From positions 1 to 64,000 of the forward strand of contig NZ_RSED01000003.1 in assembly GCF_003933735.1 (NCBI RefSeq): DNA of 64,000 nucleotides. Direction: 5' to 3'. Below, piece by piece: positions 1 to 64,000 of the stretch (position 1 is its first letter; every line of letters begins with the position of its first letter). A program made the position numbers and the translations under genes. This DNA comes from Aquabacterium soli. GTDB taxonomy: Bacteria > Pseudomonadota > Gammaproteobacteria > Burkholderiales > Burkholderiaceae_C. A model generated the notes under the pieces. That model made no database searches, had not been told where the DNA came from, and was given only the letters and a program-made list of their open reading frames with translations.

Positions 1-362
1 TAATGGCTGGTGTTCTCGAAAAGCCTAACGCAATTTAGACGACAACGGCACGTTGCCACATCTGGGAAGAAATGGCTGCATGTAGCCATTTGTGGATAGA
101 TGCGAAATCCATATGTATCCACTTTTTGGAACTCGCAGAGGCCTCAAAAACTGACAACGAGCGTCCATCCATGACCCTCAAAGCCTGCATCCAACCTCAC
201 AGATTTTCAAGACATGCTGTTACACCACTATAGCCGCAGCGTTTAGCCCTGCCCGTTTTCTTCCGACGTCCTTCCCGCGAACGGAACTCCTTGTTCGGAA
301 TCTGTTCACACGTCATTCAGGAATCATGCTTCCCGAGATCACCACCTGTATGGAGACCCAAC
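1..362. other. Intergenic region at window start
   Basis: I see no convincing coding sequence on either strand. The stretch is less GC-rich than the genes that follow. It contains one strong dyad at 70-91, listed separately. The left end may include the tail of the regulatory region of a gene outside the window. Confidence 0.5.
70..91. repeat. Near-perfect inverted repeat, possible operator or terminator stem
   Basis: The eight bases AAATGGCT at 70-77 are matched by their reverse complement at 84-91, with a six-base spacer. The whole 22-bp element is palindromic except for one symmetric pair in the centre. No T-run follows, so a protein-binding site is as likely as a transcription terminator. 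No gene is visible to the left to decide between these. Confidence 0.4.
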
Positions 363-656
363 ATGAAATGTCCCGTCTGCCCCGATGCCACCCTCTTGAT
401 GTCCGACAGGCAGGGCGTCGAGATCGACTACTGCCCCAGTTGCCGCGGCGTCTGGCTCGACCGTGGTGAGCTCGACAAGCTCATCCAGCTCGGCGCCCGC
501 TCAGAAGCACCCGTGCAGCAGGTCGCCCAGCCCGCACGCCATGCGCCGCCCCCCGATTACCGCGGCCGCCCCCAGTTCGAAGATTCCGATTTCAACAAGA
601 AGCACTACGGCAGCAACCACCGCCGCAAGTCCTGGCTCAGCGACATCTTTGACTGA
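363..656 (+). CDS. TFIIB-type zinc-ribbon small protein
   Basis: A 97-residue soluble protein. The N-terminus carries CPVCPDA and, about 18 residues later, YCPSC, the two CxxC knuckles of a zf-TFIIB-like zinc ribbon. The following GVWLDRGELDKL segment is typical of this small-protein family. The C-terminal half is charged, with Pro, Arg and His, and is probably disordered. I chose ATG 363 because it starts directly at the zinc ribbon and has GGAG about eight bases upstream; the reading frame is open further upstream only through a TTG. The function of the family is unknown. It stands alone ahead of the SpmAB-like gene on the same strand. Confidence 0.75.
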   Translation: MKCPVCPDATLLMSDRQGVEIDYCPSCRGVWLDRGELDKLIQLGARSEAPVQQVAQPARHAPPPDYRGRPQFEDSDFNKKHYGSNHRRKSWLSDIFD

Positions 657-733
657 TCCATAACCGCCGCATCAGGGGTTGGCGTTGCTGAGGCGCGTCA
701 TCCCCGGCGACAGACCCTCTACCATCGTCTTCC

Positions 734-1987
734 ATGGCGTTGAACTGGGTCTGGATCGGTTTTTTCACGGTGGCATTCGTCACCGTGCTCGTGCGCTCCC
801 TGCTGGGGGCCGAAGGCCTGTTCCAGGCGCTGCTGACAGCGCTGTTCGATGGCGCCCGCTCCGGTTTTGAGATCTCCTTGGGCCTGGCCGGCGTCATGGC
901 CTTGTGGCTTGGCCTGATGCGCGTGGGCGAACGTGCTGGCGTCATCGAGATGCTGGCGCGACTGGGCGGGCCGCTGCTTCGGCGCCTGTTCCCCGATGTG
1001 CCGGCCGGGCATCCCGCCCAGGGCGCCATGACGATGAACATCTCGGCGAACCTGCTGGGGCTGGACAACGCTGCCACGCCTCTGGGCCTCACAGCCATGC
1101 GCGAGTTGCAGACGCTCAACACGCGCCAGCCCGAGGTGGCCAGCAACGCCCAGATCATGTTCGTGGTGATGAACACGGCCGGGCTCACGCTGATCCCCAC
1201 GTCCGTGATCGCCATCCGCCAGAGCGTGGCGCTCAAGCAGGGCCTGGGCGCCAGCTTCAACGCGGCCGACATCTTCATCCCCACCTTGCTGGTCACCTTC
1301 ATCTCGCTGCTGGCGGGTGTGCTGGCCGTGGCCATGTGCCAGCGCCTGCCGCTGTGGCGTGCGCGCTTTCTGTTGCCAGTGCTGGCCATCGGGGGGCTGC
1401 TGGCCGGTGTCGTGACGGCCATGGCCCGCTTGCCGGCCGATCAGGCCTCTCACGTCGCCGGGGTCGTGGGCGCGGCCGTGATCATGGGGATCGTGATGCT
1501 CTTCCTGCTGACCGGGGCCATCAAACGCATCAATGTCTACGAGGCCTTCATCGATGGCGCCAAGGAGGGCTTTGGCGTGGCCGTGCAGATCGTGCCCTAC
1601 CTGATTGCCATCCTCGTGGCCATCGGCGTGTTCCGCGCGGCGGGCTGCATGGATGCCTTGATGTCCGGCATTGGTGCAGCGGTGTCGTGGGCCGGGCTGG
1701 ACACCGATTTCCTGCCGGCCTTGCCGGTGGGGCTGATGCGGGTGCTGTCGGGGGCCGGCGCGCGGGGGCTGATGATCGACGTCATGCAGACGCATGGGGT
1801 GGATTCGTTCCCGGGGCGCCTGTCTGCGGTCATCCAGGGCTCGGCCGAAACCACGTTCTACGTGATGGCCGTGTACTTCGGCAGCGTGGGTGTGAAGCAG
1901 GCGCGGCATGCACTGGCCTGCGCCTTGTTTGCCGATGCCGTGGGCCTGGTCGCGGCGATCACGGTGGGCTATGCGATGCTGCGCTGA
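734..1987 (+). CDS. Fused SpmA/SpmB-type membrane protein (nucleoside-recognition Gate domains)
   Basis: A 417-residue, very hydrophobic protein with about ten membrane segments. The N-terminal half resembles spore maturation protein A and the C-terminal half SpmB; in Bacillus these are two genes. The Gate-domain core is visible in both halves, for example MTMNISANLLGLDNAATPLG near residue 95 and the PVGLMRVLSGAGARG segment near residue 335. The protein is widespread in non-sporulating proteobacteria, where a transport role is only presumed. It starts 77 bp after the zinc-ribbon gene and runs convergently into the antiporter operon, with a 41-bp gap. Confidence 0.8.
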   Translation: MALNWVWIGFFTVAFVTVLVRSLLGAEGLFQALLTALFDGARSGFEISLGLAGVMALWLGLMRVGERAGVIEMLARLGGPLLRRLFPDVPAGHPAQGAMTMNISANLLGLDNAATPLGLTAMRELQTLNTRQPEVASNAQIMFVVMNTAGLTLIPTSVIAIRQSVALKQGLGASFNAADIFIPTLLVTFISLLAGVLAVAMCQRLPLWRARFLLPVLAIGGLLAGVVTAMARLPADQASHVAGVVGAAVIMGIVMLFLLTGAIKRINVYEAFIDGAKEGFGVAVQIVPYLIAILVAIGVFRAAGCMDALMSGIGAAVSWAGLDTDFLPALPVGLMRVLSGAGARGLMIDVMQTHGVDSFPGRLSAVIQGSAETTFYVMAVYFGSVGVKQARHALACALFADAVGLVAAITVGYAMLR

Positions 1988-2028
1988 GGCACGCCCATCA
2001 TCGCGAGGCCCAAGCCTCGACACTCAGA

Positions 2029-2418
2029 TCATTGCTCGGCCTCTGGCTCTGTTTTCGGCGATTCGATCATGCGGCTCAAGGCCGGCGGCACCAGATCCCG
2101 CTGCCCCCCTGTGCGCTTGCGGAACAGCTCGGTGCGCGCCAACAGGATGGTGGTCACGGGCACCGTGATCGACAGAAAGATGATGATCAGCCACGCATGC
2201 AGCGACAGCTTCTGATCCTGGGCGGAGAAGTACAGGATCGAGGCCAGCGTCACGCACCAGGCCGAAAAGCTGAAGGCCAGTGCCGGCGGGTGCATGCGCT
2301 GGAAGAAGGTGCGGAACCGCACCAGCCCGATCGCGGCCGACAGCGTGAACACGCCGCTGAGCATCAGCAGCACCGCCACCGGGATCTCGATCCACAACGA
2401 TACGCCGGTGCCGTTCAT
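2029..2418 (-). CDS. mnhG: Monovalent cation/H+ antiporter subunit G
   Basis: A 129-residue subunit of the Mrp/Pha multi-subunit Na+(K+)/H+ antiporter in the inner membrane. It has three predicted membrane segments and the family signature GLVRFRTFFQRMHPPALA near residue 30. The last ~25 residues are a charged cytoplasmic tail. It is the last gene of a six-gene minus-strand operon, and its ATG overlaps the mnhF stop codon by four bases (ATGA), which suggests translational coupling. The gene would be called phaG under Pha nomenclature. Confidence 0.9.
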   Translation of the reverse strand: MNGTGVSLWIEIPVAVLLMLSGVFTLSAAIGLVRFRTFFQRMHPPALAFSFSAWCVTLASILYFSAQDQKLSLHAWLIIIFLSITVPVTTILLARTELFRKRTGGQRDLVPPALSRMIESPKTEPEAEQ

Positions 2419-2693
2419 TCGATCACCTCGCCACGCAGCAAGAACTTCGCCATCGATGCCGAGCTGACGAATCCGAACAGCGCGATCAGCAGCGCCGCCT
2501 CGAAGTACACCGCGTTGCGGTAGCGGATGGCCAGCACCAGCAAGGCCAGCATGCCGATGGTCCAGATCAGGTCCATGGCCAGCACGCGGTCCTGGGCCGA
2601 AGGGCCACGCACCATGCGCACCAGCGCCAGTGACATCGCCAGGATGTAGCAGGCCATCGTGAACACGATGGCGCTGAAGAGCAGGGCGCTCAT
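2415..2693 (-). CDS. mnhF: Monovalent cation/H+ antiporter subunit F
   Basis: A 92-residue, three-helix membrane protein. It contains RMVRGPSAQDRVLAMDL around residues 27-43, the conserved MnhF/PhaF motif (GPxxxDRVLAxD). It overlaps mnhE upstream and mnhG downstream by four bases each. As a small subunit it is needed for assembly of the antiporter complex that expels Na+ or K+ in exchange for protons. Confidence 0.9.
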   Translation of the reverse strand: MSALLFSAIVFTMACYILAMSLALVRMVRGPSAQDRVLAMDLIWTIGMLALLVLAIRYRNAVYFEAALLIALFGFVSSASMAKFLLRGEVIE

Positions 2694-3205
2694 GGGGTGC
2701 TCCTTCCTGCCTGGAAAATCTCGATCAGGGGGCGCTCATACCGCGACTTGATCATCGCGATCTCTGCTTTTTCATCTTCAAGGTCGAACACGTGTACCAG
2801 CAGGGCGCTGCGGTCCAGTGCCATCTCTGACCAGATCGTGCCTGGGATGACGCACATGATCGCGGCCAGCACGGCCAGGCCATTGGGATCGTGCAGATCC
2901 AGCGGCACCACGATGAACGTGCCGGTGGGCAGCTTTTCGCCACTGGCCAGCGTGCCGCGCAACACCCGCACGTTGGATCCGATCACATCGCTGCCCACGG
3001 TGAAGAACAGCTTGATGGCCACCCAGGGTTTGCGGAAGACCACCGGGGTGGGCCGCAGGCTGCGGGTCAGGGCGGGCGCGGCCAGCCCAAGCACGATGGC
3101 CAGCAGCCAGTCCCCCGGCGTGTAGGAGCGGTTGAGCACCAGCCACAGCGCAGCCAACGCAATGGACAGCAGCGGGGCAGGGAACAGGCGCTTGACGAGC
3201 ATCAT
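2690..3205 (-). CDS. mnhE: Monovalent cation/H+ antiporter subunit E
   Basis: A 171-residue protein with membrane segments at roughly residues 12-50 and a C-terminal soluble part. It matches MnhE/PhaE, including the conserved VIPGTIWSE stretch near residue 120 and VHVFDLED near 140. I chose ATG 3205 because it overlaps the mnhD stop codon by four bases, as the other junctions in the operon do, and the length is that of the family. A much longer open frame upstream on this strand is a shadow of mnhD. Confidence 0.9.
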   Translation of the reverse strand: MMLVKRLFPAPLLSIALAALWLVLNRSYTPGDWLLAIVLGLAAPALTRSLRPTPVVFRKPWVAIKLFFTVGSDVIGSNVRVLRGTLASGEKLPTGTFIVVPLDLHDPNGLAVLAAIMCVIPGTIWSEMALDRSALLVHVFDLEDEKAEIAMIKSRYERPLIEIFQAGRSTP

Positions 3206-4920
3206 GGCGTGACCCTCGGTGCGTTTTGCCGCAGGCGGTCGGCATTGGTGGGCGTGGGCAGGGGCCGGGCAGACAGCACGGCACTGATGTAGGCCGCCGG
3301 CTTGTACAGCGAAGCCACGGTGGCGCGCGCGTAGTTCATCAGTGCTTCGGCGCGCACGGTGAACGCCAGGCAGATGGTGATCAGGATCACGATGGGCAGG
3401 GCCTCCACGGCGCGCACCACGGGCGCGGCCCGCTCCACCGGTGTCCAGAAAAAGCGGATGCCCACACGCGACAGCGCCACCAGGGCCAGCAGGCCCGAGG
3501 CGATCACCACGCCCATCAGCACCCAGTTGGGCCAGGGCACGGCCCGCCCGCCATCGCCCAGCAAGGCCGACAGCATCGCGAACTTGCCGATGAAGCCCGA
3601 CAAGGGGGGCAGCCCCGCCACCAGCAGCGTGCAAGTGATGAAGCCCAGGCCCAGCATGGCCGTGGCCGCGGGGATGGGGCGCCCGATCAGGGCCTCTTCG
3701 TCTTCGTCAAGGTTGGTGTCTTCGTCCAGCAGTTCCTGATCCGCCAGCGCAAAAGGCAGGTGGTCTTCTTCGTCCTCGGGCGCACGCTGCGCCTCGGGCT
3801 CGGGGTTGCGAGAGCGGTCCATCAGCTCGCCCAGCAAGAAGAAGCAGGCCACGGCAAAGGTCGATGCAGGCAGGTAGTACAGCGCGCCGGCTGTCACCTC
3901 GGGGCGGGCCAGCCCGATCATCGCCATCAAGGTGCCTGATGACACGATCACTGCGAAGCCGATCAGGCGCGTGGGCTTCTGCGAGGCCATCATGCCCAGC
4001 GCGCCGAACACCAGCGTGCCGATGCCCCCCCACAGCAGCCAGCTGTTGCCAAAGCCCGCCGACACACCCGCCGCTGGCGAGAACAGCAGGGTGGACAGAC
4101 GCAGCAGCACATAGATGCCCACCTTGGTCAGCAAGGCGAACATGGCGGCCGATGGCGCGCCGGCGCCGGAGTAAGCCGGCACCAGCCAGAAGTTCAAGGG
4201 CCACATGGCCGCCTTGGTCAGGAAGGCCACGGCCAGGATGGCGCAGCCCGCATGCAGCAGGGGGCGGTCGCTGGCGTACACCTGCGGGATCTTGGCGGCC
4301 AGATCGGCCATGTTCAGCGTGCCAGTCACCCCATAGATCAGCGCGGCCCCTACCAGGAACAGCGACGATGCGGCCAGGTTGATCGCCAGGTAATGAAGCC
4401 CTGACTTCACGCGCGATGGCCCTGATCCGTGCAACAGCAGGCCGTAGGACGCGGCCAGCATCACCTCGAAGAACACGAACAGGTTGAACAGATCGCCTGT
4501 GAGGAAGGCGCCGTTGATCCCCATGATCTGGATCTGCACCAGCACATGGAAGTGCGCGCCGGCCTTGTGCCAGCGGGCGATCGAGAACAGCATGGCGGCC
4601 AGCGCCACCACGGCCGTCACCAGCAGCATCAGCGCCGACAGGCGGTCCAGCACCAGCACGATACCGAACGGTACTTCCCAGTTCGATGGCAGGTACACAC
4701 CGTAGGCGCTGGGCTGATCACCCTGGCGCACCCAGCGCAGCAGCAGCCAGGCCACGGCCAGGTTGGCCACCGTGGCCAGCACACCCAGGCCGGCCTTGCG
4801 CCGGTAGCGGCGGTCACCCAGCAGCAGCAGCAGGCAGGCCGTGAGCAAGGGCAGCAGGATCGGCGCGAGCAGCAGGTGAGGCATCAGCCCCTGCGTGAAC
4901 GCGTGGATCAATGCGTTCAT
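3202..4920 (-). CDS. mnhD: Monovalent cation/H+ antiporter subunit D (proton-translocating)
   Basis: A 572-residue, NuoN/NuoM-like polytopic membrane protein that forms one of the ion-translocating modules of the Mrp/Pha antiporter. The FVFFEVMLAASYGLLL segment near residue 150 carries the conserved membrane glutamate, and a conserved lysine lies in FLTKAAMWPLNFWL near 235. A strongly acidic insert at about residues 370-410 sits in a cytoplasmic loop; such inserts occur in proteobacterial PhaD proteins, so I do not treat it as abnormal. It overlaps mnhC and mnhE by four bases each. Confidence 0.93.
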   Translation of the reverse strand: MNALIHAFTQGLMPHLLLAPILLPLLTACLLLLLGDRRYRRKAGLGVLATVANLAVAWLLLRWVRQGDQPSAYGVYLPSNWEVPFGIVLVLDRLSALMLLVTAVVALAAMLFSIARWHKAGAHFHVLVQIQIMGINGAFLTGDLFNLFVFFEVMLAASYGLLLHGSGPSRVKSGLHYLAINLAASSLFLVGAALIYGVTGTLNMADLAAKIPQVYASDRPLLHAGCAILAVAFLTKAAMWPLNFWLVPAYSGAGAPSAAMFALLTKVGIYVLLRLSTLLFSPAAGVSAGFGNSWLLWGGIGTLVFGALGMMASQKPTRLIGFAVIVSSGTLMAMIGLARPEVTAGALYYLPASTFAVACFFLLGELMDRSRNPEPEAQRAPEDEEDHLPFALADQELLDEDTNLDEDEEALIGRPIPAATAMLGLGFITCTLLVAGLPPLSGFIGKFAMLSALLGDGGRAVPWPNWVLMGVVIASGLLALVALSRVGIRFFWTPVERAAPVVRAVEALPIVILITICLAFTVRAEALMNYARATVASLYKPAAYISAVLSARPLPTPTNADRLRQNAPRVTP

Positions 4921-5261
4921 TCAGCGTCCCCCACGCCATCCACATGGTCGTTGCCGAAGAAGCCCCGCTGCGCCAGCAGCAGCACCAGGAACAGCGCCGT
5001 CATGGCAAAGCCGATCACGATGGCCGTCAGCACCAGGGCCTGCGGCATCGGGTCGGCATAACGCAGCAGCGTGGCGGGCACGCCCGGCGACACCATCGGT
5101 TCACTGTCGACCGCCAGGCGGCCCATGCTGAAGATGAACAGGTTCACGCCGTAGCTCAGCAGCGACAGGCCCATGATGACCTGGTAGGTACGCGGGCGCA
5201 GCAGCAGCCAGACGCCGCAGCTGGTGAGCGCGCCGATGGCAACGGCCAGCACGATCTCCAT
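4917..5261 (-). CDS. mnhC: Monovalent cation/H+ antiporter subunit C
   Basis: A 114-residue, three-helix protein related to NuoK. The SYGVNLFIFSMG segment near residue 37 is the MnhC/NuoK core, and QALVLTAIVIGFAM near 75 carries the second conserved helix. Its ATG shares one base with the mnhAB stop (TGATG), and its own stop overlaps mnhD. It is a structural partner of the A and D subunits. Confidence 0.92.
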   Translation of the reverse strand: MEIVLAVAIGALTSCGVWLLLRPRTYQVIMGLSLLSYGVNLFIFSMGRLAVDSEPMVSPGVPATLLRYADPMPQALVLTAIVIGFAMTALFLVLLLAQRGFFGNDHVDGVGDAE

Positions 5262-8197
5262 CAGTGGTCTCCTTCCGTGTCTCGGGCGGGCTGGCGGCGG
5301 CCCCGCACCGACTGGTGGCCCAGCGCGGTCAGGATCAGCAAGGTCGAGCCCACGACCAGCGTGAACACGCCGATGTCATAGAAAAGCGCACTGGCCACGT
5401 GGATCTTGCCCAGCACGGGCAGATCCAGGTGGAACATGTGCGTGGTGAGGAAGGGGTACCCAAACCACAGCGAGCCCAGCCCCGTGGCAGATGCCACCAG
5501 CAGGCCCGCCGCGATCCAGCGCTGCGGCGCCAGGTGCATGTGCGCCTCCACCCACTGCGTGCCCGACACGATGTACTGCACGATGAAGGCGGTGGACAGC
5601 ACCAGTCCGGCCACGAAGCCGCCACCCGGCTCGTTGTGGCCGCGCATGAAGAAGTACACCGCGATCACCGCGGCGATGGGCAGCAGCAGGCGCATCAGCA
5701 CCGCCGGCACCAGCAGGTAGCCATGGGCCGTGTCCGCGGCCGTCTGGGCGTTGACCAGGTCGGTCTTCAGGTCGGCAGGTACCGCCTGTTGCTGCGACGG
5801 CAGGATCACGCTTTCAGGCGCAGGCCGGAAGCGCCGCAGCAGCGCATACACCGTGAGCGCCACGGTGCCCAGCACGGTGATCTCGCCCAGCGTGTCGAAG
5901 CCCCGGAAATCCACCAGCATCACGTTCACCACATTGGCGCCACCGCCCTCAGGGATCGCCCGCTCCAGGAAGAAGGGCGAGATGCTCTGCGGAAATGGCC
6001 GCGTCATCATCGCGTAGGACAGCACCGCCATGCCGCTGCCGGCCGCCAGGGCCACCAGCAGATCGCGGCTGCGGCGCGCGCGCGCCTTGATCCGTTTGGC
6101 CAGGCTCTGCCGGTCCACGTGCTCTTCAAGCCGCTTGGGCAGCCAGCGCAGGCCCAGCATGAACAGCACGGTGGTGACCGCCTCCACCGACAGCTGCGTC
6201 AGCGCCAGATCGGGCGCAGAAAACCACGCGAAGGTGATGACGGTGACCAAGCCAGCCACGCTCATCAGCGCCAGCGCGGTGAGCCGGTGGTACTTGGCCT
6301 GCCACGCTGCCCCAAACGCCGCGGCAATGCCGACCGCCCACAGCAGGGCGAACGTGGGCGAGAAGGTCAGCGGCTGCCGATCGCCCACCCACCAGGCGCC
6401 GGGCGGGTTCACGCGCAGCCAGAAAGGCAGGACGGCCGCGAGCACGGTCACCAGCATCAGCAGGGCCATCTGGGGCTGCATGCGTTGCGTGCCCAGCAGG
6501 CGCACCGCGTGCCGCGCCCCTGCAGAGCACAAGGCCATCAAGGTTCGGAACAGCCGCTTGCCATTGAGGTGCCCGAACAGCGGCGTCTGCCGGATGCGTC
6601 CGCTGGCGATCGGCTTGCGCAGCACCCAGTACAGCGCGATGCCGCCCAGCATGGCCACCAGGCTCATCTGCAGCGGCACGTTGAAGCCGTGCCACACGGC
6701 CAGGTCGAAGGCGGGCAGTGTGCCCCCTACCACCGGCGCGGCTGCGCTGTTGAGAACAGCGCTGATGGACCACTGCGGCACCGTGCCCACCACCAGGCAG
6801 GCCAGCACCAGCAGCTCCACCGGCACCCGCATCCAATGGGGAGGCTCGTGCGGCTGGCGCGGTAATTCGCTGCAGGTGTTCGGGCCGAAGAACACATCCA
6901 CCGTAAAGCGAAGCGAGTAGGCCACGCTGAAAACCCCCGCGATCACGGCGGCGGCGGGCAGCAACTGGTCGAACCAGGGCTCCGCCGTCAGGAACACGGC
7001 CTCGGAGAAGAACATCTCCTTCGAGATGAAGCCATTGAGCAGTGGCACCCCCGCCATGGCGGCACCCGCCACCATGGTGAGTGTGGCCGTCACCGGCATG
7101 TAGCGCCGTAGCCCGCTCAGGCGCTGCATGTCACGCGTGCCGGTCTCGTGGTCCACGATGCCCACCGCCATGAACAGCGAGGCCTTGAACGTGGCGTGGT
7201 TGATGATGTGGAACACGGCGGCCACCGCGGCCATCGGGCTGTTGAGCCCCAGCAGCGTGGTGATCAACCCCAGGTGCGAGATGGTGGAATAGGCCAGCAC
7301 CCCTTTGAGGTCGTTCTGGAAGATGGCGCAGAATCCGCCCAGCAGCAGTGTGATCAAGCCGGTGCCGGTGACGATCCAGAACCACTCGTCCGTGCCCGAC
7401 AGCACCGGCCACAGTCGGGCCAGCAAAAACACCCCGGCCTTGACCATGGTGGCCGAGTGCAGGTAGGCCGACACCGGCGTGGGTGCGGCCATAGCATGCG
7501 GCAGCCAGAAGTGAAATGGAAACTGCGCGCTCTTGCTGAAGGCGCCCAGAAGGATCAGCACCAGCGCCGTGGCATACAGTGGGTGCGAGCGCACCTGCGC
7601 GCCTGCGGCCAGCACGGTGTCCAGGTCGTAGCTGCCCACGATGTGGCCCAGCACCAGCAGGCCCGCCATCAGGCACAGGCCGCCGGCTCCCGTCACCGTG
7701 AGCGCCATGCGCGCGCCGCGGCGGGCATCACGGCGGTGGTGCCAGTAGCCGATCAGCAGGAACGAGAACAGGCTGGTCAGTTCCCAGAACAGCGCGATCT
7801 GGATCAGATTGCCCGACAGCACCACGCCGCTCATGGCCCCCATGAAGGCCAGCAGGAAGGCAAAGAAGCGCGGCACCGGATCGGCCGGTGACATGTAGTA
7901 GCGCGCGTACAGCACCACCAGCGCGCCGATGCCCAGCACCAGCATGGAGAACATCCACGCGAAGCCGTCCATGCGCAGCGTGAAGTTCAGCCCGAGCGAG
8001 GGCAGCCACTCCAGTTCCTGGCGGATCACGCCGCCGGCGGCGATTTCAGGGAAATACAAGGCTGCCTGCACCGCGCAGACCAGCGCGATCACCCCCGCCA
8101 GGCTGGATTCGGCGTTGCGGGCATTGGCAGGCAGCAACGCTGCAATCAGGCTACCCAGGAAGGGCAGGGCGACAAGCGTCAGTAAAGGCAGGTGCAT
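5261..8197 (-). CDS. mnhA: Fused monovalent cation/H+ antiporter subunit A/B
   Basis: A 978-residue polytopic protein and the largest subunit of the antiporter. Residues 1-~500 resemble NuoL, with LFWELTSLFSFLLIG near 135 containing the conserved membrane glutamate and HSATMVKAGVFLLARL near 245 the conserved lysine. The middle carries the MrpA-specific extension. The last ~150 residues form an MnhB domain (MRGHNEPGGGFVAGL near 855), so A and B are one polypeptide, as in PhaAB of proteobacteria. It is the first gene of the operon; its promoter should lie in the 25-bp gap or beyond, near the HIT gene just upstream on the same strand. Confidence 0.93.
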   Translation of the reverse strand: MHLPLLTLVALPFLGSLIAALLPANARNAESSLAGVIALVCAVQAALYFPEIAAGGVIRQELEWLPSLGLNFTLRMDGFAWMFSMLVLGIGALVVLYARYYMSPADPVPRFFAFLLAFMGAMSGVVLSGNLIQIALFWELTSLFSFLLIGYWHHRRDARRGARMALTVTGAGGLCLMAGLLVLGHIVGSYDLDTVLAAGAQVRSHPLYATALVLILLGAFSKSAQFPFHFWLPHAMAAPTPVSAYLHSATMVKAGVFLLARLWPVLSGTDEWFWIVTGTGLITLLLGGFCAIFQNDLKGVLAYSTISHLGLITTLLGLNSPMAAVAAVFHIINHATFKASLFMAVGIVDHETGTRDMQRLSGLRRYMPVTATLTMVAGAAMAGVPLLNGFISKEMFFSEAVFLTAEPWFDQLLPAAAVIAGVFSVAYSLRFTVDVFFGPNTCSELPRQPHEPPHWMRVPVELLVLACLVVGTVPQWSISAVLNSAAAPVVGGTLPAFDLAVWHGFNVPLQMSLVAMLGGIALYWVLRKPIASGRIRQTPLFGHLNGKRLFRTLMALCSAGARHAVRLLGTQRMQPQMALLMLVTVLAAVLPFWLRVNPPGAWWVGDRQPLTFSPTFALLWAVGIAAAFGAAWQAKYHRLTALALMSVAGLVTVITFAWFSAPDLALTQLSVEAVTTVLFMLGLRWLPKRLEEHVDRQSLAKRIKARARRSRDLLVALAAGSGMAVLSYAMMTRPFPQSISPFFLERAIPEGGGANVVNVMLVDFRGFDTLGEITVLGTVALTVYALLRRFRPAPESVILPSQQQAVPADLKTDLVNAQTAADTAHGYLLVPAVLMRLLLPIAAVIAVYFFMRGHNEPGGGFVAGLVLSTAFIVQYIVSGTQWVEAHMHLAPQRWIAAGLLVASATGLGSLWFGYPFLTTHMFHLDLPVLGKIHVASALFYDIGVFTLVVGSTLLILTALGHQSVRGRRQPARDTEGDH

Positions 8198-8222
8198 GGG
8201 CGGTGGTCATGGGAAGTCCAGA

Positions 8223-8642
8223 TCAGGCCAGGGCCTGCTTGATGGCGTCGGCAAAGCCGCGCAATTTGGCGTCATCGGCACGCGCGCTGGCGTGGATGCG
8301 CATCGGATCCCCGCCCGAACGCGGAATGATGTGGAAATGGCAGTGGGGCACGGTCTGCCCGGCGGCCGCGCCATTGAGCTGGCACACGAAGATGCCTTCG
8401 GCGTTCAGGGCCTGCTTGACCGCCCTGGCCAGCTTCTGGGTGGTGCGCACCACGGCCGATGCGGCCTCGGGTGACAGGTCCATCAAGGTCTCGCCAGCCT
8501 CCTTGGGGATCACCAGCACGTGGCCATCGGCCTGCGGCATGATGTCCATGAAGGCCAGCGTGGCCTCGTCTTCGTACACGGAGATGCAAGGCAACTCGCC
8601 GCGCAGGATTTTGGCGAAGATGTTGGTGCTGTCGTAAGCCAT
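8223..8642 (-). CDS. HIT-family nucleotide hydrolase/transferase
   Basis: A 139-residue histidine-triad protein. HCHFHIIP near residue 98 is the HxHxHxx catalytic motif, in which the middle histidine forms a nucleotidyl intermediate. The N-terminal IFAKILRGELP is typical of Hint/HinT-like purine nucleoside phosphoramidases. I chose ATG 8642 because the protein then begins at the family's normal position; the open frame further upstream runs through the cold-shock terminator. It lies 25 bp upstream of the antiporter operon and could be co-transcribed with it. The cellular substrate cannot be told from sequence. Confidence 0.88.
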   Translation of the reverse strand: MAYDSTNIFAKILRGELPCISVYEDEATLAFMDIMPQADGHVLVIPKEAGETLMDLSPEAASAVVRTTQKLARAVKQALNAEGIFVCQLNGAAAGQTVPHCHFHIIPRSGGDPMRIHASARADDAKLRGFADAIKQALA

Positions 8643-8761
8643 GGCAAAGCAGACGTGTGGGTTGCTGGAAGCGGAATGAATTTGTACGATGATAATCGCT
8701 ACAGAAGCAGGGTCTTCGCTGAAGCTGGCCGGAAATGCCCTGAGCGTGCTGCAGAAAGCAG

Positions 8762-8786
8762 AAAAGCCCGGACAAGCCGGGCTTTT
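8762..8786 (-). terminator. Rho-independent terminator after cold-shock gene
   Basis: AAAAGCCCGG is followed by a five-base loop and CCGGGCTTTT. The stem is ten base pairs, and read on the minus strand it ends in a T-run. It starts 38 bp after the cold-shock stop codon and lies before the HIT gene, so it should separate the two transcripts. The symmetric A/T flanks would let it work in both directions. Confidence 0.85.
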
Positions 8787-8823
8787 GGAGCAACTTCCGC
8801 CGTGCAACGAGTGGAACGATAGG

Positions 8824-9123
8824 TCAGTGGGACAGAGGACGACCTCCGGCACCGCTGTGGGCGTCCCTGAAATGCAGGTCTTCCATGGCGTCGCCGGTTT
8901 CATTGAGCGCATCCTCAACCGAGACCGGCTGAATGTTTTGCGCCAAGGATCCCTTCGGACCGACGGTCAGGTCGTACCTGACCTTGGAGCCTTGCTTCAA
9001 GGTTCGAAAGCCATCCATCTGGATAGCGGAGAAGTGGGCGAACACGTCGCCCCCGCCTACATCAGGTTCGATGAAGCCAAACCCTTTGGCGTCGTTGAAC
9101 CATTTGACAGTGCCTGTGGCCAT
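8824..9123 (-). CDS. Cold-shock domain protein with C-terminal extension
   Basis: A 99-residue protein. Residues 1-~69 are a CspA-type OB fold with both RNA-binding motifs visible: KGFGFIEP (RNP1) near residue 13 and DVFAHFSAI (RNP2) near 27. The remaining ~30 residues are an acidic then Gly/Ser/His-rich tail not found in standard 67-70 residue Csp proteins. ATG 9123 is preceded by a perfect AGGAGG seven bases away; a GTG three bases upstream is less well spaced. It probably acts as an RNA chaperone. The long upstream gap would fit a 5' leader of the kind seen in cold-inducible csp genes. Confidence 0.88.
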   Translation of the reverse strand: MATGTVKWFNDAKGFGFIEPDVGGGDVFAHFSAIQMDGFRTLKQGSKVRYDLTVGPKGSLAQNIQPVSVEDALNETGDAMEDLHFRDAHSGAGGRPLSH

Positions 9124-9494
9124 CACCTGTCCTCCTGTGAATTTCAGCCAATTCTGTGCATCGCGGACAGTGGTGTCAAGGCGCAGTTGTGACAGAACTT
9201 GTCTGAGCGCAGGTCGTTTCTAGGGGGTGACAAATCAACTGTTTAGGCGCATGCATGGGGCATTCGTCACGGCAGTGACGGCAAAGCTGTGCGCTTCGTT
9301 GGCGGGCCACTTCCCGGCAGCCTCGCGAGGCACTTTCCGGGGTGTTTTTTCGCCGCTGCGTAAACGGCCCTTCATCCCAGCGCGTTGAACCATGGAAAAG
9401 GGACGCCGGATCCGGGAAATTTACCCCCTTGTTTTCGGGTAGGTCACTCCAACATGAGTGGGCAGGACGCAGAATGCTCTCTTAGAATCATTTC
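9124..9494. other. Divergent intergenic region between csp and clpS
   Basis: These 371 bp separate two divergent genes and should hold both promoters. I see no ORF and no perfect sigma-70 promoter. A TAGAAT hexamer at 9484-9489 is too close to the clpS ATG to be a normal -10 unless the message is nearly leaderless. A GC-rich stretch at 9310-9350 may fold in the csp leader. Confidence 0.45.
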
Positions 9495-9851
9495 ATGACC
9501 TGGTCGTTACATCCCTATGCTTCGTCCGAACCGCCCGCGGTTCCGGACAATGACAATGCCGACTCGGTTGTGGTTGAGAAAGAGGCGCTGCAACTCGAAC
9601 CCCCCAAGCTCTTTCAGGTCGTGATGCTCAATGACGACTTCACCCCGATGGAGTTTGTGGTCTACGTCTTGCAAGACCTGTTCCGTCACGATATTGAGGC
9701 GGCCACGCAGATCATGCTCAAAATCCACCACGAGGGTCGTGGTGTGTGCGGTGTCTATACCAAGGACGTCGCGGCCACCAAGGTCGAACTCGTTCTTGCC
9801 GCCGCCCGGCGAGCCGGGCACCCCCTGCAGTGCATTCTGGAGACAGCATGA
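9495..9851 (+). CDS. clpS: ATP-dependent Clp protease adaptor ClpS
   Basis: A 118-residue adaptor that delivers N-end-rule substrates (N-terminal Leu, Phe, Tyr, Trp) to ClpAP. The core is intact: [17 protein letters not shown] near residue 40 holds the NDD(Y/F)TPM signature, and the [12 protein letters not shown] segment near 77 carries the histidine that helps form the degron pocket. The first ~35 residues are a variable arm. The stop codon overlaps the clpA ATG by four bases, so adaptor and unfoldase are translationally coupled. Confidence 0.95.
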
Positions 9852-12169
9852 TCGCGCAAGAGTTGGAAGTGAGTTTGCACATGGCCTTCGTCGAGGCCCG
9901 ACAGCAGCGCCACGAGTTCATCACCGTGGAGCACCTGCTGCTGGCCTTGATCGACAATCCATCTGCGTCGGAAGTATTGAAGGCTTGCGCAGCCAACCTT
10001 GACGAACTGCGCAAGAGCCTTGATCAGTTCGTTCGCGACAACACGCCCACGGTGGGCGGCACCGATGAGGTGGACACGCAACCCACGCTGGGTTTCCAGC
10101 GGGTGATCCAGCGCGCCATCATGCATGTGCAGTCCTCCGGCAGCGGCAAGAAGGAAGTCACCGGCGCCAACGTGCTGGTGGCCATCTTCGGCGAGAAGGA
10201 TTCGCACGCGGTGTACTACCTGCATCAGCAGGGTGTGACTCGCCTGGACGTGGTGAACTTCATCGCCCACGGCATCCGCAAGGTCGATCCGCCTGAGGGG
10301 CCCGGCAAGGCGTCTTCGTCCGAGTCCAACCAGCCTGAGGGCGAGAAGGACGAAGGCGAGAGCAAGGCCTCGCCGCTGGAGCTCTACACCCAGAACCTCA
10401 ACGTCGCCGCCCGCGAAGGCAAGATCGATCCCTTGATCGGCCGTGACCACGAGGTCGAGCGCGTGATCCAGGTGCTGTGCCGCCGTCGCAAGAACAACCC
10501 GCTGCTGGTCGGTGAGGCCGGCGTGGGCAAGACCGCCATCGCCGAGGGCCTGGCCTGGCGCATCACGCAGAACGACGTGCCCGAAGTGCTGGCCGATGCC
10601 GAGGTGTATTCCCTCGACATGGGCGCACTGCTGGCCGGTACCAAATACCGCGGTGATTTTGAGCAGCGCCTGAAGGCTGTGATCAAGCAGTTGAAGGAGC
10701 AGCCCAATGCCGTGCTGTTCATCGACGAGATCCACACCCTGATCGGCGCTGGCGCGGCTTCGGGCGGCACGCTCGATGCATCCAACCTGCTCAAGCCCGC
10801 GCTCAGCTCGGGCCAGCTCAAGTGCATCGGCGCCACCACCTTCACCGAGTACCGCGGCATCTTCGAGAAGGACGCGGCCCTGTCGCGGCGTTTCCAGAAG
10901 GTCGAGGTGGTCGAGCCGTCCGTCGAGCAGACCATCGAGATCCTCAAGGGGCTCAAGTCACGCTTTGAAGAGCACCACAGCGTGAAGTACGCGCTGGGCG
11001 CCCTGCAGGCGGCGGCTGAGCTGTCGGCCAAGTACATCAATGACCGCCACCTGCCCGACAAGGCCATCGACGTGATCGATGAAGCCGGTGCCGCGCAGCG
11101 CATCCTGCCCAAGAGCAAGCAGAAGAAGACCATCACCCGTGCCGAGGTCGAGGACATCGTGTCCAAGATCGCCCGCGTGCCGGCCACCAGCGTGTCCAGT
11201 GACGACCGTAGCAAGCTCAAGACGCTCGATCGTGATTTGAAGAGCGTGGTGTTCGGCCAGGACAACGCCATCGACGCCCTGTCGGCCGCCATCAAGATGG
11301 CCCGCTCGGGCCTGGGCAAGCCAGACAAGCCGATCGGCGCCTTCCTGTTCAGCGGTCCCACCGGCGTCGGCAAGACCGAGGTCGCCAAGCAACTGGCCTA
11401 TGTGCTGGGCATCGACCTGATCCGCTTCGACATGTCCGAGTACATGGAGCGCCATGCGGTCAGCCGCCTGATCGGTGCGCCTCCGGGCTACGTGGGCTTT
11501 GACCAAGGCGGCCTGTTGACCGAGGCCATCACCAAGAAGCCGCACGCCGTGCTGCTGCTCGATGAAATCGAAAAGGCGCACCCGGATGTGTTCAACATCC
11601 TGCTGCAGGTGATGGACCATGGCACCTTGACGGACAACAACGGGCGCAAGGCTGATTTCCGCAACGTCATGATCATCATGACGACCAACGCGGGTGCCGA
11701 GACACTGCAGAAGTCCACCATCGGCTTCACCAACTCGCGAGAGCAGGGTGACGAGATGGGTGACATCAAGCGCATGTTCACGCCTGAGTTCCGCAACCGT
11801 CTCGATGCCATCGTGGGCTTCAAGCCGCTGGACGAGGAAGTCATCCTGCGCGTGGTCGACAAGTTCCTGCTGCAGCTCGAAGGCCAACTGGCAGAGAAGA
11901 AGGTGGATGTCACGTTCACCGATGCGCTGCGCCGTTACCTGGCCAAGCGTGGCTTCGATCCGCTGATGGGTGCCCGCCCGATGCAGCGCCTGATCCAGGA
12001 CACGATCCGTCGTGCCTTGGCCGACGAACTGCTCTTCGGCGATCTGGTCGACGGTGGCCGCCTCACGGTGGACGTGGTCCCCAACGCCAAGGGCGAAGAA
12101 GAGGTCAAGCTGGACATCCAGGCGCGTCGCAGCGACAAGCCCAAGGCCGAGGCCGCAACCGCGGAGTAA
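9848..12169 (+). CDS. clpA: ATP-dependent Clp protease ATP-binding subunit ClpA
   Basis: A 773-residue double-AAA+ unfoldase that pairs with ClpP. The N-domain covers residues 1-~145. D1 has Walker A GEAGVGKT near residue 219 and Walker [10 protein letters not shown]2 has GPTGVGKT near 503 and [13 protein letters not shown] near 565. An acidic, Lys/Glu-rich linker near 160-175 joins the N-domain to D1. I chose ATG 9848 because it overlaps the clpS stop as ATGA and gives the family's normal N-terminus. A strong terminator follows 30 bp after the stop. Confidence 0.95.
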
Positions 12170-12198
12170 GCATGCCGGGGGGATGATGTCCCCAAGCG

Positions 12199-12226
12199 AA
12201 AAGGCAGGCCTTGAGCCTGCCTTTTT
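12199..12226 (+). terminator. Rho-independent terminator after clpA
   Basis: An AAGGCAGGC arm, a five-base loop and GCCTGCCTTTTT form a GC-rich stem with a five-T tail. It starts 30 bp after the clpA stop. The A-run before the stem would let it also terminate the opposite strand, although the convergent gene ends just downstream. Confidence 0.9.
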
Positions 12227-12243
12227 CATGGGCAATGGATGTG

Positions 12244-12816
12244 TCAACGTGCGCGGCGACGGGCCATCAACGACACGGCTGCCAAGCCACCCAGCAACAG
12301 TGCCAGGCTGGCAGGCTCAGGCACCGCGGCCACCGAGACGTTGTCCAGCAGGGCGCCCATCTGATCGCCGCCCTGGTCGTCGAAGCTGAGGGTGTAATTG
12401 CCCGTCGTGGCCGCCGTGAACAGCACCGAATAGGTCGTGAACCCGCTGGACGGGGTGATGGTGTACGTGGCGAAGGTGCTGCCGAAGCTCACATGGACCA
12501 CATCGCTGTTGCCGTTGCGATGGTTGCCACCCAGATCGAAACTCGCGATGTACTGAGTGCCGGCTGTGAGTGCAAGGGCGGTGCTCAGCACGCCAGCGGC
12601 CGACGACGACCCATCCAGGTCGATGTAGCGGCCGTTGCCCGGGATGAGGTCGTAGAAGCCGGGGCCGATGACATCGACCGTGCCCGCGCTCACGGCCCAG
12701 CCGGCGGGTGTGATGTTGGTGCCCAGTGGGTTGGCGTCGAAGTTGTCGGTGAAGACGGCGGCATGCGCGCTCGACAAGGCCAGTGACAGGGCGGCGATGG
12801 ACAGCAGGTGTTTCAT
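12244..12816 (-). CDS. PEP-CTERM sorting-domain exported protein
   Basis: A 190-residue secreted protein. It has an N-terminal signal peptide (charged MKH, hydrophobic core, cleavage near SAHA-AVF, residue 20). The C-terminus is a textbook PEP-CTERM signal: VPEPASLALLLGG, then a hydrophobic helix and an RRRAR tail. The middle, beta-rich and low in lysine, looks like a carbohydrate-binding-type jelly roll (FDLGGNHRNGNSDVV, SFDDQGGDQMG). Known biology: exosortase EpsH/XrtB-type systems cut this signal and anchor or release the protein, usually alongside exopolysaccharide. No exosortase gene is in the window. The ligand is unknown. Confidence 0.85.
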   Translation of the reverse strand: MKHLLSIAALSLALSSAHAAVFTDNFDANPLGTNITPAGWAVSAGTVDVIGPGFYDLIPGNGRYIDLDGSSSAAGVLSTALALTAGTQYIASFDLGGNHRNGNSDVVHVSFGSTFATYTITPSSGFTTYSVLFTAATTGNYTLSFDDQGGDQMGALLDNVSVAAVPEPASLALLLGGLAAVSLMARRRAR

Positions 12817-12874
12817 GGGCAGGCTCCGTTTGAATGATCGTGCCTGAGCGGGCGCCCAGGCGGTTCAACGGATC

Positions 12875-13732
12875 CTAGGCCTTGAGTGCGCCGGGCGATA
12901 TCCTGCGATCTAGGTGCTCGGGGGTGGTCCCTCCGGAGGCGATCAACGCGGCCGGGTCTTCGCCGAAGAACCGTGCAAGCAGGGCGTAGACGTCGGCGAA
13001 ATCTGCGCGCAAGGCCCAGGGGGCTACGAAAAAGGCTTCGGTGACCACCGGGAAGAACTCGACCAGTCCGGCTTCGGCCGCGTAGGGGTCCAGCCAGGTG
13101 TCTTCGCCACGGGCCAGGGCCTCGCTGTGGCGGTCGAAGCCTTGCCACATCACATCCTGCCATTGCGCCTTGCTGATGTCTGCCGGCAGTGGAGGTGTGC
13201 CATTGAGCTCGCCGCCGATCATGTCCAGCGCGTGGGCGAACTCGTGCACGACCACGTTGTAGCCGTGCTCCAGGTTGCGCGCCTGCTGCACGTCGTGCCA
13301 GGACAGCATCACGGGGCCATCGGGCATGGCCTCGCCGGCCAGGACCTCGTCGTACTGGTGCACCACGCCGGCCTCGTCCATCACCTCGCGGTGCGCGACG
13401 ACCTGGTCCGGGTGCACGACGATGTGGCCCATGTGGGCATAGGCGCCCAGGCCCAGGCGCAGGACGGGCAGGCAGGCCTGCGCGGCGATGGCCACGGCCA
13501 TCTCGTCGCTGATCTCCAGGCCGCCGGCCGGCACGAACCGCTTGCGGGCCAGGAACAGGGTGCTGAGGGCGCGCAGGCGTTGCTGCTGCTCAAGGCTGCG
13601 CCAGGCCAGGAAGGGGTAGTGCGCCAGGGTCTGTGCCCACAGCGCATCGGGGATGGCGCGGTGGCGCAGGATGCTTGATTCAGAGCGCCAGCTCAGCGGC
13701 AGGTGTCTGGCCAGGTGGTCGAGCAGGCTCAT
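12875..13732 (-). CDS. mtfA: Zinc-dependent peptidase of the MtfA family (M90)
   Basis: A 285-residue cytosolic metallopeptidase. The zinc motif HEFAHALDM (HExxH) lies near residue 156, with a downstream glutamate in FFPVVTEAFF near 228 as the third ligand. In E. coli, MtfA binds and inactivates the Mlc repressor of glucose PTS genes. Whether that partner exists here is unknown. The ATG overlaps the lpxH stop by four bases. It is the last gene of the envelope operon. Confidence 0.85.
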   Translation of the reverse strand: MSLLDHLARHLPLSWRSESSILRHRAIPDALWAQTLAHYPFLAWRSLEQQQRLRALSTLFLARKRFVPAGGLEISDEMAVAIAAQACLPVLRLGLGAYAHMGHIVVHPDQVVAHREVMDEAGVVHQYDEVLAGEAMPDGPVMLSWHDVQQARNLEHGYNVVVHEFAHALDMIGGELNGTPPLPADISKAQWQDVMWQGFDRHSEALARGEDTWLDPYAAEAGLVEFFPVVTEAFFVAPWALRADFADVYALLARFFGEDPAALIASGGTTPEHLDRRISPGALKA

Positions 13733-14577
13733 GCCTGCCCCGTCGGTGCCGCCAGCGCCTCGTCGATGGACAGGCGGTGGTAGCCGCTGGCGCTCAGGCG
13801 CATGACCTGGGCACGGTAGGGTGCGTGGTCCAGGTCCCAGTCGGACAGCACATGGCGTTGCGCCCCGGGCCGCGCGAACGGCTCGCTGGCCGGGCGATGG
13901 GTGTGCCCGTGCACCAGCACGGCGGCTGCGGCTGCGACCAGGGCATCGGCCACGGCCTGGGGGGCCAGATCGGCCCAGTCTTCCTGCCGCATGCCATGCT
14001 TTTGCGATTCGCTCGCCTCGCGCATGGCCTTGGCTGCGGCCAGGCGTGCCGGCAGGGGCTGGGCCAGGAAGCGGGCTTGCCAGGCGTCGCTGCGGGATTG
14101 GGCTCTGAAGGCCTGGTACGCGGTGTCGTCCAGACACCAGGCATCGCCGTGCGACAACACATGGCGTTGGTCGAAGGCCTGCAGCACGGTCGGGTCGCTC
14201 AGCAAACTGGCGTTGCAGGCGCGGGCCATCTCGGCGCCGAGCAGGAAATCGCGGTTGCCCACCATCAGGTGCAGGTCCAGCCGGGCGCCGGCCGCTGCCA
14301 GCTCGGCGGTGCAGGCCGCCTCAAACGGCTGGTGCCGCATGTCGTCGCCCACCCAGGCTTCGAACAGATCGCCCAGGATGAACACGGCATCGGCCCGCGT
14401 GCCCCGCAGAAAGCGCTGAAACGCCTCGAACGTGCGAGGGTGGCTCTCGTGCAGGTGCAGGTCGGAGATGAAATCAATGCACCGCCACGAGGGCGGTGCA
14501 TGAAGGGAGGGCAGTGCGGTGTCGGGGCTCATGGCCACGTCGCCGGAGGCCTGAACGCCGCCGGCGCCTGGTGTCAT
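13729..14577 (-). CDS. lpxH: UDP-2,3-diacylglucosamine diphosphatase
   Basis: A 282-residue calcineurin-like metallophosphoesterase that makes lipid X in lipid A synthesis. Metal-binding motifs appear in order: DLHLHE (~38), GDLFE (~69), GNRD (~107), HGD (~143) and HGHTHRP (~224). The first ATG shares one base with the ppiB stop (TGATG). An internal ATG 45 bases later (14532) would remove a Gly/Ala-rich lead and may be the true start, since the conserved fold only begins near residue 32. It is translationally coupled to ppiB and mtfA. Confidence 0.9.
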   Translation of the reverse strand: MTPGAGGVQASGDVAMSPDTALPSLHAPPSWRCIDFISDLHLHESHPRTFEAFQRFLRGTRADAVFILGDLFEAWVGDDMRHQPFEAACTAELAAAGARLDLHLMVGNRDFLLGAEMARACNASLLSDPTVLQAFDQRHVLSHGDAWCLDDTAYQAFRAQSRSDAWQARFLAQPLPARLAAAKAMREASESQKHGMRQEDWADLAPQAVADALVAAAAAVLVHGHTHRPASEPFARPGAQRHVLSDWDLDHAPYRAQVMRLSASGYHRLSIDEALAAPTGQA

Positions 14578-15077
14578 CAGACTTCGACGGCCTTGGTGAT
14601 GACCACGTCTTCCAGGGGCACGTCACCGTGGCCGCCGCGGTTGCCGGTCTTGACCTTTTCGATCTGGTCCACCACCTCGGTGCCTTCAGTGACCTTGCCG
14701 AACACGGCATAGCCCCAGCCGCTGGGGCTCTCGGACTTGAAGTTCAGGAAGTCGTTGTCGGTGCCGTTGATGAAGAACTGGGCGCTGGCCGAATGGGGCG
14801 CGCTGGTGCGGGCCATCGCCAGGGTGTAGCGGTCGTTCTTCAGGCCGTTGTTGGCTTCGTTCTGGATCGGGTCGCGGGTGGGCTTTTGCTTGAGGCCCGG
14901 CTCGAAGCCGCCGCCCTGGATCATGAAGCCCTTGATCACGCGGTGGAACACGGTGCCGTCGTAGTGGCCGTCACGCACGTAGGTCAGGAAGTTCTCGACG
15001 GTGGCGGGGGCCTTCTCGTCATCGAGTTCGATGCGGATCACGCCAGCAGTGGTGTGCAGTTCAACGTTCTTGGCCAT
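14577..15077 (-). CDS. ppiB: Cytoplasmic peptidyl-prolyl cis-trans isomerase (cyclophilin B)
   Basis: A 166-residue cyclophilin with no signal peptide. [13 protein letters not shown] near residue 44 and SAQFFIN near 97 hold the catalytic arginine, phenylalanine and glutamine residues. It is closely related to the upstream exported cyclophilin, so the two probably arose by duplication. It lies three bases after that gene on the same strand. Confidence 0.93.
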
Positions 15078-15080
15078 GGT

Positions 15081-15653
15081 TCATTTCTCCAGCGTGGCTT
15101 GTTTGATGATGACGGGCTGCAGCGGCACATCGCCGTGCATGCCTTTCTGGCCCGTGGGCACCTTGCGGATCTTCTCGACCACGTCCATGCCCTGGACGAC
15201 CTTGCCGAACACGGCGTAGCCGTTGCCATCCTGCGAGCGGGCGGCATCCAGGAAGCCATTGTCCGTCACGTTGATGAAGAACTGCGCCGTGGCGGAATTG
15301 GGGTCCATGGTGCGGGCCATGGCCACGGTGCCGCGCACGTTGTTCAGGCCGTTGCGGCTTTCAAGCGGGATCGGTGCACGCGTGGGCTTTTCCTTCATGT
15401 CGGGGGTCATGCCGCCGCCCTGCACCATGAAGCCGCTGATCACGCGGTGGAAGATGGTGCCGTTGTAGTGACCAGCCTTCACGTAGGCCAGGAAGTTCTC
15501 GACCGTCTTGGGGGCCTTGGCGGCGTCCAGCTGCAGAACGATGTCGCCCTGGTTGGTGCTCAGGCGCACGTTCTGGGCCTGGGCGGCAACGCTCAGGACC
15601 AGGCCGCCCAGCACGATGGCGGCACGGCTCAGCAGGGTGGTGGTGTTCTTCAT
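15081..15653 (-). CDS. ppiA: Periplasmic peptidyl-prolyl cis-trans isomerase (cyclophilin A)
   Basis: A 190-residue cyclophilin with an N-terminal signal peptide: a hydrophobic core and a cleavage site after VAAQA, near residue 26. The catalytic segments [13 protein letters not shown] (~69) and TAQFFIN (~122) are intact. It should catalyse proline isomerisation in folding outer-membrane and periplasmic proteins. Its ATG overlaps the stop of the L,D-transpeptidase by four bases. Confidence 0.92.
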
Positions 15654-17011
15654 CCGATCACTCCTTCATAGAATATTTTCCACAGGCCGCCTTCCTTGCC
15701 CCAGTACTGGCGCTTGATGGCGCCCGTGCGCTCGCCCTCGTTCAGCTCGCCGAAGGTGACGACCAGTACATCGCTGCGGTCACGCCATGCCAGGATGGAC
15801 ATGTCCTTGAGCTGCAGTTGGCGGCCCTTCTGGCTGCTGGCCTCGCGCTCCATCAGCTGTCGCCATTGGGCCTGATCACGGTTGCCGCTGGCGAACTGGG
15901 GCGAATAGAAGGCCATCAGGCGGTTGATGTCGCCGCTGGCCCGGGCCACACGCCAGCCTTCGAGCAGATTGTGCAGGTCGCGGCGCGGGGTTTCCTGGGC
16001 CTGCGGCTCTACCCATTCGAGCGACCGGGCGATCACCACCGGCGTGGTGCGGGGCTGCACCCGTTCCATGATGCTCTTGAGCTCGGGGTTGGCCAGGGCG
16101 ACGCAGCCATCGGTGCTCTGCGGGCTGCGGGCGTAGCTCTCGCTGGGCACGCCGTGCAGCCAGATGCCACTGCCGGTTCGGCCCATGCGGCGGTCGTACT
16201 CGTTGGGGTAGTTCAGGGGCAGGGCGCCCACGCCGTAGAAATCGGTCAGCTGGGCGGCATCCAGGCGGCTGGTGATGTAGTACACGCCAATGGGCGTGCG
16301 CTGATCGCCCTGCGTGCTTTTTTCGGGGCCCAGCTTGCCGATGGAGGCATAGTGATCAGCCACCAGTTGCAGGCCGTTGGGGCCGTTTTCGAACACGTAC
16401 AGCCGCGAGCGGCTGGCATCGACCGCAATGGCGTGCTTGGTGGTGGGCGGCAGGTCGACGAACTGCGTGGGGATGGCGCCCACGGGCGGGCGCTCTTGCA
16501 GCGCCAGCAGTCGGCGGTTGGCCTCGACGCGCAGTTGCTCCAGGCGCTCGGGGGCCTTGCCCACCAGGGCCTGTGGTGCGTTGCCCATCTGCTGCAGCGG
16601 GCCCGCACGGGCGGTAAGCAGATCACCGTAGACCAGTTGGGCCAGCTGGAAATTGGGAACATCTTGAACCAGCAGGCGGGCTTTTTCGAGCGCCTGCGCG
16701 GCGTCGCCAGAGCCCACCAGGCGGTAGATCTCCAGCAGGCGGCCTTCTGCGGACGGATCGTTCGTGTGCTGTGCCAGCTGCTTGAGGCTGATCGCATGCT
16801 TGGCCGTCTCGGGGCTGGCCTGGTGTGCGAGGGCCACGGTGACCGGAGCCTCTTCGGTCGTCGGTTTGCGGCCGGCGTAGGCCTGTGCCCAGTCCGCCGA
16901 CATCAACGAAGACACGGCCCAGATGGCGAGAGGCGCGCTCACGCCAACCACCAGTGCAAAAGCCCGCCCGGCCGACAACTTGAACGGCCGGCGGTTGCTC
17001 GAACGTTTCAT
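15650..17011 (-). CDS. L,D-transpeptidase (YkuD) with C-terminal NTF2-like domain
   Basis: A 453-residue membrane-anchored or exported protein. A hydrophobic segment at residues 18-38 follows a basic start. A helical region follows, then the YkuD catalytic domain at about 185-330: IWLHGVP near 290 and STDGCVAL near 312 supply the histidine and nucleophilic cysteine. Residues ~345-453 resemble an NTF2/SnoaL-like fold ([18 protein letters not shown]). Family members crosslink peptidoglycan or attach lipoproteins to it. It lies one base after the TPR gene, whose C-terminal domain looks similar, so the two probably work together at the cell wall. The exact substrate is unknown. Confidence 0.88.
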
Positions 17012-17012
17012 C

Positions 17013-18104
17013 TCACGAACCCGACGATTCCTTCACGATGACCCAGTTGCCGCCATTGCGGACCAGTTCAAGACGCTTTCCGCTGGAAATGTTCAGGCTG
17101 TCGGCCTTGTAGTCCTGACGGAACTTGGCCGTGGCCTTGTTGCCGGTGACCTTGACATCCAGGTCGGAAATCTTCACGGAAATGTTGCGCTTGCCGACGA
17201 TGCGGTCGCGGCGCTCTTGTTCCCAGGCCTTGCGGTTCTTGCCGCCGCCGTTGAAGTCCTTGGCATAGGCCGCGAGGTAATCGTCCATGTCCTTGCGGCT
17301 CCAGGCGGAAGCCCAGTCGCGCACGGCGGCTTCGACATCACGCTCTTGCGCATCGACACGGGCCTCTGCGGCAGGTGCCGGGGCGGGCGTCGGAGCGGGT
17401 TTGGCCGCTGGAACGGGTGCCGGGGCCGGCACGGGGGCTGGCGCGGGTGCGGGCACCGGAGCAGGGGCCGGGGCCGGCGTGGGCGATGCGGGTACGGCGA
17501 CAGGGGCCGGGGCAGAGGGCTTGGTCGGCGCGTTGTTGGTCAGCGCGGCCACGGCGGCAGAGCCACGGTCTTTCGGGAACAGGTCGCGGATCATGGCCAG
17601 CTTGGGAGCCACGGCCGAGCGCGTGTCGATCTGCAGGGCCTTGGAGTAGGCCTGGCTGGCCAGCTTGGCGTAGACATCGCCCAGGTTCTCGTAGGCGGTG
17701 GCGTAGCTGGGGTTGGTGCGGATGGCCATCTCAAGCGCCGTGCGCGACTTGTCGTACTGGCCCTGCTGGGCGTAGAGCACGGCCAGGTTGTTGAAGGGTT
17801 CGGGCAGTTCGGGGAAGTCTTCGGTGAGCTTCTGGAAGGTCGTGATGGCTTCAGGGGTGCGGCCGGCCTGCGACAGGCTGATGCCGCGCAGGAAGCGCAT
17901 CATCGGATCGCGGGGCTTCGTGGTCAGGAACTGATCCGCCTTCTGCAGCGCTTCGGCGTTCTTGCCGGCGGCCAGGAGCTTCTGGACATCGGCCACGTCA
18001 TCCGCACGCACGACCTGGCTCGACAGGCTCAGCATCGCGATGGCAACGCACTGGGCAGCCATCGCTGTCAGGCGGGCTCCGAAATGGGGCGCAACAACTC
18101 GCAT
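17013..18104 (-). CDS. Exported TPR protein with Pro/Ala linker and NTF2-like domain
   Basis: A 363-residue protein. An N-terminal signal peptide ends near residue 34 (VVRADD); an internal ATG at 18062 would give a more usual signal length. TPR-like helices follow at ~35-185 (for example PFNNLAVLYAQQGQYDKSRTA). A low-complexity Pro/Ala/Val linker spans ~200-245. A C-terminal domain at ~250-363 has the W..A.S..D.....Y...F pattern of NTF2/SnoaL-like folds and closely parallels the end of the next gene's product. As first gene of the operon it probably scaffolds the L,D-transpeptidase. No enzymatic motif is visible. Confidence 0.8.
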   Translation of the reverse strand: MRVVAPHFGARLTAMAAQCVAIAMLSLSSQVVRADDVADVQKLLAAGKNAEALQKADQFLTTKPRDPMMRFLRGISLSQAGRTPEAITTFQKLTEDFPELPEPFNNLAVLYAQQGQYDKSRTALEMAIRTNPSYATAYENLGDVYAKLASQAYSKALQIDTRSAVAPKLAMIRDLFPKDRGSAAVAALTNNAPTKPSAPAPVAVPASPTPAPAPAPVPAPAPAPVPAPAPVPAAKPAPTPAPAPAAEARVDAQERDVEAAVRDWASAWSRKDMDDYLAAYAKDFNGGGKNRKAWEQERRDRIVGKRNISVKISDLDVKVTGNKATAKFRQDYKADSLNISSGKRLELVRNGGNWVIVKESSGS

Positions 18105-18378
18105 GGGTCTTGTTTATCTCAAGGTGGTGGATCAGAGGTAGCCCCGGAGAATACCAGCGCAAAGTGGTCTTTGTGGTTGATGAACACCCTGACGCACACA
18201 CCTCGTTCGAGGTCCCCCGGCTATACTCGCCCGATTGTATCCGAGCGCCTGTCCTGACCTGAATCCCGACTGAGAGATACAGGTCCGGGGGCTCCCTGGC
18301 TTTCAGCCTGAGAAGGCCCGCAGGATCGCCCTGACCGTTGCGTCGGCGCATCCACGGCCTGAGGTTTCCGCTTTTCCC
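18105..18378. promoter_or_regulatory. Divergent promoter region, TPR operon and cysS
   Basis: A 274-bp gap between divergent genes. On the plus strand TATACT at 18222-18227 is a good -10 hexamer; I see no good -35 at 16-18 bp. It would leave a leader of about 145 nt before cysS. The leader is GC-rich with several short complementary segments, but I could not match it to a known riboswitch class. Confidence 0.4.
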
Positions 18379-19782
18379 ATGAGTCTGCGCATTTTCAACA
18401 GCCTGTCCAGGCAGCTAGAGTCGTTTTCTCCGATGGAGCCCGGTCACGTGCGGATGTACGTGTGCGGCATGACGATCTACGATTACTGCCACGTGGGGCA
18501 TGCCCGCATGATGATGGCCTTCGATGTGGTGCAGCGCTGGCTGCGCGCCTCAGGCCTTCAGGTCACGTACGTGCGCAACATCACCGACATCGATGACAAG
18601 ATCATCAAGCGTGCGGTCGAGCGCGGCATCACCATCCGCCAGTTGACGGACGAGATGACCCAGGCCATGCACGATGACATCGGCGCCCTGGGCATCGAGC
18701 CGCCTACGCACGAGCCCCGTGCCACGCAGTACGTGCCCCAGATGCTGGGCATGATCAGCCAGCTGGAAGCCAAGGGCCTGGCCTACCGCGCGAGCAATGG
18801 CGACGTGAACTATGCCGTGCGCAAGTTCGAGGGCTACGGCAAGCTGTCCGGCAAGTCGCTGGACCAGCTGCGCGCCGGCGAGCGCGAACTCAACGGGGCT
18901 GGCGCCCGCGCGGCCGATGGCAAGCAGGATCCGCTGGACTTCGTGCTCTGGAAGGCGGCCAAGCCCGAAGAGCCGCAGGATGCCAAGTACGACTCCGACT
19001 ACGGCGCAGGCCGCCCTGGCTGGCACATCGAGTGCTCGGCCATGGCCTGCTCGCTGCTGGGCGAGCAATTCGACATCCATGGTGGGGGCCTGGATCTGCA
19101 GTTCCCGCACCACGAGAACGAGATCGCCCAGAGCGAAGGCGCCACCGGCAAGCGCTTTGTGAACTACTGGATGCACAACGGCTTCCTGAACGTGGACAAC
19201 GAGAAGATGTCCAAGTCGCTGGGCAACTTCTTCACCATCCGCGACGTGCTCAAGAGCTACGACGGCGAGACGGTGCGCTTCTTCATGCTGCGCGTGCAGT
19301 ACCGCGGCCCGTTCAACTACAGCGATGCCGGGCTGGACGACGCCCGCCTGGGCCTGCGCCGCCTGTACACGGCCCTCGATGCGGTCAACCCGCCAGATGG
19401 GCCCTATCAGATCGACTGGAGCCACCCGCAGGCCGCGCGCTTCAAGGCCGCGATGGACGAGGACATCAACACGCCGATCGCTGTGTCGGTGCTGTTCGAC
19501 CTGGCCGCAGAACTCAACCGTGACCGCTCGCCGGCAACGGCCGCCTTGCTCAAGGCCCTGGGCGGTGTGCTGGGCTTGCTGCAGTTGTCGCCGAAGGCCT
19601 ATCTGCAAGGCGGCATGGCAGCGGGTGACGAGGCTGAGGCCATCGAAGCTGCCATCGTGGCACGCGCCGAAGCCAAGAAGGCCCGCAATTTTGCCGAGGC
19701 CGATCGCATCCGCGATGAACTGGTCGCCAAGGGCATCGTGCTGAAAGACTCGCCTCAGGGCACCACCTGGGTCAAAGCCTGA
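18379..19782 (+). CDS. cysS: Cysteine-tRNA ligase
   Basis: A 467-residue class I aminoacyl-tRNA synthetase that charges tRNA-Cys. The HIGH-type motif is CHVGHARM near residue 38, and the KMSKS motif is EKMSKSLGN near 275. Zinc ligands include the cysteine in [15 protein letters not shown] and the CSAMA and HHENE segments. Length is normal. The stop shares a base with the next gene's ATG (TGATG). Confidence 0.96.
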
Positions 19783-20486
19783 TGAGCGCCGCCCCTCGAT
19801 CAACCGCCGCCGACAGCGCGGCGACCCCAGTGTCGGCGCCACTGGTCACCCCGCCGTTCTGGGACGATGCCTGCAAGCACCTGTCCAAGCGCGACCGTGT
19901 GATGCGCAAGCTGATCGCCGACTTCGGCCTGGCCCGGCTGCACAGCCGCCGGGATGCCTTCACCACGCTGGCGCGTTCCATCGTCGGGCAGCAGGTGTCT
20001 GTCAAGGCCGCGCAGACCGCATGGATCAAGCTGCTGGCCTTGCTGGAACTGCCCAACGATGGCGTGAGCGTCCTGCTGCCCGCCTCCAGCCTGGTGTCCG
20101 TGCCGGCGGACAAGCTGCGTGGCGTTGGGCTGTCGGCCCGCAAGGTGGAATACCTGTCGGATCTGGCCCGCCATTTCGTTGACGGGCGCGTTCACGTCGA
20201 CCAATGGGTGGACATGGGTGACGAGGCCATCATCGACGAACTGGTCGCGATCCGGGGCATCAGCCGCTGGACCGCCGAAATGTTCTTGATTTTTCACCTG
20301 ATGCGCGCCAATGTATTGCCCCTGGACGACCTGGGTTTGATCAAAGGCATCAGCATCAACTACTTCAGCGGCGAGCCGGTGTCGCGGGCCGAAGCGAGAG
20401 AGATCGCCGACGCCTGGGCCCCTTACCGCACTGTCGGCACCTGGTATCTTTGGCGCAGCCTCGACCCGCTGCCCACGGGTGCCTGA
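19782..20486 (+). CDS. DNA-3-methyladenine glycosylase-like HhH-GPD protein
   Basis: A 234-residue base-excision repair glycosylase of the AlkA/EndoIII superfamily. SIVGQQVSVKAA near residue 67 and the helix-hairpin-helix IRGISRWTAEMF near 160 are visible. The catalytic aspartate is in LPLDDLGL near 180. It lacks the N-terminal TBP-like half of E. coli AlkA, as is usual in betaproteobacteria. It removes alkylated purines. It is coupled to cysS and lies 19 bp before accA. Confidence 0.87.
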   Translation: MSAAPRSTAADSAATPVSAPLVTPPFWDDACKHLSKRDRVMRKLIADFGLARLHSRRDAFTTLARSIVGQQVSVKAAQTAWIKLLALLELPNDGVSVLLPASSLVSVPADKLRGVGLSARKVEYLSDLARHFVDGRVHVDQWVDMGDEAIIDELVAIRGISRWTAEMFLIFHLMRANVLPLDDLGLIKGISINYFSGEPVSRAEAREIADAWAPYRTVGTWYLWRSLDPLPTGA

Positions 20487-20505
20487 TCTGCCAGGATGAT
20501 TCACC

Positions 20506-21477
20506 ATGAGCAAACGTCATTTTCTTGAGTTCGAGCAACCCATTGCCGAGCTGGAAACCAAGATCGAAGAACTGCGCTACGTGCAGAGCGAGTCGGCTGT
20601 CGACATTTCTGAAGAAATCGACCGCTTGAGCAAGAAGAGCACACAGCTCACGAAGGACATCTACGCCAGCCTGTCGCCATGGCAGGTGACGCAGATCGCC
20701 CGCCATCCACAACGCCCGTACACGCTGGACTACGTGAACGAGCTGTTCACGGATTTCCAGGAGATGCATGGCGACCGCCATTTCTCCGATGACCTGTCCA
20801 TCGTCGGGGGCCTGGCGCGTTACAACGGCCAGCCCTGCATGGTGCTGGGCCATCAGAAGGGTCGCGACACCAAGGAGCGCGCCATGCGCAACTTCGGCAT
20901 GTCGCGCCCCGAGGGCTACCGCAAGGCCCTGCGCCTGATGCAGACCGCCGAGAAGTTCGGCCTGCCGGTGTTCACCTTCGTGGACACGCCTGGCGCCTAC
21001 CCCGGCATTGGCGCGGAAGAGCGCAACCAATCCGAAGCCATTGGTCGCAACATCTTCGAGATGGCGCGGCTGGAGGTGCCCATCATCACCACCATCATCG
21101 GTGAAGGTGGCTCGGGCGGCGCGCTGGCCATCAGCGTGGCCGACCAGGTGCTGATGCTGCAGTACTCGGTGTATTCGGTGATCTCGCCTGAAGGCTGCGC
21201 GTCCATTTTGTGGAAGACATCCGACAAGGCCCCCGACGCCGCGGAGGCGCTGGGCATCACGGCGCACCGCCTGAAGGCGCTGGGCCTGATCGACAAGATC
21301 ATTTCCGAGCCCGTGGGTGGCGCCCACCGTGACCACAAGCAGGCCTGCGCCAACCTCAAGCGCGCCTTGAACGATGCCGTGCGCCAGGTCAGTGACCTGA
21401 AGGTCAAGGACCTGCTGCAACAGCGTTACGAGCGCCTGCAGGCCTATGGCCGCTACAACGACACCACCGAGCATTGA
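20506..21477 (+). CDS. accA: Acetyl-CoA carboxylase carboxyltransferase subunit alpha
   Basis: A 323-residue subunit that, with AccD, transfers CO2 from carboxybiotin to acetyl-CoA in the first step of fatty acid synthesis. The protein starts [15 protein letters not shown] as usual. The conserved [16 protein letters not shown] near residue 162 and the oxyanion-type [10 protein letters not shown] near 200 are present. Length is normal. Its end overlaps tilS by 32 bases. Confidence 0.96.
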
Positions 21478-22945
21478 GCTGCCCGCGGCGCTGCCCTCGA
21501 GCAGCGCTGGCCGCCGCCTGGCCGTGGCCTGCAGCGGTGGGCGTGATTCCATGGCGTTGCTGCATGCCGCTGTGCGCGAGGGCGCGTCATTGGGGGCAGA
21601 GGTGGTGGCGCTGCACGTGCACCACGGCCTGAGCGCCCAGGCCGACACATGGCTGGACCATGTGCGCGAGCAGTGCGCCCGCTGGGCCTTTGAAGGCTTG
21701 CCCGTGTCGTTTCAATCACGGCGCCTGGCCTTGTCGCCGGGGGTGGGCGAGAGTGTGGAAGCCCTGGCACGTGGAGCTCGCTACCAGGCCTTGGCACAGA
21801 TGTGTCAAGAGGCCGGTTGCGATGCCGTGCTGCTGGCGCACCACCGCCGCGACCAGGCAGAGACCTTCGTGTTGCAGGCACTGCGCGGCGCAGGTGTGGC
21901 CGGCCTGGCGTGCATGGCAGGGGCCATGCAGCGCCATGGTGTCACGTGGCTCAGGCCCTGGCTGGGGCAGCCGCGCGAGCGCATCGAAGCCTACGTGGCG
22001 CTGCATGCCGTGCCTTTCGTGGACGACGACAGCAACGTTGACCACCGCTTTGCCCGCAACCGCTTGCGGCTCGCCGTCTGGCCGGCCTTGCAGCAGGCCT
22101 TTGGTGATGCCGAACAGGCCCTGGCCCAGGCCGCCGCCCACCAATCGGATGTGCTGGCCTGCATGGACGACTGGCTGGCCATCCGCTTGCCAGAGGTGAG
22201 CCGGGCCGTGGCCGCAGGGCAGGGCGATGAGGCGGGGGCGGCCAGGTTGGCCCTGGATGTCCAGGCCTGGTCGATCTGGGGTGAGGGGCCGCGACGCGAG
22301 CTGCTGCGCGGCTGGTTCCGGCAGGCCACGGGGCGCGTGCTGCCCGCTTCCTGGGTGCAGCGCCTGCACGTGGAGGCGCTGGGTGCTGCCGCAGCACGCC
22401 GCTGGCCCATGAGCCTGCGGGCCCTGGCCCCGAACCAACCTGGGCTGGAGGGTGAGGTGGTGCTGTACCGCGGGTTGCTGACCTGGCGGCCTTGGGCCGC
22501 GGTGCCGTCGGTTTTCTCACCATGGGCTGATCAGCCCGATTCGCTCAGCCTGCACATCGAGACGGCCGGGCGGGTGATGTTGCCCGCAGGCTGGGGTCAA
22601 TTGATGGTGGAGCCTGTGGCTGCAGAAGGTGTGCCTCTGTCCTGGCTGAACGATTGCGAACTGGCGCCGCGTCGCGGAGGCGAGCGCTTCCAGATGGCCG
22701 CCGGCAGGCCTGCCCGATCGCTCAAGAAACAGTTCCAGATGCTGGCCGTGCCTGCCTGGGCACGAGAGGGGCCGCTGCTCTGGGCGCAGGGCCAATTGAT
22801 CTTTGTGCCCGGCCTGGGCATGGATGCGCGAGCCTGGGGGCGCCCGGGTGAAACCCAGGTTCGGTTGACCTGGCGCCCCGCGATCATCCCCGACCCATCT
22901 GAACACGCGGGTATCCCGCCTGTCGGCAGGGCGGTTGCCGGTTAA
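21446..22945 (+). CDS. tilS: tRNA(Ile)-lysidine synthase
   Basis: A 499-residue enzyme that converts C34 of the CAU-anticodon tRNA-Ile to lysidine, using ATP and lysine. The PP-loop SGGRDSM lies near residue 30, followed by [10 protein letters not shown] and later RFARNRLR near 205. The C-terminal third holds the TilS substrate-binding domains. ATG 21446 overlaps accA by 32 bases; no better start precedes the PP-loop. The gene follows accA in the same operon, an arrangement common in Burkholderiales. Confidence 0.9.
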
Positions 22946-23012
22946 AATCTAAGGTTTGGCCATGCAGGCACTGCGCGGCCGGCAGCATTTCCAACATAGC
23001 AACGTCTCTGAC

Positions 23013-24269
23013 ATGGCACTGATTGTTCACAAATACGGCGGCACGTCGATGGGCTCTACCGAGCGCATCCGCAACGTGGCCAAGCGCGTGGCCAAGTGGG
23101 TGCGGGCGGGTCATCAACTCGTGGTCGTTCCCTCGGCCATGAGCGGCGAGACCAACCGCCTGCTGGGCTTGGCCAAGGAGCTTTCCGGCACCCCCAGCGC
23201 ACGCGAACTCGACATGATTGCCGCCACCGGCGAGCAGGTGTCGTCCGGCCTGCTGGCCATCGCCCTGCAGGCCGAAGGCCTGGAGTCGGTGAGCTACGCC
23301 GGCTGGCAGGTGCCCATCAAGACGGATTCGTCCTTCACCAAGGCCCGCATTGAGAGCATCGACGATGTCCGCGTGCGCGCCGACCTGGCCGCCGGCAAGG
23401 TGGTGGTGATCACGGGCTTCCAGGGCGTGAGCCCTGAAGGCCACATCACCACGCTGGGCCGTGGCGGTTCCGACACCTCGGCCGTGGCCGTGGCAGCCGC
23501 CATGAAGGCCGACGAGTGCCTGATCTACACCGACGTCGATGGTGTCTACACCACCGACCCGCGCGTGGTGCCCGAAGCCCGCCGCCTGAACACCGTCAGC
23601 TTCGAAGAGATGCTGGAGATGGCCAGCCTGGGTTCGAAGGTGCTGCAGATCCGCTCGGTCGAGTTCGCCGGCAAGTACCGCGTGCCCCTGCGCGTGCTGT
23701 CGAGCTTCACCCCCTGGGACATCGATCTCGACGAAGAAGCCAAGTCGGGCACCCTGATCAGTTTTGAGGAAGACGAAAACATGGAACAAGCCGTTGTTTC
23801 CGGCATCGCGTTCAACCGCGACGAAGCCAAGATCACCGTGGTCGGCGTGCCCGACACCCCTGGCATTGCCTACCAGATCGTGGGCAAGGTCGCCGATGCC
23901 AACATCGACGTGGACGTGATCATCCAGAACGTCTCGCACGATGGCAAGACGGACTTCTCGTTCACCGTGCATCGCAATGATTTCCAGCGCACGATGGATC
24001 TGCTGCAAAAGGATGTGCAGCCTACGCTGGGCGCCAAGGAGATCGTGGGCGACCCCAAGATCTGCAAGGTCAGCATCGTGGGCATCGGCATGCGCAGCCA
24101 CGCTGGCATCGCCAGCACGATGTTCAAGACCCTGTCTGATGAAGGCATCAACATCCAGATGATCACCACCAGCGAGATCAAGACCTCGGTCGTGATCGAC
24201 GAGAAGTACATGGAGCTGGCTGTGCGTGCACTGCACAAGGCCTTCGGCCTGGACGAGCAGAAGGCCTGA
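23013..24269 (+). CDS. lysC: Aspartate kinase
   Basis: A 418-residue enzyme catalysing the first step of lysine, threonine and methionine synthesis. The kinase domain begins [11 protein letters not shown], and [11 protein letters not shown] lies near residue 153. Two ACT domains occupy ~265-418, consistent with feedback control by lysine or threonine. I chose ATG 23013 because it gives the exact family N-terminus; upstream ATGs add residues of no known function. A TAAAAT hexamer at 22943-22948 could be the -10 of its own promoter. Confidence 0.95.
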
Positions 24270-24345
24270 TCGCTTTTCAGGCGTTGTTTTGAGCACAGCT
24301 CAACGGCCAGAGATCATTTCTCGGCTAGAATCCTGAGCTGTTGCT

Positions 24346-24438
24346 GGAGTCGTGACCGAGAGGCCGAAGGTGCTCCCCTGCTAAGGGAGTATGTGGGCAA
24401 AACCTGCATCGAGGGTTCGAATCCCTCCGACTCCGCCA
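24346..24438 (+). tRNA. tRNA-Ser (anticodon GCU)
   Basis: A 93-base type II tRNA with a seven-pair acceptor stem (GGAGTCG with CGACTCC), discriminator G and an encoded CCA at 24436-24438. The anticodon stem is CTCCC/GGGAG with loop CTGCTAA; anticodon GCT is at 24380-24382, reading AGC/AGU serine codons. The long variable arm and the GGTTCGAATCC T-loop confirm serine. A TAGAAT -10 lies at 24326-24331. Confidence 0.96.
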
Positions 24439-24445
24439 AATATGC

Positions 24446-24470
24446 AAAACGGACCCTTCGGGGTCCGTTT
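24446..24470 (+). terminator. Rho-independent terminator after tRNA-Ser
   Basis: AAAACGGACCC, a TTCG tetraloop and GGGTCCGTTT form a ten-pair stem with A and T flanks. It starts eight bases after the tRNA CCA end. The symmetric flanks mean it can also terminate the convergent AraC-type gene, which ends at 24492. Confidence 0.92.
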
Positions 24471-24491
24471 CTGCTTTCCGGGATGGCTTTT

Positions 24492-25589
24492 TCAGGCGTG
24501 CGGCGATGGCGATTGCTGCTGACGCCACGCCAGCGGCGACATGCCCGCCCAACGCCGGAACGCGCGCGAGAACGCGCTCTGCTCCGAATAACCCAGCAGC
24601 GTACCCACCTCTGCCAGCGTCAGGCGCTCATCACGCAGGTGCATCTCGGCCACCTGCCTCAGTGCGGCTTCCCGCAGATCCCGAAAGTTCAGGCCCTGTG
24701 CCGCCAGCCGCCGGTAGAACACGCGGGGTGACAGGCGCAGCTCTTGCGCCACGCGATCCAGCTCAGGCAGGCCTTGAGGGGCCAGGTGAGCGATCACACG
24801 CCGCGTCATCTCACCCAGGTCTCCGGCCTGGGGCAGTTGGGCCATGGCAGTGTCCACCTGCTGCTCCATCAGCCGCAGCAGGGTGGGGTCGGCCTGCCGC
24901 AGCGGCGCAGCCAGGCTGTGCAGCGGCAGCACCAGGCGCGTGACGGGCTGGCCGAAGCGCACCTTGCAGCCGAAGTAGCGCTCGTAAGGCCGCGCATCCC
25001 GCGGTGGCGGGTTGATGAAGTCAAGTGCGCTGACCTGCAGGCGCTGGCCGCACAGGTCACGCCCGATCTGCACGATGCCGGTGATGCCGGATTCGTCGTA
25101 CAGCGCACCAGTGCGGCCGTGTGCCGCGCCCCAGCGCAGCTCCAGTTGCTCGCCGATCACACGAGGCTCGATCGGGTTGATGTCATTGACCAGCCGGTGG
25201 TAACGATGGATGCGGGCCAGTGCGGCGCCCAGGTTCTCGCAGGCCAGCAGCACATAGCCCAGGGCACCCAGGTGGGCCGGCTGGATGGCCTGCCCCAGGT
25301 GCAGACCGAGCAGGGGATCCTGCAGGCGTTCTGCGGCCTGCAACAACAGGCGGCAGTAGTCCTCGGCCGGCAGGCGGCTGAAGTGTTGCTCATCGCGGCT
25401 GACCAGGCGTTTGGCCAGCGGTGCGCCCAGCACCTCAACCGGTGCCACGCCACGCGATTCCAGGTGCAAGGCCAGCACGTGCACCAGGGTCAGCGGCACC
25501 ATGCCGTGCACCGTGTCGCGCGCTTGGAGGCGCTCGGTCACGTGTTGGGGCAGTGATGCAGTGGACGAATACGAGGGCAGGCCGGGCAT
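24492..25589 (-). CDS. AraC-family transcriptional regulator (OruR/ArgR-like)
   Basis: A 365-residue regulator. Residues ~25-215 form the arabinose-binding-like ligand domain of the OruR type (GLHLGQAIQPAHLGALGYVLL). The last ~85 residues carry two helix-turn-helix motifs, ending LGYSEQSAFSRAFRRWAGMSP. I chose ATG 25589; the open frame further upstream is a shadow. It is divergent from the SDR gene with a 90-bp gap, so it probably controls that gene and its neighbour. In related bacteria such regulators often sit next to lipid or steroid catabolic genes. The inducer is unknown. Confidence 0.85.
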   Translation of the reverse strand: MPGLPSYSSTASLPQHVTERLQARDTVHGMVPLTLVHVLALHLESRGVAPVEVLGAPLAKRLVSRDEQHFSRLPAEDYCRLLLQAAERLQDPLLGLHLGQAIQPAHLGALGYVLLACENLGAALARIHRYHRLVNDINPIEPRVIGEQLELRWGAAHGRTGALYDESGITGIVQIGRDLCGQRLQVSALDFINPPPRDARPYERYFGCKVRFGQPVTRLVLPLHSLAAPLRQADPTLLRLMEQQVDTAMAQLPQAGDLGEMTRRVIAHLAPQGLPELDRVAQELRLSPRVFYRRLAAQGLNFRDLREAALRQVAEMHLRDERLTLAEVGTLLGYSEQSAFSRAFRRWAGMSPLAWRQQQSPSPHA

Positions 25590-25679
25590 GGACGAAATTG
25601 TCAAATCCTCGGATGCTCGGGTCAAGACGGGATGACCCTGCCGGCTTACGCTTCGGTCCTCATCACCACAGGATCCGGC

Positions 25680-26477
25680 ATGCCGCCCAGCCCTCTGACG
25701 CGCAGCATCTTCATCACGGGCGCAGCCGCCGGCATCGGGCGTGCGGTGGCTCATCGCTTTGCAATGGCCGGCTGGTTCGTTGGCCTGTATGACGTGGATG
25801 AAGCCGCCGTGCAGGCCTTGGCGCAGGACCTGGGCCCAACCCGCTGCCAGGCAGGACGCCTGGACGTGTCGCGCAGCGAAGACTGGGCGAAGCCGCTCGA
25901 AGCCTTCTGGCATGCGGCGGGCGAGCGGCTGGATGTGCTCTTCAACAACGCGGGCGTGGCGGTCACCTCGCCTTTCGAGGAGGCGGAGTTGACGCGCCAT
26001 CATCGCCTGATCGACATCAACCTCAAGGGCGTGCTCAACGGCTGCCATGCCGCCTTGCCCTGGCTGCGCCGCACGCCGGGTGCGCGGGTGATCAACATGT
26101 GTTCGGCCTCGGCCCTGTATGGCCAGCCCTTGCTGTCAAGCTACTCGGCCACCAAGGCGGCCGTGCGCAGCTTCACCGAGGCGCTGGACATCGAATGGCA
26201 GCGCCATGGCATCCGCGTGGTCGATGTGCTGCCCCTGTTCGTCAACACGGCGATGGTGGCCGATGAGGTCAGCAAGATGAAGACGGTGCAGACCCTGGGC
26301 GTGCGCCTGAGCGCGGACGATGTGGCCCGGACCGTGTGGCGCTTGGCCTGCCGGGCCCCGCAGCGCATGCCCGTGCATTCGCCTGTGGGCTGGCAGACAC
26401 GCCTGTTCTACCAGATGGGCAAGTGGTCGCCCGATGCCGTCAACCGCTTTGTCACGGCCCGCATGGCCGGTTTCTGA
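25680..26477 (+). CDS. SDR-family oxidoreductase
   Basis: A 265-residue short-chain dehydrogenase. TGAAAGIGRA near residue 13 binds the dinucleotide, NNAG lies near 85, and YSATK near 150 is the YxxxK catalytic pair. An aspartate in LYDVDE at the end of the second strand suggests a preference for NAD(H). I chose ATG 25680 because AGGA lies nine bases upstream and the fold then begins normally; ATG 25632 adds 16 residues. The next gene follows after 18 bp. The substrate is unknown, but the context suggests a lipid-like alcohol or ketone. Confidence 0.85.
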   Translation: MPPSPLTRSIFITGAAAGIGRAVAHRFAMAGWFVGLYDVDEAAVQALAQDLGPTRCQAGRLDVSRSEDWAKPLEAFWHAAGERLDVLFNNAGVAVTSPFEEAELTRHHRLIDINLKGVLNGCHAALPWLRRTPGARVINMCSASALYGQPLLSSYSATKAAVRSFTEALDIEWQRHGIRVVDVLPLFVNTAMVADEVSKMKTVQTLGVRLSADDVARTVWRLACRAPQRMPVHSPVGWQTRLFYQMGKWSPDAVNRFVTARMAGF

Positions 26478-26495
26478 AAGATCTCGACAAGAACG

Positions 26496-27596
26496 ATGAA
26501 CATGATGCACACGACCACCCAGACTCTGCTGCCGGCAGGCATGCGTCCCCTGCCGGATTTTGATCGTGCGCGCGATGCCGCCAGTCCGCAAGACCGTCTG
26601 CGCGAGGTGCGCCTCCGCGCCCAGGCCCTGCGTGAGCGCATGCTGGCCGAGCCCGAGGTGCTGTTCTACCGGAGCTTCGACCTGATCCGCGCGCCGTATC
26701 CCACGTACTACGCGTTCACGGGCGTGTTCGCACAGCATGTGTTCAAGTTCCCGCTGGTGCACCTGCTCAACCGGCTGTTCGTGGTGCAGTACCTGGATCA
26801 CGATGGTGAGTTGCGCACGCTGATGCTCTCCCCCACCGACCACGATGCCAACCGCGAGACGCCGTTCTTCAAGCGACTGGCGCGTGGCATCCCGCCGGCC
26901 CTCAACCGTGTCGTGGCGCCGCAGTACAACACGGTGGAGGGCGCCTTGGCCCAGTGCGGCATCGCTCCGGAGCAGGTCGATTACATCAGCTACGACCACC
27001 TCCACACGCAGGACGTGCGGCGCTGGCTGGGCGGGCAGGGCGGCCGTGGTTTCTTCCCGAACGCCCGCCTGCTGGTGCACCGGCAAGAGTGGGCCTCCAC
27101 CCAGGCCCTGCTGCCCGTGCAGGCCGACTGGTACTGCCCTCAAGGCATCGCCGGCATCGCTTCTGACCGCGTGCTGTGTTTTGATGGCAGCCTGAGCCTC
27201 GGCCCGGGCCTGGCCTTGATCCACACCCCGGGCCACACCGAGGGCAACCACTCGATGGCCGCGCGTGTGCCCGATGGAATCCGGGTCACCAGCGAGAACG
27301 GCGTGGGCGTGGATTCGTACGCGCCGCTCAGTTCACGCATCAATGCCGTGCGCCGGTATGCACATGCCACGGGTGTCGAGGTGATCCTCAATGGCAACAC
27401 GCTGGAGGGCAGCAACGAGCAGTACATCTCGATGGTGCTCGAAAAGACGCTGGCCGGGCCATCGGCCAATGCTGATTACCCCAACTGCGCCACATCGAGC
27501 GAGCGCACGCCGTTCTGGGCCTTCCCAGGCGATGTGGCCAGCCACCTGTTCGGCGAGGCGCATTTTGGCCAGGTGAGGCCGCGCATCAGCGGTTGA
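26496..27596 (+). CDS. Metallo-beta-lactamase-fold hydrolase
   Basis: A 366-residue protein. YDHLHTQD near residue 170 is a variant of the HxHxDH zinc motif, in which the last position cannot be confirmed. HTPGHTEGNHS near 247 supplies the next metal histidine. The N-terminal ~100 residues are an uncharacterised extension. It follows the SDR by 18 bp and is probably in the same transcript. I recognise the fold but not the substrate; the altered zinc motif makes esterase or lactonase activity uncertain. Confidence 0.7.
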   Translation: MNMMHTTTQTLLPAGMRPLPDFDRARDAASPQDRLREVRLRAQALRERMLAEPEVLFYRSFDLIRAPYPTYYAFTGVFAQHVFKFPLVHLLNRLFVVQYLDHDGELRTLMLSPTDHDANRETPFFKRLARGIPPALNRVVAPQYNTVEGALAQCGIAPEQVDYISYDHLHTQDVRRWLGGQGGRGFFPNARLLVHRQEWASTQALLPVQADWYCPQGIAGIASDRVLCFDGSLSLGPGLALIHTPGHTEGNHSMAARVPDGIRVTSENGVGVDSYAPLSSRINAVRRYAHATGVEVILNGNTLEGSNEQYISMVLEKTLAGPSANADYPNCATSSERTPFWAFPGDVASHLFGEAHFGQVRPRISG

Positions 27597-27617
27597 TGCG
27601 ACCACGGGGGCGTTTGC

Positions 27618-28040
27618 TCAGCGGTTGGCGGTCTGCAGCCAGCGCCGAAGATCGGCCGCACCCATGGCGCCACTCTGGCGCGCCACCTCACGCCCCCCCT
27701 TGAACAGGATCAGGGTAGGGATGCTGCGGATGCCATGCGCGCCGGCCGTTCGGGGCGCCGACTCGGTGTCCAGCTTGGCGAAGCGCACACCCGGCTCCTG
27801 CCCGGCGGCCTGTTCAAAGTGTGGCGCCATCATCTTGCACGGGCCGCACCACTCGGCCCAGAAATCCACCAGAACGGGCTGCTCCGTCTTGCTGATGTAG
27901 GCCTGGAAGCTGTCATCGGTCAGGGTCACCGGATGGGATGGGGTCAGGTCCGCTCCGCAGCGCCCACACACGGGCCCGTCGCCCAGACGTTCGTCCGGCA
28001 CTCGGTTGGTTGCCTGGCAGGCGGGACAGACGAGGTTCAT
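27618..28040 (-). CDS. trxC: Thioredoxin TrxC
   Basis: A 140-residue thioredoxin 2. Residues 1-~32 hold two CxxC pairs (CPAC and CGRC), the zinc-binding N-terminal domain of TrxC. The thioredoxin domain follows, with the active site WAEWCGPCKMM near residue 65 and the cis-proline segment IRSIPTLILF near 108. It reduces disulfides in cytosolic proteins and is often linked to oxidative stress. It ends 21 bp from the convergent hydrolase gene. Confidence 0.94.
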   Translation of the reverse strand: MNLVCPACQATNRVPDERLGDGPVCGRCGADLTPSHPVTLTDDSFQAYISKTEQPVLVDFWAEWCGPCKMMAPHFEQAAGQEPGVRFAKLDTESAPRTAGAHGIRSIPTLILFKGGREVARQSGAMGAADLRRWLQTANR

Positions 28041-28071
28041 GGTGATGCCCTTCAGTTCAGGTGGTCCTGAT

Positions 28072-28542
28072 TCACTTGATGGGGATGGCCGTGGCTTTGT
28101 CAACCGGCACCACGGTCACGCTGTTCTTGGGCGAGCCTTCGATCAGCTTGTCCGAGTAGCTGAGGTAGATCAGCACATTGCGCGCCGGGTCCACCATGCG
28201 CACCACCCGCAGTCGCTTGAACAGGATGGACAGGCGCTCGGTGAACACCTCTTCCTGCTGCTTCATGGGGCCGTTGAAGCTGATCGGTCCCACCTGCCTG
28301 CAGGCGATGGAGGCATCGGCCTTGTCTTCGGCCAGGCCGATGGCGCCCTTGATGCCGCCCGTGCGGGCGCGCGCCACATAGCAGGACACGCCCTTGACCT
28401 TGGGGTCGTCGTAGGCCTCGACCACGATCTTGTGGTCCGGGCCCAGCAGCTTGAACACCGTGTCGACCTCACCGACCTTCTGTGCATGCGCGCTCATCGA
28501 CATGACGCAGATCAAACAAATCGAAGGCAGCAGTTTCTTCAT
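28072..28542 (-). CDS. creA: CreA family protein
   Basis: A 156-residue exported protein with a clear signal peptide ending near SAHA-Q (residue 20). The core, including [25 protein letters not shown] and [13 protein letters not shown], matches the CreA/DUF1471-independent family of conserved periplasmic proteins, whose function is unknown. ATG 28542 is preferred since it starts the signal peptide. It lies 31 bp upstream of trxC on the same strand. Confidence 0.85.
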
Positions 28543-28717
28543 CCAGGGCTCCGTTGGGGGTGTCGAAGCCATTGTGTCCCAGGGAAAAAGCCACTGCACG
28601 CCTGTCTTGAAATAGGTCCCGGCTAATCCTTCATGGATGCGCAGGGCGTTGACAAGCCGGCCCGCGGGCAGAAGATGCTCGGTCAGGGCCTGACCGGGCC
28701 CACTCAAGGAGCGAACA

Positions 28718-30280
28718 ATGAAAGCGTATTTCGTGGGCGGCGGTATCGGATCACTGGCCGGCGCAGCCTTCATGGTGCGTGATGCCGGTGTGCCCGGCAG
28801 TGACATCACCATCTACGAGCAGTTGCCCTTGCTGGGCGGCAGCCTGGACGCGGTGGCCAAGACCGACGGTGGGTATTCGCTGCGCGGTGGCCGCATGCTC
28901 ACCACCGACCACTATGAGTGCCTGTGGGATCTGCTCAAGACCATACCGTCCATCGAGCACGCGGGCCAGACGGTGTACGACGAGACCGTGCAGTTCAACG
29001 AAAAGAACGTGGCCCACTCACGTGCACGCCTGGTCGATCACAACCGGTTCAAGCTGGATGTGAGCACCATGGGCTTCAGCATGGCCGACCGCCTGGAGCT
29101 GCTCAAGCTGTCCGAAGCCAGCGAAGAGACGCTGGGCACCAGCCGCATCACCGACTGGTTGTCGCCGCCGTTCTTCCAGAGCAACTTCTGGTTCATGTGG
29201 CAGACCACGTTCGCCTTCCAGCCCTGGCACAGCGCGGTGGAGCTCAAGCGTTACCTGCACCGTTTCATGAACGAGTACCCTCGCATCGAGACCCTGGCCG
29301 GGGTCAAGCGCACGGTCTACAACCAGTACGACTCTATCGTTCGGCCCCTGGTGCGCTGGCTGGAAGGCCATGGCGTGAACTTCGTGCATGGCACCCAGGT
29401 CACCGATGTCGACACACGCGACGACGCTGGCGGGAAACTCTGCGTCACGGCGCTGCATCTCCGGCAGGGTGGGGCGCTCCGCACGGTGGCCATCGCCGAG
29501 GATGACCTGGTTTTTCTGCAGAACGGCTCGATGACCGATGCGTCCACCACGGGCTCGATGAGTACGCCGCCGGCACACCACACCAAGGCAGACAGCGGCG
29601 GCTGGGCGCTCTGGGAAAAGCTGGCCCGGTTGCGCCCGGATTTCGGCAATCCGGCGGCCTTCAACACCAGCATCCCTGAAAGCTATTGGGCCTCCTTCAC
29701 CGTCACCTGCCACACGCCCGACTTCTTCGATGCGATGGAAGCGTTCTCTGGCAACAAGGCGGGCACCGGCGGCTTGGTCACCTTCAAGGATTCGAACTGG
29801 CTGATGTCGGTGGTGCTGTACCACCAGCCGCACTTCATCGGCCAGGCGCCAGGTGAGTTCGTGTTCTGGGGTTACGGCCTGCGACCCGACCGCATCGGTG
29901 ACTTCGTGGCCAAGTCGCTCTCGGACTGCGACGGGGGCGAGATCCTGCAAGAGCTGTGCGGCCACCTGAACTTCGACCGCCAGGTGTTCGACGGAGCCGT
30001 GTGCATCCCCTGTCGCATGCCTTACATCACCAGCATGTTCATGCCCCGCGCTGAAAGCGATCGCCCTTTGCCGGTGCCTGCCAGCTCCAAAAACCTGGCC
30101 TTCATCAGCCAGTTCGTCGAGATCCCCGGCGATGTGGTGTTCACCGTCGAGTACTCGGTGCGGGCGGCTCAAACAGCCGTTTACCAGTTGCTGAAGGTGG
30201 ACCGGCCGATCCCCGCGATCACACGGCACGACCACGCTCTCAAGGTGATCCTCGATTCGGTGCTCAAGTCGTTCGCCTGA
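28718..30280 (+). CDS. ohyA: Oleate hydratase
   Basis: A 520-residue FAD enzyme (formerly the myosin-cross-reactive antigen family) that adds water to the cis-9 double bond of unsaturated fatty acids, giving 10-hydroxy acids. [14 protein letters not shown] at residue 5 is the FAD-binding motif and [12 protein letters not shown] near 34 a second conserved block. [18 protein letters not shown] near 57 and [14 protein letters not shown] near 165 are diagnostic of the family. It is slightly shorter than most (~550-590). SD AAGGAG lies just before the ATG. It may detoxify host or plant unsaturated fatty acids. Confidence 0.92.
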
Positions 30281-30312
30281 TGAACTGACGGCATCCTCGT
30301 TCCAGATCTGCA

Positions 30313-30342
30313 GGCCCTCGGCGCATGAGCGTCGGGGGCCTA
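30313..30342 (+). terminator. Possible terminator after oleate hydratase
   Basis: A 13-pair stem (with two G-U pairs in RNA) and a four-base ATGA loop lie 33 bp after the ohyA stop. The T-tract is poor (ATTGATTT), so it may be a stem that protects the message end rather than an efficient intrinsic terminator. Confidence 0.5.
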
Positions 30343-30405
30343 TTGATTTGCAACCGTTGGCCGATAACCCTGTTGGAACCTGCGGCGATCCAGCAGCTGT
30401 GACGC

Positions 30406-33120
30406 ATGTGCGTCAGCGGCACCACGGTTCCTTGTCCTGAAAACCGTTTTGTGAACCAAACCAGGCTTTCGACGGCACCCGTCGACCATCCCGGCCATCG
30501 CCGCCACCGGGATGCCCCCTCCCGCCGCGAAGGCGGCAGCTCTGTGCTGCCGCCTTCGATCGATGCGCCTTTGCCGACCCGCAAGGGTGCGGCGCATCCG
30601 CCCGTGCGAGGCTCACTGGAAGACCTTGCGGTGCGTGGCCACCCCTGGCTGTGGTTTCCTCGTGCCCTGGAGGCCCAGTTCAACGAGGAAACCCTGGCGG
30701 TGCGCCGGCGTTTCCTGCTGATCTGCTGCCTGTTGGGGATGCTGGGCATCTGGTTCGGGACGACGCAGGCTCGCCTGGCCATGCCGGACATCACCTCGCG
30801 CTCGCTCCACCTGGTCGACACCTATCTGGGTGTGCTCGTCGCTTGCGTTGCTGCCGTGATGATCACGCCACGTGCCTGGCGCCGGGTCTGGCATTTCGAA
30901 AGCGTGGTGTTTCTGTGCGCCACGGGTTTGAACCTGATCATGATCTGGGCTGCCAGCAACAGCCGGGCAGATGGCGCCTACACGCAAAGCGCCATGGTGA
31001 TCGGGCCGGTGATGTTCGTGTGCATCGCGGCCCGCCTTCGCTTCGCGTGGTCGCTGGTGTGTGCGCTGGTGACCTTGCTGGGCTACATGCTGGCCATGCG
31101 CGGCCACACACCTGCGCAGCAAACCGTGATCGACAGCATCATCAAGCTGCAGGTGCTGAGCTACGCCTATGCCGTGGTGGCCAGCTACACGCTGGAGTAC
31201 CGTGAGCGTCGCAACTGGGTGCTGCGCAAGCTCCAGGAGCAGCACCGGGGGGCCCTCCAGGCGGCCTCCGAGCGTCTGCGCCACCTTTCGGTGCGCGACC
31301 CACTGACCGGCCTGTACAACCGTCGGCAGTTCGATGGCGACCTGATGGCCGCCTGCCAGGCTGCCGCGGCCTCTGGTGAGCCCCTGGCGCTGCTGATGCT
31401 GGATGTAGACCACTTCAAGCGGTACAACGATGCCTACGGCCACCCGGCGGGTGATGCCTGCCTGGTGCGTGTGGCCCATGTGCTGGCCCGCGTGGCGGAG
31501 GCCCATGGCGGCACCGCAGCCAGGCTGGGTGGGGAAGAGTTCGCACTGGTGCTGCATGGCCGCCATGGTCCCGGGGCCCGTGCCGTCGCGCAGGCCTTGT
31601 GCGAAGCCGTGCGAGCCGAGGCGATCGAGCACGGTGCCTCGGCCACAGGTCCCCACGTGACGGTCAGTGTCGGGGTGGCGCTGGCCACGGGGGCAGGTGG
31701 CGCACAGCCGCAGGCCTTGCTCGGCACCGCAGACCGTGCCCTGTACCAGGCCAAGGACGAAGGACGTGACCGCATCGTCCTGATGCCGGTGGACGCAGAA
31801 GCTCGGCCCCGGCTGGAGCAGCCCGCGGATGACGCTGTGGGTGTCGATGCAGGTGCTCCTGCTGAGCCCGCCGAGAGCCCCTACCTGCGTGCCATCGACA
31901 AAGGCTTGTGGGGGCTGCGCTTCGATGGTGACCTGGAGCGCCGCTACCGCAAGCACGATCTCGATGATCGCCGCAAGCTGCTCGGCCTGACGGTCATGGT
32001 CGGCATGGTGCTCTACAACCTGTACCTGTTCATCAGCCAGGACATGTTTCCCGACATCAGCGCGACGGTGCTTCAGACGCAGATCGGTTTGAGCGCCTTC
32101 CTGGTGGCGGTGGCATGGCCCGTCTACTCACGCAAGCGCCTGGCCCCGATGTTGTACGAAGGGGTGTTCTGTGGCGGTACGTCGCTGGTTGCCATCGTGT
32201 TTGCCTGCGTCCTGTCGCAAAGCCGGGAAACGACCACCCTGGCCTACATCATCTGCCTGGTGCTGGTGCCCATGTTCTCGGGCGTCGGCGCACGTCAGCC
32301 GTTCCGCTACACCTGCGTGCCAGCTGTCATCACGGTGGTGGCCGTGGTGCTGTTCTTCAAGCCGGTCGGGCCCATGCAGGAGATGGTGTATTCGCGAAGC
32401 GTCCTGCAGATCTTCAACATCACGGTGTTCACGCTGATCCTGTCATACTCGCTGGAGCTTGGCGCGAGGCGGACCTGGCTGCTCGGGCAGATCGACCGGC
32501 TGCAGAGCGAAGCCTTGCACCAAACCACCGAGCGCCTGCGTTGCCTGTCGGTGCAGGACCCGTTGACCGGTCTGCCCAACCGCCGCCAGTTCGAAACCGA
32601 TCTGTTGCGACTGTGGCGCGAAGGTGCCCAGGATCATCACCCTGTCGGGTTGCTCATCGTCGACGTGGACTTTTTCAAGCTCTACAACGATGGTTATGGC
32701 CACCCCGAAGGTGACCGCTGCCTGCAGCGTCTGGGCGGCGTGCTGCGCGAGGTGGCCAAAAGGCACGCCTGCCTGGTCGCCCGCCTGGGCGGTGAGGAGT
32801 TCGCCTTGTTGCTGCCCGGAGGCACGGCAGCAGAGGCGCAGGCCCTGGGGCAGGCCGTGTGCCAACGTGTCCGCGAGGCCGCTGTCGAGCACCGGCATTC
32901 CCGCGTGGCCAGGCACGTGACCGTGAGCATCGGTGCCGCCAGCCTGTGGCCTCGGCGGATTGCCGATCGCCATCAACTGCTCAAGGTGGCGGACAAGGCC
33001 TTGTACAAGGCCAAGACAGCCGGACGTGACAGGGTGTCCGTGGTGGATGAGGAGCGGGGGCAGGCAGTATCGAGCAGGGACCTGACGGGCGGGCCTGCGG
33101 CTTCTGCCGCCAGCGCCTGA
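30406..33120 (+). CDS. Diguanylate cyclase with duplicated membrane-GGDEF module
   Basis: Up to 904 residues. The protein is two copies of the same architecture: about six membrane segments followed by a GGDEF domain. DPLTGLYNRRQF starts the first GGDEF (residue ~298) and DPLTGLPNRRQF the second (~718). LGGEEFAL active sites lie at ~375 and ~795, exactly 420 residues apart. Both domains keep the metal and substrate residues (DVDHFKRYND, DVDFFKLYND). Neither has an RxxD inhibitory site upstream, so product inhibition may be absent. The first ~75 residues are poorly conserved-looking and span a DNA hairpin; GTG 30631, with GGAAGA seven bases before it, may be the true start. It makes cyclic di-GMP. 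Confidence 0.88.
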   Translation: MCVSGTTVPCPENRFVNQTRLSTAPVDHPGHRRHRDAPSRREGGSSVLPPSIDAPLPTRKGAAHPPVRGSLEDLAVRGHPWLWFPRALEAQFNEETLAVRRRFLLICCLLGMLGIWFGTTQARLAMPDITSRSLHLVDTYLGVLVACVAAVMITPRAWRRVWHFESVVFLCATGLNLIMIWAASNSRADGAYTQSAMVIGPVMFVCIAARLRFAWSLVCALVTLLGYMLAMRGHTPAQQTVIDSIIKLQVLSYAYAVVASYTLEYRERRNWVLRKLQEQHRGALQAASERLRHLSVRDPLTGLYNRRQFDGDLMAACQAAAASGEPLALLMLDVDHFKRYNDAYGHPAGDACLVRVAHVLARVAEAHGGTAARLGGEEFALVLHGRHGPGARAVAQALCEAVRAEAIEHGASATGPHVTVSVGVALATGAGGAQPQALLGTADRALYQAKDEGRDRIVLMPVDAEARPRLEQPADDAVGVDAGAPAEPAESPYLRAIDKGLWGLRFDGDLERRYRKHDLDDRRKLLGLTVMVGMVLYNLYLFISQDMFPDISATVLQTQIGLSAFLVAVAWPVYSRKRLAPMLYEGVFCGGTSLVAIVFACVLSQSRETTTLAYIICLVLVPMFSGVGARQPFRYTCVPAVITVVAVVLFFKPVGPMQEMVYSRSVLQIFNITVFTLILSYSLELGARRTWLLGQIDRLQSEALHQTTERLRCLSVQDPLTGLPNRRQFETDLLRLWREGAQDHHPVGLLIVDVDFFKLYNDGYGHPEGDRCLQRLGGVLREVAKRHACLVARLGGEEFALLLPGGTAAEAQALGQAVCQRVREAAVEHRHSRVARHVTVSIGAASLWPRRIADRHQLLKVADKALYKAKTAGRDRVSVVDEERGQAVSSRDLTGGPAASAASA
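30528..30558. repeat. Perfect 13-bp inverted repeat near cyclase start
   Basis: CGAAGGCGGCAGC at 30528-30540 and its exact reverse complement at 30546-30558 flank a five-base TCTGT loop. It would form a very stable RNA stem. It falls inside the annotated N-terminus of the cyclase or, if translation starts at 30631, in its 5' leader. No T-run follows on either strand. Confidence 0.7.
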
Positions 33121-33179
33121 GCGCCTGCAACGGGCCTCAGGCTTCTACCGCTTGGTTCTCGCTGCGCCTGTCGCCCGCC

Positions 33180-34712
33180 TCAGGCGGCGGCCACCTTGAA
33201 CACGGCCACGGCCTCCACCAACTGGCGGGCCTGGTTCTTGAGCTGTTCTGCGGCCGCGGCCCCTTCTTCCACCAGCGCGGCGTTTTGCTGCGTGGTGCGG
33301 TCCATCTGGGACACGGCCTCACCGATCTGCGCCATGCCGGTGCTTTGTTCGGTGTTGGCGCTGCTGATCTCGCCCATGATCTGCGTGACGCGCTCGATGG
33401 CCGTCACCACTTCGCTCATGGTCGCCCCTGCACGGTCCACCAGCGCGCTGCCGGCTTCCACGCGCTCTACGCTGGTGCCGATCAGGGCCTTGATCTCACG
33501 GGCTGCGGTGGCACTGCGTTGCGCCAGGATGCGCACCTCGCCGGCCACCACCGCAAACCCGCGGCCCTGGTCACCTGCACGTGCAGCTTCCACGGCGGCG
33601 TTCAGTGCCAGGATGTTGGTCTGAAAGGCGATGCCGTCGATCACGCTGATGATGTCGACGATGCGGCGCGAGCTGTCATTGATGCCGCGCATGGTTTCGA
33701 CCACTTCGCCAACCACCTCACCCCCCTTCAGCGCGACGGCGCTGGCGCCTTTGGCCAGCGTGTCGGCTTCGCGGGCGTTCTCGGCGTTGTGCTTGACCGT
33801 GGCGCTGATCTCTTCCATGGAGGCGGCCGTTTCCTGCAGGGCGCTGGCCTGCTGTTCGGTGCGGTTGGCCAGGTCGTTGTTGCCCAGCGAGATCTCCACA
33901 CTCGCCGTGGCCACGCTTTCGGCGTTCTGGCGCACGCCCCGCACGATGCTGGACAGCTTGCCCTGCATCTCGCGCAGAGCGCCCAGCAGTTCTGCCACCT
34001 CGTCCCGCCCCTGCACGTGGATGGAGCGCGTCAGGTCGCCTTCAGCAACGGCGCGAGACAGGCCCACCGCATGGTCGATGGGCTTGACGATGGCACGGCT
34101 GACCACCACGCCAAAGACCACGCCCACCACGCTCACCACCAGCATGACCACCAGGCTGAGCACGGTGGCACGGCTGGCGTCGCGTGTGGCTTGCTCTGCG
34201 ATGTCGGCGCTGTCGGCCGCGATGCGCTGGCTTGCTTCCGCCAGGAACTTGCTCGGTTCACGGTCCATGCCCTTGACGGCCTGGTCGCCCACCGACGCCT
34301 GGTAGCCGCTGGCCTTGAACTGCTCGAAAGCCCCCCGGTAGGATTGGCCCATCTTGGCGTGCGCCTCGATGAACTGGCCCATCAGGGTCTTGCTGCGCCC
34401 GGGCGGCAATTGGCCGTTGAGCGTGGTGGCCTTTTGTGCCACATCACGCTCGCTGTCCTGGAAGGCCTTCCAGTAGCGGCTCAGCTGTTCGGGGTCCTGC
34501 CCACGGATCAGGGTGTTTTTCCACTCCTGCACCTGGGTCTTGAACTGGTTCTCGATCTTCGCCATGGCCCGCTCGTGGGCGACATGGGTCTGAACATCGG
34601 TGCCGTACAAATGGAGCGATTGGTTGAGCTGGTGGATGCCGAACAGCGCGGCGGCCAGGACCAGCAGCAGCATGCCCGCAAAGGCGAGCGGGAGTTTGAG
34701 GCGGAGTTTCAT
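33180..34712 (-). CDS. Methyl-accepting chemotaxis protein
   Basis: A 510-residue chemoreceptor. A membrane helix at residues ~7-28 is followed by a four-helix-bundle-type periplasmic sensor to ~185, a second membrane helix at ~187-210, a HAMP domain, and the signalling domain. The highly conserved hairpin tip IAFQTNILALNAAVEAARAG lies near residue 365. No CheR-binding pentapeptide is visible at the C-terminus. ATG 34712 begins a proper signal-anchor; upstream codons are a shadow. The ligand is unknown. Confidence 0.93.
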   Translation of the reverse strand: MKLRLKLPLAFAGMLLLVLAAALFGIHQLNQSLHLYGTDVQTHVAHERAMAKIENQFKTQVQEWKNTLIRGQDPEQLSRYWKAFQDSERDVAQKATTLNGQLPPGRSKTLMGQFIEAHAKMGQSYRGAFEQFKASGYQASVGDQAVKGMDREPSKFLAEASQRIAADSADIAEQATRDASRATVLSLVVMLVVSVVGVVFGVVVSRAIVKPIDHAVGLSRAVAEGDLTRSIHVQGRDEVAELLGALREMQGKLSSIVRGVRQNAESVATASVEISLGNNDLANRTEQQASALQETAASMEEISATVKHNAENAREADTLAKGASAVALKGGEVVGEVVETMRGINDSSRRIVDIISVIDGIAFQTNILALNAAVEAARAGDQGRGFAVVAGEVRILAQRSATAAREIKALIGTSVERVEAGSALVDRAGATMSEVVTAIERVTQIMGEISSANTEQSTGMAQIGEAVSQMDRTTQQNAALVEEGAAAAEQLKNQARQLVEAVAVFKVAAA

Positions 34713-34909
34713 GAGCGTGCAAGCACCGGGGTTGGGGCCACCGGGTGTTTGGCGCGCAGGCCTGCCTGCCGTCCGATGGCCCGAGACGGCGGAGCACAAC
34801 GTTTTTTCGGCTCAGAACCGGAAAACTTGAAAGAACTTGCACCTCGTTGTAGGTCTCGGTAGATTGCCCATTCAGGCACCCCGCTTCACCGCCCGGCGCG
34901 GCTGGTTGC

Positions 34910-35181
34910 TCATCGGCGCGCGACCCAGTAGACAGCGCCCTGCGGGCCATACCGTTCTTCGTGCTGCTCGTTGGCGGCCAGCACGAAGCGGTCGCCCGGC
35001 ACCAGATGGCGTGTCTCGCCGTTGACCGTCAGCCACATCTCGCCTTCACGACCAGCGCGTGGGCTTCGAAGGGGTGGCCATGCGAATCCACGATCTGGCC
35101 AGGGGCCCATGTCCGCTCGACCACCTCGCTGAAGCCTTCGGCCCGCGCGGCCTGCTCGAACATCTCGTAAGTCGGGTGCAT
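34910..35181 (-). pseudogene. Cupin-domain protein, interrupted by a single-base frameshift
   Basis: Read from ATG 35181 the frame gives a good cupin start (MHPTYEMFEQ ... WAPGQIVDSHGHPFEAHALVV) and then runs out of register. The frame one base away continues immediately with GEMWLTVNGETRHLVPGDRFVLAANEQH, the second half of a small cupin, to a stop at 34910. Inserting one G after GTCGTG at about 35046 would restore a ~90-residue protein. This is either a recent loss-of-function mutation or a sequencing or assembly error. The gene lies 23 bp after the LysR gene on the same strand. Confidence 0.8.
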
Positions 35182-35204
35182 GGTTTTGCTCCTCGGAGAA
35201 GGGT

Positions 35205-36104
35205 TCAGCGCGCCACATGGGGCGACACCACCTGGGTGACCCAGTCCAGCATGGCCCGCACGCGCAGGGGAACATGGCGCCGATGGGCATACAGCAATGA
35301 CACTGGCAGCGGGGGCGCCGCCAGCTTGGGCAGCACCTGCAGCAGCGTACCGGCATCGATGTGCCGCTGCATGCCCAGCATGGGCGCCTGGATCATGCCC
35401 AGGCCGGCCAGGCAGGCGGCGTGGTAAGCATCGGTGCCATTGACGACCACGTTGCAACGCATCGGCAGGCGTTTGGCCACGCCCTTGTCCAGGTAGTCCC
35501 AGGCCGCGCCCTGCAGGCCGAGTTTGTCAGCATAGTGCACCACACGGTGTGCGGCCAGATCGGCCAGGGAGCGTGGTGTGCCGTGCCGCTTCAGGTAGTC
35601 GGGGCTGGCCACATTGACTTGCGGCAGTTCGCCCAGGCGGCGCACCACCAGGTCCGAATCGACCAGGGCGCCGATACGCAGCACGCAGTCGAATCCCTCC
35701 CGTACCAGGTCCACGCGGCGATCTGTCGTGCTGATGCCGATCTCGAGTTGAGGATGCGCGGCCAGGAACTCAGGCAGACGAGGAATGACGAGATCGCGCG
35801 CCAGCCCGTTGGGCAGGTCGATGCGCAAGCGACCCCTCAGGCCGCTGCCTGCAGGCTGGAACAGCGTCTGCAGCTCGTCGGCTTCGCGCAGCAGCTCGGC
35901 GGCCCGCGCCATGAACTGTTCGCCGTCAGGGCTCAGGCGCACGCTGCGGGTGGTGCGCTGCAGCAGGCGCGTGCCCAGGCCAGCCTCCAGCCGCGTCACC
36001 GCATCCGACACCCGGCCCTTGGCCATGCCCAGTTGCTCGGCAGCGCGGGTGAAGCTGCTCAGCTCTGCCACGCGAACGAAGATGCGCAGGGTGTCGAGGT
36101 CCAT
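35205..36104 (-). CDS. LysR-family transcriptional regulator
   Basis: A 299-residue regulator with a winged helix-turn-helix at residues 1-60 (LDTLRIFVRVAELSSFTRAAEQLGM) and a substrate-binding domain from ~90. It is divergent from an SDR gene across 115 bp, with a 19-bp palindrome ten bases before its own start. It probably represses or activates the SDR and controls itself. Related LysR proteins next to quinone- or aldehyde-handling SDRs are common, but the inducer is unknown here. Confidence 0.92.
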   Translation of the reverse strand: MDLDTLRIFVRVAELSSFTRAAEQLGMAKGRVSDAVTRLEAGLGTRLLQRTTRSVRLSPDGEQFMARAAELLREADELQTLFQPAGSGLRGRLRIDLPNGLARDLVIPRLPEFLAAHPQLEIGISTTDRRVDLVREGFDCVLRIGALVDSDLVVRRLGELPQVNVASPDYLKRHGTPRSLADLAAHRVVHYADKLGLQGAAWDYLDKGVAKRLPMRCNVVVNGTDAYHAACLAGLGMIQAPMLGMQRHIDAGTLLQVLPKLAAPPLPVSLLYAHRRHVPLRVRAMLDWVTQVVSPHVAR

Positions 36105-36113
36105 GAGGTTGAT

Positions 36114-36132
36114 TGTTCCTTGAAAAGGAACA
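36114..36132. promoter_or_regulatory. 19-bp palindrome, probable LysR operator
   Basis: TGTTCCTT and its exact reverse complement AAGGAACA are separated by GAA. The site lies ten bases upstream of the LysR ATG and 88 bases upstream of the divergent SDR ATG, the expected place for an autoregulatory LysR site. A second, shorter dyad (TGGCC/GGCCA, 36136-36151) lies directly beside it. Confidence 0.65.
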
Positions 36133-36219
36133 GTCTGGCCGTTTCAGGCCACTTTATCCGAAGGCAATGGCTGCCTACAGTCTCTTCATCGCAACGGCTT
36201 CAGCCTTCAGGAGAACCCC

Positions 36220-37005
36220 ATGACCGCTTCCAACGCCACCGTCACCACGCCTGCCCGCATCGCCTTGATCACAGGCGGCAGTCGCGGACTCGGCCGCAAC
36301 ACGGCCCTGCACCTGGCCCGACAGGGCACCGACGTGGTCCTCACCTACAAGGGCCATGAGGCTGATGCCCTGGCTGTCGTGCGCGAGATCGAAGCGCTGG
36401 GCCGCCAGGGCGTGGCCCTGCAGCTCGACATGGGCGACAGCGCTGGCTTCAAGGGCTTCGCCGAACGCGTCAAGGCCGTGCTGTCCAGCCAGTGGCAACG
36501 CGAGCACTTCGACTACCTTGTCAACAACGCCGGAACGGGCGTGCATGCGGCCTTTGCCGACACCACCGAGGCGCAGTTCGACGAGCTCGTCAACGTGCAC
36601 CTCAAGGGCACTTTCTTCCTGACGCAAAAGCTGTTGCCCCTGATCGCCGATGGGGGCCGCATCGTCAACACCTCCAGTGGTTTGGCGCGCTTCAGCCTGC
36701 CAGGCTATGCGGCCTACGCTGCGATGAAGGGTGGCATCGAGGTGCTCACGCGCTACATGGCCAAGGAGCTGGGCGCGCGCCGCATCGCTGTCAACACCAT
36801 CGCCCCGGGCGCCATCGAAACGGATTTCGGCGGCGGCGCGGTGCGTGACAACCAGCAGCTCAACACGCAGATCGCCGGTCTCACCGCCATGGGGCGGGTG
36901 GGCCTGCCCGACGACATCGGGGGCGCCGTGGCGGCGCTGCTGTCCGAGGGCAACGGCTGGATGACCGGCCAGCGGGTGGAAGTGTCGGGCGGGATGATGC
37001 TTTGA
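36220..37005 (+). CDS. SDR-family oxidoreductase
   Basis: A 261-residue short-chain dehydrogenase. TGGSRGLGRN near residue 18 is the cofactor motif, NNAG lies near 103, and YAAMK near 166 gives the catalytic Tyr and Lys. The C-terminus ends VEVSGGMML as in many FabG-like proteins. It is divergent from the LysR gene, which is its likely regulator. GGAG lies just before the ATG. The substrate is unknown. Confidence 0.9.
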   Translation: MTASNATVTTPARIALITGGSRGLGRNTALHLARQGTDVVLTYKGHEADALAVVREIEALGRQGVALQLDMGDSAGFKGFAERVKAVLSSQWQREHFDYLVNNAGTGVHAAFADTTEAQFDELVNVHLKGTFFLTQKLLPLIADGGRIVNTSSGLARFSLPGYAAYAAMKGGIEVLTRYMAKELGARRIAVNTIAPGAIETDFGGGAVRDNQQLNTQIAGLTAMGRVGLPDDIGGAVAALLSEGNGWMTGQRVEVSGGMML

Positions 37006-37035
37006 GTCGGGCAACGCGGGGGCGGTGTTGCTGCC

Positions 37036-37536
37036 TCAGAGCTTGCCCAGTTCCACCTTGAAGGCGTTGTAGTACTTCGAGAAGTTCTCCATGTAGCCCA
37101 CCAGGGCCTTCACGTTGGTGTCGCCCATGCCGGGGTACATGCCGCCGGCTTTGGGGATGACATTCATCAGGTTCATGGTGATCTTCAGGCTGTCCAGCTC
37201 GAACTGCTTGCTGGAGGCCAGGTGCTTGGCGAGTGCCTTGGTGCGAAACGCCTTGGCATCGGCATAGGCGGACAGCTTCTTTGCGTCGGAGCCTTCCTTG
37301 TAGAGCGTCTCCAGGTCCTTGGTGACGGATTTGACATCCTTGAGCAGCTTGGTCAGGGGCGTGGCCACGCCGTCCTTGAGCCGCTTGTTGAAATCCTTGT
37401 CGGTCGAACCGGCGATCTGTGTCACCCAGGCCTTGACGGCGTTGGGGCCCCGCTTGGCGATGTTGCCGAGCTGGTCCTGCAGGTTGTCGACGCCTGACAG
37501 CGCGCTCTTGATCCTGTCTTCATCCTTGGGGTTCAT
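37036..37536 (-). CDS. Conserved-looking hypothetical protein, all helical
   Basis: A 166-residue soluble protein I do not recognise. It is rich in Lys, Asp and Leu and appears entirely alpha-helical, with no Cys, signal peptide or membrane segment. It contains GAGMYPGMGDTN-like glycine turns near residue 130. ATG 37536 has AAGG about nine bases upstream; ATG 37545 is an alternative. It ends 30 bp from the convergent SDR. The composition resembles small structural or secreted-effector proteins, but nothing supports a specific role. Confidence 0.6.
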   Translation of the reverse strand: MNPKDEDRIKSALSGVDNLQDQLGNIAKRGPNAVKAWVTQIAGSTDKDFNKRLKDGVATPLTKLLKDVKSVTKDLETLYKEGSDAKKLSAYADAKAFRTKALAKHLASSKQFELDSLKITMNLMNVIPKAGGMYPGMGDTNVKALVGYMENFSKYYNAFKVELGKL

Positions 37537-37773
37537 CGCAGTCATCCTTGACAGCTGGGGCAGTGAGGGAGGGCGCCCGCCGCGGGCTTCACGGCAGGCA
37601 CTCGGATGAACAAATTCTTGCACCAAGCAGGCGCGTATTGACGATGCCGCAGCCTGCGGATCGGTACGGTCCAATTGGACTGTCCCCCGCGGTTTTGTCC
37701 GGTTATCCATCGCCTTGCCATGGTCTGCCTGTGCTTCCTACGATGTTCACATCGACATCCAATGGAGCACCGC

Positions 37774-38202
37774 ATGGAAACGCAGGAACTGCACCGAGGC
37801 CGCCTCATCGACCACCTTCAACTGGTGGTGCGTGACCTTGACGCCAGCCGTGCCTTCTACGGGGCTGTCCTCGATGTGCTTGGGGTGCCGATCGGTGGTT
37901 CGGGCGATGGCTACTTCTGGGCCGATGAGCTGTTCGTATCGACTGCCGACAGCGTGGCGGCGCAAGGTCACCTGACCGGGCGGCACCATCTGGCATTCCA
38001 GGCTGGTGACGAAGCCACGGTGCAGGCGTTCCACCGGGCCGCGCTGGCCCACGGCGGCCGGGACAACGGCGCCCCCGGTCCGCGGCCCTACCACCCGGGC
38101 TATTACGCCGCTTTCGTGCTCGATCCGGACGGCAACAACGTCGAAGCCGTGTTCCACGGGGCCGCAAACCGGAGCGCCGCTTCTGTGAAGATCACTTTCT
38201 GA
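37774..38202 (+). CDS. VOC-family (glyoxalase-like) protein
   Basis: A 142-residue vicinal-oxygen-chelate protein. LIDHLQLVVRDLDASRAFYGAVLDVLG at the N-terminus and the HHLAFQAGD segment near residue 70 give the first betaalphabetabetabeta module. YAAFVLDPDGNNVEAVFHG near 112 closes the second and holds a conserved metal-binding glutamate. The family includes dioxygenases, glyoxalases and resistance proteins, so the reaction cannot be named. ATG 37774 has GGAG ten bases upstream; ATG 37762 is possible. Confidence 0.85.
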   Translation: METQELHRGRLIDHLQLVVRDLDASRAFYGAVLDVLGVPIGGSGDGYFWADELFVSTADSVAAQGHLTGRHHLAFQAGDEATVQAFHRAALAHGGRDNGAPGPRPYHPGYYAAFVLDPDGNNVEAVFHGAANRSAASVKITF

Positions 38203-38364
38203 CGCCCCGGACGCTTCCGTCTCCAGCGACGGTAGCAAATCGAAACGATTCTCCCCCTTCAGAGGGGGCGCCTGAGCGCGGATTCGCCGTTAAGGTGTGG
38301 CCCTTGGGGGCCGGTGATCACGGTACCCCGCAGCAATACCAGATTGAGGCTCAGGGGCGCCACC

Positions 38365-38844
38365 ATGGGACAGAACCGCATTTCACTTTCCAATGAAGAC
38401 TACGCAGAGGTCGACGCCGCCCTCGATGCGTTGGAGAGTTCACTGGCCGTGTTGACGCATCTGTCCTTGCAGGAACGCCGTGCCCTGCCCAAGATGGCCG
38501 AGAAGTCGGAAGACTTCTGTCGACGCACCTTGACGGTCCTCTCACAAAACCCGCAGATCGTCCCGCCCGGGCTCGATGTGGCGCAAGCCCAGCGCGGTCT
38601 GGAGCAGTTGGGTGCACTGCGCGTGCGCACGGCGCGCTTGCGCCGTCTGCTGGGCCGGGCCGAGGATTCCGAGATGGCCGTGGGCAGCGAGGTGATGAAT
38701 GCCTCGCTGGAGGGCTATGCCTTGCTCAAGGTGCTGGGATGGGGCCCAGGGCTGGATGCCCTGTGCGAGGACATTGGCGCGCGCTTTTACCGCACGCCAC
38801 GCCAGCCACGGTCAGACGTGGCGGCGCCGATGCAGGATCAGTGA
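38365..38844 (+). CDS. Conserved hypothetical protein
   Basis: A 159-residue, probably all-helical soluble protein. SNEDYAEVDAALDALESSL leads into LSLQERRALPKMAEKSEDFCRR near residue 40, a pattern I have seen in hypothetical proteins of several phyla. No catalytic motif, signal peptide or membrane segment is visible. ATG 38365 has AGGGG about eight bases upstream. It stands alone between the VOC gene and the convergent TetR gene. Confidence 0.65.
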   Translation: MGQNRISLSNEDYAEVDAALDALESSLAVLTHLSLQERRALPKMAEKSEDFCRRTLTVLSQNPQIVPPGLDVAQAQRGLEQLGALRVRTARLRRLLGRAEDSEMAVGSEVMNASLEGYALLKVLGWGPGLDALCEDIGARFYRTPRQPRSDVAAPMQDQ

Positions 38845-38895
38845 GTGTGCGAAGCCCGCCACAGCGCGGCGGCTTTGCCTTTCGTCCCGCCTCGC

Positions 38896-39462
38896 TCAGC
38901 CCTCAATGACCCTTTGAAGCAGGTCTCGGTGTCGGGTTGCCGGCCGCGCGTGGCCGTGCTCCCGTACCCGGTCCAGCAGCAACCCGTCGATCGCCATCAC
39001 CAACAGGGGCGCCACCGCCTCTGCGTGGGCCACACCGGCGCGCTGTAAAGCAGCCAGCGCCACCTGCAGGAAGTGCGCCCTGTGCGCGTCGAGGATGGCG
39101 GCCAGTTCCGGCTCTCGTGAGGCCAGCAGGAACAGCTCGAAACGCGCCACGAGCCGCCCGCGCTTGGGGGCTGACAACCAGTCGTCGATCCGGTGCTCCA
39201 GCAGGTCCAGCAGATGGTGGGTTGACCACTGTGCATCTTGCATCCGCTCTGCATCGAGTGCCAGATCCGCCAGATCCAGCTCAGCGTGGCGTTGCAGGGC
39301 CAGGCGAAGCAGGTCCAGGCGCGAGCGGCAATAGAACGATGTCGACCCTGTGGGGATACGTGCCTGCGCATCCACGGCCCGGTGGGTCAGTCCGCGCGCG
39401 CCCACGCTGCCCAGCAGGGAGATGGCCGCGTCGGCGATGAGGGTCTTGCGTTCTTGTTCCAT
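38896..39462 (-). CDS. TetR-family transcriptional regulator
   Basis: A 188-residue repressor. The helix-turn-helix is in residues ~8-50 (ARGLTHRAVDAQARIPTGSTSFYCRSR). The C-terminal ligand and dimer domain fills the rest. It is divergent from the PhlG-like gene, and two matched palindromes lie in the 103-bp gap, so it should repress both genes until its ligand binds. The ligand is unknown but may be the substrate of the neighbouring hydrolase. Confidence 0.9.
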   Translation of the reverse strand: MEQERKTLIADAAISLLGSVGARGLTHRAVDAQARIPTGSTSFYCRSRLDLLRLALQRHAELDLADLALDAERMQDAQWSTHHLLDLLEHRIDDWLSAPKRGRLVARFELFLLASREPELAAILDAHRAHFLQVALAALQRAGVAHAEAVAPLLVMAIDGLLLDRVREHGHARPATRHRDLLQRVIEG

Positions 39463-39501
39463 GAAGGGCGCAGGTAAGGGTTTTCGAGGTATTTTTGCAT
39501 T

Positions 39502-39517
39502 CTCTACAAATGTAGAG
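39502..39517. promoter_or_regulatory. TetR operator 1 (perfect 16-bp palindrome)
   Basis: CTCTACAAATGTAGAG is a perfect palindrome with seven-base arms, 40 bp upstream of the TetR ATG and 49 bp upstream of the hydrolase ATG. Size and symmetry are typical of TetR-family sites. Confidence 0.8.
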
Positions 39518-39525
39518 TCACGCCA

Positions 39526-39541
39526 CTCTACAGGCGTAGAT
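39526..39541. promoter_or_regulatory. TetR operator 2 (imperfect copy)
   Basis: CTCTACAGGCGTAGAT keeps the CTCTAC and GTAGA half-sites of operator 1. The two centres are 24 bp apart, just over two helical turns, so two dimers could bind one face of the DNA cooperatively. Confidence 0.75.
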
Positions 39542-39565
39542 CATAAACATGCGAAAGGCTCGGCC

Positions 39566-40801
39566 ATGGCGTTCCTGTTCAATCATCCTCTCACCCGGCC
39601 TCGTACCGGGCTGTGCCAGCTTCTGGCTTCAACGGTGATCCGGCTGCTGCCGCTTGCGGTTGCATGGGTGGCCGTGCCAGGCGTTGCGCTGGCCCAGTCG
39701 GTGGTTGCCTCAAGCAGTTTCGCTGTCAAGGACGTGCGTCCCGAGGGCTACAGCTGGTTCTGGGACAACGCGGACGAACGGCTGTTCAAGGGCGCCAATC
39801 TGGAGAACCGCAGTTTTCGTTGGCTGCAGGCACCAGCCACACCCCAGCACCTGGGCTACTCCGCAGGCGCCCGTTATGAGGCCGCGTCCTTCTTCGGCGG
39901 TGCGCTGCACAAGGTGGTTGTCAGCTACCTGGATCCGGCCACGCAGCAGGGACGCGTGGCCTCCGACAACTTCCTGGGCAGCAAGCCCTACAGCTTCCTG
40001 GCGGCGGAGGTGTCCATCGATGGCAAGCCGCCCTTCACGGTGCTGGTGCAGTACAACGCAGTGGGCGAAGGCTACGGCGACAGCCAGTTCCGCATCGATG
40101 TCACTGCCGCCGCCGACCCAGCCCTGGCACAGGCCTATGTGAACCACCTGGGCCGCACGCTGCGTGGCTTGAAGCCCGACCTGATGAACGCACTCAATGA
40201 GCGCTACTTCAACGGTGTGCTCAAGACGCGTGGCTACTACAGCTACGGCAAGGTGGACAAGAACCTCAACGTGACTTTGACCATCGTGCAGGAGATCCGC
40301 GGCATCACGCCCGAGATGCTGTCCTGGTGGTGGGACCACATCGGCAACACCGAGCGGTACCGCCTGTGGCAGCCGATGGACCACGTGCATTTCGAGTGGA
40401 CCGTGCCGCCCAACAGCCCGGACATGCTCTACGACGTCGGCGCGGTGCAGAAGGTCAAGGAGTACGTGGGCAAGTCCGCCTGGACGCTCACCATCGCGGG
40501 GGCAGACCCGCATGCAGCGCCGTTGCCGCCCGTGGCCATCACCGATCCGGGCTTCTTCTACGCCCGCACCAACCTCTCGCTGCTGCAGAGCGTGCTGCCG
40601 AGCAATTCGCTGGTGCACCAGTGGAAGCCCAATCCCAGCGGCGACGGGGTGGTGCTGACCAGCACCTTCGTGAACACCGCCCTGGCGCTGGTGCTCAACA
40701 CCAACTTCTTCAATGACCTGGGCTCGCATGCGCTGCGCGAGTTCCAGATGCTGCCGTACTTCCTGCCGCGCCTGTACCGGCGCGAGCAGCTGGGGGAGTG
40801 A
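39566..40801 (+). CDS. Exported PhlG/DAPG-hydrolase-like protein
   Basis: A 411-residue protein with a signal peptide ending near VALA-QS (residue 44 or so). The region ITPEMLSWWWDHIG ... RYRLWQPMDHVHFEW, residues ~250-280, resembles the zinc site region of 2,4-diacetylphloroglucinol hydrolase PhlG and phloretin hydrolase, which cut C-C bonds in phenolic ketones. Those enzymes are cytosolic, so export would be unusual. The first ~200 residues look like a separate beta-rich domain. I chose ATG 39566 with GAAAGG nine bases upstream. It is divergent from TetR and probably under its control. Confidence 0.6.
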   Translation: MAFLFNHPLTRPRTGLCQLLASTVIRLLPLAVAWVAVPGVALAQSVVASSSFAVKDVRPEGYSWFWDNADERLFKGANLENRSFRWLQAPATPQHLGYSAGARYEAASFFGGALHKVVVSYLDPATQQGRVASDNFLGSKPYSFLAAEVSIDGKPPFTVLVQYNAVGEGYGDSQFRIDVTAAADPALAQAYVNHLGRTLRGLKPDLMNALNERYFNGVLKTRGYYSYGKVDKNLNVTLTIVQEIRGITPEMLSWWWDHIGNTERYRLWQPMDHVHFEWTVPPNSPDMLYDVGAVQKVKEYVGKSAWTLTIAGADPHAAPLPPVAITDPGFFYARTNLSLLQSVLPSNSLVHQWKPNPSGDGVVLTSTFVNTALALVLNTNFFNDLGSHALREFQMLPYFLPRLYRREQLGE

Positions 40802-40831
40802 GCGGGCGGGCCGGGCATGGCCGGCCCGCGG

Positions 40832-41368
40832 TCAACCGCTGAAGCCGCCCTGATCCAGGAAGGCCTGTTCGTCTGGCGTGGTGGTGCGGCCCAGCAGGGC
40901 GTTGCGGTGCGGGAAGCGGCCGAAGCGCTGGATGATGTCGCGGTGCCCGCGTGCGAACCGGGCCGCGTCGCCGCCCAGCGGGGCTTGCAGGCTCACGGCC
41001 AAATCCTGGTCAGCCAGGTCTTCCGAATGTGAGAAGGGCAGGTGGAAGAAGGTGCGCAGGCCTGCCGCGATGCGGTCGGGGTGGCCGGCCGCCAGCGCGG
41101 CACGCGCCACCTCGCGTGCCTTGGCATCGGTCTCGTACATGCGTGAACTGCCCCGGAAGGCATTGCGCGGAAACTGGTCCAGCAGGATCAACAAGGCGAG
41201 CGCCCCTTCTGCAGTGCTGGCCCAGTCGGCCAGTTCGCCCTGTGCGGCGCGTTGGTGCAAGGCCATGAAGCGTTCACTGAACCGGCGGTCGAAGCCCGCG
41301 TCGTGGCTGAACCAGTGAGGTTCTGCCTCACGCCAGAACTGCACGACATCGGATGCCTGGTCTGCCAT
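40832..41368 (-). CDS. DUF924 family protein
   Basis: A 178-residue soluble protein. The family blocks are clear: VVQFWREAEPHWFS at the start, LILLDQFPRNAFRGSSRMYETD near residue 60, and HRDIIQRFGRFPHRNALLGR near 142. The fold is TPR-like and the function unknown. AGGAAA lies upstream of ATG 41368; an ATT/GTG-type start further upstream is less likely. It is 32 bp downstream of the next small gene on the same strand. Confidence 0.85.
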   Translation of the reverse strand: MADQASDVVQFWREAEPHWFSHDAGFDRRFSERFMALHQRAAQGELADWASTAEGALALLILLDQFPRNAFRGSSRMYETDAKAREVARAALAAGHPDRIAAGLRTFFHLPFSHSEDLADQDLAVSLQAPLGGDAARFARGHRDIIQRFGRFPHRNALLGRTTTPDEQAFLDQGGFSG

Positions 41369-41400
41369 GGGTGTTTCCTTCTGGACAGTCTTGTCGACGA

Positions 41401-41679
41401 TCAAGCCAGCGTCTTGGGCGGGTTGCCCGATTCGGGCGGCCCGCCGCGGTGTGACTTGGTCCAGCTGTAATCAACGGGCAACTCGTCGCTCACACCGGGC
41501 TTGCCGACGTTGTCACCCAATTCTGAGTTGAGCACCACATGGTGGTTCAGGGCTTGGCCACTGGCGTCCTTGTCCTTGCGGCGCGCCTCGGCAAAGGCCA
41601 GGGCGGGCAACAACTGCTCATCGGTGAAGGCCTCGACGAAGGGGCGGCCTTGGGACATCCAGTAGACGACGATGCTCAT
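41401..41679 (-). CDS. Small hypothetical protein
   Basis: A 92-residue protein starting MSIVVYWMSQGRPFVEAF. It has no signal peptide or membrane segment, and its second half is polar with Pro and Gly. I do not recognise it as a named family. It precedes the DUF924 gene on the same strand by 32 bp, so the two are probably one transcript. Confidence 0.6.
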   Translation of the reverse strand: MSIVVYWMSQGRPFVEAFTDEQLLPALAFAEARRKDKDASGQALNHHVVLNSELGDNVGKPGVSDELPVDYSWTKSHRGGPPESGNPPKTLA

Positions 41680-41827
41680 GGGGTGGGGAGGTGGCGGCTC
41701 GAGATGCGTCAGTGTAGTGCGGGCAGACCTACAGGCACTGCCCTACAGGGCCCTCAGCCTTGGCTGACAGACGGGGTGAGCGCGCTGGCTGACCATCTCG
41801 TAATCATCCACTTACCGGGAGTGCCCC

Positions 41828-42682
41828 ATGAGCACCGTGACGTCACCCGTCCACCCAGCGTACAGCACGCATGTCCTGCCCACCGATGCCACGGCACCGG
41901 CCACGTCCCTGGCTACCCTGAGCGCCGTGTCCTGGGGCGCCGTGTTTGCCGGCGCCGCCGGCGCCGCAGCGTTGTCGCTGATCCTATTGATCCTGGGCAC
42001 CGGCCTTGGGCTGGCGGCGTTTTCGCCGTGGACGGGGGCGGGTGTGTCCGCCACCACCTTCGGTGTCACGGCCATCCTGTGGGTGACGCTGACCCAATTG
42101 GCAGCCTCAGGCCTGGGTGGCTATCTCGCCGGCCGGCTGCGCACCAAGTGGACAGGGCTGCACACCGATGAAACCTACTTCCGTGACACGGCCCATGGCT
42201 TCCTGGCCTGGTCGGTGGCTTCTCTGGCCACCGCGGCCGTGCTGACGGGCACCATCGGCGCGATCCTGGGCCAGGGCGCCCAGGTGGCGGCAGACCGTCC
42301 TGTGGTCACGCAAGGCCGTGCGGCCGATGGCTACTTCATCGACACCCTGTTCCGCCCGGATCCTGCGCGTGGCGCCGTCATCGTGGCCACCCCGGCGCCT
42401 GATGCCGAAGCGGCCCGCATCTTCGCCAAAGGCTTGCGCGAAGGCGCGCTGCTGGACGAGGACGTCCGTTACCTGGGCCAGGTGGTGGCGCAGCGCACGG
42501 GCCTGACCCAGCCGGTGGCCGAGCGCCGTGTGACCGATACCTTCGAGCGCACCAAGCAAGCCGCTGACAAGGCCGCCCAGGCCACGGCCCACGCTTCGCT
42601 GTGGATGTTCATCTCGCTGCTGGCAGGCGCCTTCGTGGCCAGCTGGTTCGCGACCTACGGTGGGCGCCGGCGCGATCTGTGA
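41828..42682 (+). CDS. Multi-pass membrane protein of unknown function
   Basis: A 284-residue protein. About four membrane helices lie at residues ~33-60, ~75-100, ~125-155 and ~255-280, the first three rich in Ala, Gly and Leu. Between the third and fourth helix is a ~95-residue soluble loop of mixed charge. No catalytic motif is visible. ATG 41828 is preceded by GGGAG. It resembles hypothetical membrane proteins in other betaproteobacteria. A very small membrane peptide gene follows 55 bp later, probably co-transcribed. Confidence 0.75.
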   Translation: MSTVTSPVHPAYSTHVLPTDATAPATSLATLSAVSWGAVFAGAAGAAALSLILLILGTGLGLAAFSPWTGAGVSATTFGVTAILWVTLTQLAASGLGGYLAGRLRTKWTGLHTDETYFRDTAHGFLAWSVASLATAAVLTGTIGAILGQGAQVAADRPVVTQGRAADGYFIDTLFRPDPARGAVIVATPAPDAEAARIFAKGLREGALLDEDVRYLGQVVAQRTGLTQPVAERRVTDTFERTKQAADKAAQATAHASLWMFISLLAGAFVASWFATYGGRRRDL

Positions 42683-42737
42683 TCGCCTCGTCGAGCCAAC
42701 CGATCCATTCATTCATTGATTTTCCAAGGAGACCGCC

Positions 42738-42809
42738 ATGCCTGCTCTGCTGCTCTGGTTGCTGGGTGTACCCCTGCCCATCATCATCATCCTCGCGCTG
42801 ATCCTCTGA
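42738..42809 (+). CDS. 23-residue single-helix membrane peptide
   Basis: The frame from ATG 42738 to TGA 42807-42809 encodes 23 residues that are almost all hydrophobic, with one Trp and three Pro (MPALLLWLL, then PLPIIIILAL). This is long enough to span a membrane once. AAGGAG at 42726-42731, six bases before the ATG, is an excellent ribosome-binding site and the main evidence that it is translated. It lies between the membrane protein and the flavoprotein, seven bases before the latter's start. Similar tiny proteins are found in Burkholderiales but are seldom annotated. Confidence 0.65.
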   Translation: MPALLLWLLGVPLPIIIILALIL

Positions 42810-42816
42810 TCAACGC

Positions 42817-43893
42817 ATGCCACCCTCCACCGCCCGCAAAGGCCAGGCACCGGGCCACCATTCCCGGGATGTGTTCCGCCAGCGCTTCATGCAGCGTTTC
42901 ACCGACCCGGCCTTTCAGGCCGAGCGGGCGTCGCTGGACCGGCTGGAAGCCATCGCCTGGCAAGCCTACGAAGAGGGGCGCAAAGCCCCCATCACGCAGC
43001 GGGCGGGGGAGGGGTTCGCAGACCCTGATTACGAATTGTCGGTGGAGTGGGTCGAGGCACGGCAGCGCCTGTTGGCGGCGCAGGCGCGGTGGGCACGGCC
43101 CGATACGCCGCCCCGTGTGCTGCTGGTGTCCTGCTCTGCCCGCAACGATGGTTCATGCCCCGGCGAGATCGCCAAGACCTACCGCCTTGCCAAGATCGCA
43201 CGGGAGGCGATGGACCAGGCGGGCATCGAAACCGACCTGCTGGACCTGAGCCTGCTGACCTCCGATTACGACCGCCACATCCACCCCTGCAAAGGCTGTG
43301 CATCGACTGCGATGCCCTTGTGCCATTGGCCCTGCAGCTGCTATCCCAACCACAGCCTGGGGCAGACCGGCGACTGGATGAACGAGATCTATGAGCGGTG
43401 GGTGTCAGCGCACGGCGTGCTGTTGCTGACACCGGTGTACTGGTACCAGGCCACCAGCCCGCTCAAGCTCATGATCGATCGTTTGGTGTGCGCCGATGGC
43501 GGCAATCCGGACCCCACCAGCACCCATGGCAAGAAGGCCCTTGAGGCCAAGGCGATGGAGCTCGATGGCTGGTCTTACCCCAAGCACCTGGCAGGCCGTG
43601 CCTACGGCGTGGTGGTGCATGGTGATGTGGCGGGCATCGAAGGTGTGCGCCGTTCATTGTCGGACTGGCTGGAGTGGATGGGGCTGGTGAATGCCGGACA
43701 CCGCAGCCGCCTGGACCGGTTCATCGGCTACTACGAACCGTATGCCACCAGCCATGACACGCTGGATGCCGACCTTGATGTTCAGGAAGAAGTGCGCAAC
43801 GCCGCCAGGGCGGTGGCCCGGGCGGTGCTCGCGTTGAGAGCGGGGCAACTTGTCAGGCCTGACGAGGCCTTGAAGGAGCCGAGACCGAAGTGA
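42817..43893 (+). CDS. NADPH-dependent FMN reductase/flavodoxin-like protein
   Basis: A 358-residue protein. Residues ~100-300 form a flavodoxin-like domain: VLLVSCSARNDGSCPGEIAK near 102 is the FMN phosphate-binding start, and LLTPVYWYQATSPLKLMIDRL near 208 is the characteristic flavin-contacting segment. A cysteine-rich stretch (HPCKGCAS ... CHWPCSCY) at ~152-175 is characteristic of a multimeric flavodoxin-WrbA subgroup. The first ~100 residues are an extension with no recognised domain. ATG 42817 lies seven bases after the small peptide gene. The substrate is unknown. Confidence 0.8.
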   Translation: MPPSTARKGQAPGHHSRDVFRQRFMQRFTDPAFQAERASLDRLEAIAWQAYEEGRKAPITQRAGEGFADPDYELSVEWVEARQRLLAAQARWARPDTPPRVLLVSCSARNDGSCPGEIAKTYRLAKIAREAMDQAGIETDLLDLSLLTSDYDRHIHPCKGCASTAMPLCHWPCSCYPNHSLGQTGDWMNEIYERWVSAHGVLLLTPVYWYQATSPLKLMIDRLVCADGGNPDPTSTHGKKALEAKAMELDGWSYPKHLAGRAYGVVVHGDVAGIEGVRRSLSDWLEWMGLVNAGHRSRLDRFIGYYEPYATSHDTLDADLDVQEEVRNAARAVARAVLALRAGQLVRPDEALKEPRPK

Positions 43894-43956
43894 GACCGGT
43901 GGTGTCTTGAATGCCTGAAGGCGCGATGCGAGATACTTGATCCACCGCGATGAGGC

Positions 43957-45000
43957 ATGCATGATTTGCCCCTCACGGGACGTGCACCGCAGAGCCTCGG
44001 CCGAGGCCGCGCGGCGTCCGCAAACCTGGAGCCCATATTGACGCAGCAACCCCCCTCGGTGCCCGCCCTGCACCCGCACTACGACGCCCTGATCGCCAGG
44101 GCCCGCACCTTGCCGCCTCTGCGTGTGGCCGTGGTCCATCCCTGCAACGACGTCTCCCTGGGTGCTGCCCTTGAATCGGCCGAACTGGGACTGATCACGC
44201 CGGTGATGATCGGCCCCCGGCAGAAGATCGAAGCTGCTGCTGAACAACTCGGTCGCAGCCTGGCGGGCACCTTGATCATCGACGCGCCTCACAGCCATGC
44301 CGCCGCCGATGCCGCCGTGGCCATGGTGCTCAAGGGCGAGGTCGATGCACTGATGAAGGGCAGCCTGCACACCGATGAGCTGATGGGCGCCGTGGTTCGC
44401 CGTGAAGGCGGCCTGCGCACCTCGCGGCGCATCAGCCACTGCTTCGTGATGGACGTGCCGGGGCATGACCAACCGCTCATCATTTCGGACGCGGCCATCA
44501 ACATCGCCCCCACGCTGGAGGAAAAGGCCGACATCGTGCAGAACGCGATCGACCTGGCCCACGCGTTGCACCTGCCCGCCGTGCGCGTGGCCATCCTGTC
44601 GTCGATGGAGATCGTGAACCCGAAGGTGCCTTCCACCATCGACGCGGCAGCCCTGTGCAAGATGGCTGAGCGGGGCCAGATCACAGGTGGGCAGCTTGAC
44701 GGTCCGCTGGCCATGGACAATGCCATCGACCCGGAGGCCGCCCGCATCAAAGGCATCGTCTCCACGGTCGCCGGGCAGGCCAATGTGCTCATCGTGCCTG
44801 ACCTGGATGCCGGCAACATGCTGGCCAAGAGCCTGACCTTCCTGGCAGGGGCCTACTCGGCGGGCATCGTGCTGGGGGCCAAGGTGCCGGTGATCCTGAC
44901 CAGCCGCGCAGATTCAGAGGCGGCTCGCCTGGCATCGTGCGCGGTGGCATCGATGCTGGCCCAGGCTGGGCGCGACAAGCTGATCAAGGCGGTCGGATGA
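43957..45000 (+). CDS. pta: Phosphate acetyl/butyryl transferase family protein
   Basis: A 347-residue PTA/PTB-type acyltransferase that interconverts acyl-CoA and acyl phosphate. PVMIGPRQKIEAAAE near residue 85, LMKGSLHTDELMGAV near 130, and QVDGPLAMDNAI-type QLDGPLAMDNA near 245 are diagnostic. It is the short form without the N-terminal DRTGG domain. ATG 43957 has GAGG upstream; TTG 44038 with TGGAG seven bases before it would remove 27 non-conserved residues and is also plausible. It overlaps ackA by four bases. Together they make the acetate kinase-phosphotransacetylase pathway. Confidence 0.88.
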   Translation: MHDLPLTGRAPQSLGRGRAASANLEPILTQQPPSVPALHPHYDALIARARTLPPLRVAVVHPCNDVSLGAALESAELGLITPVMIGPRQKIEAAAEQLGRSLAGTLIIDAPHSHAAADAAVAMVLKGEVDALMKGSLHTDELMGAVVRREGGLRTSRRISHCFVMDVPGHDQPLIISDAAINIAPTLEEKADIVQNAIDLAHALHLPAVRVAILSSMEIVNPKVPSTIDAAALCKMAERGQITGGQLDGPLAMDNAIDPEAARIKGIVSTVAGQANVLIVPDLDAGNMLAKSLTFLAGAYSAGIVLGAKVPVILTSRADSEAARLASCAVASMLAQAGRDKLIKAVG

Positions 45001-46217
45001 GCGGTTCGATCCATGCGCGGCAGGGCCTGCTGCTGGTGCTCAATGCAGGCTCGTCGAGCATCAAGTTCTCGGTGTTCGAGGTCGAGCCGGGTGGGGCGCC
45101 GCAAGAGCGCTTCGGCGGGCAGGTCGAAGGCATCGGCGGTGCGGCGCGCTTCACCGTCAAGTCATCCGATGGCGAACCGGTGGGCGAACATGCATGGCCT
45201 GAAGGCGTCACCGTAGACCACGAGCAGGCCTTGCACCAGATCGACGATTGGTTGAATGCCCACCTGCAGGGGCGTGCCTTCCTGGCATGCAGCCACCGTG
45301 TGGTGCACGGGGGGCTGAAACACGCAGCGCCTGTGTTGATCGATGACGCTGTCCTGACCGAGCTGGAGGCGCTGTGTCCGCTGGCCCCACTGCACCAGCC
45401 CCACAACCTGGCACCCATCCGAGCGATGCGCGCACGGCTGCCGAACCTGCCCCAGATCGCCTGTTTCGACACGGCCTTCCACCGGGGGCAGAGCGAGGTG
45501 GTGCAGCAGTTTGCGCTGCCACGGGCCATCACCGAAGCCGGCGTGCGCCGCTACGGCTTTCACGGCCTGTCCTATGAGTACATCGCGTCGGTGTTGCCGC
45601 AGGTGCATCCGCGCCTCGCCAACGCACGGGTGATCGTGGCGCACCTGGGCAATGGCGCCAGCCTGTGTGCCATGCAGGGCGGGCGCAGCCTGGCCTCGAC
45701 CATGGGCTTCTCGGCGCTGGATGGCCTGGCCATGGGCACCCGCTGTGGCGCGCTGGATCCGGGCGTGGTGTTCCACCTGCTGCGCGAGATGAGGCTGTCG
45801 CCAGAGCAGGTCGAGCACATGCTCTACCACGACAGCGGCCTGCTGGGCATGTCGGGCGTCTCGAACGACATGCGTGCCCTGCGCGCCCGGGCCACCGAGC
45901 CCCAGGTGCGCCAGGCCCTCGACATCTACGTGCACCGCATCGTGCGCGAGATCGGATCGATGGCCGCCGTGCTCGGTGGGCTCGATGCGCTCATCTTCAC
46001 GGCCGGCATCGGCGAGCATGGGGTGGACACGCGTGCCGAGGTGCTGCAAGGCTGCCGCTGGCTGGGCTTGGAGCTCGATGCCGAACGCAACGCGGCCAGC
46101 GCCGCCTGCATCACGCGGGGTGATCCTGCGGAGACACCGTCGGCATGGGTGGTGCCCACGGACGAAGAAGGCATGCTGGCGCGCCATGCGCTGGACGTGT
46201 TGGCCCGCACCGCGTGA
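44997..46217 (+). CDS. ackA: Acetate kinase
   Basis: A 406-residue kinase converting acetyl phosphate and ADP to acetate and ATP. LNAGSSSIKFSVF near residue 14, HRVVHGG near 100, FDTAFHRG near 160 and RRYGFHGLSYEYI near 182 are the conserved blocks. ATG 44997 overlaps the pta stop (ATGA), so the two genes are coupled. Confidence 0.94.
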   Translation: MSGSIHARQGLLLVLNAGSSSIKFSVFEVEPGGAPQERFGGQVEGIGGAARFTVKSSDGEPVGEHAWPEGVTVDHEQALHQIDDWLNAHLQGRAFLACSHRVVHGGLKHAAPVLIDDAVLTELEALCPLAPLHQPHNLAPIRAMRARLPNLPQIACFDTAFHRGQSEVVQQFALPRAITEAGVRRYGFHGLSYEYIASVLPQVHPRLANARVIVAHLGNGASLCAMQGGRSLASTMGFSALDGLAMGTRCGALDPGVVFHLLREMRLSPEQVEHMLYHDSGLLGMSGVSNDMRALRARATEPQVRQALDIYVHRIVREIGSMAAVLGGLDALIFTAGIGEHGVDTRAEVLQGCRWLGLELDAERNAASAACITRGDPAETPSAWVVPTDEEGMLARHALDVLARTA

Positions 46218-46230
46218 CGGAACGCGGCCG

Positions 46231-46788
46231 TCAAGGAACTGACCGATCGATCAGGCCCAGGACGCGGCATTCCTGCACCAGGCTGCGTGCATCGCCTGCA
46301 TCGAGTGGCGTGAGCAGGAAGCCGCGCCGGCGCTCTCCCTCTCGAGTGCGCTGAGCACGCCACACCTGGAGCTCGCCCGCGCCGATCTGAATCGATGCAG
46401 GCGTGCTTGATCCGGCCGGGTCTATCTGCAAGCGGTGTTGGCCGGGCCGGACATCCACCCCCAGCACCGAGCACGGGATGGTCTCCTGCAACAGCTTGCC
46501 GTCCAGGCGAAGCGTGGCATGGCCTGAGGCGTCGGTCCAGTCGTTGCGCACGATGAGCAGGCGTGCCCGGTCCATCGGCGGGGGGCTCAGGCGGTGCACT
46601 GCGGCGATCTGGCCCGCGGTAGACGGCGGCGCGGTGGTGCAGGTCCGCATCACGCCCTGGCGATAGCACTGTTCGGACTCGGCGCTGCGTTTGCTGGCAG
46701 GTGGTGTGCTGCAAGCGCCTAGCAGGGCACACAGGGCCAGGATGGCCAGTGGGGGATGGCGTCTGAAATGCCAGCTGATACACGTCAA
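46231..46788 (-). CDS. Predicted lipoprotein, unknown function
   Basis: A 185-residue protein. After a hydrophobic stretch, ALCALLGAC at residues ~18-26 is a lipobox, so the mature protein should be anchored by its cysteine. The remainder, with alternating short hydrophobic stretches such as ARLLIVRNDW, looks beta-rich and may hold a PEGA-like or small carboxypeptidase-regulatory fold. It runs convergently to ackA with a 13-bp gap. Confidence 0.7.
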   Translation of the reverse strand: MTCISWHFRRHPPLAILALCALLGACSTPPASKRSAESEQCYRQGVMRTCTTAPPSTAGQIAAVHRLSPPPMDRARLLIVRNDWTDASGHATLRLDGKLLQETIPCSVLGVDVRPGQHRLQIDPAGSSTPASIQIGAGELQVWRAQRTREGERRRGFLLTPLDAGDARSLVQECRVLGLIDRSVP

Positions 46789-46961
46789 GGCTTGTCTCCT
46801 GCGGGCGCTGATACAGCCGCCTCAGGGCTTGATTCTGCGAGCTTTGAATGAAAGCAAGGTTTGGAATTGTTGCAGGCTTGGCTGCCATAAGGCGGTCATG
46901 GGGCGTCATGAACCGTTCGGTTCAGCCCCGGAAGCGAAAGCCCTGCTACGCTGGCGACGCC

Positions 46962-48305
46962 ATGCCCAAGCCCGCCCCCCGATCAACACCGGCCAGCCAG
47001 ACGCGGCGCTCGCTGCTCGCCCGTCTGGTCGCCACCTTGTTCGGCGCAGGGCCTCTGGCGGCCCTGGCCGCGCGGCGCAAACCCAAGGTGAATCCGCCCG
47101 TGGGGCAGCCCTCCTGGCGCCCTGACCACATCGTCATCGTCATTCTTGAGAATCTGTCGGCGTTCGATGCCACCGAGGCCCAGCTCAAGCGTGGTGATGC
47201 GCCGGTGTACTCGGGTATCGCCAACTGGCGTTTCCTGAACCAACTGGCCCAGGATGGGGCCCGGTTCACCAATGCGCATTTCACACGCACGCCTTACGGC
47301 TCCGAATGGCCCACACGGCCCAGCCAACCCAATTACCTGTATCTGTTTTCCGGCCATCACCAGGGTGTGCTGCCGGCATGGTTCGAAGACGCCCGGTCAC
47401 CCTACACCGGGCAGGCGCTGTTCAACCGCGATGGCGGGCGGTTGCCGGTCCCACGTCAGACACGGATCGGCGTGGGCAATGCCAATCTGCCCGAGGATTG
47501 GCTGCCTCTGTGCTCGCCCAATCTGGGCGCGGCGCTGATGCAGTCCGGCCGCAGCTTTGCCAGCTTCAGCGAATCGCTGCCATACCCCAGCTGGAACTGT
47601 GGCACCGACGACCGTGTGGCCGCCTGTGCCGACAGCCATGCCGCCACAGACCTGTACCGCCGCAAGCACAACCCGGCCGTCAACTGGACGGACCAGCGCG
47701 CCCCCACCAGCCCACGCGGGCGCCACGGCGATCTGGCGAATCACGTGATGCCGGTGAGCGTGAACCTGGGTTTCGCGCCGACGCGCGATCCGGTGCTCAA
47801 GCGGGCCTTCCGGGGTTTTGCGCAGGATGCAGGTGGCAAGCCTCTGGCGTTCGACAGCCTGCCCCACGTGTCCATCGTGGTGCCCAACGAGCAGCACGAT
47901 GCGCACAGCAACACCGCGCAGGTGGCTGATGACTGGCTGCGCGAGCACATCGGCCCCTATGCAGCCTGGGCCCGGGCAAACAACAGCCTGCTGATCGTCA
48001 CGTTCGACGAAGACGGCAGCACCGACCGCCGCCAGGGCGATCCCTACCTGACAGGGGCCCACCGCATTCCCACCTTGTTCTACGGCGCAGGCGTGAAGCC
48101 GGGCGATGTGGCGCAGCGGGTGGACCACCTCAATGTACTGGCCACCGTGCTGTGGCTCAACGGGGCGCTGGACCGCTTCAAGGCGGATTTCCGGCGCTTT
48201 CATGGCGTGATCGAAGGCTCGGGCTCCGAGGCCGAGAGCGAGTGGTTGAACCTGCAGCCTGTGACCGAAGTGTTCAGCGCGGTTCGACCAGCACCAGGGT
48301 CTTGA
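46962..48305 (+). CDS. Alkaline phosphatase/phosphoesterase family protein with Tat-type signal
   Basis: A 447-residue protein. QTRRSLLARL followed by a weakly hydrophobic stretch and AALA resembles a twin-arginine signal. The core matches the phosphoesterase family of phospholipase C and acid phosphatases: HIVIVILENLSAFDAT near residue 62, TFDEDGSTDRRQGDPY near 348, and HRIPTLFYG near 370. An EN pair and a TFDED pair probably bind the metal. I chose ATG 46962 because it starts the signal; upstream codons are probably leader. The substrate may be phosphomonoesters or phospholipids. The last 32 bp overlap the convergent OsmC gene. Confidence 0.82.
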   Translation: MPKPAPRSTPASQTRRSLLARLVATLFGAGPLAALAARRKPKVNPPVGQPSWRPDHIVIVILENLSAFDATEAQLKRGDAPVYSGIANWRFLNQLAQDGARFTNAHFTRTPYGSEWPTRPSQPNYLYLFSGHHQGVLPAWFEDARSPYTGQALFNRDGGRLPVPRQTRIGVGNANLPEDWLPLCSPNLGAALMQSGRSFASFSESLPYPSWNCGTDDRVAACADSHAATDLYRRKHNPAVNWTDQRAPTSPRGRHGDLANHVMPVSVNLGFAPTRDPVLKRAFRGFAQDAGGKPLAFDSLPHVSIVVPNEQHDAHSNTAQVADDWLREHIGPYAAWARANNSLLIVTFDEDGSTDRRQGDPYLTGAHRIPTLFYGAGVKPGDVAQRVDHLNVLATVLWLNGALDRFKADFRRFHGVIEGSGSEAESEWLNLQPVTEVFSAVRPAPGS

Positions 48306-48738
48306 CCGAATTGGCCAGGAAGCATTCTTCATGCGCGAGCCGGTGCAGATCATGCAAGGCATCGGCATCGGGTTGAAGCTCGCCCGAGAAGGCGATCTCC
48401 GGGCGCAGCGTGACGGTGGCCATCACCATCTTGCCCTCGGTGTTCTCGCGCAGCAGGCCGGTGGGTGCGTCGTGGTAGCGGTCCACCCGGTAGCCGCGGT
48501 TGGCGGCGATGGCGAGGAACCACAGCATGTGGCAGCTCGACAGGGCCGCGATGAACATTTCTTCCGGGTCCACGGCGGCCTCGGTGGACATGGGCGGTGC
48601 CACCACGTGAGGCGAGGACGAACCAGCGACCTCCACGCCTCCATCGAAGCGCAGCACATGGGCACGGCTGTAGCGCTTGTCGGTGAAGGGCTGGTCGCCG
48701 CGTTCCCAGAGCACTTCGGCGGTGTGATGGTGTGGCAT
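48274..48738 (-). CDS. OsmC family peroxiredoxin-like protein
   Basis: A 154-residue protein with both active-site cysteines: ALSSCHMLWFLAIA near residue 66 and HEECFLANSV near 138. The family reduces organic or lipid hydroperoxides through a thiol mechanism. It overlaps the 3' end of the convergent phosphoesterase gene by 32 bp. Confidence 0.88.
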   Translation of the reverse strand: MPHHHTAEVLWERGDQPFTDKRYSRAHVLRFDGGVEVAGSSSPHVVAPPMSTEAAVDPEEMFIAALSSCHMLWFLAIAANRGYRVDRYHDAPTGLLRENTEGKMVMATVTLRPEIAFSGELQPDADALHDLHRLAHEECFLANSVKTLVLVEPR

Positions 48739-48791
48739 GGGGCTCCTGACGTGTGGGCTTGAAAGCCCTTTGCGGCATTATCGGCCGAGGC

Positions 48792-50597
48792 TCAGTCAGG
48801 CGCCACCAGGGCGGCACCTTGCACGTACACGTCCCACCCTTTTTGCTTGGCGCGCAGCTTGGCCTGCGCGGCGGCCGATGCCACCTGGTCAGGCTCGCTG
48901 AACTGCCCCGGCGCCACGCACAGCGCGCCGATGGACAGCGTGGTCAGCGGGAAGAAGCGCTGCACGCCTTCGCGGTCTTCGCTGTCGATGCCTTCGCGCG
49001 CCAGGGCGACCTGGTCGTAGAAGGCGCGCACGCGCTCGTTGAACTCACACACCGTGCGTTCGCAGCGCGTGAACCAGTCTTCGCTCTGGAACAGCACGAC
49101 GAAGTCGTCGCCGCCTACATGCCCGATGAAGTCACGGCGTGCGTCGCAGCAACCAATGAAGGTGCGCGCCGCCAGCCGGATGACCTCGTCGCCGCGCCAA
49201 TAGCCGTAGTGGTCGTTGAAGGGCTTGAAGTGGTTCAGGTCACCGTAGCAGGCCACGAAATCACGCCCGCTGGCCAACAGGCGGGCAATGTGCTCGCTGA
49301 TGGGAATGTTGCCCGGCAGGAAGGTGAGCGGGTTGGCGTGGCGCGCGGCCTCGATGCGCACCTCCGTGACCGAGCGGACCAGGCTCTCGCCGGTGCCAAT
49401 GCCCAGGTAGTGCCCCGCCTCGGTGACGATGAATCCGTCGGTCAGGTAGCGCTGGTCTTCGGAGGTGAGCACCCCCGTGAGCTCATCGATGCCGGTGTGC
49501 TTGTCCAGCACCAGGGGTGTGGTGTTGGCGAACAGCAGACAGGGCTGGCGCCCATAGACCTCCTTGAAGAAAGGCTTGGCATAGCGGTCCATGAACTTGT
49601 CGCGGTTGAGCAGCCCGACCGGCCGCTGCTCCTGCAGCAGGGCCACGCTGTGCAGACTCTCGTCGGCACGGAAACAGCGCTCGGCTTCATCATGCGTCGT
49701 GTGGACGCTCAGGCTGGCCTGCAGCAGCGTGATGCGCTCGACTGTGAAGGCGCTGCGCGTCGAGCGGGCAGGGTGGGGCAGCACGGCGATGTCGCCCTGG
49801 CTGAACACGGCGCCGGCCTGCTCCAGCACCTGGGGCGCGGGAAGCGCCTGTGGCCGTCCGAGGAAGTAGCCCTGGCCCAGCTGGATGCCCAGATCCCGCA
49901 CGGCCTTGACGTCGTCGGCCGTTTCCAGCCCTTCGGCCACCATGGTGGTGCCCAGGGTTTCGGCGATGCGGGTGAGGGCGCGCATGGTCTGCACTTTGTC
50001 CGCCTGGTGGGCCACGTCACGCGCGAAGTACTTGTCGATCTTGACGTAATCGGGTTGCAGCTCGGACCACAGGCGCAGGCTGGAGCGGCCGTCGCCGAAG
50101 TCGTCCAATGCGATCTGTACGCCGTGCGCGCGCAGGGGCTTGAGCGCTTCGATCAGCGCGGGAAGATCCCCCACGCGCTCATGCTCTGTCAACTCGATGG
50201 CGATGGCCGCGGGCGACAGCCCGAAGCGTCTCAGTGCCGCGATGCGCCGCTGCAGCGACTCGCAGCGCAGCACGTGCATCAACGCCTCGGCACTGAGGTT
50301 GATGAACAGCTTGCCCGGTGATTGGGTGGGTGTCCAGCTGCGAACGGCGATGCGCAGACAGGCTTCCTCGAGTTGCAGGCTCAAGCCTTGCGTGTAAGCC
50401 TGTGCAAAGAGCGCATCGGGCCATTGCAAGGGTGTGTTCTCGGGGCCCCGCACGAGGGCCTCATGGCCGAACAGGGCGCCATCGCTCAGGCGCACGATGG
50501 GCTGGAAATGCATGCGGAGCGATCGATGAGCCAGGAGGCTGGCCACGCTGTCGCCCACGTCGGGCGTGCTGTGGACCTTGGGCGCTTGCAAGGACAT
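48792..50597 (-). CDS. EAL-CBS-GGDEF cyclic di-GMP signalling protein
   Basis: A 601-residue cytosolic protein. The EAL domain fills ~25-255 with HEALVRG (~43), NLSAEAL, ELTEHE, ALDDFGDG (~166), KIDKYF and AEGLE (~218), so the phosphodiesterase residues are kept. A CBS pair occupies ~285-400. The GGDEF domain at ~420-590 has HVGGDDFVVLF, an intact-looking active site. Both activities are therefore possible, which is unusual; the CBS pair may sense nucleotides and switch between them. EAL at the N-terminus reverses the common GGDEF-EAL order. Confidence 0.88.
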   Translation of the reverse strand: MSLQAPKVHSTPDVGDSVASLLAHRSLRMHFQPIVRLSDGALFGHEALVRGPENTPLQWPDALFAQAYTQGLSLQLEEACLRIAVRSWTPTQSPGKLFINLSAEALMHVLRCESLQRRIAALRRFGLSPAAIAIELTEHERVGDLPALIEALKPLRAHGVQIALDDFGDGRSSLRLWSELQPDYVKIDKYFARDVAHQADKVQTMRALTRIAETLGTTMVAEGLETADDVKAVRDLGIQLGQGYFLGRPQALPAPQVLEQAGAVFSQGDIAVLPHPARSTRSAFTVERITLLQASLSVHTTHDEAERCFRADESLHSVALLQEQRPVGLLNRDKFMDRYAKPFFKEVYGRQPCLLFANTTPLVLDKHTGIDELTGVLTSEDQRYLTDGFIVTEAGHYLGIGTGESLVRSVTEVRIEAARHANPLTFLPGNIPISEHIARLLASGRDFVACYGDLNHFKPFNDHYGYWRGDEVIRLAARTFIGCCDARRDFIGHVGGDDFVVLFQSEDWFTRCERTVCEFNERVRAFYDQVALAREGIDSEDREGVQRFFPLTTLSIGALCVAPGQFSEPDQVASAAAQAKLRAKQKGWDVYVQGAALVAPD

Positions 50598-50802
50598 GGA
50601 GGTACTGCTTGTGATGGGACGCCGGCATCATCGGCCTCCTTGATGACGGCTTGAGGGCTGCAACAGCCACTCGCAAAAAAATGGCGGTGGTCATTGTTCT
50701 GACATCAAGTTGTCACGCTTGATGGGGCAAAAGGCCATCTGCAAGAATGGGCACGCGCTCCTTGATTTTGGATGCACTGATCGCCGCTTCAACTGTTCCA
50801 CC

Positions 50803-51243
50803 ATGGCCACTTTCGACCCCACCATCACGATCTATCACAACCCCCGCTGCGGCACGTCGCGCAACACCTTGGCGATGATCCGCAATGCAGGGATCGAGCC
50901 CCAGGTCATCGAGTACCTGCAGACGCCGCCGAGCCAGGAGACCTTGCGTGCCTTGGTGGCGTCCATGGGCACCTCGGTCCGTGAGCTGCTGCGAGCCAAG
51001 GAGCCTCTCTGTGCTGAACTTGGCCTGGACGATCCTGCAGTGCAGGATGCCGTGCTGATCGAGGCCATGGCCGCGCACCCCGTCCTGATGAACCGGCCCG
51101 TGGTGGTGACACCGATGGGCACCCGGCTGTGCCGTCCTTCAGAACTGGTGCTCGACATCCTCCCTGCGGCCCAGCAAGGTCCGTTCACCAAGGAAGATGG
51201 GGAGGTGGTGATCGACGAGACAGGGCAACGGCGGGCGGGATGA
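50803..51243 (+). CDS. arsC: Arsenate reductase (glutaredoxin-type ArsC)
   Basis: A 146-residue reductase. YHNPRCGTSRNTLAMI near residue 11 holds the catalytic cysteine, and the arginine trio of the arsenate site is in LLRAKEP, LMNRPVVV and TRLCRPSELV. The glutaredoxin-dependent form converts arsenate to arsenite. No arsR, arsB or arsenite pump is next to it, so it may serve a housekeeping role. I chose ATG 50803; an upstream open stretch has no homology features. Confidence 0.88.
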   Translation: MATFDPTITIYHNPRCGTSRNTLAMIRNAGIEPQVIEYLQTPPSQETLRALVASMGTSVRELLRAKEPLCAELGLDDPAVQDAVLIEAMAAHPVLMNRPVVVTPMGTRLCRPSELVLDILPAAQQGPFTKEDGEVVIDETGQRRAG

Positions 51244-51306
51244 GCCCTGGCCCTGTGGGCACGCTGCTTGCCGTGCAGTGGCTATCGCATTGACAGGAGT
51301 GCCGCC

Positions 51307-51525
51307 ATGTCCACAGACACGCAAACCATACAGGATGCCGCCGAAGATGCCCAATCCAGGGAATCCGTCGACATCCATGACAAGGCCTCGCTGAAGCAGT
51401 GGGCCGCGGCCCTGGGCCTGACCACCGAAGCGCTGGAAAGCGCCGTGCTCAAGGTGGGCCCACGCGTTGACAAGATCAAGGATTACCTCACCGCCGGGAT
51501 GGCTGGTCACCAGCAGGGCGGCTGA
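51307..51525 (+). CDS. DUF3606 small protein
   Basis: A 72-residue soluble protein. SVDIHDKASLKQWAAALGL near residue 20 and AVLKVGPRVDKIKDYL near 46 are the DUF3606 blocks. AGGAG lies ten bases before the ATG. The function is unknown; the proteins are abundant in soil bacteria and often stress-induced. It follows arsC by 63 bp. Confidence 0.82.
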   Translation: MSTDTQTIQDAAEDAQSRESVDIHDKASLKQWAAALGLTTEALESAVLKVGPRVDKIKDYLTAGMAGHQQGG

Positions 51526-51531
51526 GCCTGC

Positions 51532-52149
51532 TCAGTCCCGCAGGTTGTCGGGCGGGGGCAGGCCCTTGCGGCCTACTTGCTCGGTGCAAGTGGCCCACCA
51601 TGCCTGTGCCGGGGGCCGTTGCTCTTCCCGGGACTTGTCCAGTGTGTGTTGCCAATGCGTGTCGGCGGCGCATTGGCTGAAATGGCCGACCTGGCTGGCG
51701 TCAAGGCCCTGGGCTGTCAGGTAGGGGCCGAGCGCTTTGCGGGCAAGTTGCTCATTGCGGGCGGTGATGGTGGGCTTGCTGCAAGCCAATGCGGCCTGGG
51801 TGGCTTGCGCCGTGTAGTCCGCAGTTGCGCTTTCTGGCAATGTCTCCATGGCCGTGGCCGCACACGTGCAGATGTCGCCGATGGCTTTGAAATTCGGCCG
51901 TTCGCTGGGCAGCGCCACACTGAGCAGGCGCTCTACTCGACCTGGGCATCGTGCCTTGAACGTGCGCATCATGTCTGCGCGTGTGCTTGGCGCCTCCTGG
52001 GCTGACGGAACTGACTGATCCAGCGATACTTTGGAGGGCGTGACCGCCCAGGCCCCCTTGGGCAATGCCAGGCCTGCCAGCAGCCAACCCGCCACCACGG
52101 CAGACGGAACGATCTTGGGCAGGGCACGCAGGGACAGTGGCTTTTTCAT
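51532..52149 (-). CDS. Exported hypothetical protein
   Basis: A 205-residue protein with a signal peptide ending near GAWA-VTP (residue 35). The mature part has six cysteines, including CPGR, CTCAATAM, ACSKP and CAAD, which could form disulfides in the periplasm. No family is recognised. ATG 52149 is chosen because it starts the signal; a TTG nine bases upstream is unlikely. It is convergent with the DUF3606 gene with a six-base gap. Confidence 0.65.
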   Translation of the reverse strand: MKKPLSLRALPKIVPSAVVAGWLLAGLALPKGAWAVTPSKVSLDQSVPSAQEAPSTRADMMRTFKARCPGRVERLLSVALPSERPNFKAIGDICTCAATAMETLPESATADYTAQATQAALACSKPTITARNEQLARKALGPYLTAQGLDASQVGHFSQCAADTHWQHTLDKSREEQRPPAQAWWATCTEQVGRKGLPPPDNLRD

Positions 52150-52211
52150 GGGCGACAACGGTTGTCGGATAATGAAAGAAGTCTAATCAGCCGCAGTGGC
52201 GCCACCACTAG

Positions 52212-53996
<1,785 letters not shown>

Positions 53997-54034
53997 GCCC
54001 CGGCACGACCGACACACAGAGACCGGAGCACACC

Positions 54035-54892
54035 ATGAAACTCTGCGGATTCGACATCGGCCTGGACCGGCCCTTCTTCCTGATCGCCGGCCCCTGCGTG
54101 GTCGAGTCCGAGCAGTTGCAGATGGACACGGCCGGCACGCTCAAGGAGATCACCTCCGCGCTGGGCATCCCCTTCATCTTCAAGTCGAGCTACGACAAGG
54201 CCAACCGCTCGTCGGGCACCTCGTTCCGTGGCCCCGGCATGGACAAGGGGCTGGAGATCCTGGCCAAGGTCAAGCGCGAGCTGAACGTGCCCATCCTGAC
54301 CGATGTGCACACCGAGGCCGAGATCCCCACGGTGGCCTCGGTGGTTGACGTGCTGCAGACGCCGGCCTTCCTGTGCCGCCAGACGGATTTCATCCGTGCG
54401 GTGGCCCAGTCCGGCAAGCCCGCCAACATCAAGAAGGGCCAATTCCTGGCCCCGGGCGACATGAAGAACGTGATCGACAAGGCCCGTGCCGCCGCGCGCG
54501 AAAAGGGCCTGCCCGATGACGTGTTCATGGCCTGCGAACGTGGTGCCAGCTTCGGCTATAACAACCTGGTATCGGACATGCGCTCGCTGGCGATCATGCG
54601 CGAGACGGCCGGCCCGGTGGTGTTCGACGCCACGCACTCGGTGCAGCTGCCGGGCGGGCAGGGCACCAGCTCGGGCGGGCAGCGCGAGTTCGTGCCCGTG
54701 CTGTCGCGTGCGGCCGTGGCCGTGGGCATCTCGGGCCTGTTCATGGAAACGCACCCTGATCCTTCCAAAGCCATGAGCGACGGCCCCAATGCCGTGCCGC
54801 TCAAGCACATGAAGGCCCTGCTCGAAACGCTGGTCGAGCTGGACCGCATCACCAAGAAGAACGGCTTCCTGGAAGCGAACTTCTCGGCCTGA
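54035..54892 (+). CDS. kdsA: 3-deoxy-8-phosphooctulonate synthase
   Basis: A 285-residue enzyme condensing phosphoenolpyruvate and arabinose 5-phosphate to Kdo 8-phosphate for lipopolysaccharide. [11 protein letters not shown] near residue 15, [12 protein letters not shown] near 46 and [11 protein letters not shown] near 200 are diagnostic. CGGAG lies seven bases before ATG 54035. It is 38 bp after pyrG. Confidence 0.96.
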
Positions 54893-54947
54893 CGCCCTGA
54901 CGATTCCCGCAGTTCCACACATCTCCATAACTTTCAACATTTCTTGA

Positions 54948-56243
<1,296 letters not shown>

Positions 56244-56290
56244 TCTCCGTTGGTCGCGGGCTGCGGCAGCAGCGCGCTGGCAATGCATGA

Positions 56291-56313
56291 GGGCCCCTTG
56301 ACGGGGCCTTTTT
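56291..56313 (+). terminator. Rho-independent terminator after eno
   Basis: GGCCCC, a five-base loop and GGGGCC form a short GC-only stem followed by five T. It ends the pyrG-kdsA-eno transcript before the two inserted genes. Confidence 0.85.
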
Positions 56314-56438
56314 CATGGCCCTCTGCATCCGTCATGTCGACACCACATCCTGAAGGTGAGGGGGATGAGCATTTCATTTTGTTAAGTTTGTAAGCCAAAA
56401 TGTGGTCCTGTTTCAATGAAATCTGCTGGGAGGTCGGT

Positions 56439-57128
56439 TTGAGATTCGTGTTTGCAATGGCCACGATGGTGGCGACAGTTGTGGTTGTGGGTTGTGCATC
56501 TGTTCCACAAGGGCCGGTGGACATCAAGCCCGCCACCCTTTCCGGCAACAGCACGCGCATCGGGGTGGCCATGACAGCCGTACCCAAAGTCGATACGAGC
56601 TTTCCTGGCGCTGGATGCCTGCTGTGCCTTGCCGCAGCGTCCATGATGAACAATTCGTTGACGGATCACATCAGGACATTGCCGCCAGAAGGCTTGGACA
56701 CCCTGAAGCAGGAGATCGCCCAGGCCATCACCAAGAAGGGTGCCACAGCCGTGGTGATCGCCGAGCAGATCAATGTCGATGATCTTCCTCGCTCCTCTGG
56801 CAGTGCGCCCAACACCGCTCCCAGGGATCACTCTTCGTTCAAGCAGAAATACCAGATCGACAAACTGCTGGTGATCAATGTGAGCTATGTGGGGGTCGAA
56901 CGCGCGTATTCGGCCTATGTGCCGACGACCGACCCCAAGGGTGCGCTGCGTGGCACCGGCTATCTGCTGGACCTCAGCAGCAACACCTACGAGTGGTACC
57001 TGCCTGTGGCAGTCATCAAAGGCGCAGAAGGCAATTGGGATGAGCCCCCCAAGTTTCCTGGCGTGACCAATGCCTATTTCCAGGCGCTTGAACAAGGCAA
57101 GGAAACATTCCTGACGCCTTTCAAGTAA
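56439..57128 (+). CDS. Predicted lipoprotein of unknown function
   Basis: A 229-residue protein. I chose TTG 56439 as the start: GGGAGG lies five bases upstream and the frame then begins with a compact lipoprotein signal (RFVFAMATMVATVVVVGC) with the lipidated cysteine at residue ~19. ATG 56400 would put 13 odd residues ahead of it. The mature part has a TKKGATAVVIAEQI segment and alternating strands, reminiscent of small outer-membrane-associated lipoproteins. I do not recognise the family. It sits between eno and ftsB, which are usually adjacent, and is followed by another exported protein. Confidence 0.7.
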   Translation: MRFVFAMATMVATVVVVGCASVPQGPVDIKPATLSGNSTRIGVAMTAVPKVDTSFPGAGCLLCLAAASMMNNSLTDHIRTLPPEGLDTLKQEIAQAITKKGATAVVIAEQINVDDLPRSSGSAPNTAPRDHSSFKQKYQIDKLLVINVSYVGVERAYSAYVPTTDPKGALRGTGYLLDLSSNTYEWYLPVAVIKGAEGNWDEPPKFPGVTNAYFQALEQGKETFLTPFK

Positions 57129-57214
57129 GGCACGGAACAAAGCCGCCGCAGCACTGGCGGTTTTCGGGCATCCCGCTGGCATGTGGGGTGCCCCATTCAT
57201 ATCCAGGGGAACTC

Positions 57215-58171
57215 ATGGACAAGAACTCGCTGCTGGCCGGCATTGGCGCGGCATGGGTGTGTTTGGCGATGTCCGGGCAAGTCCGGGCGCAGGACGTGGT
57301 GCCTGCGGCGCCGGCCGCACTGGCGCCAGAGCCCGCTGCCAGCGAAGCCTCCCAGGCCAGTGCAGCTCTGTCGTGGGGTTTCGTGCTGCCCGAAGAGAAC
57401 GCGCTTGTTCCGTTTCGAGGCGCCGTCAACCACGACACGACAGGGCTGGGCGCAGGTGCCATGCTGTATCCCGCCGTGGGGGGTATCGGCGGGCTCATCG
57501 CAGCGGTCGTGACGCACGGTGTCCTTGTTGAATCCGCCAAGAACAGCCAGAAGACACAACTGCAGGAGGCCGCCAACCGTGTCTTGCAGCCTTATGAGTC
57601 CGTCCTGGGCGGATTCAGGCAGCATGACCTGATGCAGCAGGCCCTGAACAAGGCCCGTACCCCCGGGCCCAAGAAGCTGGCAACCATGCCGACAGAGATC
57701 CGGCACGGGCGGTGGATCCAATGTGCGCCCCAGTTTCTGTTGACGCAAGACCACAGGGCCGTTGTGCTCGAGAACGCAGTGACCGTGGCGACGCCCGGGC
57801 GCCCCGAGCCTTTCAAGGCCGTCATCAAGGTGGTTTCCCTGCCGGCAAAGACAGACGCACCCACGGCCTGGTGGGGCGAGGCTGAAGGGGCCCGCTTGAA
57901 GGGGGAAAGCGCGGGCCTGTTGGCAGAGTCTGTGGATATCGCACTGGCTCTGGCCCGTCAGGAAGCGGCGGGGGCCGTGGGCCAGGCCGTGGTGCACAAA
58001 ACCGTTCGTTATCCTGAAGGCGGTGTGCGCAAGATGGAGCGCGCAGAGGTGCTGTCACAGACGTGCGAACGCCTTCTCATCCGTAACCTGCGCGGTGACC
58101 TGATGTCCGTTCCCTTGCTGGAGCCCGCGGACAGCTGCCTGGTGGCCGCGCAGGCGCCGGTGCAGCCCTGA
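57215..58171 (+). CDS. Exported hypothetical protein
   Basis: A 318-residue protein with a signal peptide ending near VRAQ-DVV (residue 25). A glycine-rich hydrophobic stretch near residues 70-102 (GAMLYPAVGGIGGLIAAVV) may be a membrane segment or an insertion domain. The last third has two cysteines (LSQTCERLL and ADSCLV). ATG 57215 has AGGGGA four bases upstream. I do not recognise a family. With the lipoprotein 86 bp before it, it probably forms a two-gene unit of envelope proteins. Confidence 0.7.
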   Translation: MDKNSLLAGIGAAWVCLAMSGQVRAQDVVPAAPAALAPEPAASEASQASAALSWGFVLPEENALVPFRGAVNHDTTGLGAGAMLYPAVGGIGGLIAAVVTHGVLVESAKNSQKTQLQEAANRVLQPYESVLGGFRQHDLMQQALNKARTPGPKKLATMPTEIRHGRWIQCAPQFLLTQDHRAVVLENAVTVATPGRPEPFKAVIKVVSLPAKTDAPTAWWGEAEGARLKGESAGLLAESVDIALALARQEAAGAVGQAVVHKTVRYPEGGVRKMERAEVLSQTCERLLIRNLRGDLMSVPLLEPADSCLVAAQAPVQP

Positions 58172-58193
58172 GGTTCTCTGCTAAGCTTTCTGG

Positions 58194-58472
58194 ATGCGCG
58201 CTGTCACCATGATTCTGCTGGCCCTTCTGGCCGTGGTCCATGCCGAACTGTGGTTCGGCAAGGGCGGGGTGCCGCGCGCCATGTCCCTGCGCACGCACCT
58301 GCAGGAGCAGAACGAGCGCAATGCGGCCGCCGAGGCCCGCAACGAGCAGGTGGCGGCCGAGGTGCGCGATCTGCAGGAGGGCCTGGACATGGCCGAAGAG
58401 ATCGCCCGCACCGAGCTGGGCATGGTCAAGCCTGACGAGATCTACGTGCAGATCACCGCGTCTGCCCGCTGA
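58194..58472 (+). CDS. ftsB: Cell division protein FtsB
   Basis: A 92-residue bitopic protein. A short N-terminus and a membrane helix at residues ~5-20 (MILLALLAVVHAELWFG) are followed by a leucine/glutamate coiled coil (residues ~32-75) that ends LGMVKPDEIYVQI. With FtsL and FtsQ it links the divisome to septal wall synthesis. It is normally directly behind eno; here two genes intervene. Confidence 0.9.
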   Translation: MRAVTMILLALLAVVHAELWFGKGGVPRAMSLRTHLQEQNERNAAAEARNEQVAAEVRDLQEGLDMAEEIARTELGMVKPDEIYVQITASAR

Positions 58473-58519
58473 GCCGGGTCTTCTCCGATCAACTGCCTGA
58501 GCCTGATGGCTGCTGCTTC

Positions 58520-59206
58520 ATGAGCATCCCGTTCACCGATTTGCCCATCGCCGATGCCTTGGCCTGGGTGGACCCTTGGCTTGCCACCTGGTTCACTGCC
58601 TGGGGCGTGCCCGTGAGTCGGCTTGAAGGCGTGGCTTGCGTGCTGTCGCTGGCCATGGTGGGTTTCAACCTGCGCGTCAACCCGCTGGGCTGGCCGCTGG
58701 CCATCATCAGCTCCGTGCTCTATGGGCTGCTCTTCGCCCGCAGCAAGCTGTATGGCGAAGCCTCGCTGCAACTCGTCTTCGTGGCGTTGGCAGCCTGGGG
58801 CTGGTGGCAATGGGTGCGTGGCACCGATGAGCAGGATCACCGGCTGCGGGTGCGCATCCTGCCAGCACTGGGGCGCTGGCGTGCGGTGCTGCTGTTCCTG
58901 CTGCTGTGGCCCCTGATCGGCCTGCTGCTCGACCATGTCACGGATTCGGACGTGCCTTACTGGGATGCTCTGCCCACCGCAGGCAGCCTGGTAGGTCAGT
59001 GGCTGCTTGGGCGCAAGTGGGTGGAGAACTGGCCCTGCTGGGTGGCCGTCAACCTGGCCAGCATGATGCTGTTCGCGCACAAGGAGCTGTGGCTCACCGT
59101 GGGCCTGTATGGCGTGTTCGCCGTGCTGGCGCTCTGGGGCTGGCGGCAGTGGCACCGCAAGGCCCACGGAGAGGGCATCAGCGGCCCCTTGCCCCAGGGG
59201 CTGTGA
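58520..59206 (+). CDS. pnuC: Nicotinamide riboside transporter PnuC
   Basis: A 228-residue membrane protein with about seven helices. VGFNLRVNPLGWPLAIISSVLYGLLFARSKLYGEASLQ near residue 53 and the WENWPCWVAVNLASM-type VENWPCWVAVNLASMMLF near 175 match the PnuC family, in which tryptophans and asparagines contact the riboside. The neighbouring kinase gene explains trapping of the substrate. It follows ftsB by 47 bp. Confidence 0.9.
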   Translation: MSIPFTDLPIADALAWVDPWLATWFTAWGVPVSRLEGVACVLSLAMVGFNLRVNPLGWPLAIISSVLYGLLFARSKLYGEASLQLVFVALAAWGWWQWVRGTDEQDHRLRVRILPALGRWRAVLLFLLLWPLIGLLLDHVTDSDVPYWDALPTAGSLVGQWLLGRKWVENWPCWVAVNLASMMLFAHKELWLTVGLYGVFAVLALWGWRQWHRKAHGEGISGPLPQGL

Positions 59207-59211
59207 GGCGC

Positions 59212-59868
59212 ATGGCAGGCTTGTCATCCCCTGGCCAGATCGTGGCCATCGTGGGCGCCGAGAGCACAGGCAAGTCGACGCTGGTGCGTGAACTGATGCG
59301 TGTGCTGTCAGCCCGTGGTCTGTCGGTCACGGTGGTGACCGAGGCACTGCGGGACTTCTGCGACCTGCATGGCCGCACGCCGCGTGCCGATGAGCAGGCG
59401 GCCATCGCAGCGGAGCAGACCAGGCGCATTGCCGAGGCCGCCCAGTCCCATCGCCTGGTGTTGGCCGACACCACGGCCTTGATGATCGCGGTCTACAGTG
59501 AGCTGATCTTCCAGGACACCAGCCTGTATGCCCAGGCCGAACGTGATCACACGCAGGCGGCCATGACCTTGCTGACGGCCCTGGACCTGCCCTGGGTGCA
59601 GGATGGCCTGATCCGCGATGGCCCACAGGTGCGGCTGCCCGTCGACAACCTGGTGCGCCAATCCTTGCAGCGCATGGGTGTGCCCTATGCCGTGGTGGCC
59701 GGCGTGGGCGTGTCCCGGGTGCAGCGGGCGCTGGAGGCGGTGGAGCATCTGCTGGACGCGCCGGCCAGGCAGGCCAAAGCGGGGCAGGGTACACGCTGGC
59801 GGTGGTTTTGCGAAAACTGCGACGACGGTGAGTGCGAACAGCACTGGTTGCCACGGGCCGCGCCGTGA
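59212..59868 (+). CDS. NadR-like nicotinamide riboside kinase
   Basis: A 218-residue P-loop protein without the NMN adenylyltransferase or regulatory domains of full NadR. IVGAESTGKSTLVREL near residue 12 is Walker A, VTEALRDF near 42 and LADTTALMIAVYSELIF near 83 are the conserved kinase blocks. It should phosphorylate imported nicotinamide riboside to NMN, trapping it for NAD synthesis. A cysteine-rich tail (CENCDDGECEQHW) at the C-terminus may bind metal. It begins five bases after pnuC. Confidence 0.83.
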   Translation: MAGLSSPGQIVAIVGAESTGKSTLVRELMRVLSARGLSVTVVTEALRDFCDLHGRTPRADEQAAIAAEQTRRIAEAAQSHRLVLADTTALMIAVYSELIFQDTSLYAQAERDHTQAAMTLLTALDLPWVQDGLIRDGPQVRLPVDNLVRQSLQRMGVPYAVVAGVGVSRVQRALEAVEHLLDAPARQAKAGQGTRWRWFCENCDDGECEQHWLPRAAP

Positions 59869-60650
59869 GTGGGCCTGAGCAACTGCCGGTGCTGTGGCGC
59901 GACGATCGCCTAGTCGCTGTGCACAAGCCACCGGGCTGGCTCGTACACCGCACCGGCCTGGATGCCCACGAAACACGCTTCGTGGTGCAGACACTGCGTG
60001 ATCAGCTGGGCCAGCGTGTGCACCCGGTGCATCGCCTGGACAAGGGCACCTCAGGGGTGCTGCTGATGGCCCTGGATCCGGAGGCCGCACGCCTGGTGGC
60101 GCAGGCCTTCGAGGCGCGCCAGATGGACAAGGGCTACGTTGCCTTGGTGCGGGGCTGGGTGCCTGACGCGGTGCGCGTCGATCACCCGCTCAAGCCCGAT
60201 GACGCACCGGCCGATGCACCGGCCCAGCCCGCCGTGACGGACTTCCGTTGCCTGATGAGGCTGGAGCTGCCTGAGGCGGTGGACCCACGGCATGCGACCA
60301 CGCGGGTGTCGCTGGTGGAGGCGCGGCCGCTCACCGGCAGGCGTCACCAGATCCGCCGCCACCTCAAGCACCTGTCGCACCCAATCATCGGCGATGCCAC
60401 GCACGGCAAGGGGCCGCTCAACCGCTGGTGGGCCGAGCGGCTGGGCTTTCAGCGCCTGTGGCTGCATGCTTTCGAACTGGCCTTCACGCATCCCTTCAAT
60501 GGGGGTACCCTGCGGGTCGAGTCACCCTGGCAGGTCGATGCCCATTGGCAGCACCTGCTGCATACCTTGCACGCACACGAGGTGGCCGGGGTGGGCGGAT
60601 CTCACACCCCATGCATCGAATCACCGATAAGCGTGCCAAAGGCCTGCTAA
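59865..60650 (+). CDS. RluA-family tRNA/rRNA pseudouridine synthase
   Basis: A 261-residue enzyme. HRLDKGTSG near residue 47 holds the catalytic aspartate, and GRRHQIRRHLKHLSHPIIGD near 160 is the conserved C-terminal block of the TruC/RluC type. I chose GTG 59865 because it overlaps the kinase stop as GTGA and starts just before the conserved LPVLWRDDRLVAVHKP. The earlier GTG at 59832 lies inside the kinase gene. TruC (tRNA U65) is the best guess. It shares the operon but not the pathway. Confidence 0.85.
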   Translation: MSGPEQLPVLWRDDRLVAVHKPPGWLVHRTGLDAHETRFVVQTLRDQLGQRVHPVHRLDKGTSGVLLMALDPEAARLVAQAFEARQMDKGYVALVRGWVPDAVRVDHPLKPDDAPADAPAQPAVTDFRCLMRLELPEAVDPRHATTRVSLVEARPLTGRRHQIRRHLKHLSHPIIGDATHGKGPLNRWWAERLGFQRLWLHAFELAFTHPFNGGTLRVESPWQVDAHWQHLLHTLHAHEVAGVGGSHTPCIESPISVPKAC

Positions 60651-60735
60651 TCCTCGTTTCAGCCCATCAAGTCGCCGCCGATACTGAACGGTAAGCCGTC
60701 GACTGGTCTGACGGCACCTGAGGGTTTCGAGAACC

Positions 60736-63700
60736 ATGGCGTCGCTGATCACCAGTTTGTCCACCGCACAGATCGCTTCGCTGTCCGCGAAGTCGATCTC
60801 CATTTTGGGGACGGACGACTGGGCCGTGTTTTCCACGGCGCAGATCGCCGCCTTGTCGACCAGCCAGATCACATCGATCGGCACCACCGCGCTGCTGTCG
60901 CTCACACCAGCCCAGTTCGCGGCCTTCGAGACCGCCGACATCCGCCTGTTCAACAGCGTGCAGATCCAGGCGCTGGGCGCAACGCAACTGGCGGCGCTGA
61001 CCACCAGCCAGGTCAACGTGCTCACGAGCACGCAGGTCCGCGCGCTGACATCCACGCAGATCGCCTCGCTGGAGAGCGAAGAGCTGCGGGCGCTCAACAC
61101 CACCCAGGTGGCGGTGCTGAGCACCAGCCAGGTCGGTGCGCTGAGCACCGCGCAGATCGGGCAGATGGAAACGGCCGATGTACGGGCGATCAACACCACC
61201 TCTCTCAAGAGCCTGAGCACGGCCCAGATCGAGGCGCTTGCCACCACGCAGATCCAGGCGCTGAGCAGCGCCCAGGTCAAGGCCCTGGAGACCGTGCAGG
61301 TGCAGGCGCTCAAGACCGAGCAGGTGGCCTCGCTGGTCACCACCCAGGCGGCGGCACTCACCAGCACGCAGGTGGCGGCGCTGGCCAGTTCTCAGGTCAG
61401 CGCCTTGAGCACGGACAGTGTCGCCGCGCTGCAGACATCCGCCTTGCGCGGGCTGGGCACCGAGGGCGTGCAGGCTTTGAGCACCAGCGCCGTCGTGGCC
61501 TTGACCACCGCGCAGGCGGCCTCTTTGAGCAGCACACAGGTGTCGGGCCTGAGTTCGACACAGGCCGCTGCGCTGGAAACGGCCGATCTGCGCAGCGTCA
61601 GCAGCACGGCCTTGGGCGCCTTGGGCACCCAGCAGGTGGCCGCCCTGGGCAGCAGCCAGGTGGCGGCACTCACGACGGGGCAGGTCAAGGGCCTGGCCAC
61701 GGAGCAGGTGGCGGCGCTGGGCACGCAGGAAGTGGCCGCGCTGACCTCGCAGCAGGTGGCCACACTCAACAGCAACCAGGCCTCGGCCCTGGTCACCCAG
61801 CAGGTGGCCGCACTGGAGACACTCAACATCCGTTCGCTGGGCACCACCGCCCTGAAGGCCTTCAGCACCAGCCAGATCGAGGCCTTGAGCACAGCCCAGG
61901 TGGCTGCGCTCAACACGGCCCACATCCGGGCGTTGAGCACGGAGCAGATCCGAGCCCTGCAGACGCAGGACATCGCGGCACTGACGACCTCGCAGGTGGT
62001 CGCGCTGTCCAGCACGCAACTGGCCGCCTTCAGCACGGCTCAGATCGCCGCCTTCGAGACGGCGGATGTGGCCGCCTTGCAGACGGCCGCGTTGCGGGGT
62101 TGGGGCAGTGACGCCTTGCGTGCGCTGACCACGGCCGAAGTGGCGGCGTTGAGTACCGTGCAGGTGGCCTCGCTGACCAGCGCTCAGGCCTCGGGCCTGA
62201 GCACAACGCAGATCGCGGCGATGGAAACGGCCGATGTGCGCGCGCTCAGCACTGCGACACTGCGCGGCCTGAGCACGGCCCAGATCGAGGCGTTGACCTC
62301 GTCGCAGGTGGCGGCCATGGGCACGGTGCAGATCAAGGCTTTGACCACGGTCCAGGTGGCGGCCCTGAGTACCGAAGACATCGTCGCGTTGAGCACCTTG
62401 CAGGCCGCTTCGCTGGACAGCACACAGCTGAGCGCCTTGACCACGGCGCAGGTGGCGCAGTTGGAAACGGTCGATCTGCGTGCCCTCAACACCGCGGCCT
62501 TCCGTGGCCTGACAGCGGCCCAGATCGAGGCCTTGACCACCAGCCAGGTGGCCGCCTTGAGCACCGCGCACATCAAGGCCATGGGCACGGCCCAGATCGC
62601 GGCCATCGCCACGGATGACGTGATGGCGATGACGACGGCGCAGTTCGCTGCGCTGTCGAGCGTGCAGGTCAATGCCTTGACCTCGGCTCAGATCGCCGTG
62701 CTGGACGCGGCTGATTTCAATGCCATGGGCACGGCGGTGCTGCGCAGCCTGGGCACGGTGGCCATGGCGGCCCTGAGCACGGACCAGATCGTGGCCTTGA
62801 GCACGGCCCAGGCCGCCGCCCTGGGCAGCGACCAGTTGGCCGCCCTGAGCACGGCCCAGATCGCCGCCTTCGAGACACGCGATGTACAGGCCCTGTCCAG
62901 CGCTGCCCTCCGTGGCCTGAGCGTGGCGCAGCTCGACGCCTTGAGCAGCGAGCAGATCGCCGCGCTGAGCACGCGTCAGATCGTGGGACTGACCTCGACC
63001 CAGGTGGGTGGCTGGTCCACGGCCGATCTCAATGCCTTGAGCACCGTGCAAGCGGCGGCTTTGGGCAGCAGCCAGATCGCGGCACTGAGCATGCTGCAGA
63101 TCGCCAACCTGGAAACGGCGGATCTGGCAGCCTGGTCCACGGGCAGCCTGAAGGGCCTGAGCACCACCCAGATCGTGGCGCTGAGCACCGAACAGGTGGC
63201 AGCCCTGACCACCACCCAGTTGAAGGCGCTGGGCAGCACCCAACTGGCCGCGCTGAGCACAGCGGACATCGTCGCGCTCAGCACCGCCCAGGTGGCCGCC
63301 TTGTCTAGCACGCAGCTCAATGGCCTGAGCACCACCCAGATCTCGGCCATCGAGACAACGGACCTGGCCGCGCTGGGTACCACTGTCGTGCGGGCCCTGA
63401 GAACCGAGGCCATCCAGGCGTTGAATGATGCCCAGTTGGTGGCATTGACCACGGCGCAGGCCGCATCGCTCACCAGCAACCAGGTGATGGCCCTCGGCAC
63501 GGCGCAACTCACGGCACTGGAGACCGTGGATCTGCAGGCCCTGTCGACGGCCGCGGTTCGTGCGCTGAGCGTGGCCCAGATCGCGGCCCTCACACCGGAT
63601 CAGTTCAATGCCCTGACCACCCGCCAGATCGGCTCACTCAGCACCAGCCAGGTCCAGTCGCTCACCACCGACCAGGTGGTGGCCTTGAGCACCACCCAGT

Positions 63701-64000
63701 TCTCTGCGCTGTCCAGCACCCAGGTAGGGGCGCTCAGCTCGGCCCAGATCGCGGCCATCGAAACCGAAGACCTGCGTGTATTGAGCACCGGTACCGTGCG
63801 CGCACTCAGCGTGGAGCAGATCGATGCGCTCAGTTCGGCCCAGTTGTCATCGCTGACCACGGCTCAGATCAATGCGTTCACCTCAGCGCAACTGGCCGCG
63901 CTGGCCGCCGATGACATTGCTGCACTGACCACCGCGCAGTTCGCTGGTCTGTCGTCCACCCAGGTGGCCGCTCTGAGCGAAGACCAGGTGGTGGCCATCG
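60736..64000 (+). CDS. Giant octapeptide-repeat protein, 3' end outside window
   Basis: The frame from ATG 60736 has no stop codon to the end of the window: 1088 codons, all of which fall into 136 eight-residue repeats. Consensus: [ST][ST]x[QDE][VIL]x[AG]L (for example STAQIAAL). There is no signal peptide: an in-frame TGA at 60709-60711 leaves only CTG 60718 as a possible earlier start. Ala, Thr, Ser, Leu and Gln dominate; there is no Cys or Pro-rich or aromatic-rich domain. The repeats are grouped into units of 7 or 10 octads (see the repeat entry). I do not recognise the family. Size and repetitiveness would fit a large secreted adhesin exported by a type I system through its unseen C-terminus, but that is inference. 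The weak SD-like TGAGGG is 11 bases upstream. Confidence 0.85.
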   Translation, partial: MASLITSLSTAQIASLSAKSISILGTDDWAVFSTAQIAALSTSQITSIGTTALLSLTPAQFAAFETADIRLFNSVQIQALGATQLAALTTSQVNVLTSTQVRALTSTQIASLESEELRALNTTQVAVLSTSQVGALSTAQIGQMETADVRAINTTSLKSLSTAQIEALATTQIQALSSAQVKALETVQVQALKTEQVASLVTTQAAALTSTQVAALASSQVSALSTDSVAALQTSALRGLGTEGVQALSTSAVVALTTAQAASLSSTQVSGLSSTQAAALETADLRSVSSTALGALGTQQVAALGSSQVAALTTGQVKGLATEQVAALGTQEVAALTSQQVATLNSNQASALVTQQVAALETLNIRSLGTTALKAFSTSQIEALSTAQVAALNTAHIRALSTEQIRALQTQDIAALTTSQVVALSSTQLAAFSTAQIAAFETADVAALQTAALRGWGSDALRALTTAEVAALSTVQVASLTSAQASGLSTTQIAAMETADVRALSTATLRGLSTAQIEALTSSQVAAMGTVQIKALTTVQVAALSTEDIVALSTLQAASLDSTQLSALTTAQVAQLETVDLRALNTAAFRGLTAAQIEALTTSQVAALSTAHIKAMGTAQIAAIATDDVMAMTTAQFAALSSVQVNALTSAQIAVLDAADFNAMGTAVLRSLGTVAMAALSTDQIVALSTAQAAALGSDQLAALSTAQIAAFETRDVQALSSAALRGLSVAQLDALSSEQIAALSTRQIVGLTSTQVGGWSTADLNALSTVQAAALGSSQIAALSMLQIANLETADLAAWSTGSLKGLSTTQIVALSTEQVAALTTTQLKALGSTQLAALSTADIVALSTAQVAALSSTQLNGLSTTQISAIETTDLAALGTTVVRALRTEAIQALNDAQLVALTTAQAASLTSNQVMALGTAQLTALETVDLQALSTAAVRALSVAQIAALTPDQFNALTTRQIGSLSTSQVQSLTTDQVVALSTTQFSALSSTQVGALSSAQIAAIETEDLRVLSTGTVRALSVEQIDALSSAQLSSLTTAQINAFTSAQLAALAADDIAALTTAQFAGLSSTQVAALSEDQVVAI
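60760..64000 (+). repeat. Hierarchical coding repeat: 24-bp octads in 168- and 240-bp units, 648-bp super-period
   Basis: Unit starts, marked by an octad of the form E[TA]x[DN][LVI] or its equivalent, fall at 60760, 60928, 61168, 61408, 61576, 61816, 62056, 62224, 62464, 62704, 62872, 63112, 63352, 63520, 63760 and 64000. The spacing is 168, 240, 240 bp, repeated five times without exception. The second octad of each unit is usually [ST]xx[LVF][RK]x[LW] and lacks Gln. The third octad of each 168-bp unit also lacks Gln. In 240-bp units the seventh octad carries an acidic residue at the Gln position. DNA copies are diverged, so this is conserved at protein level and not a recent amplification. 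Confidence 0.93.

What the first reader, a model, noticed from the sequence alone, without database searches (positions are those of the whole stretch)
60736..64000. A giant open reading frame made only of 8-residue repeats
The last 3.3 kb is one plus-strand frame with 136 consecutive octads, [ST][ST]x[QDE][VIL]x[AG]L, and not one inserted or deleted residue. It has no signal peptide, no stop codon in the window, and no recognised domain. Repeat phase this strict over more than 1000 residues means strong selection on a regular fold. I know of no named family with this exact unit. The size of the full protein, its partners and its purpose are open.
Basis: seen in the sequence. Interest (0 to 1): 0.93.

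Follow-up and report, generated by a model that had tools for sequence, protein, structure and literature searches.

The report
Giant octad-repeat secreted surface protein
An Aquabacterium-type bacterium encodes a 2,103-residue protein of 232 unbroken eight-residue repeats, predicted to wind into a long screw-like rod that is likely sugar-coated inside the cell and likely exported by a type I secretion system encoded elsewhere in its genome.

The parts
60736..64000 (+). Octad-repeat gene, first 1,088 of 2,103 codons (136 of 232 octads). It continues on the same contig beyond the window to a stop ending at 67047; octads end near residue 1856 and a domain like the FrpC self-processing module starts near residue 1860.
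59832..60650 (+). Upstream neighbour: RNA pseudouridine synthase gene. With the Hsp33 gene downstream of the octad gene it marks the site of this copy, the same as in genome G022.
   Evidence: Pfam PF00849 and PF01430; matching ORF clusters in L009 and L068

Best explanation
This is a 213 kDa protein of 232 octads that ends in a domain homologous to the FrpC self-processing module; it is likely exported by a type I secretion system, predicted to fold into a long screw-like helical solenoid at the cell surface, and likely O-glycosylated in the cytoplasm by a TPR-GT41 glycosyltransferase before export. Each octad is predicted to be one short helix; Ser/Thr at position 1 would cap it, Gln/Asp at position 4 would close the cap, and hydrophobics at 5 and 8 would fill the core (capping roles recalled from general helix rules, not computed). 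About 3.4 octads (27 residues) likely make one turn, with Glu1 octads gathered on one face and Arg/Lys6 octads on the next. Position 2 would point outward and is Ser/Thr in 183 of 232 octads, the candidate glycan acceptors. The end domain keeps EF-hand-like loops but has Ser-Pro where FrpC has the scissile Asp-Pro, so it likely acts as a calcium-triggered folding cap and not as a cutter. Shown: sequence, periodicity, homologies, gene linkage, co-occurrence. Inferred: export of this copy in trans, glycosylation, rod shape, and a role in attachment or matrix.
Against: No T1SS or GT41 gene beside this copy. G008 has octads but no close exporter or GT41 (best 40% and 37%), and G015 has the exporter but no octads found (53% complete). 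GT41 in general is no marker: 34 of 41 genomes have it, octad-negative ones too. In G001 and G017 the GT41 beside the exporter is only 43% identical, and G017's reads with one stop. Position-2 Ser/Thr could reflect shared ancestry; other RTX-type octad proteins show 49% with a wide range, one calpain protein 67%. Three smaller sets do not peak at 3.39: TPS (3 proteins) at 2.46, other RTX (4) at 2.43 with 3.39 fourth, mixed (6) at 5.43; a 17-octad duplication unit also yields such lines. The own TolC-type match was tested with Pfam only, and G013's is below the NCBIfam cut-off. No coordinates were available to measure the turn.
Confidence: 0.6

Rival explanations
1. T1SS-exported octad rod without glycosylation: the GT41 and sugar genes serve a neighbouring surface polysaccharide or another protein, and the position-2 Thr is a lineage habit.
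For: The loci also hold GDP-mannose dehydratase, methyltransferases and other sugar families; the named octad proteins are related, so the Thr pattern may be one event; 64 named proteins without a close GT41 in the flank held still show 93%.
Against: The specific GT41 clade is in 13 of 16 octad-positive and 0 of 9 octad-negative genomes of the genus, and where it and the exporter share a contig they lie within 7.2 kb; the position-1 control is flat across classes.
Confidence: 0.27
2. A ligand-binding surface: ordered Thr/Ser and the charged faces of the rod bind ice, mineral oxides or polysaccharide.
For: Regular Ser/Thr at two positions and faces of different charge in step with the period. 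T1SS adhesins that bind ice are known (recalled).
Against: No ligand-binding domain match in the parts scanned; no direct evidence for any ligand.
Confidence: 0.06
3. A decaying spare copy: the window gene, away from the exporter, is not expressed or exported.
For: It is a second copy, found at this site in two of the genomes read (G000, G022).
Against: Full length without stops in both, dN/dS about 0.19.
Confidence: 0.05

Closest known systems
Pfam PF20080 ALTTAQ repeat family
   Same: Same repeat unit; E 2.3e-273, 42 stretches over the window part.
   Different: A name for a repeat only. The family's other members listed carry other ends (TPS, G8, calpain and more); members with Pro or Ala at position 2 are common outside the T1SS type.
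FrpC self-processing module of Neisseria meningitidis (PDB 6sjw, 6sjx)
   Different: No scissile Asp: Ser here, Thr or Ser in 61 relatives; it sits near the end of the chain after octads, not before RTX repeats.
HeliScrew4 (PDB 9zem)
   Same: 120-residue octad protein; phmmer E 1.3e-14, profile E 3.9e-26.
   Different: Position 2 is mostly Pro. Only the molecule name is known to me, no paper found; it did not appear in the fold searches (entries to 2026-04-08), so folds were not compared.
LssB/LapB-type T1SS giant surface proteins (LapA kind, recalled)
   Same: Linked ABC exporter of type TIGR03375 and HlyD in G013 and G023; giant repetitive chain, uncleaved C-terminal end.
   Different: Octads start at residue 1, so no N-terminal retention module is left room for; no GGxGxD motif.
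FlmG flagellin glycosylation in Caulobacter
   Same: TPR plus glycosyltransferase, soluble, acting before export (PMC7591256, passages).
   Different: Substrate and export route; that paper does not use the term GT41, and I did not compare FlmG with our enzyme.

Membership tests
PF20080 ALTTAQ repeat | Profile score above the curated cut-off | tested here: met
   882 bits against 26.4
FrpC-type self-processing module | Sequence and fold homology over the module | tested here: met
   [not shown]
FrpC-type self-processing module | EF-hand-like calcium loops | tested here: met
   Two strict loops at residues 1943 and 1965, a third 13-residue loop visible in the alignment; Pfam EF-hand scores are below cut-off. 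Calcium binding itself not tested.
FrpC-type self-processing module | Scissile Asp-Pro bond in front of the module | tested here: not met
   Ser-Pro here; Thr 39 and Ser 22 of 61 relatives
RTX proteins in the strict sense | GGxGxDxxx nonapeptide repeats | tested here: not met
   0 GGxGxD in 2,103 aa; no PF00353 in residues 1-1088 or the last 282
Type I secretion substrate | Linked ABC exporter, HlyD and TolC | tested here: inconclusive
   Met for the other octad locus of the genome, not for the window copy; co-occurrence in the genus
Type I secretion substrate | Export through the system by a C-terminal signal | not testable with these tools
   Conserved end: 44 of 60 relatives' ends read LI; needs an experiment
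O-glycoprotein made by TPR-GT41 | Glycan on Ser/Thr | not testable with these tools
   Only linkage, co-occurrence and the position-2 pattern
Armadillo/mesothelin-like solenoids | Same fold | tested here: inconclusive
   [not shown]

The most novel reading that the evidence does not exclude
A Gram-negative counterpart of mucins: a dedicated glyco-T1SS pathway in which a TPR-GT41 enzyme sugar-coats the position-2 Ser/Thr of hundreds of octads in the cytoplasm, an LssB-type exporter threads the chain out, and a cleavage-dead self-processing module folds in outside calcium to start the winding of a screw-shaped, glycan-coated rod with about 3.4 octads per turn.
Probability: 0.4. Interest if true: 0.82.

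Novelty: new variant of a known kind. Interest (0 to 1): 0.6.

Why it matters
The ALTTAQ repeat is found in many giant bacterial proteins, and my searches of the held library found no paper that names it. The linkage of octad genes, a TPR-GT41 enzyme and an LssB-type exporter turns it into a testable system: one deletion each for export and glycosylation, and a fold with a stated turn of about 27 residues. If right, it joins cytoplasmic glycosylation to type I secretion and shows a self-processing module kept for folding after loss of its cleavage site.

Full report
What is there. The window ends inside a gene. The frame from ATG 60736 runs on in the same contig (G000:C41) to a stop ending at 67047: 2,103 residues, 213 kDa, pI 4.2, no Cys, three Pro among the octads. 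From Met1 to residue 1856 there are 232 octads in one phase; positions 5 and 8 are both hydrophobic in 229 of 232, against about 14% expected per octad.

Named family. Pfam PF20080 'ALTTAQ repeat' matches at E 2.3e-273, so the unit is catalogued. 'ALTTAQ' and 'PF20080' occur in no paper of the held library. A database search with the first 480 residues gave 278 proteins, of which 120 were listed (only the 7,991 candidates sharing most words were scored); these carry octads with RTX or PF26745 ends, two-partner-secretion, G8, calpain and other domains. PF20080 is found in 21 of 200 genomes drawn from the phylum, own genome included, and in 16 of 41 genomes of the relatives set: 16 of 25 in the genus, own included, and 0 of 16 from other families.

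Organism. Contigs of two same-genus genomes (G001:C2, G023:C7) equal in length two named records, Burkholderiales bacterium RIFCSPHIGHO2_01_FULL_63_240 and Aquabacterium fontiphilum CS-6.

Genomic setting. The window copy lies between a pseudouridine synthase gene and an Hsp33 gene, as in G022, whose copy is also 2,103 aa; the two share 81% of residues, dN/dS about 0.19. The window and L009 gave no hit to the T1SS or GT41 queries. The genome has a further octad gene, seen as pieces at the ends of contigs C24 and C47; by its neighbours it is likely one locus, which is uninterrupted in G013 (open frame 4,992 codons) and G023 (3,388). On C47 follow a TPR-GT41 protein with a NodZ/FUT8-like tail (NodZ below cut-off), a glycosyltransferase with a methyltransferase domain, a GDP-mannose 4,6-dehydratase, a TolC-family protein, HlyD and an ABC exporter. 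In G013 and G023 the ABC and HlyD proteins exceed the NCBIfam cut-offs of TIGR03375 (LssB type) and TIGR01843; the TolC-type match of G013 is below cut-off. Of the 79, with flanks often cut short, 15 show a GT41 hit, 20 at least one T1SS component, 28 either. Among 114 ORFs downstream of octad genes (ORFs over 700 aa left out) methyltransferases (up to 5), GDP-mannose dehydratase (4), GT41, UDP-galactopyranose mutase and other glycosyltransferases (2 each) recur; no glycosyltransferase is among the 25 of 53 families shown for 32 window ORFs. This is weak support.

Co-occurrence. In 41 genomes, the linked exporter at 60% identity or more is in 15 of 16 octad-positive same-genus genomes (not G008) and 1 of 9 octad-negative ones (G015, 53% complete); the best elsewhere is 47%. 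The linked GT41 at 60% or more is in 13 of 16 and 0 of 9 (in G010 as two pieces). G001 and G017 instead have a 43% GT41 directly beside the exporter, G017's with one stop inside. In the 14 genomes where both are on one contig they lie within 7.2 kb (Fisher p 7e-5 and 1e-4). The cut-off was set after seeing the hits, and the genomes are related, so the p values are lower bounds. GT41 of any kind is in 34 of 41 genomes.

Structure. AF2 with 50 aligned relatives gives block means of pLDDT 89-97 over 200 octad residues and about one short helix per octad. The octad series peaks at 3.384 octads (power 7.82; maximum 3.43 in 1,000 octad shuffles); the mean of 63 named relatives peaks at 3.39. Three smaller sets peak elsewhere: TPS (3 proteins) 2.46, other RTX (4) 2.43 with 3.39 fourth, mixed (6) 5.43; a 17-octad duplication unit contributes harmonics. 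With the fitted period split in five, Glu1 octads gather on one face (18 of 23) and Arg/Lys6 octads on the next (24 of 40); net charge by face is -38, -38, +24, +1, -33. I infer about 3.4 octads per turn; no coordinates were available to measure it. In 26 complete rows (one genome entered twice) 21 have a Met-to-domain distance of a whole number of octads plus three residues.

Acceptor sites. Ser/Thr at position 1 is about 60% in every class and fits a helix cap. Position 2 is Ser/Thr in 183 of 232 octads here, median 98% in 10 GT41-linked and 93% in 64 other named proteins, but 17% in 29 TPS, 15% in 17 G8 and 22% in 9 calpain octad proteins (one reaches 67%), and 49% (11-81%) in 19 RTX-type proteins. 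The fold thus does not seem to demand it. FlmG shows that a soluble TPR glycosyltransferase can modify a surface protein before export (PMC7591256, passages). Shared ancestry is a rival cause.

Verdict. The larger finding is a linked system: octad rod, self-processing module without its cleavage site, LssB-type exporter and GT41 enzyme. Export is likely, glycosylation plausible, the surface role inferred.

Noticed in passing
window 60667-63507 (-): A 946-codon open frame antisense to the repeat; judged an artefact of octad codon use.
   Followed up: no
L155 2595-5885 (G000:C47): TPR-GT41 protein with a C-terminal stretch weakly like NodZ/FUT8 fucosyltransferases, next to a GDP-mannose 4,6-dehydratase gene; a deoxyhexose glycan is conceivable.
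   Followed up: partly
L060 10939-19998 and L061 2-5914 (G013): An octad frame of 4,992 codons in a two-contig genome.
   Followed up: partly
P0136, P0209, P0236 and others: Octads in proteins with calpain, G8, two-partner-secretion or DUF4347 domains, so the repeat is not tied to one export route.
   Followed up: partly
control genome Caulobacter vibrioides: The only one of 14 control genomes with a PF20080 match; it also has a GT41 match.
   Followed up: no
[not shown]
   Followed up: no
G000:C96 124273-126354 (-): A second ABC exporter of the type, 42% identical to the octad-linked one.
   Followed up: no
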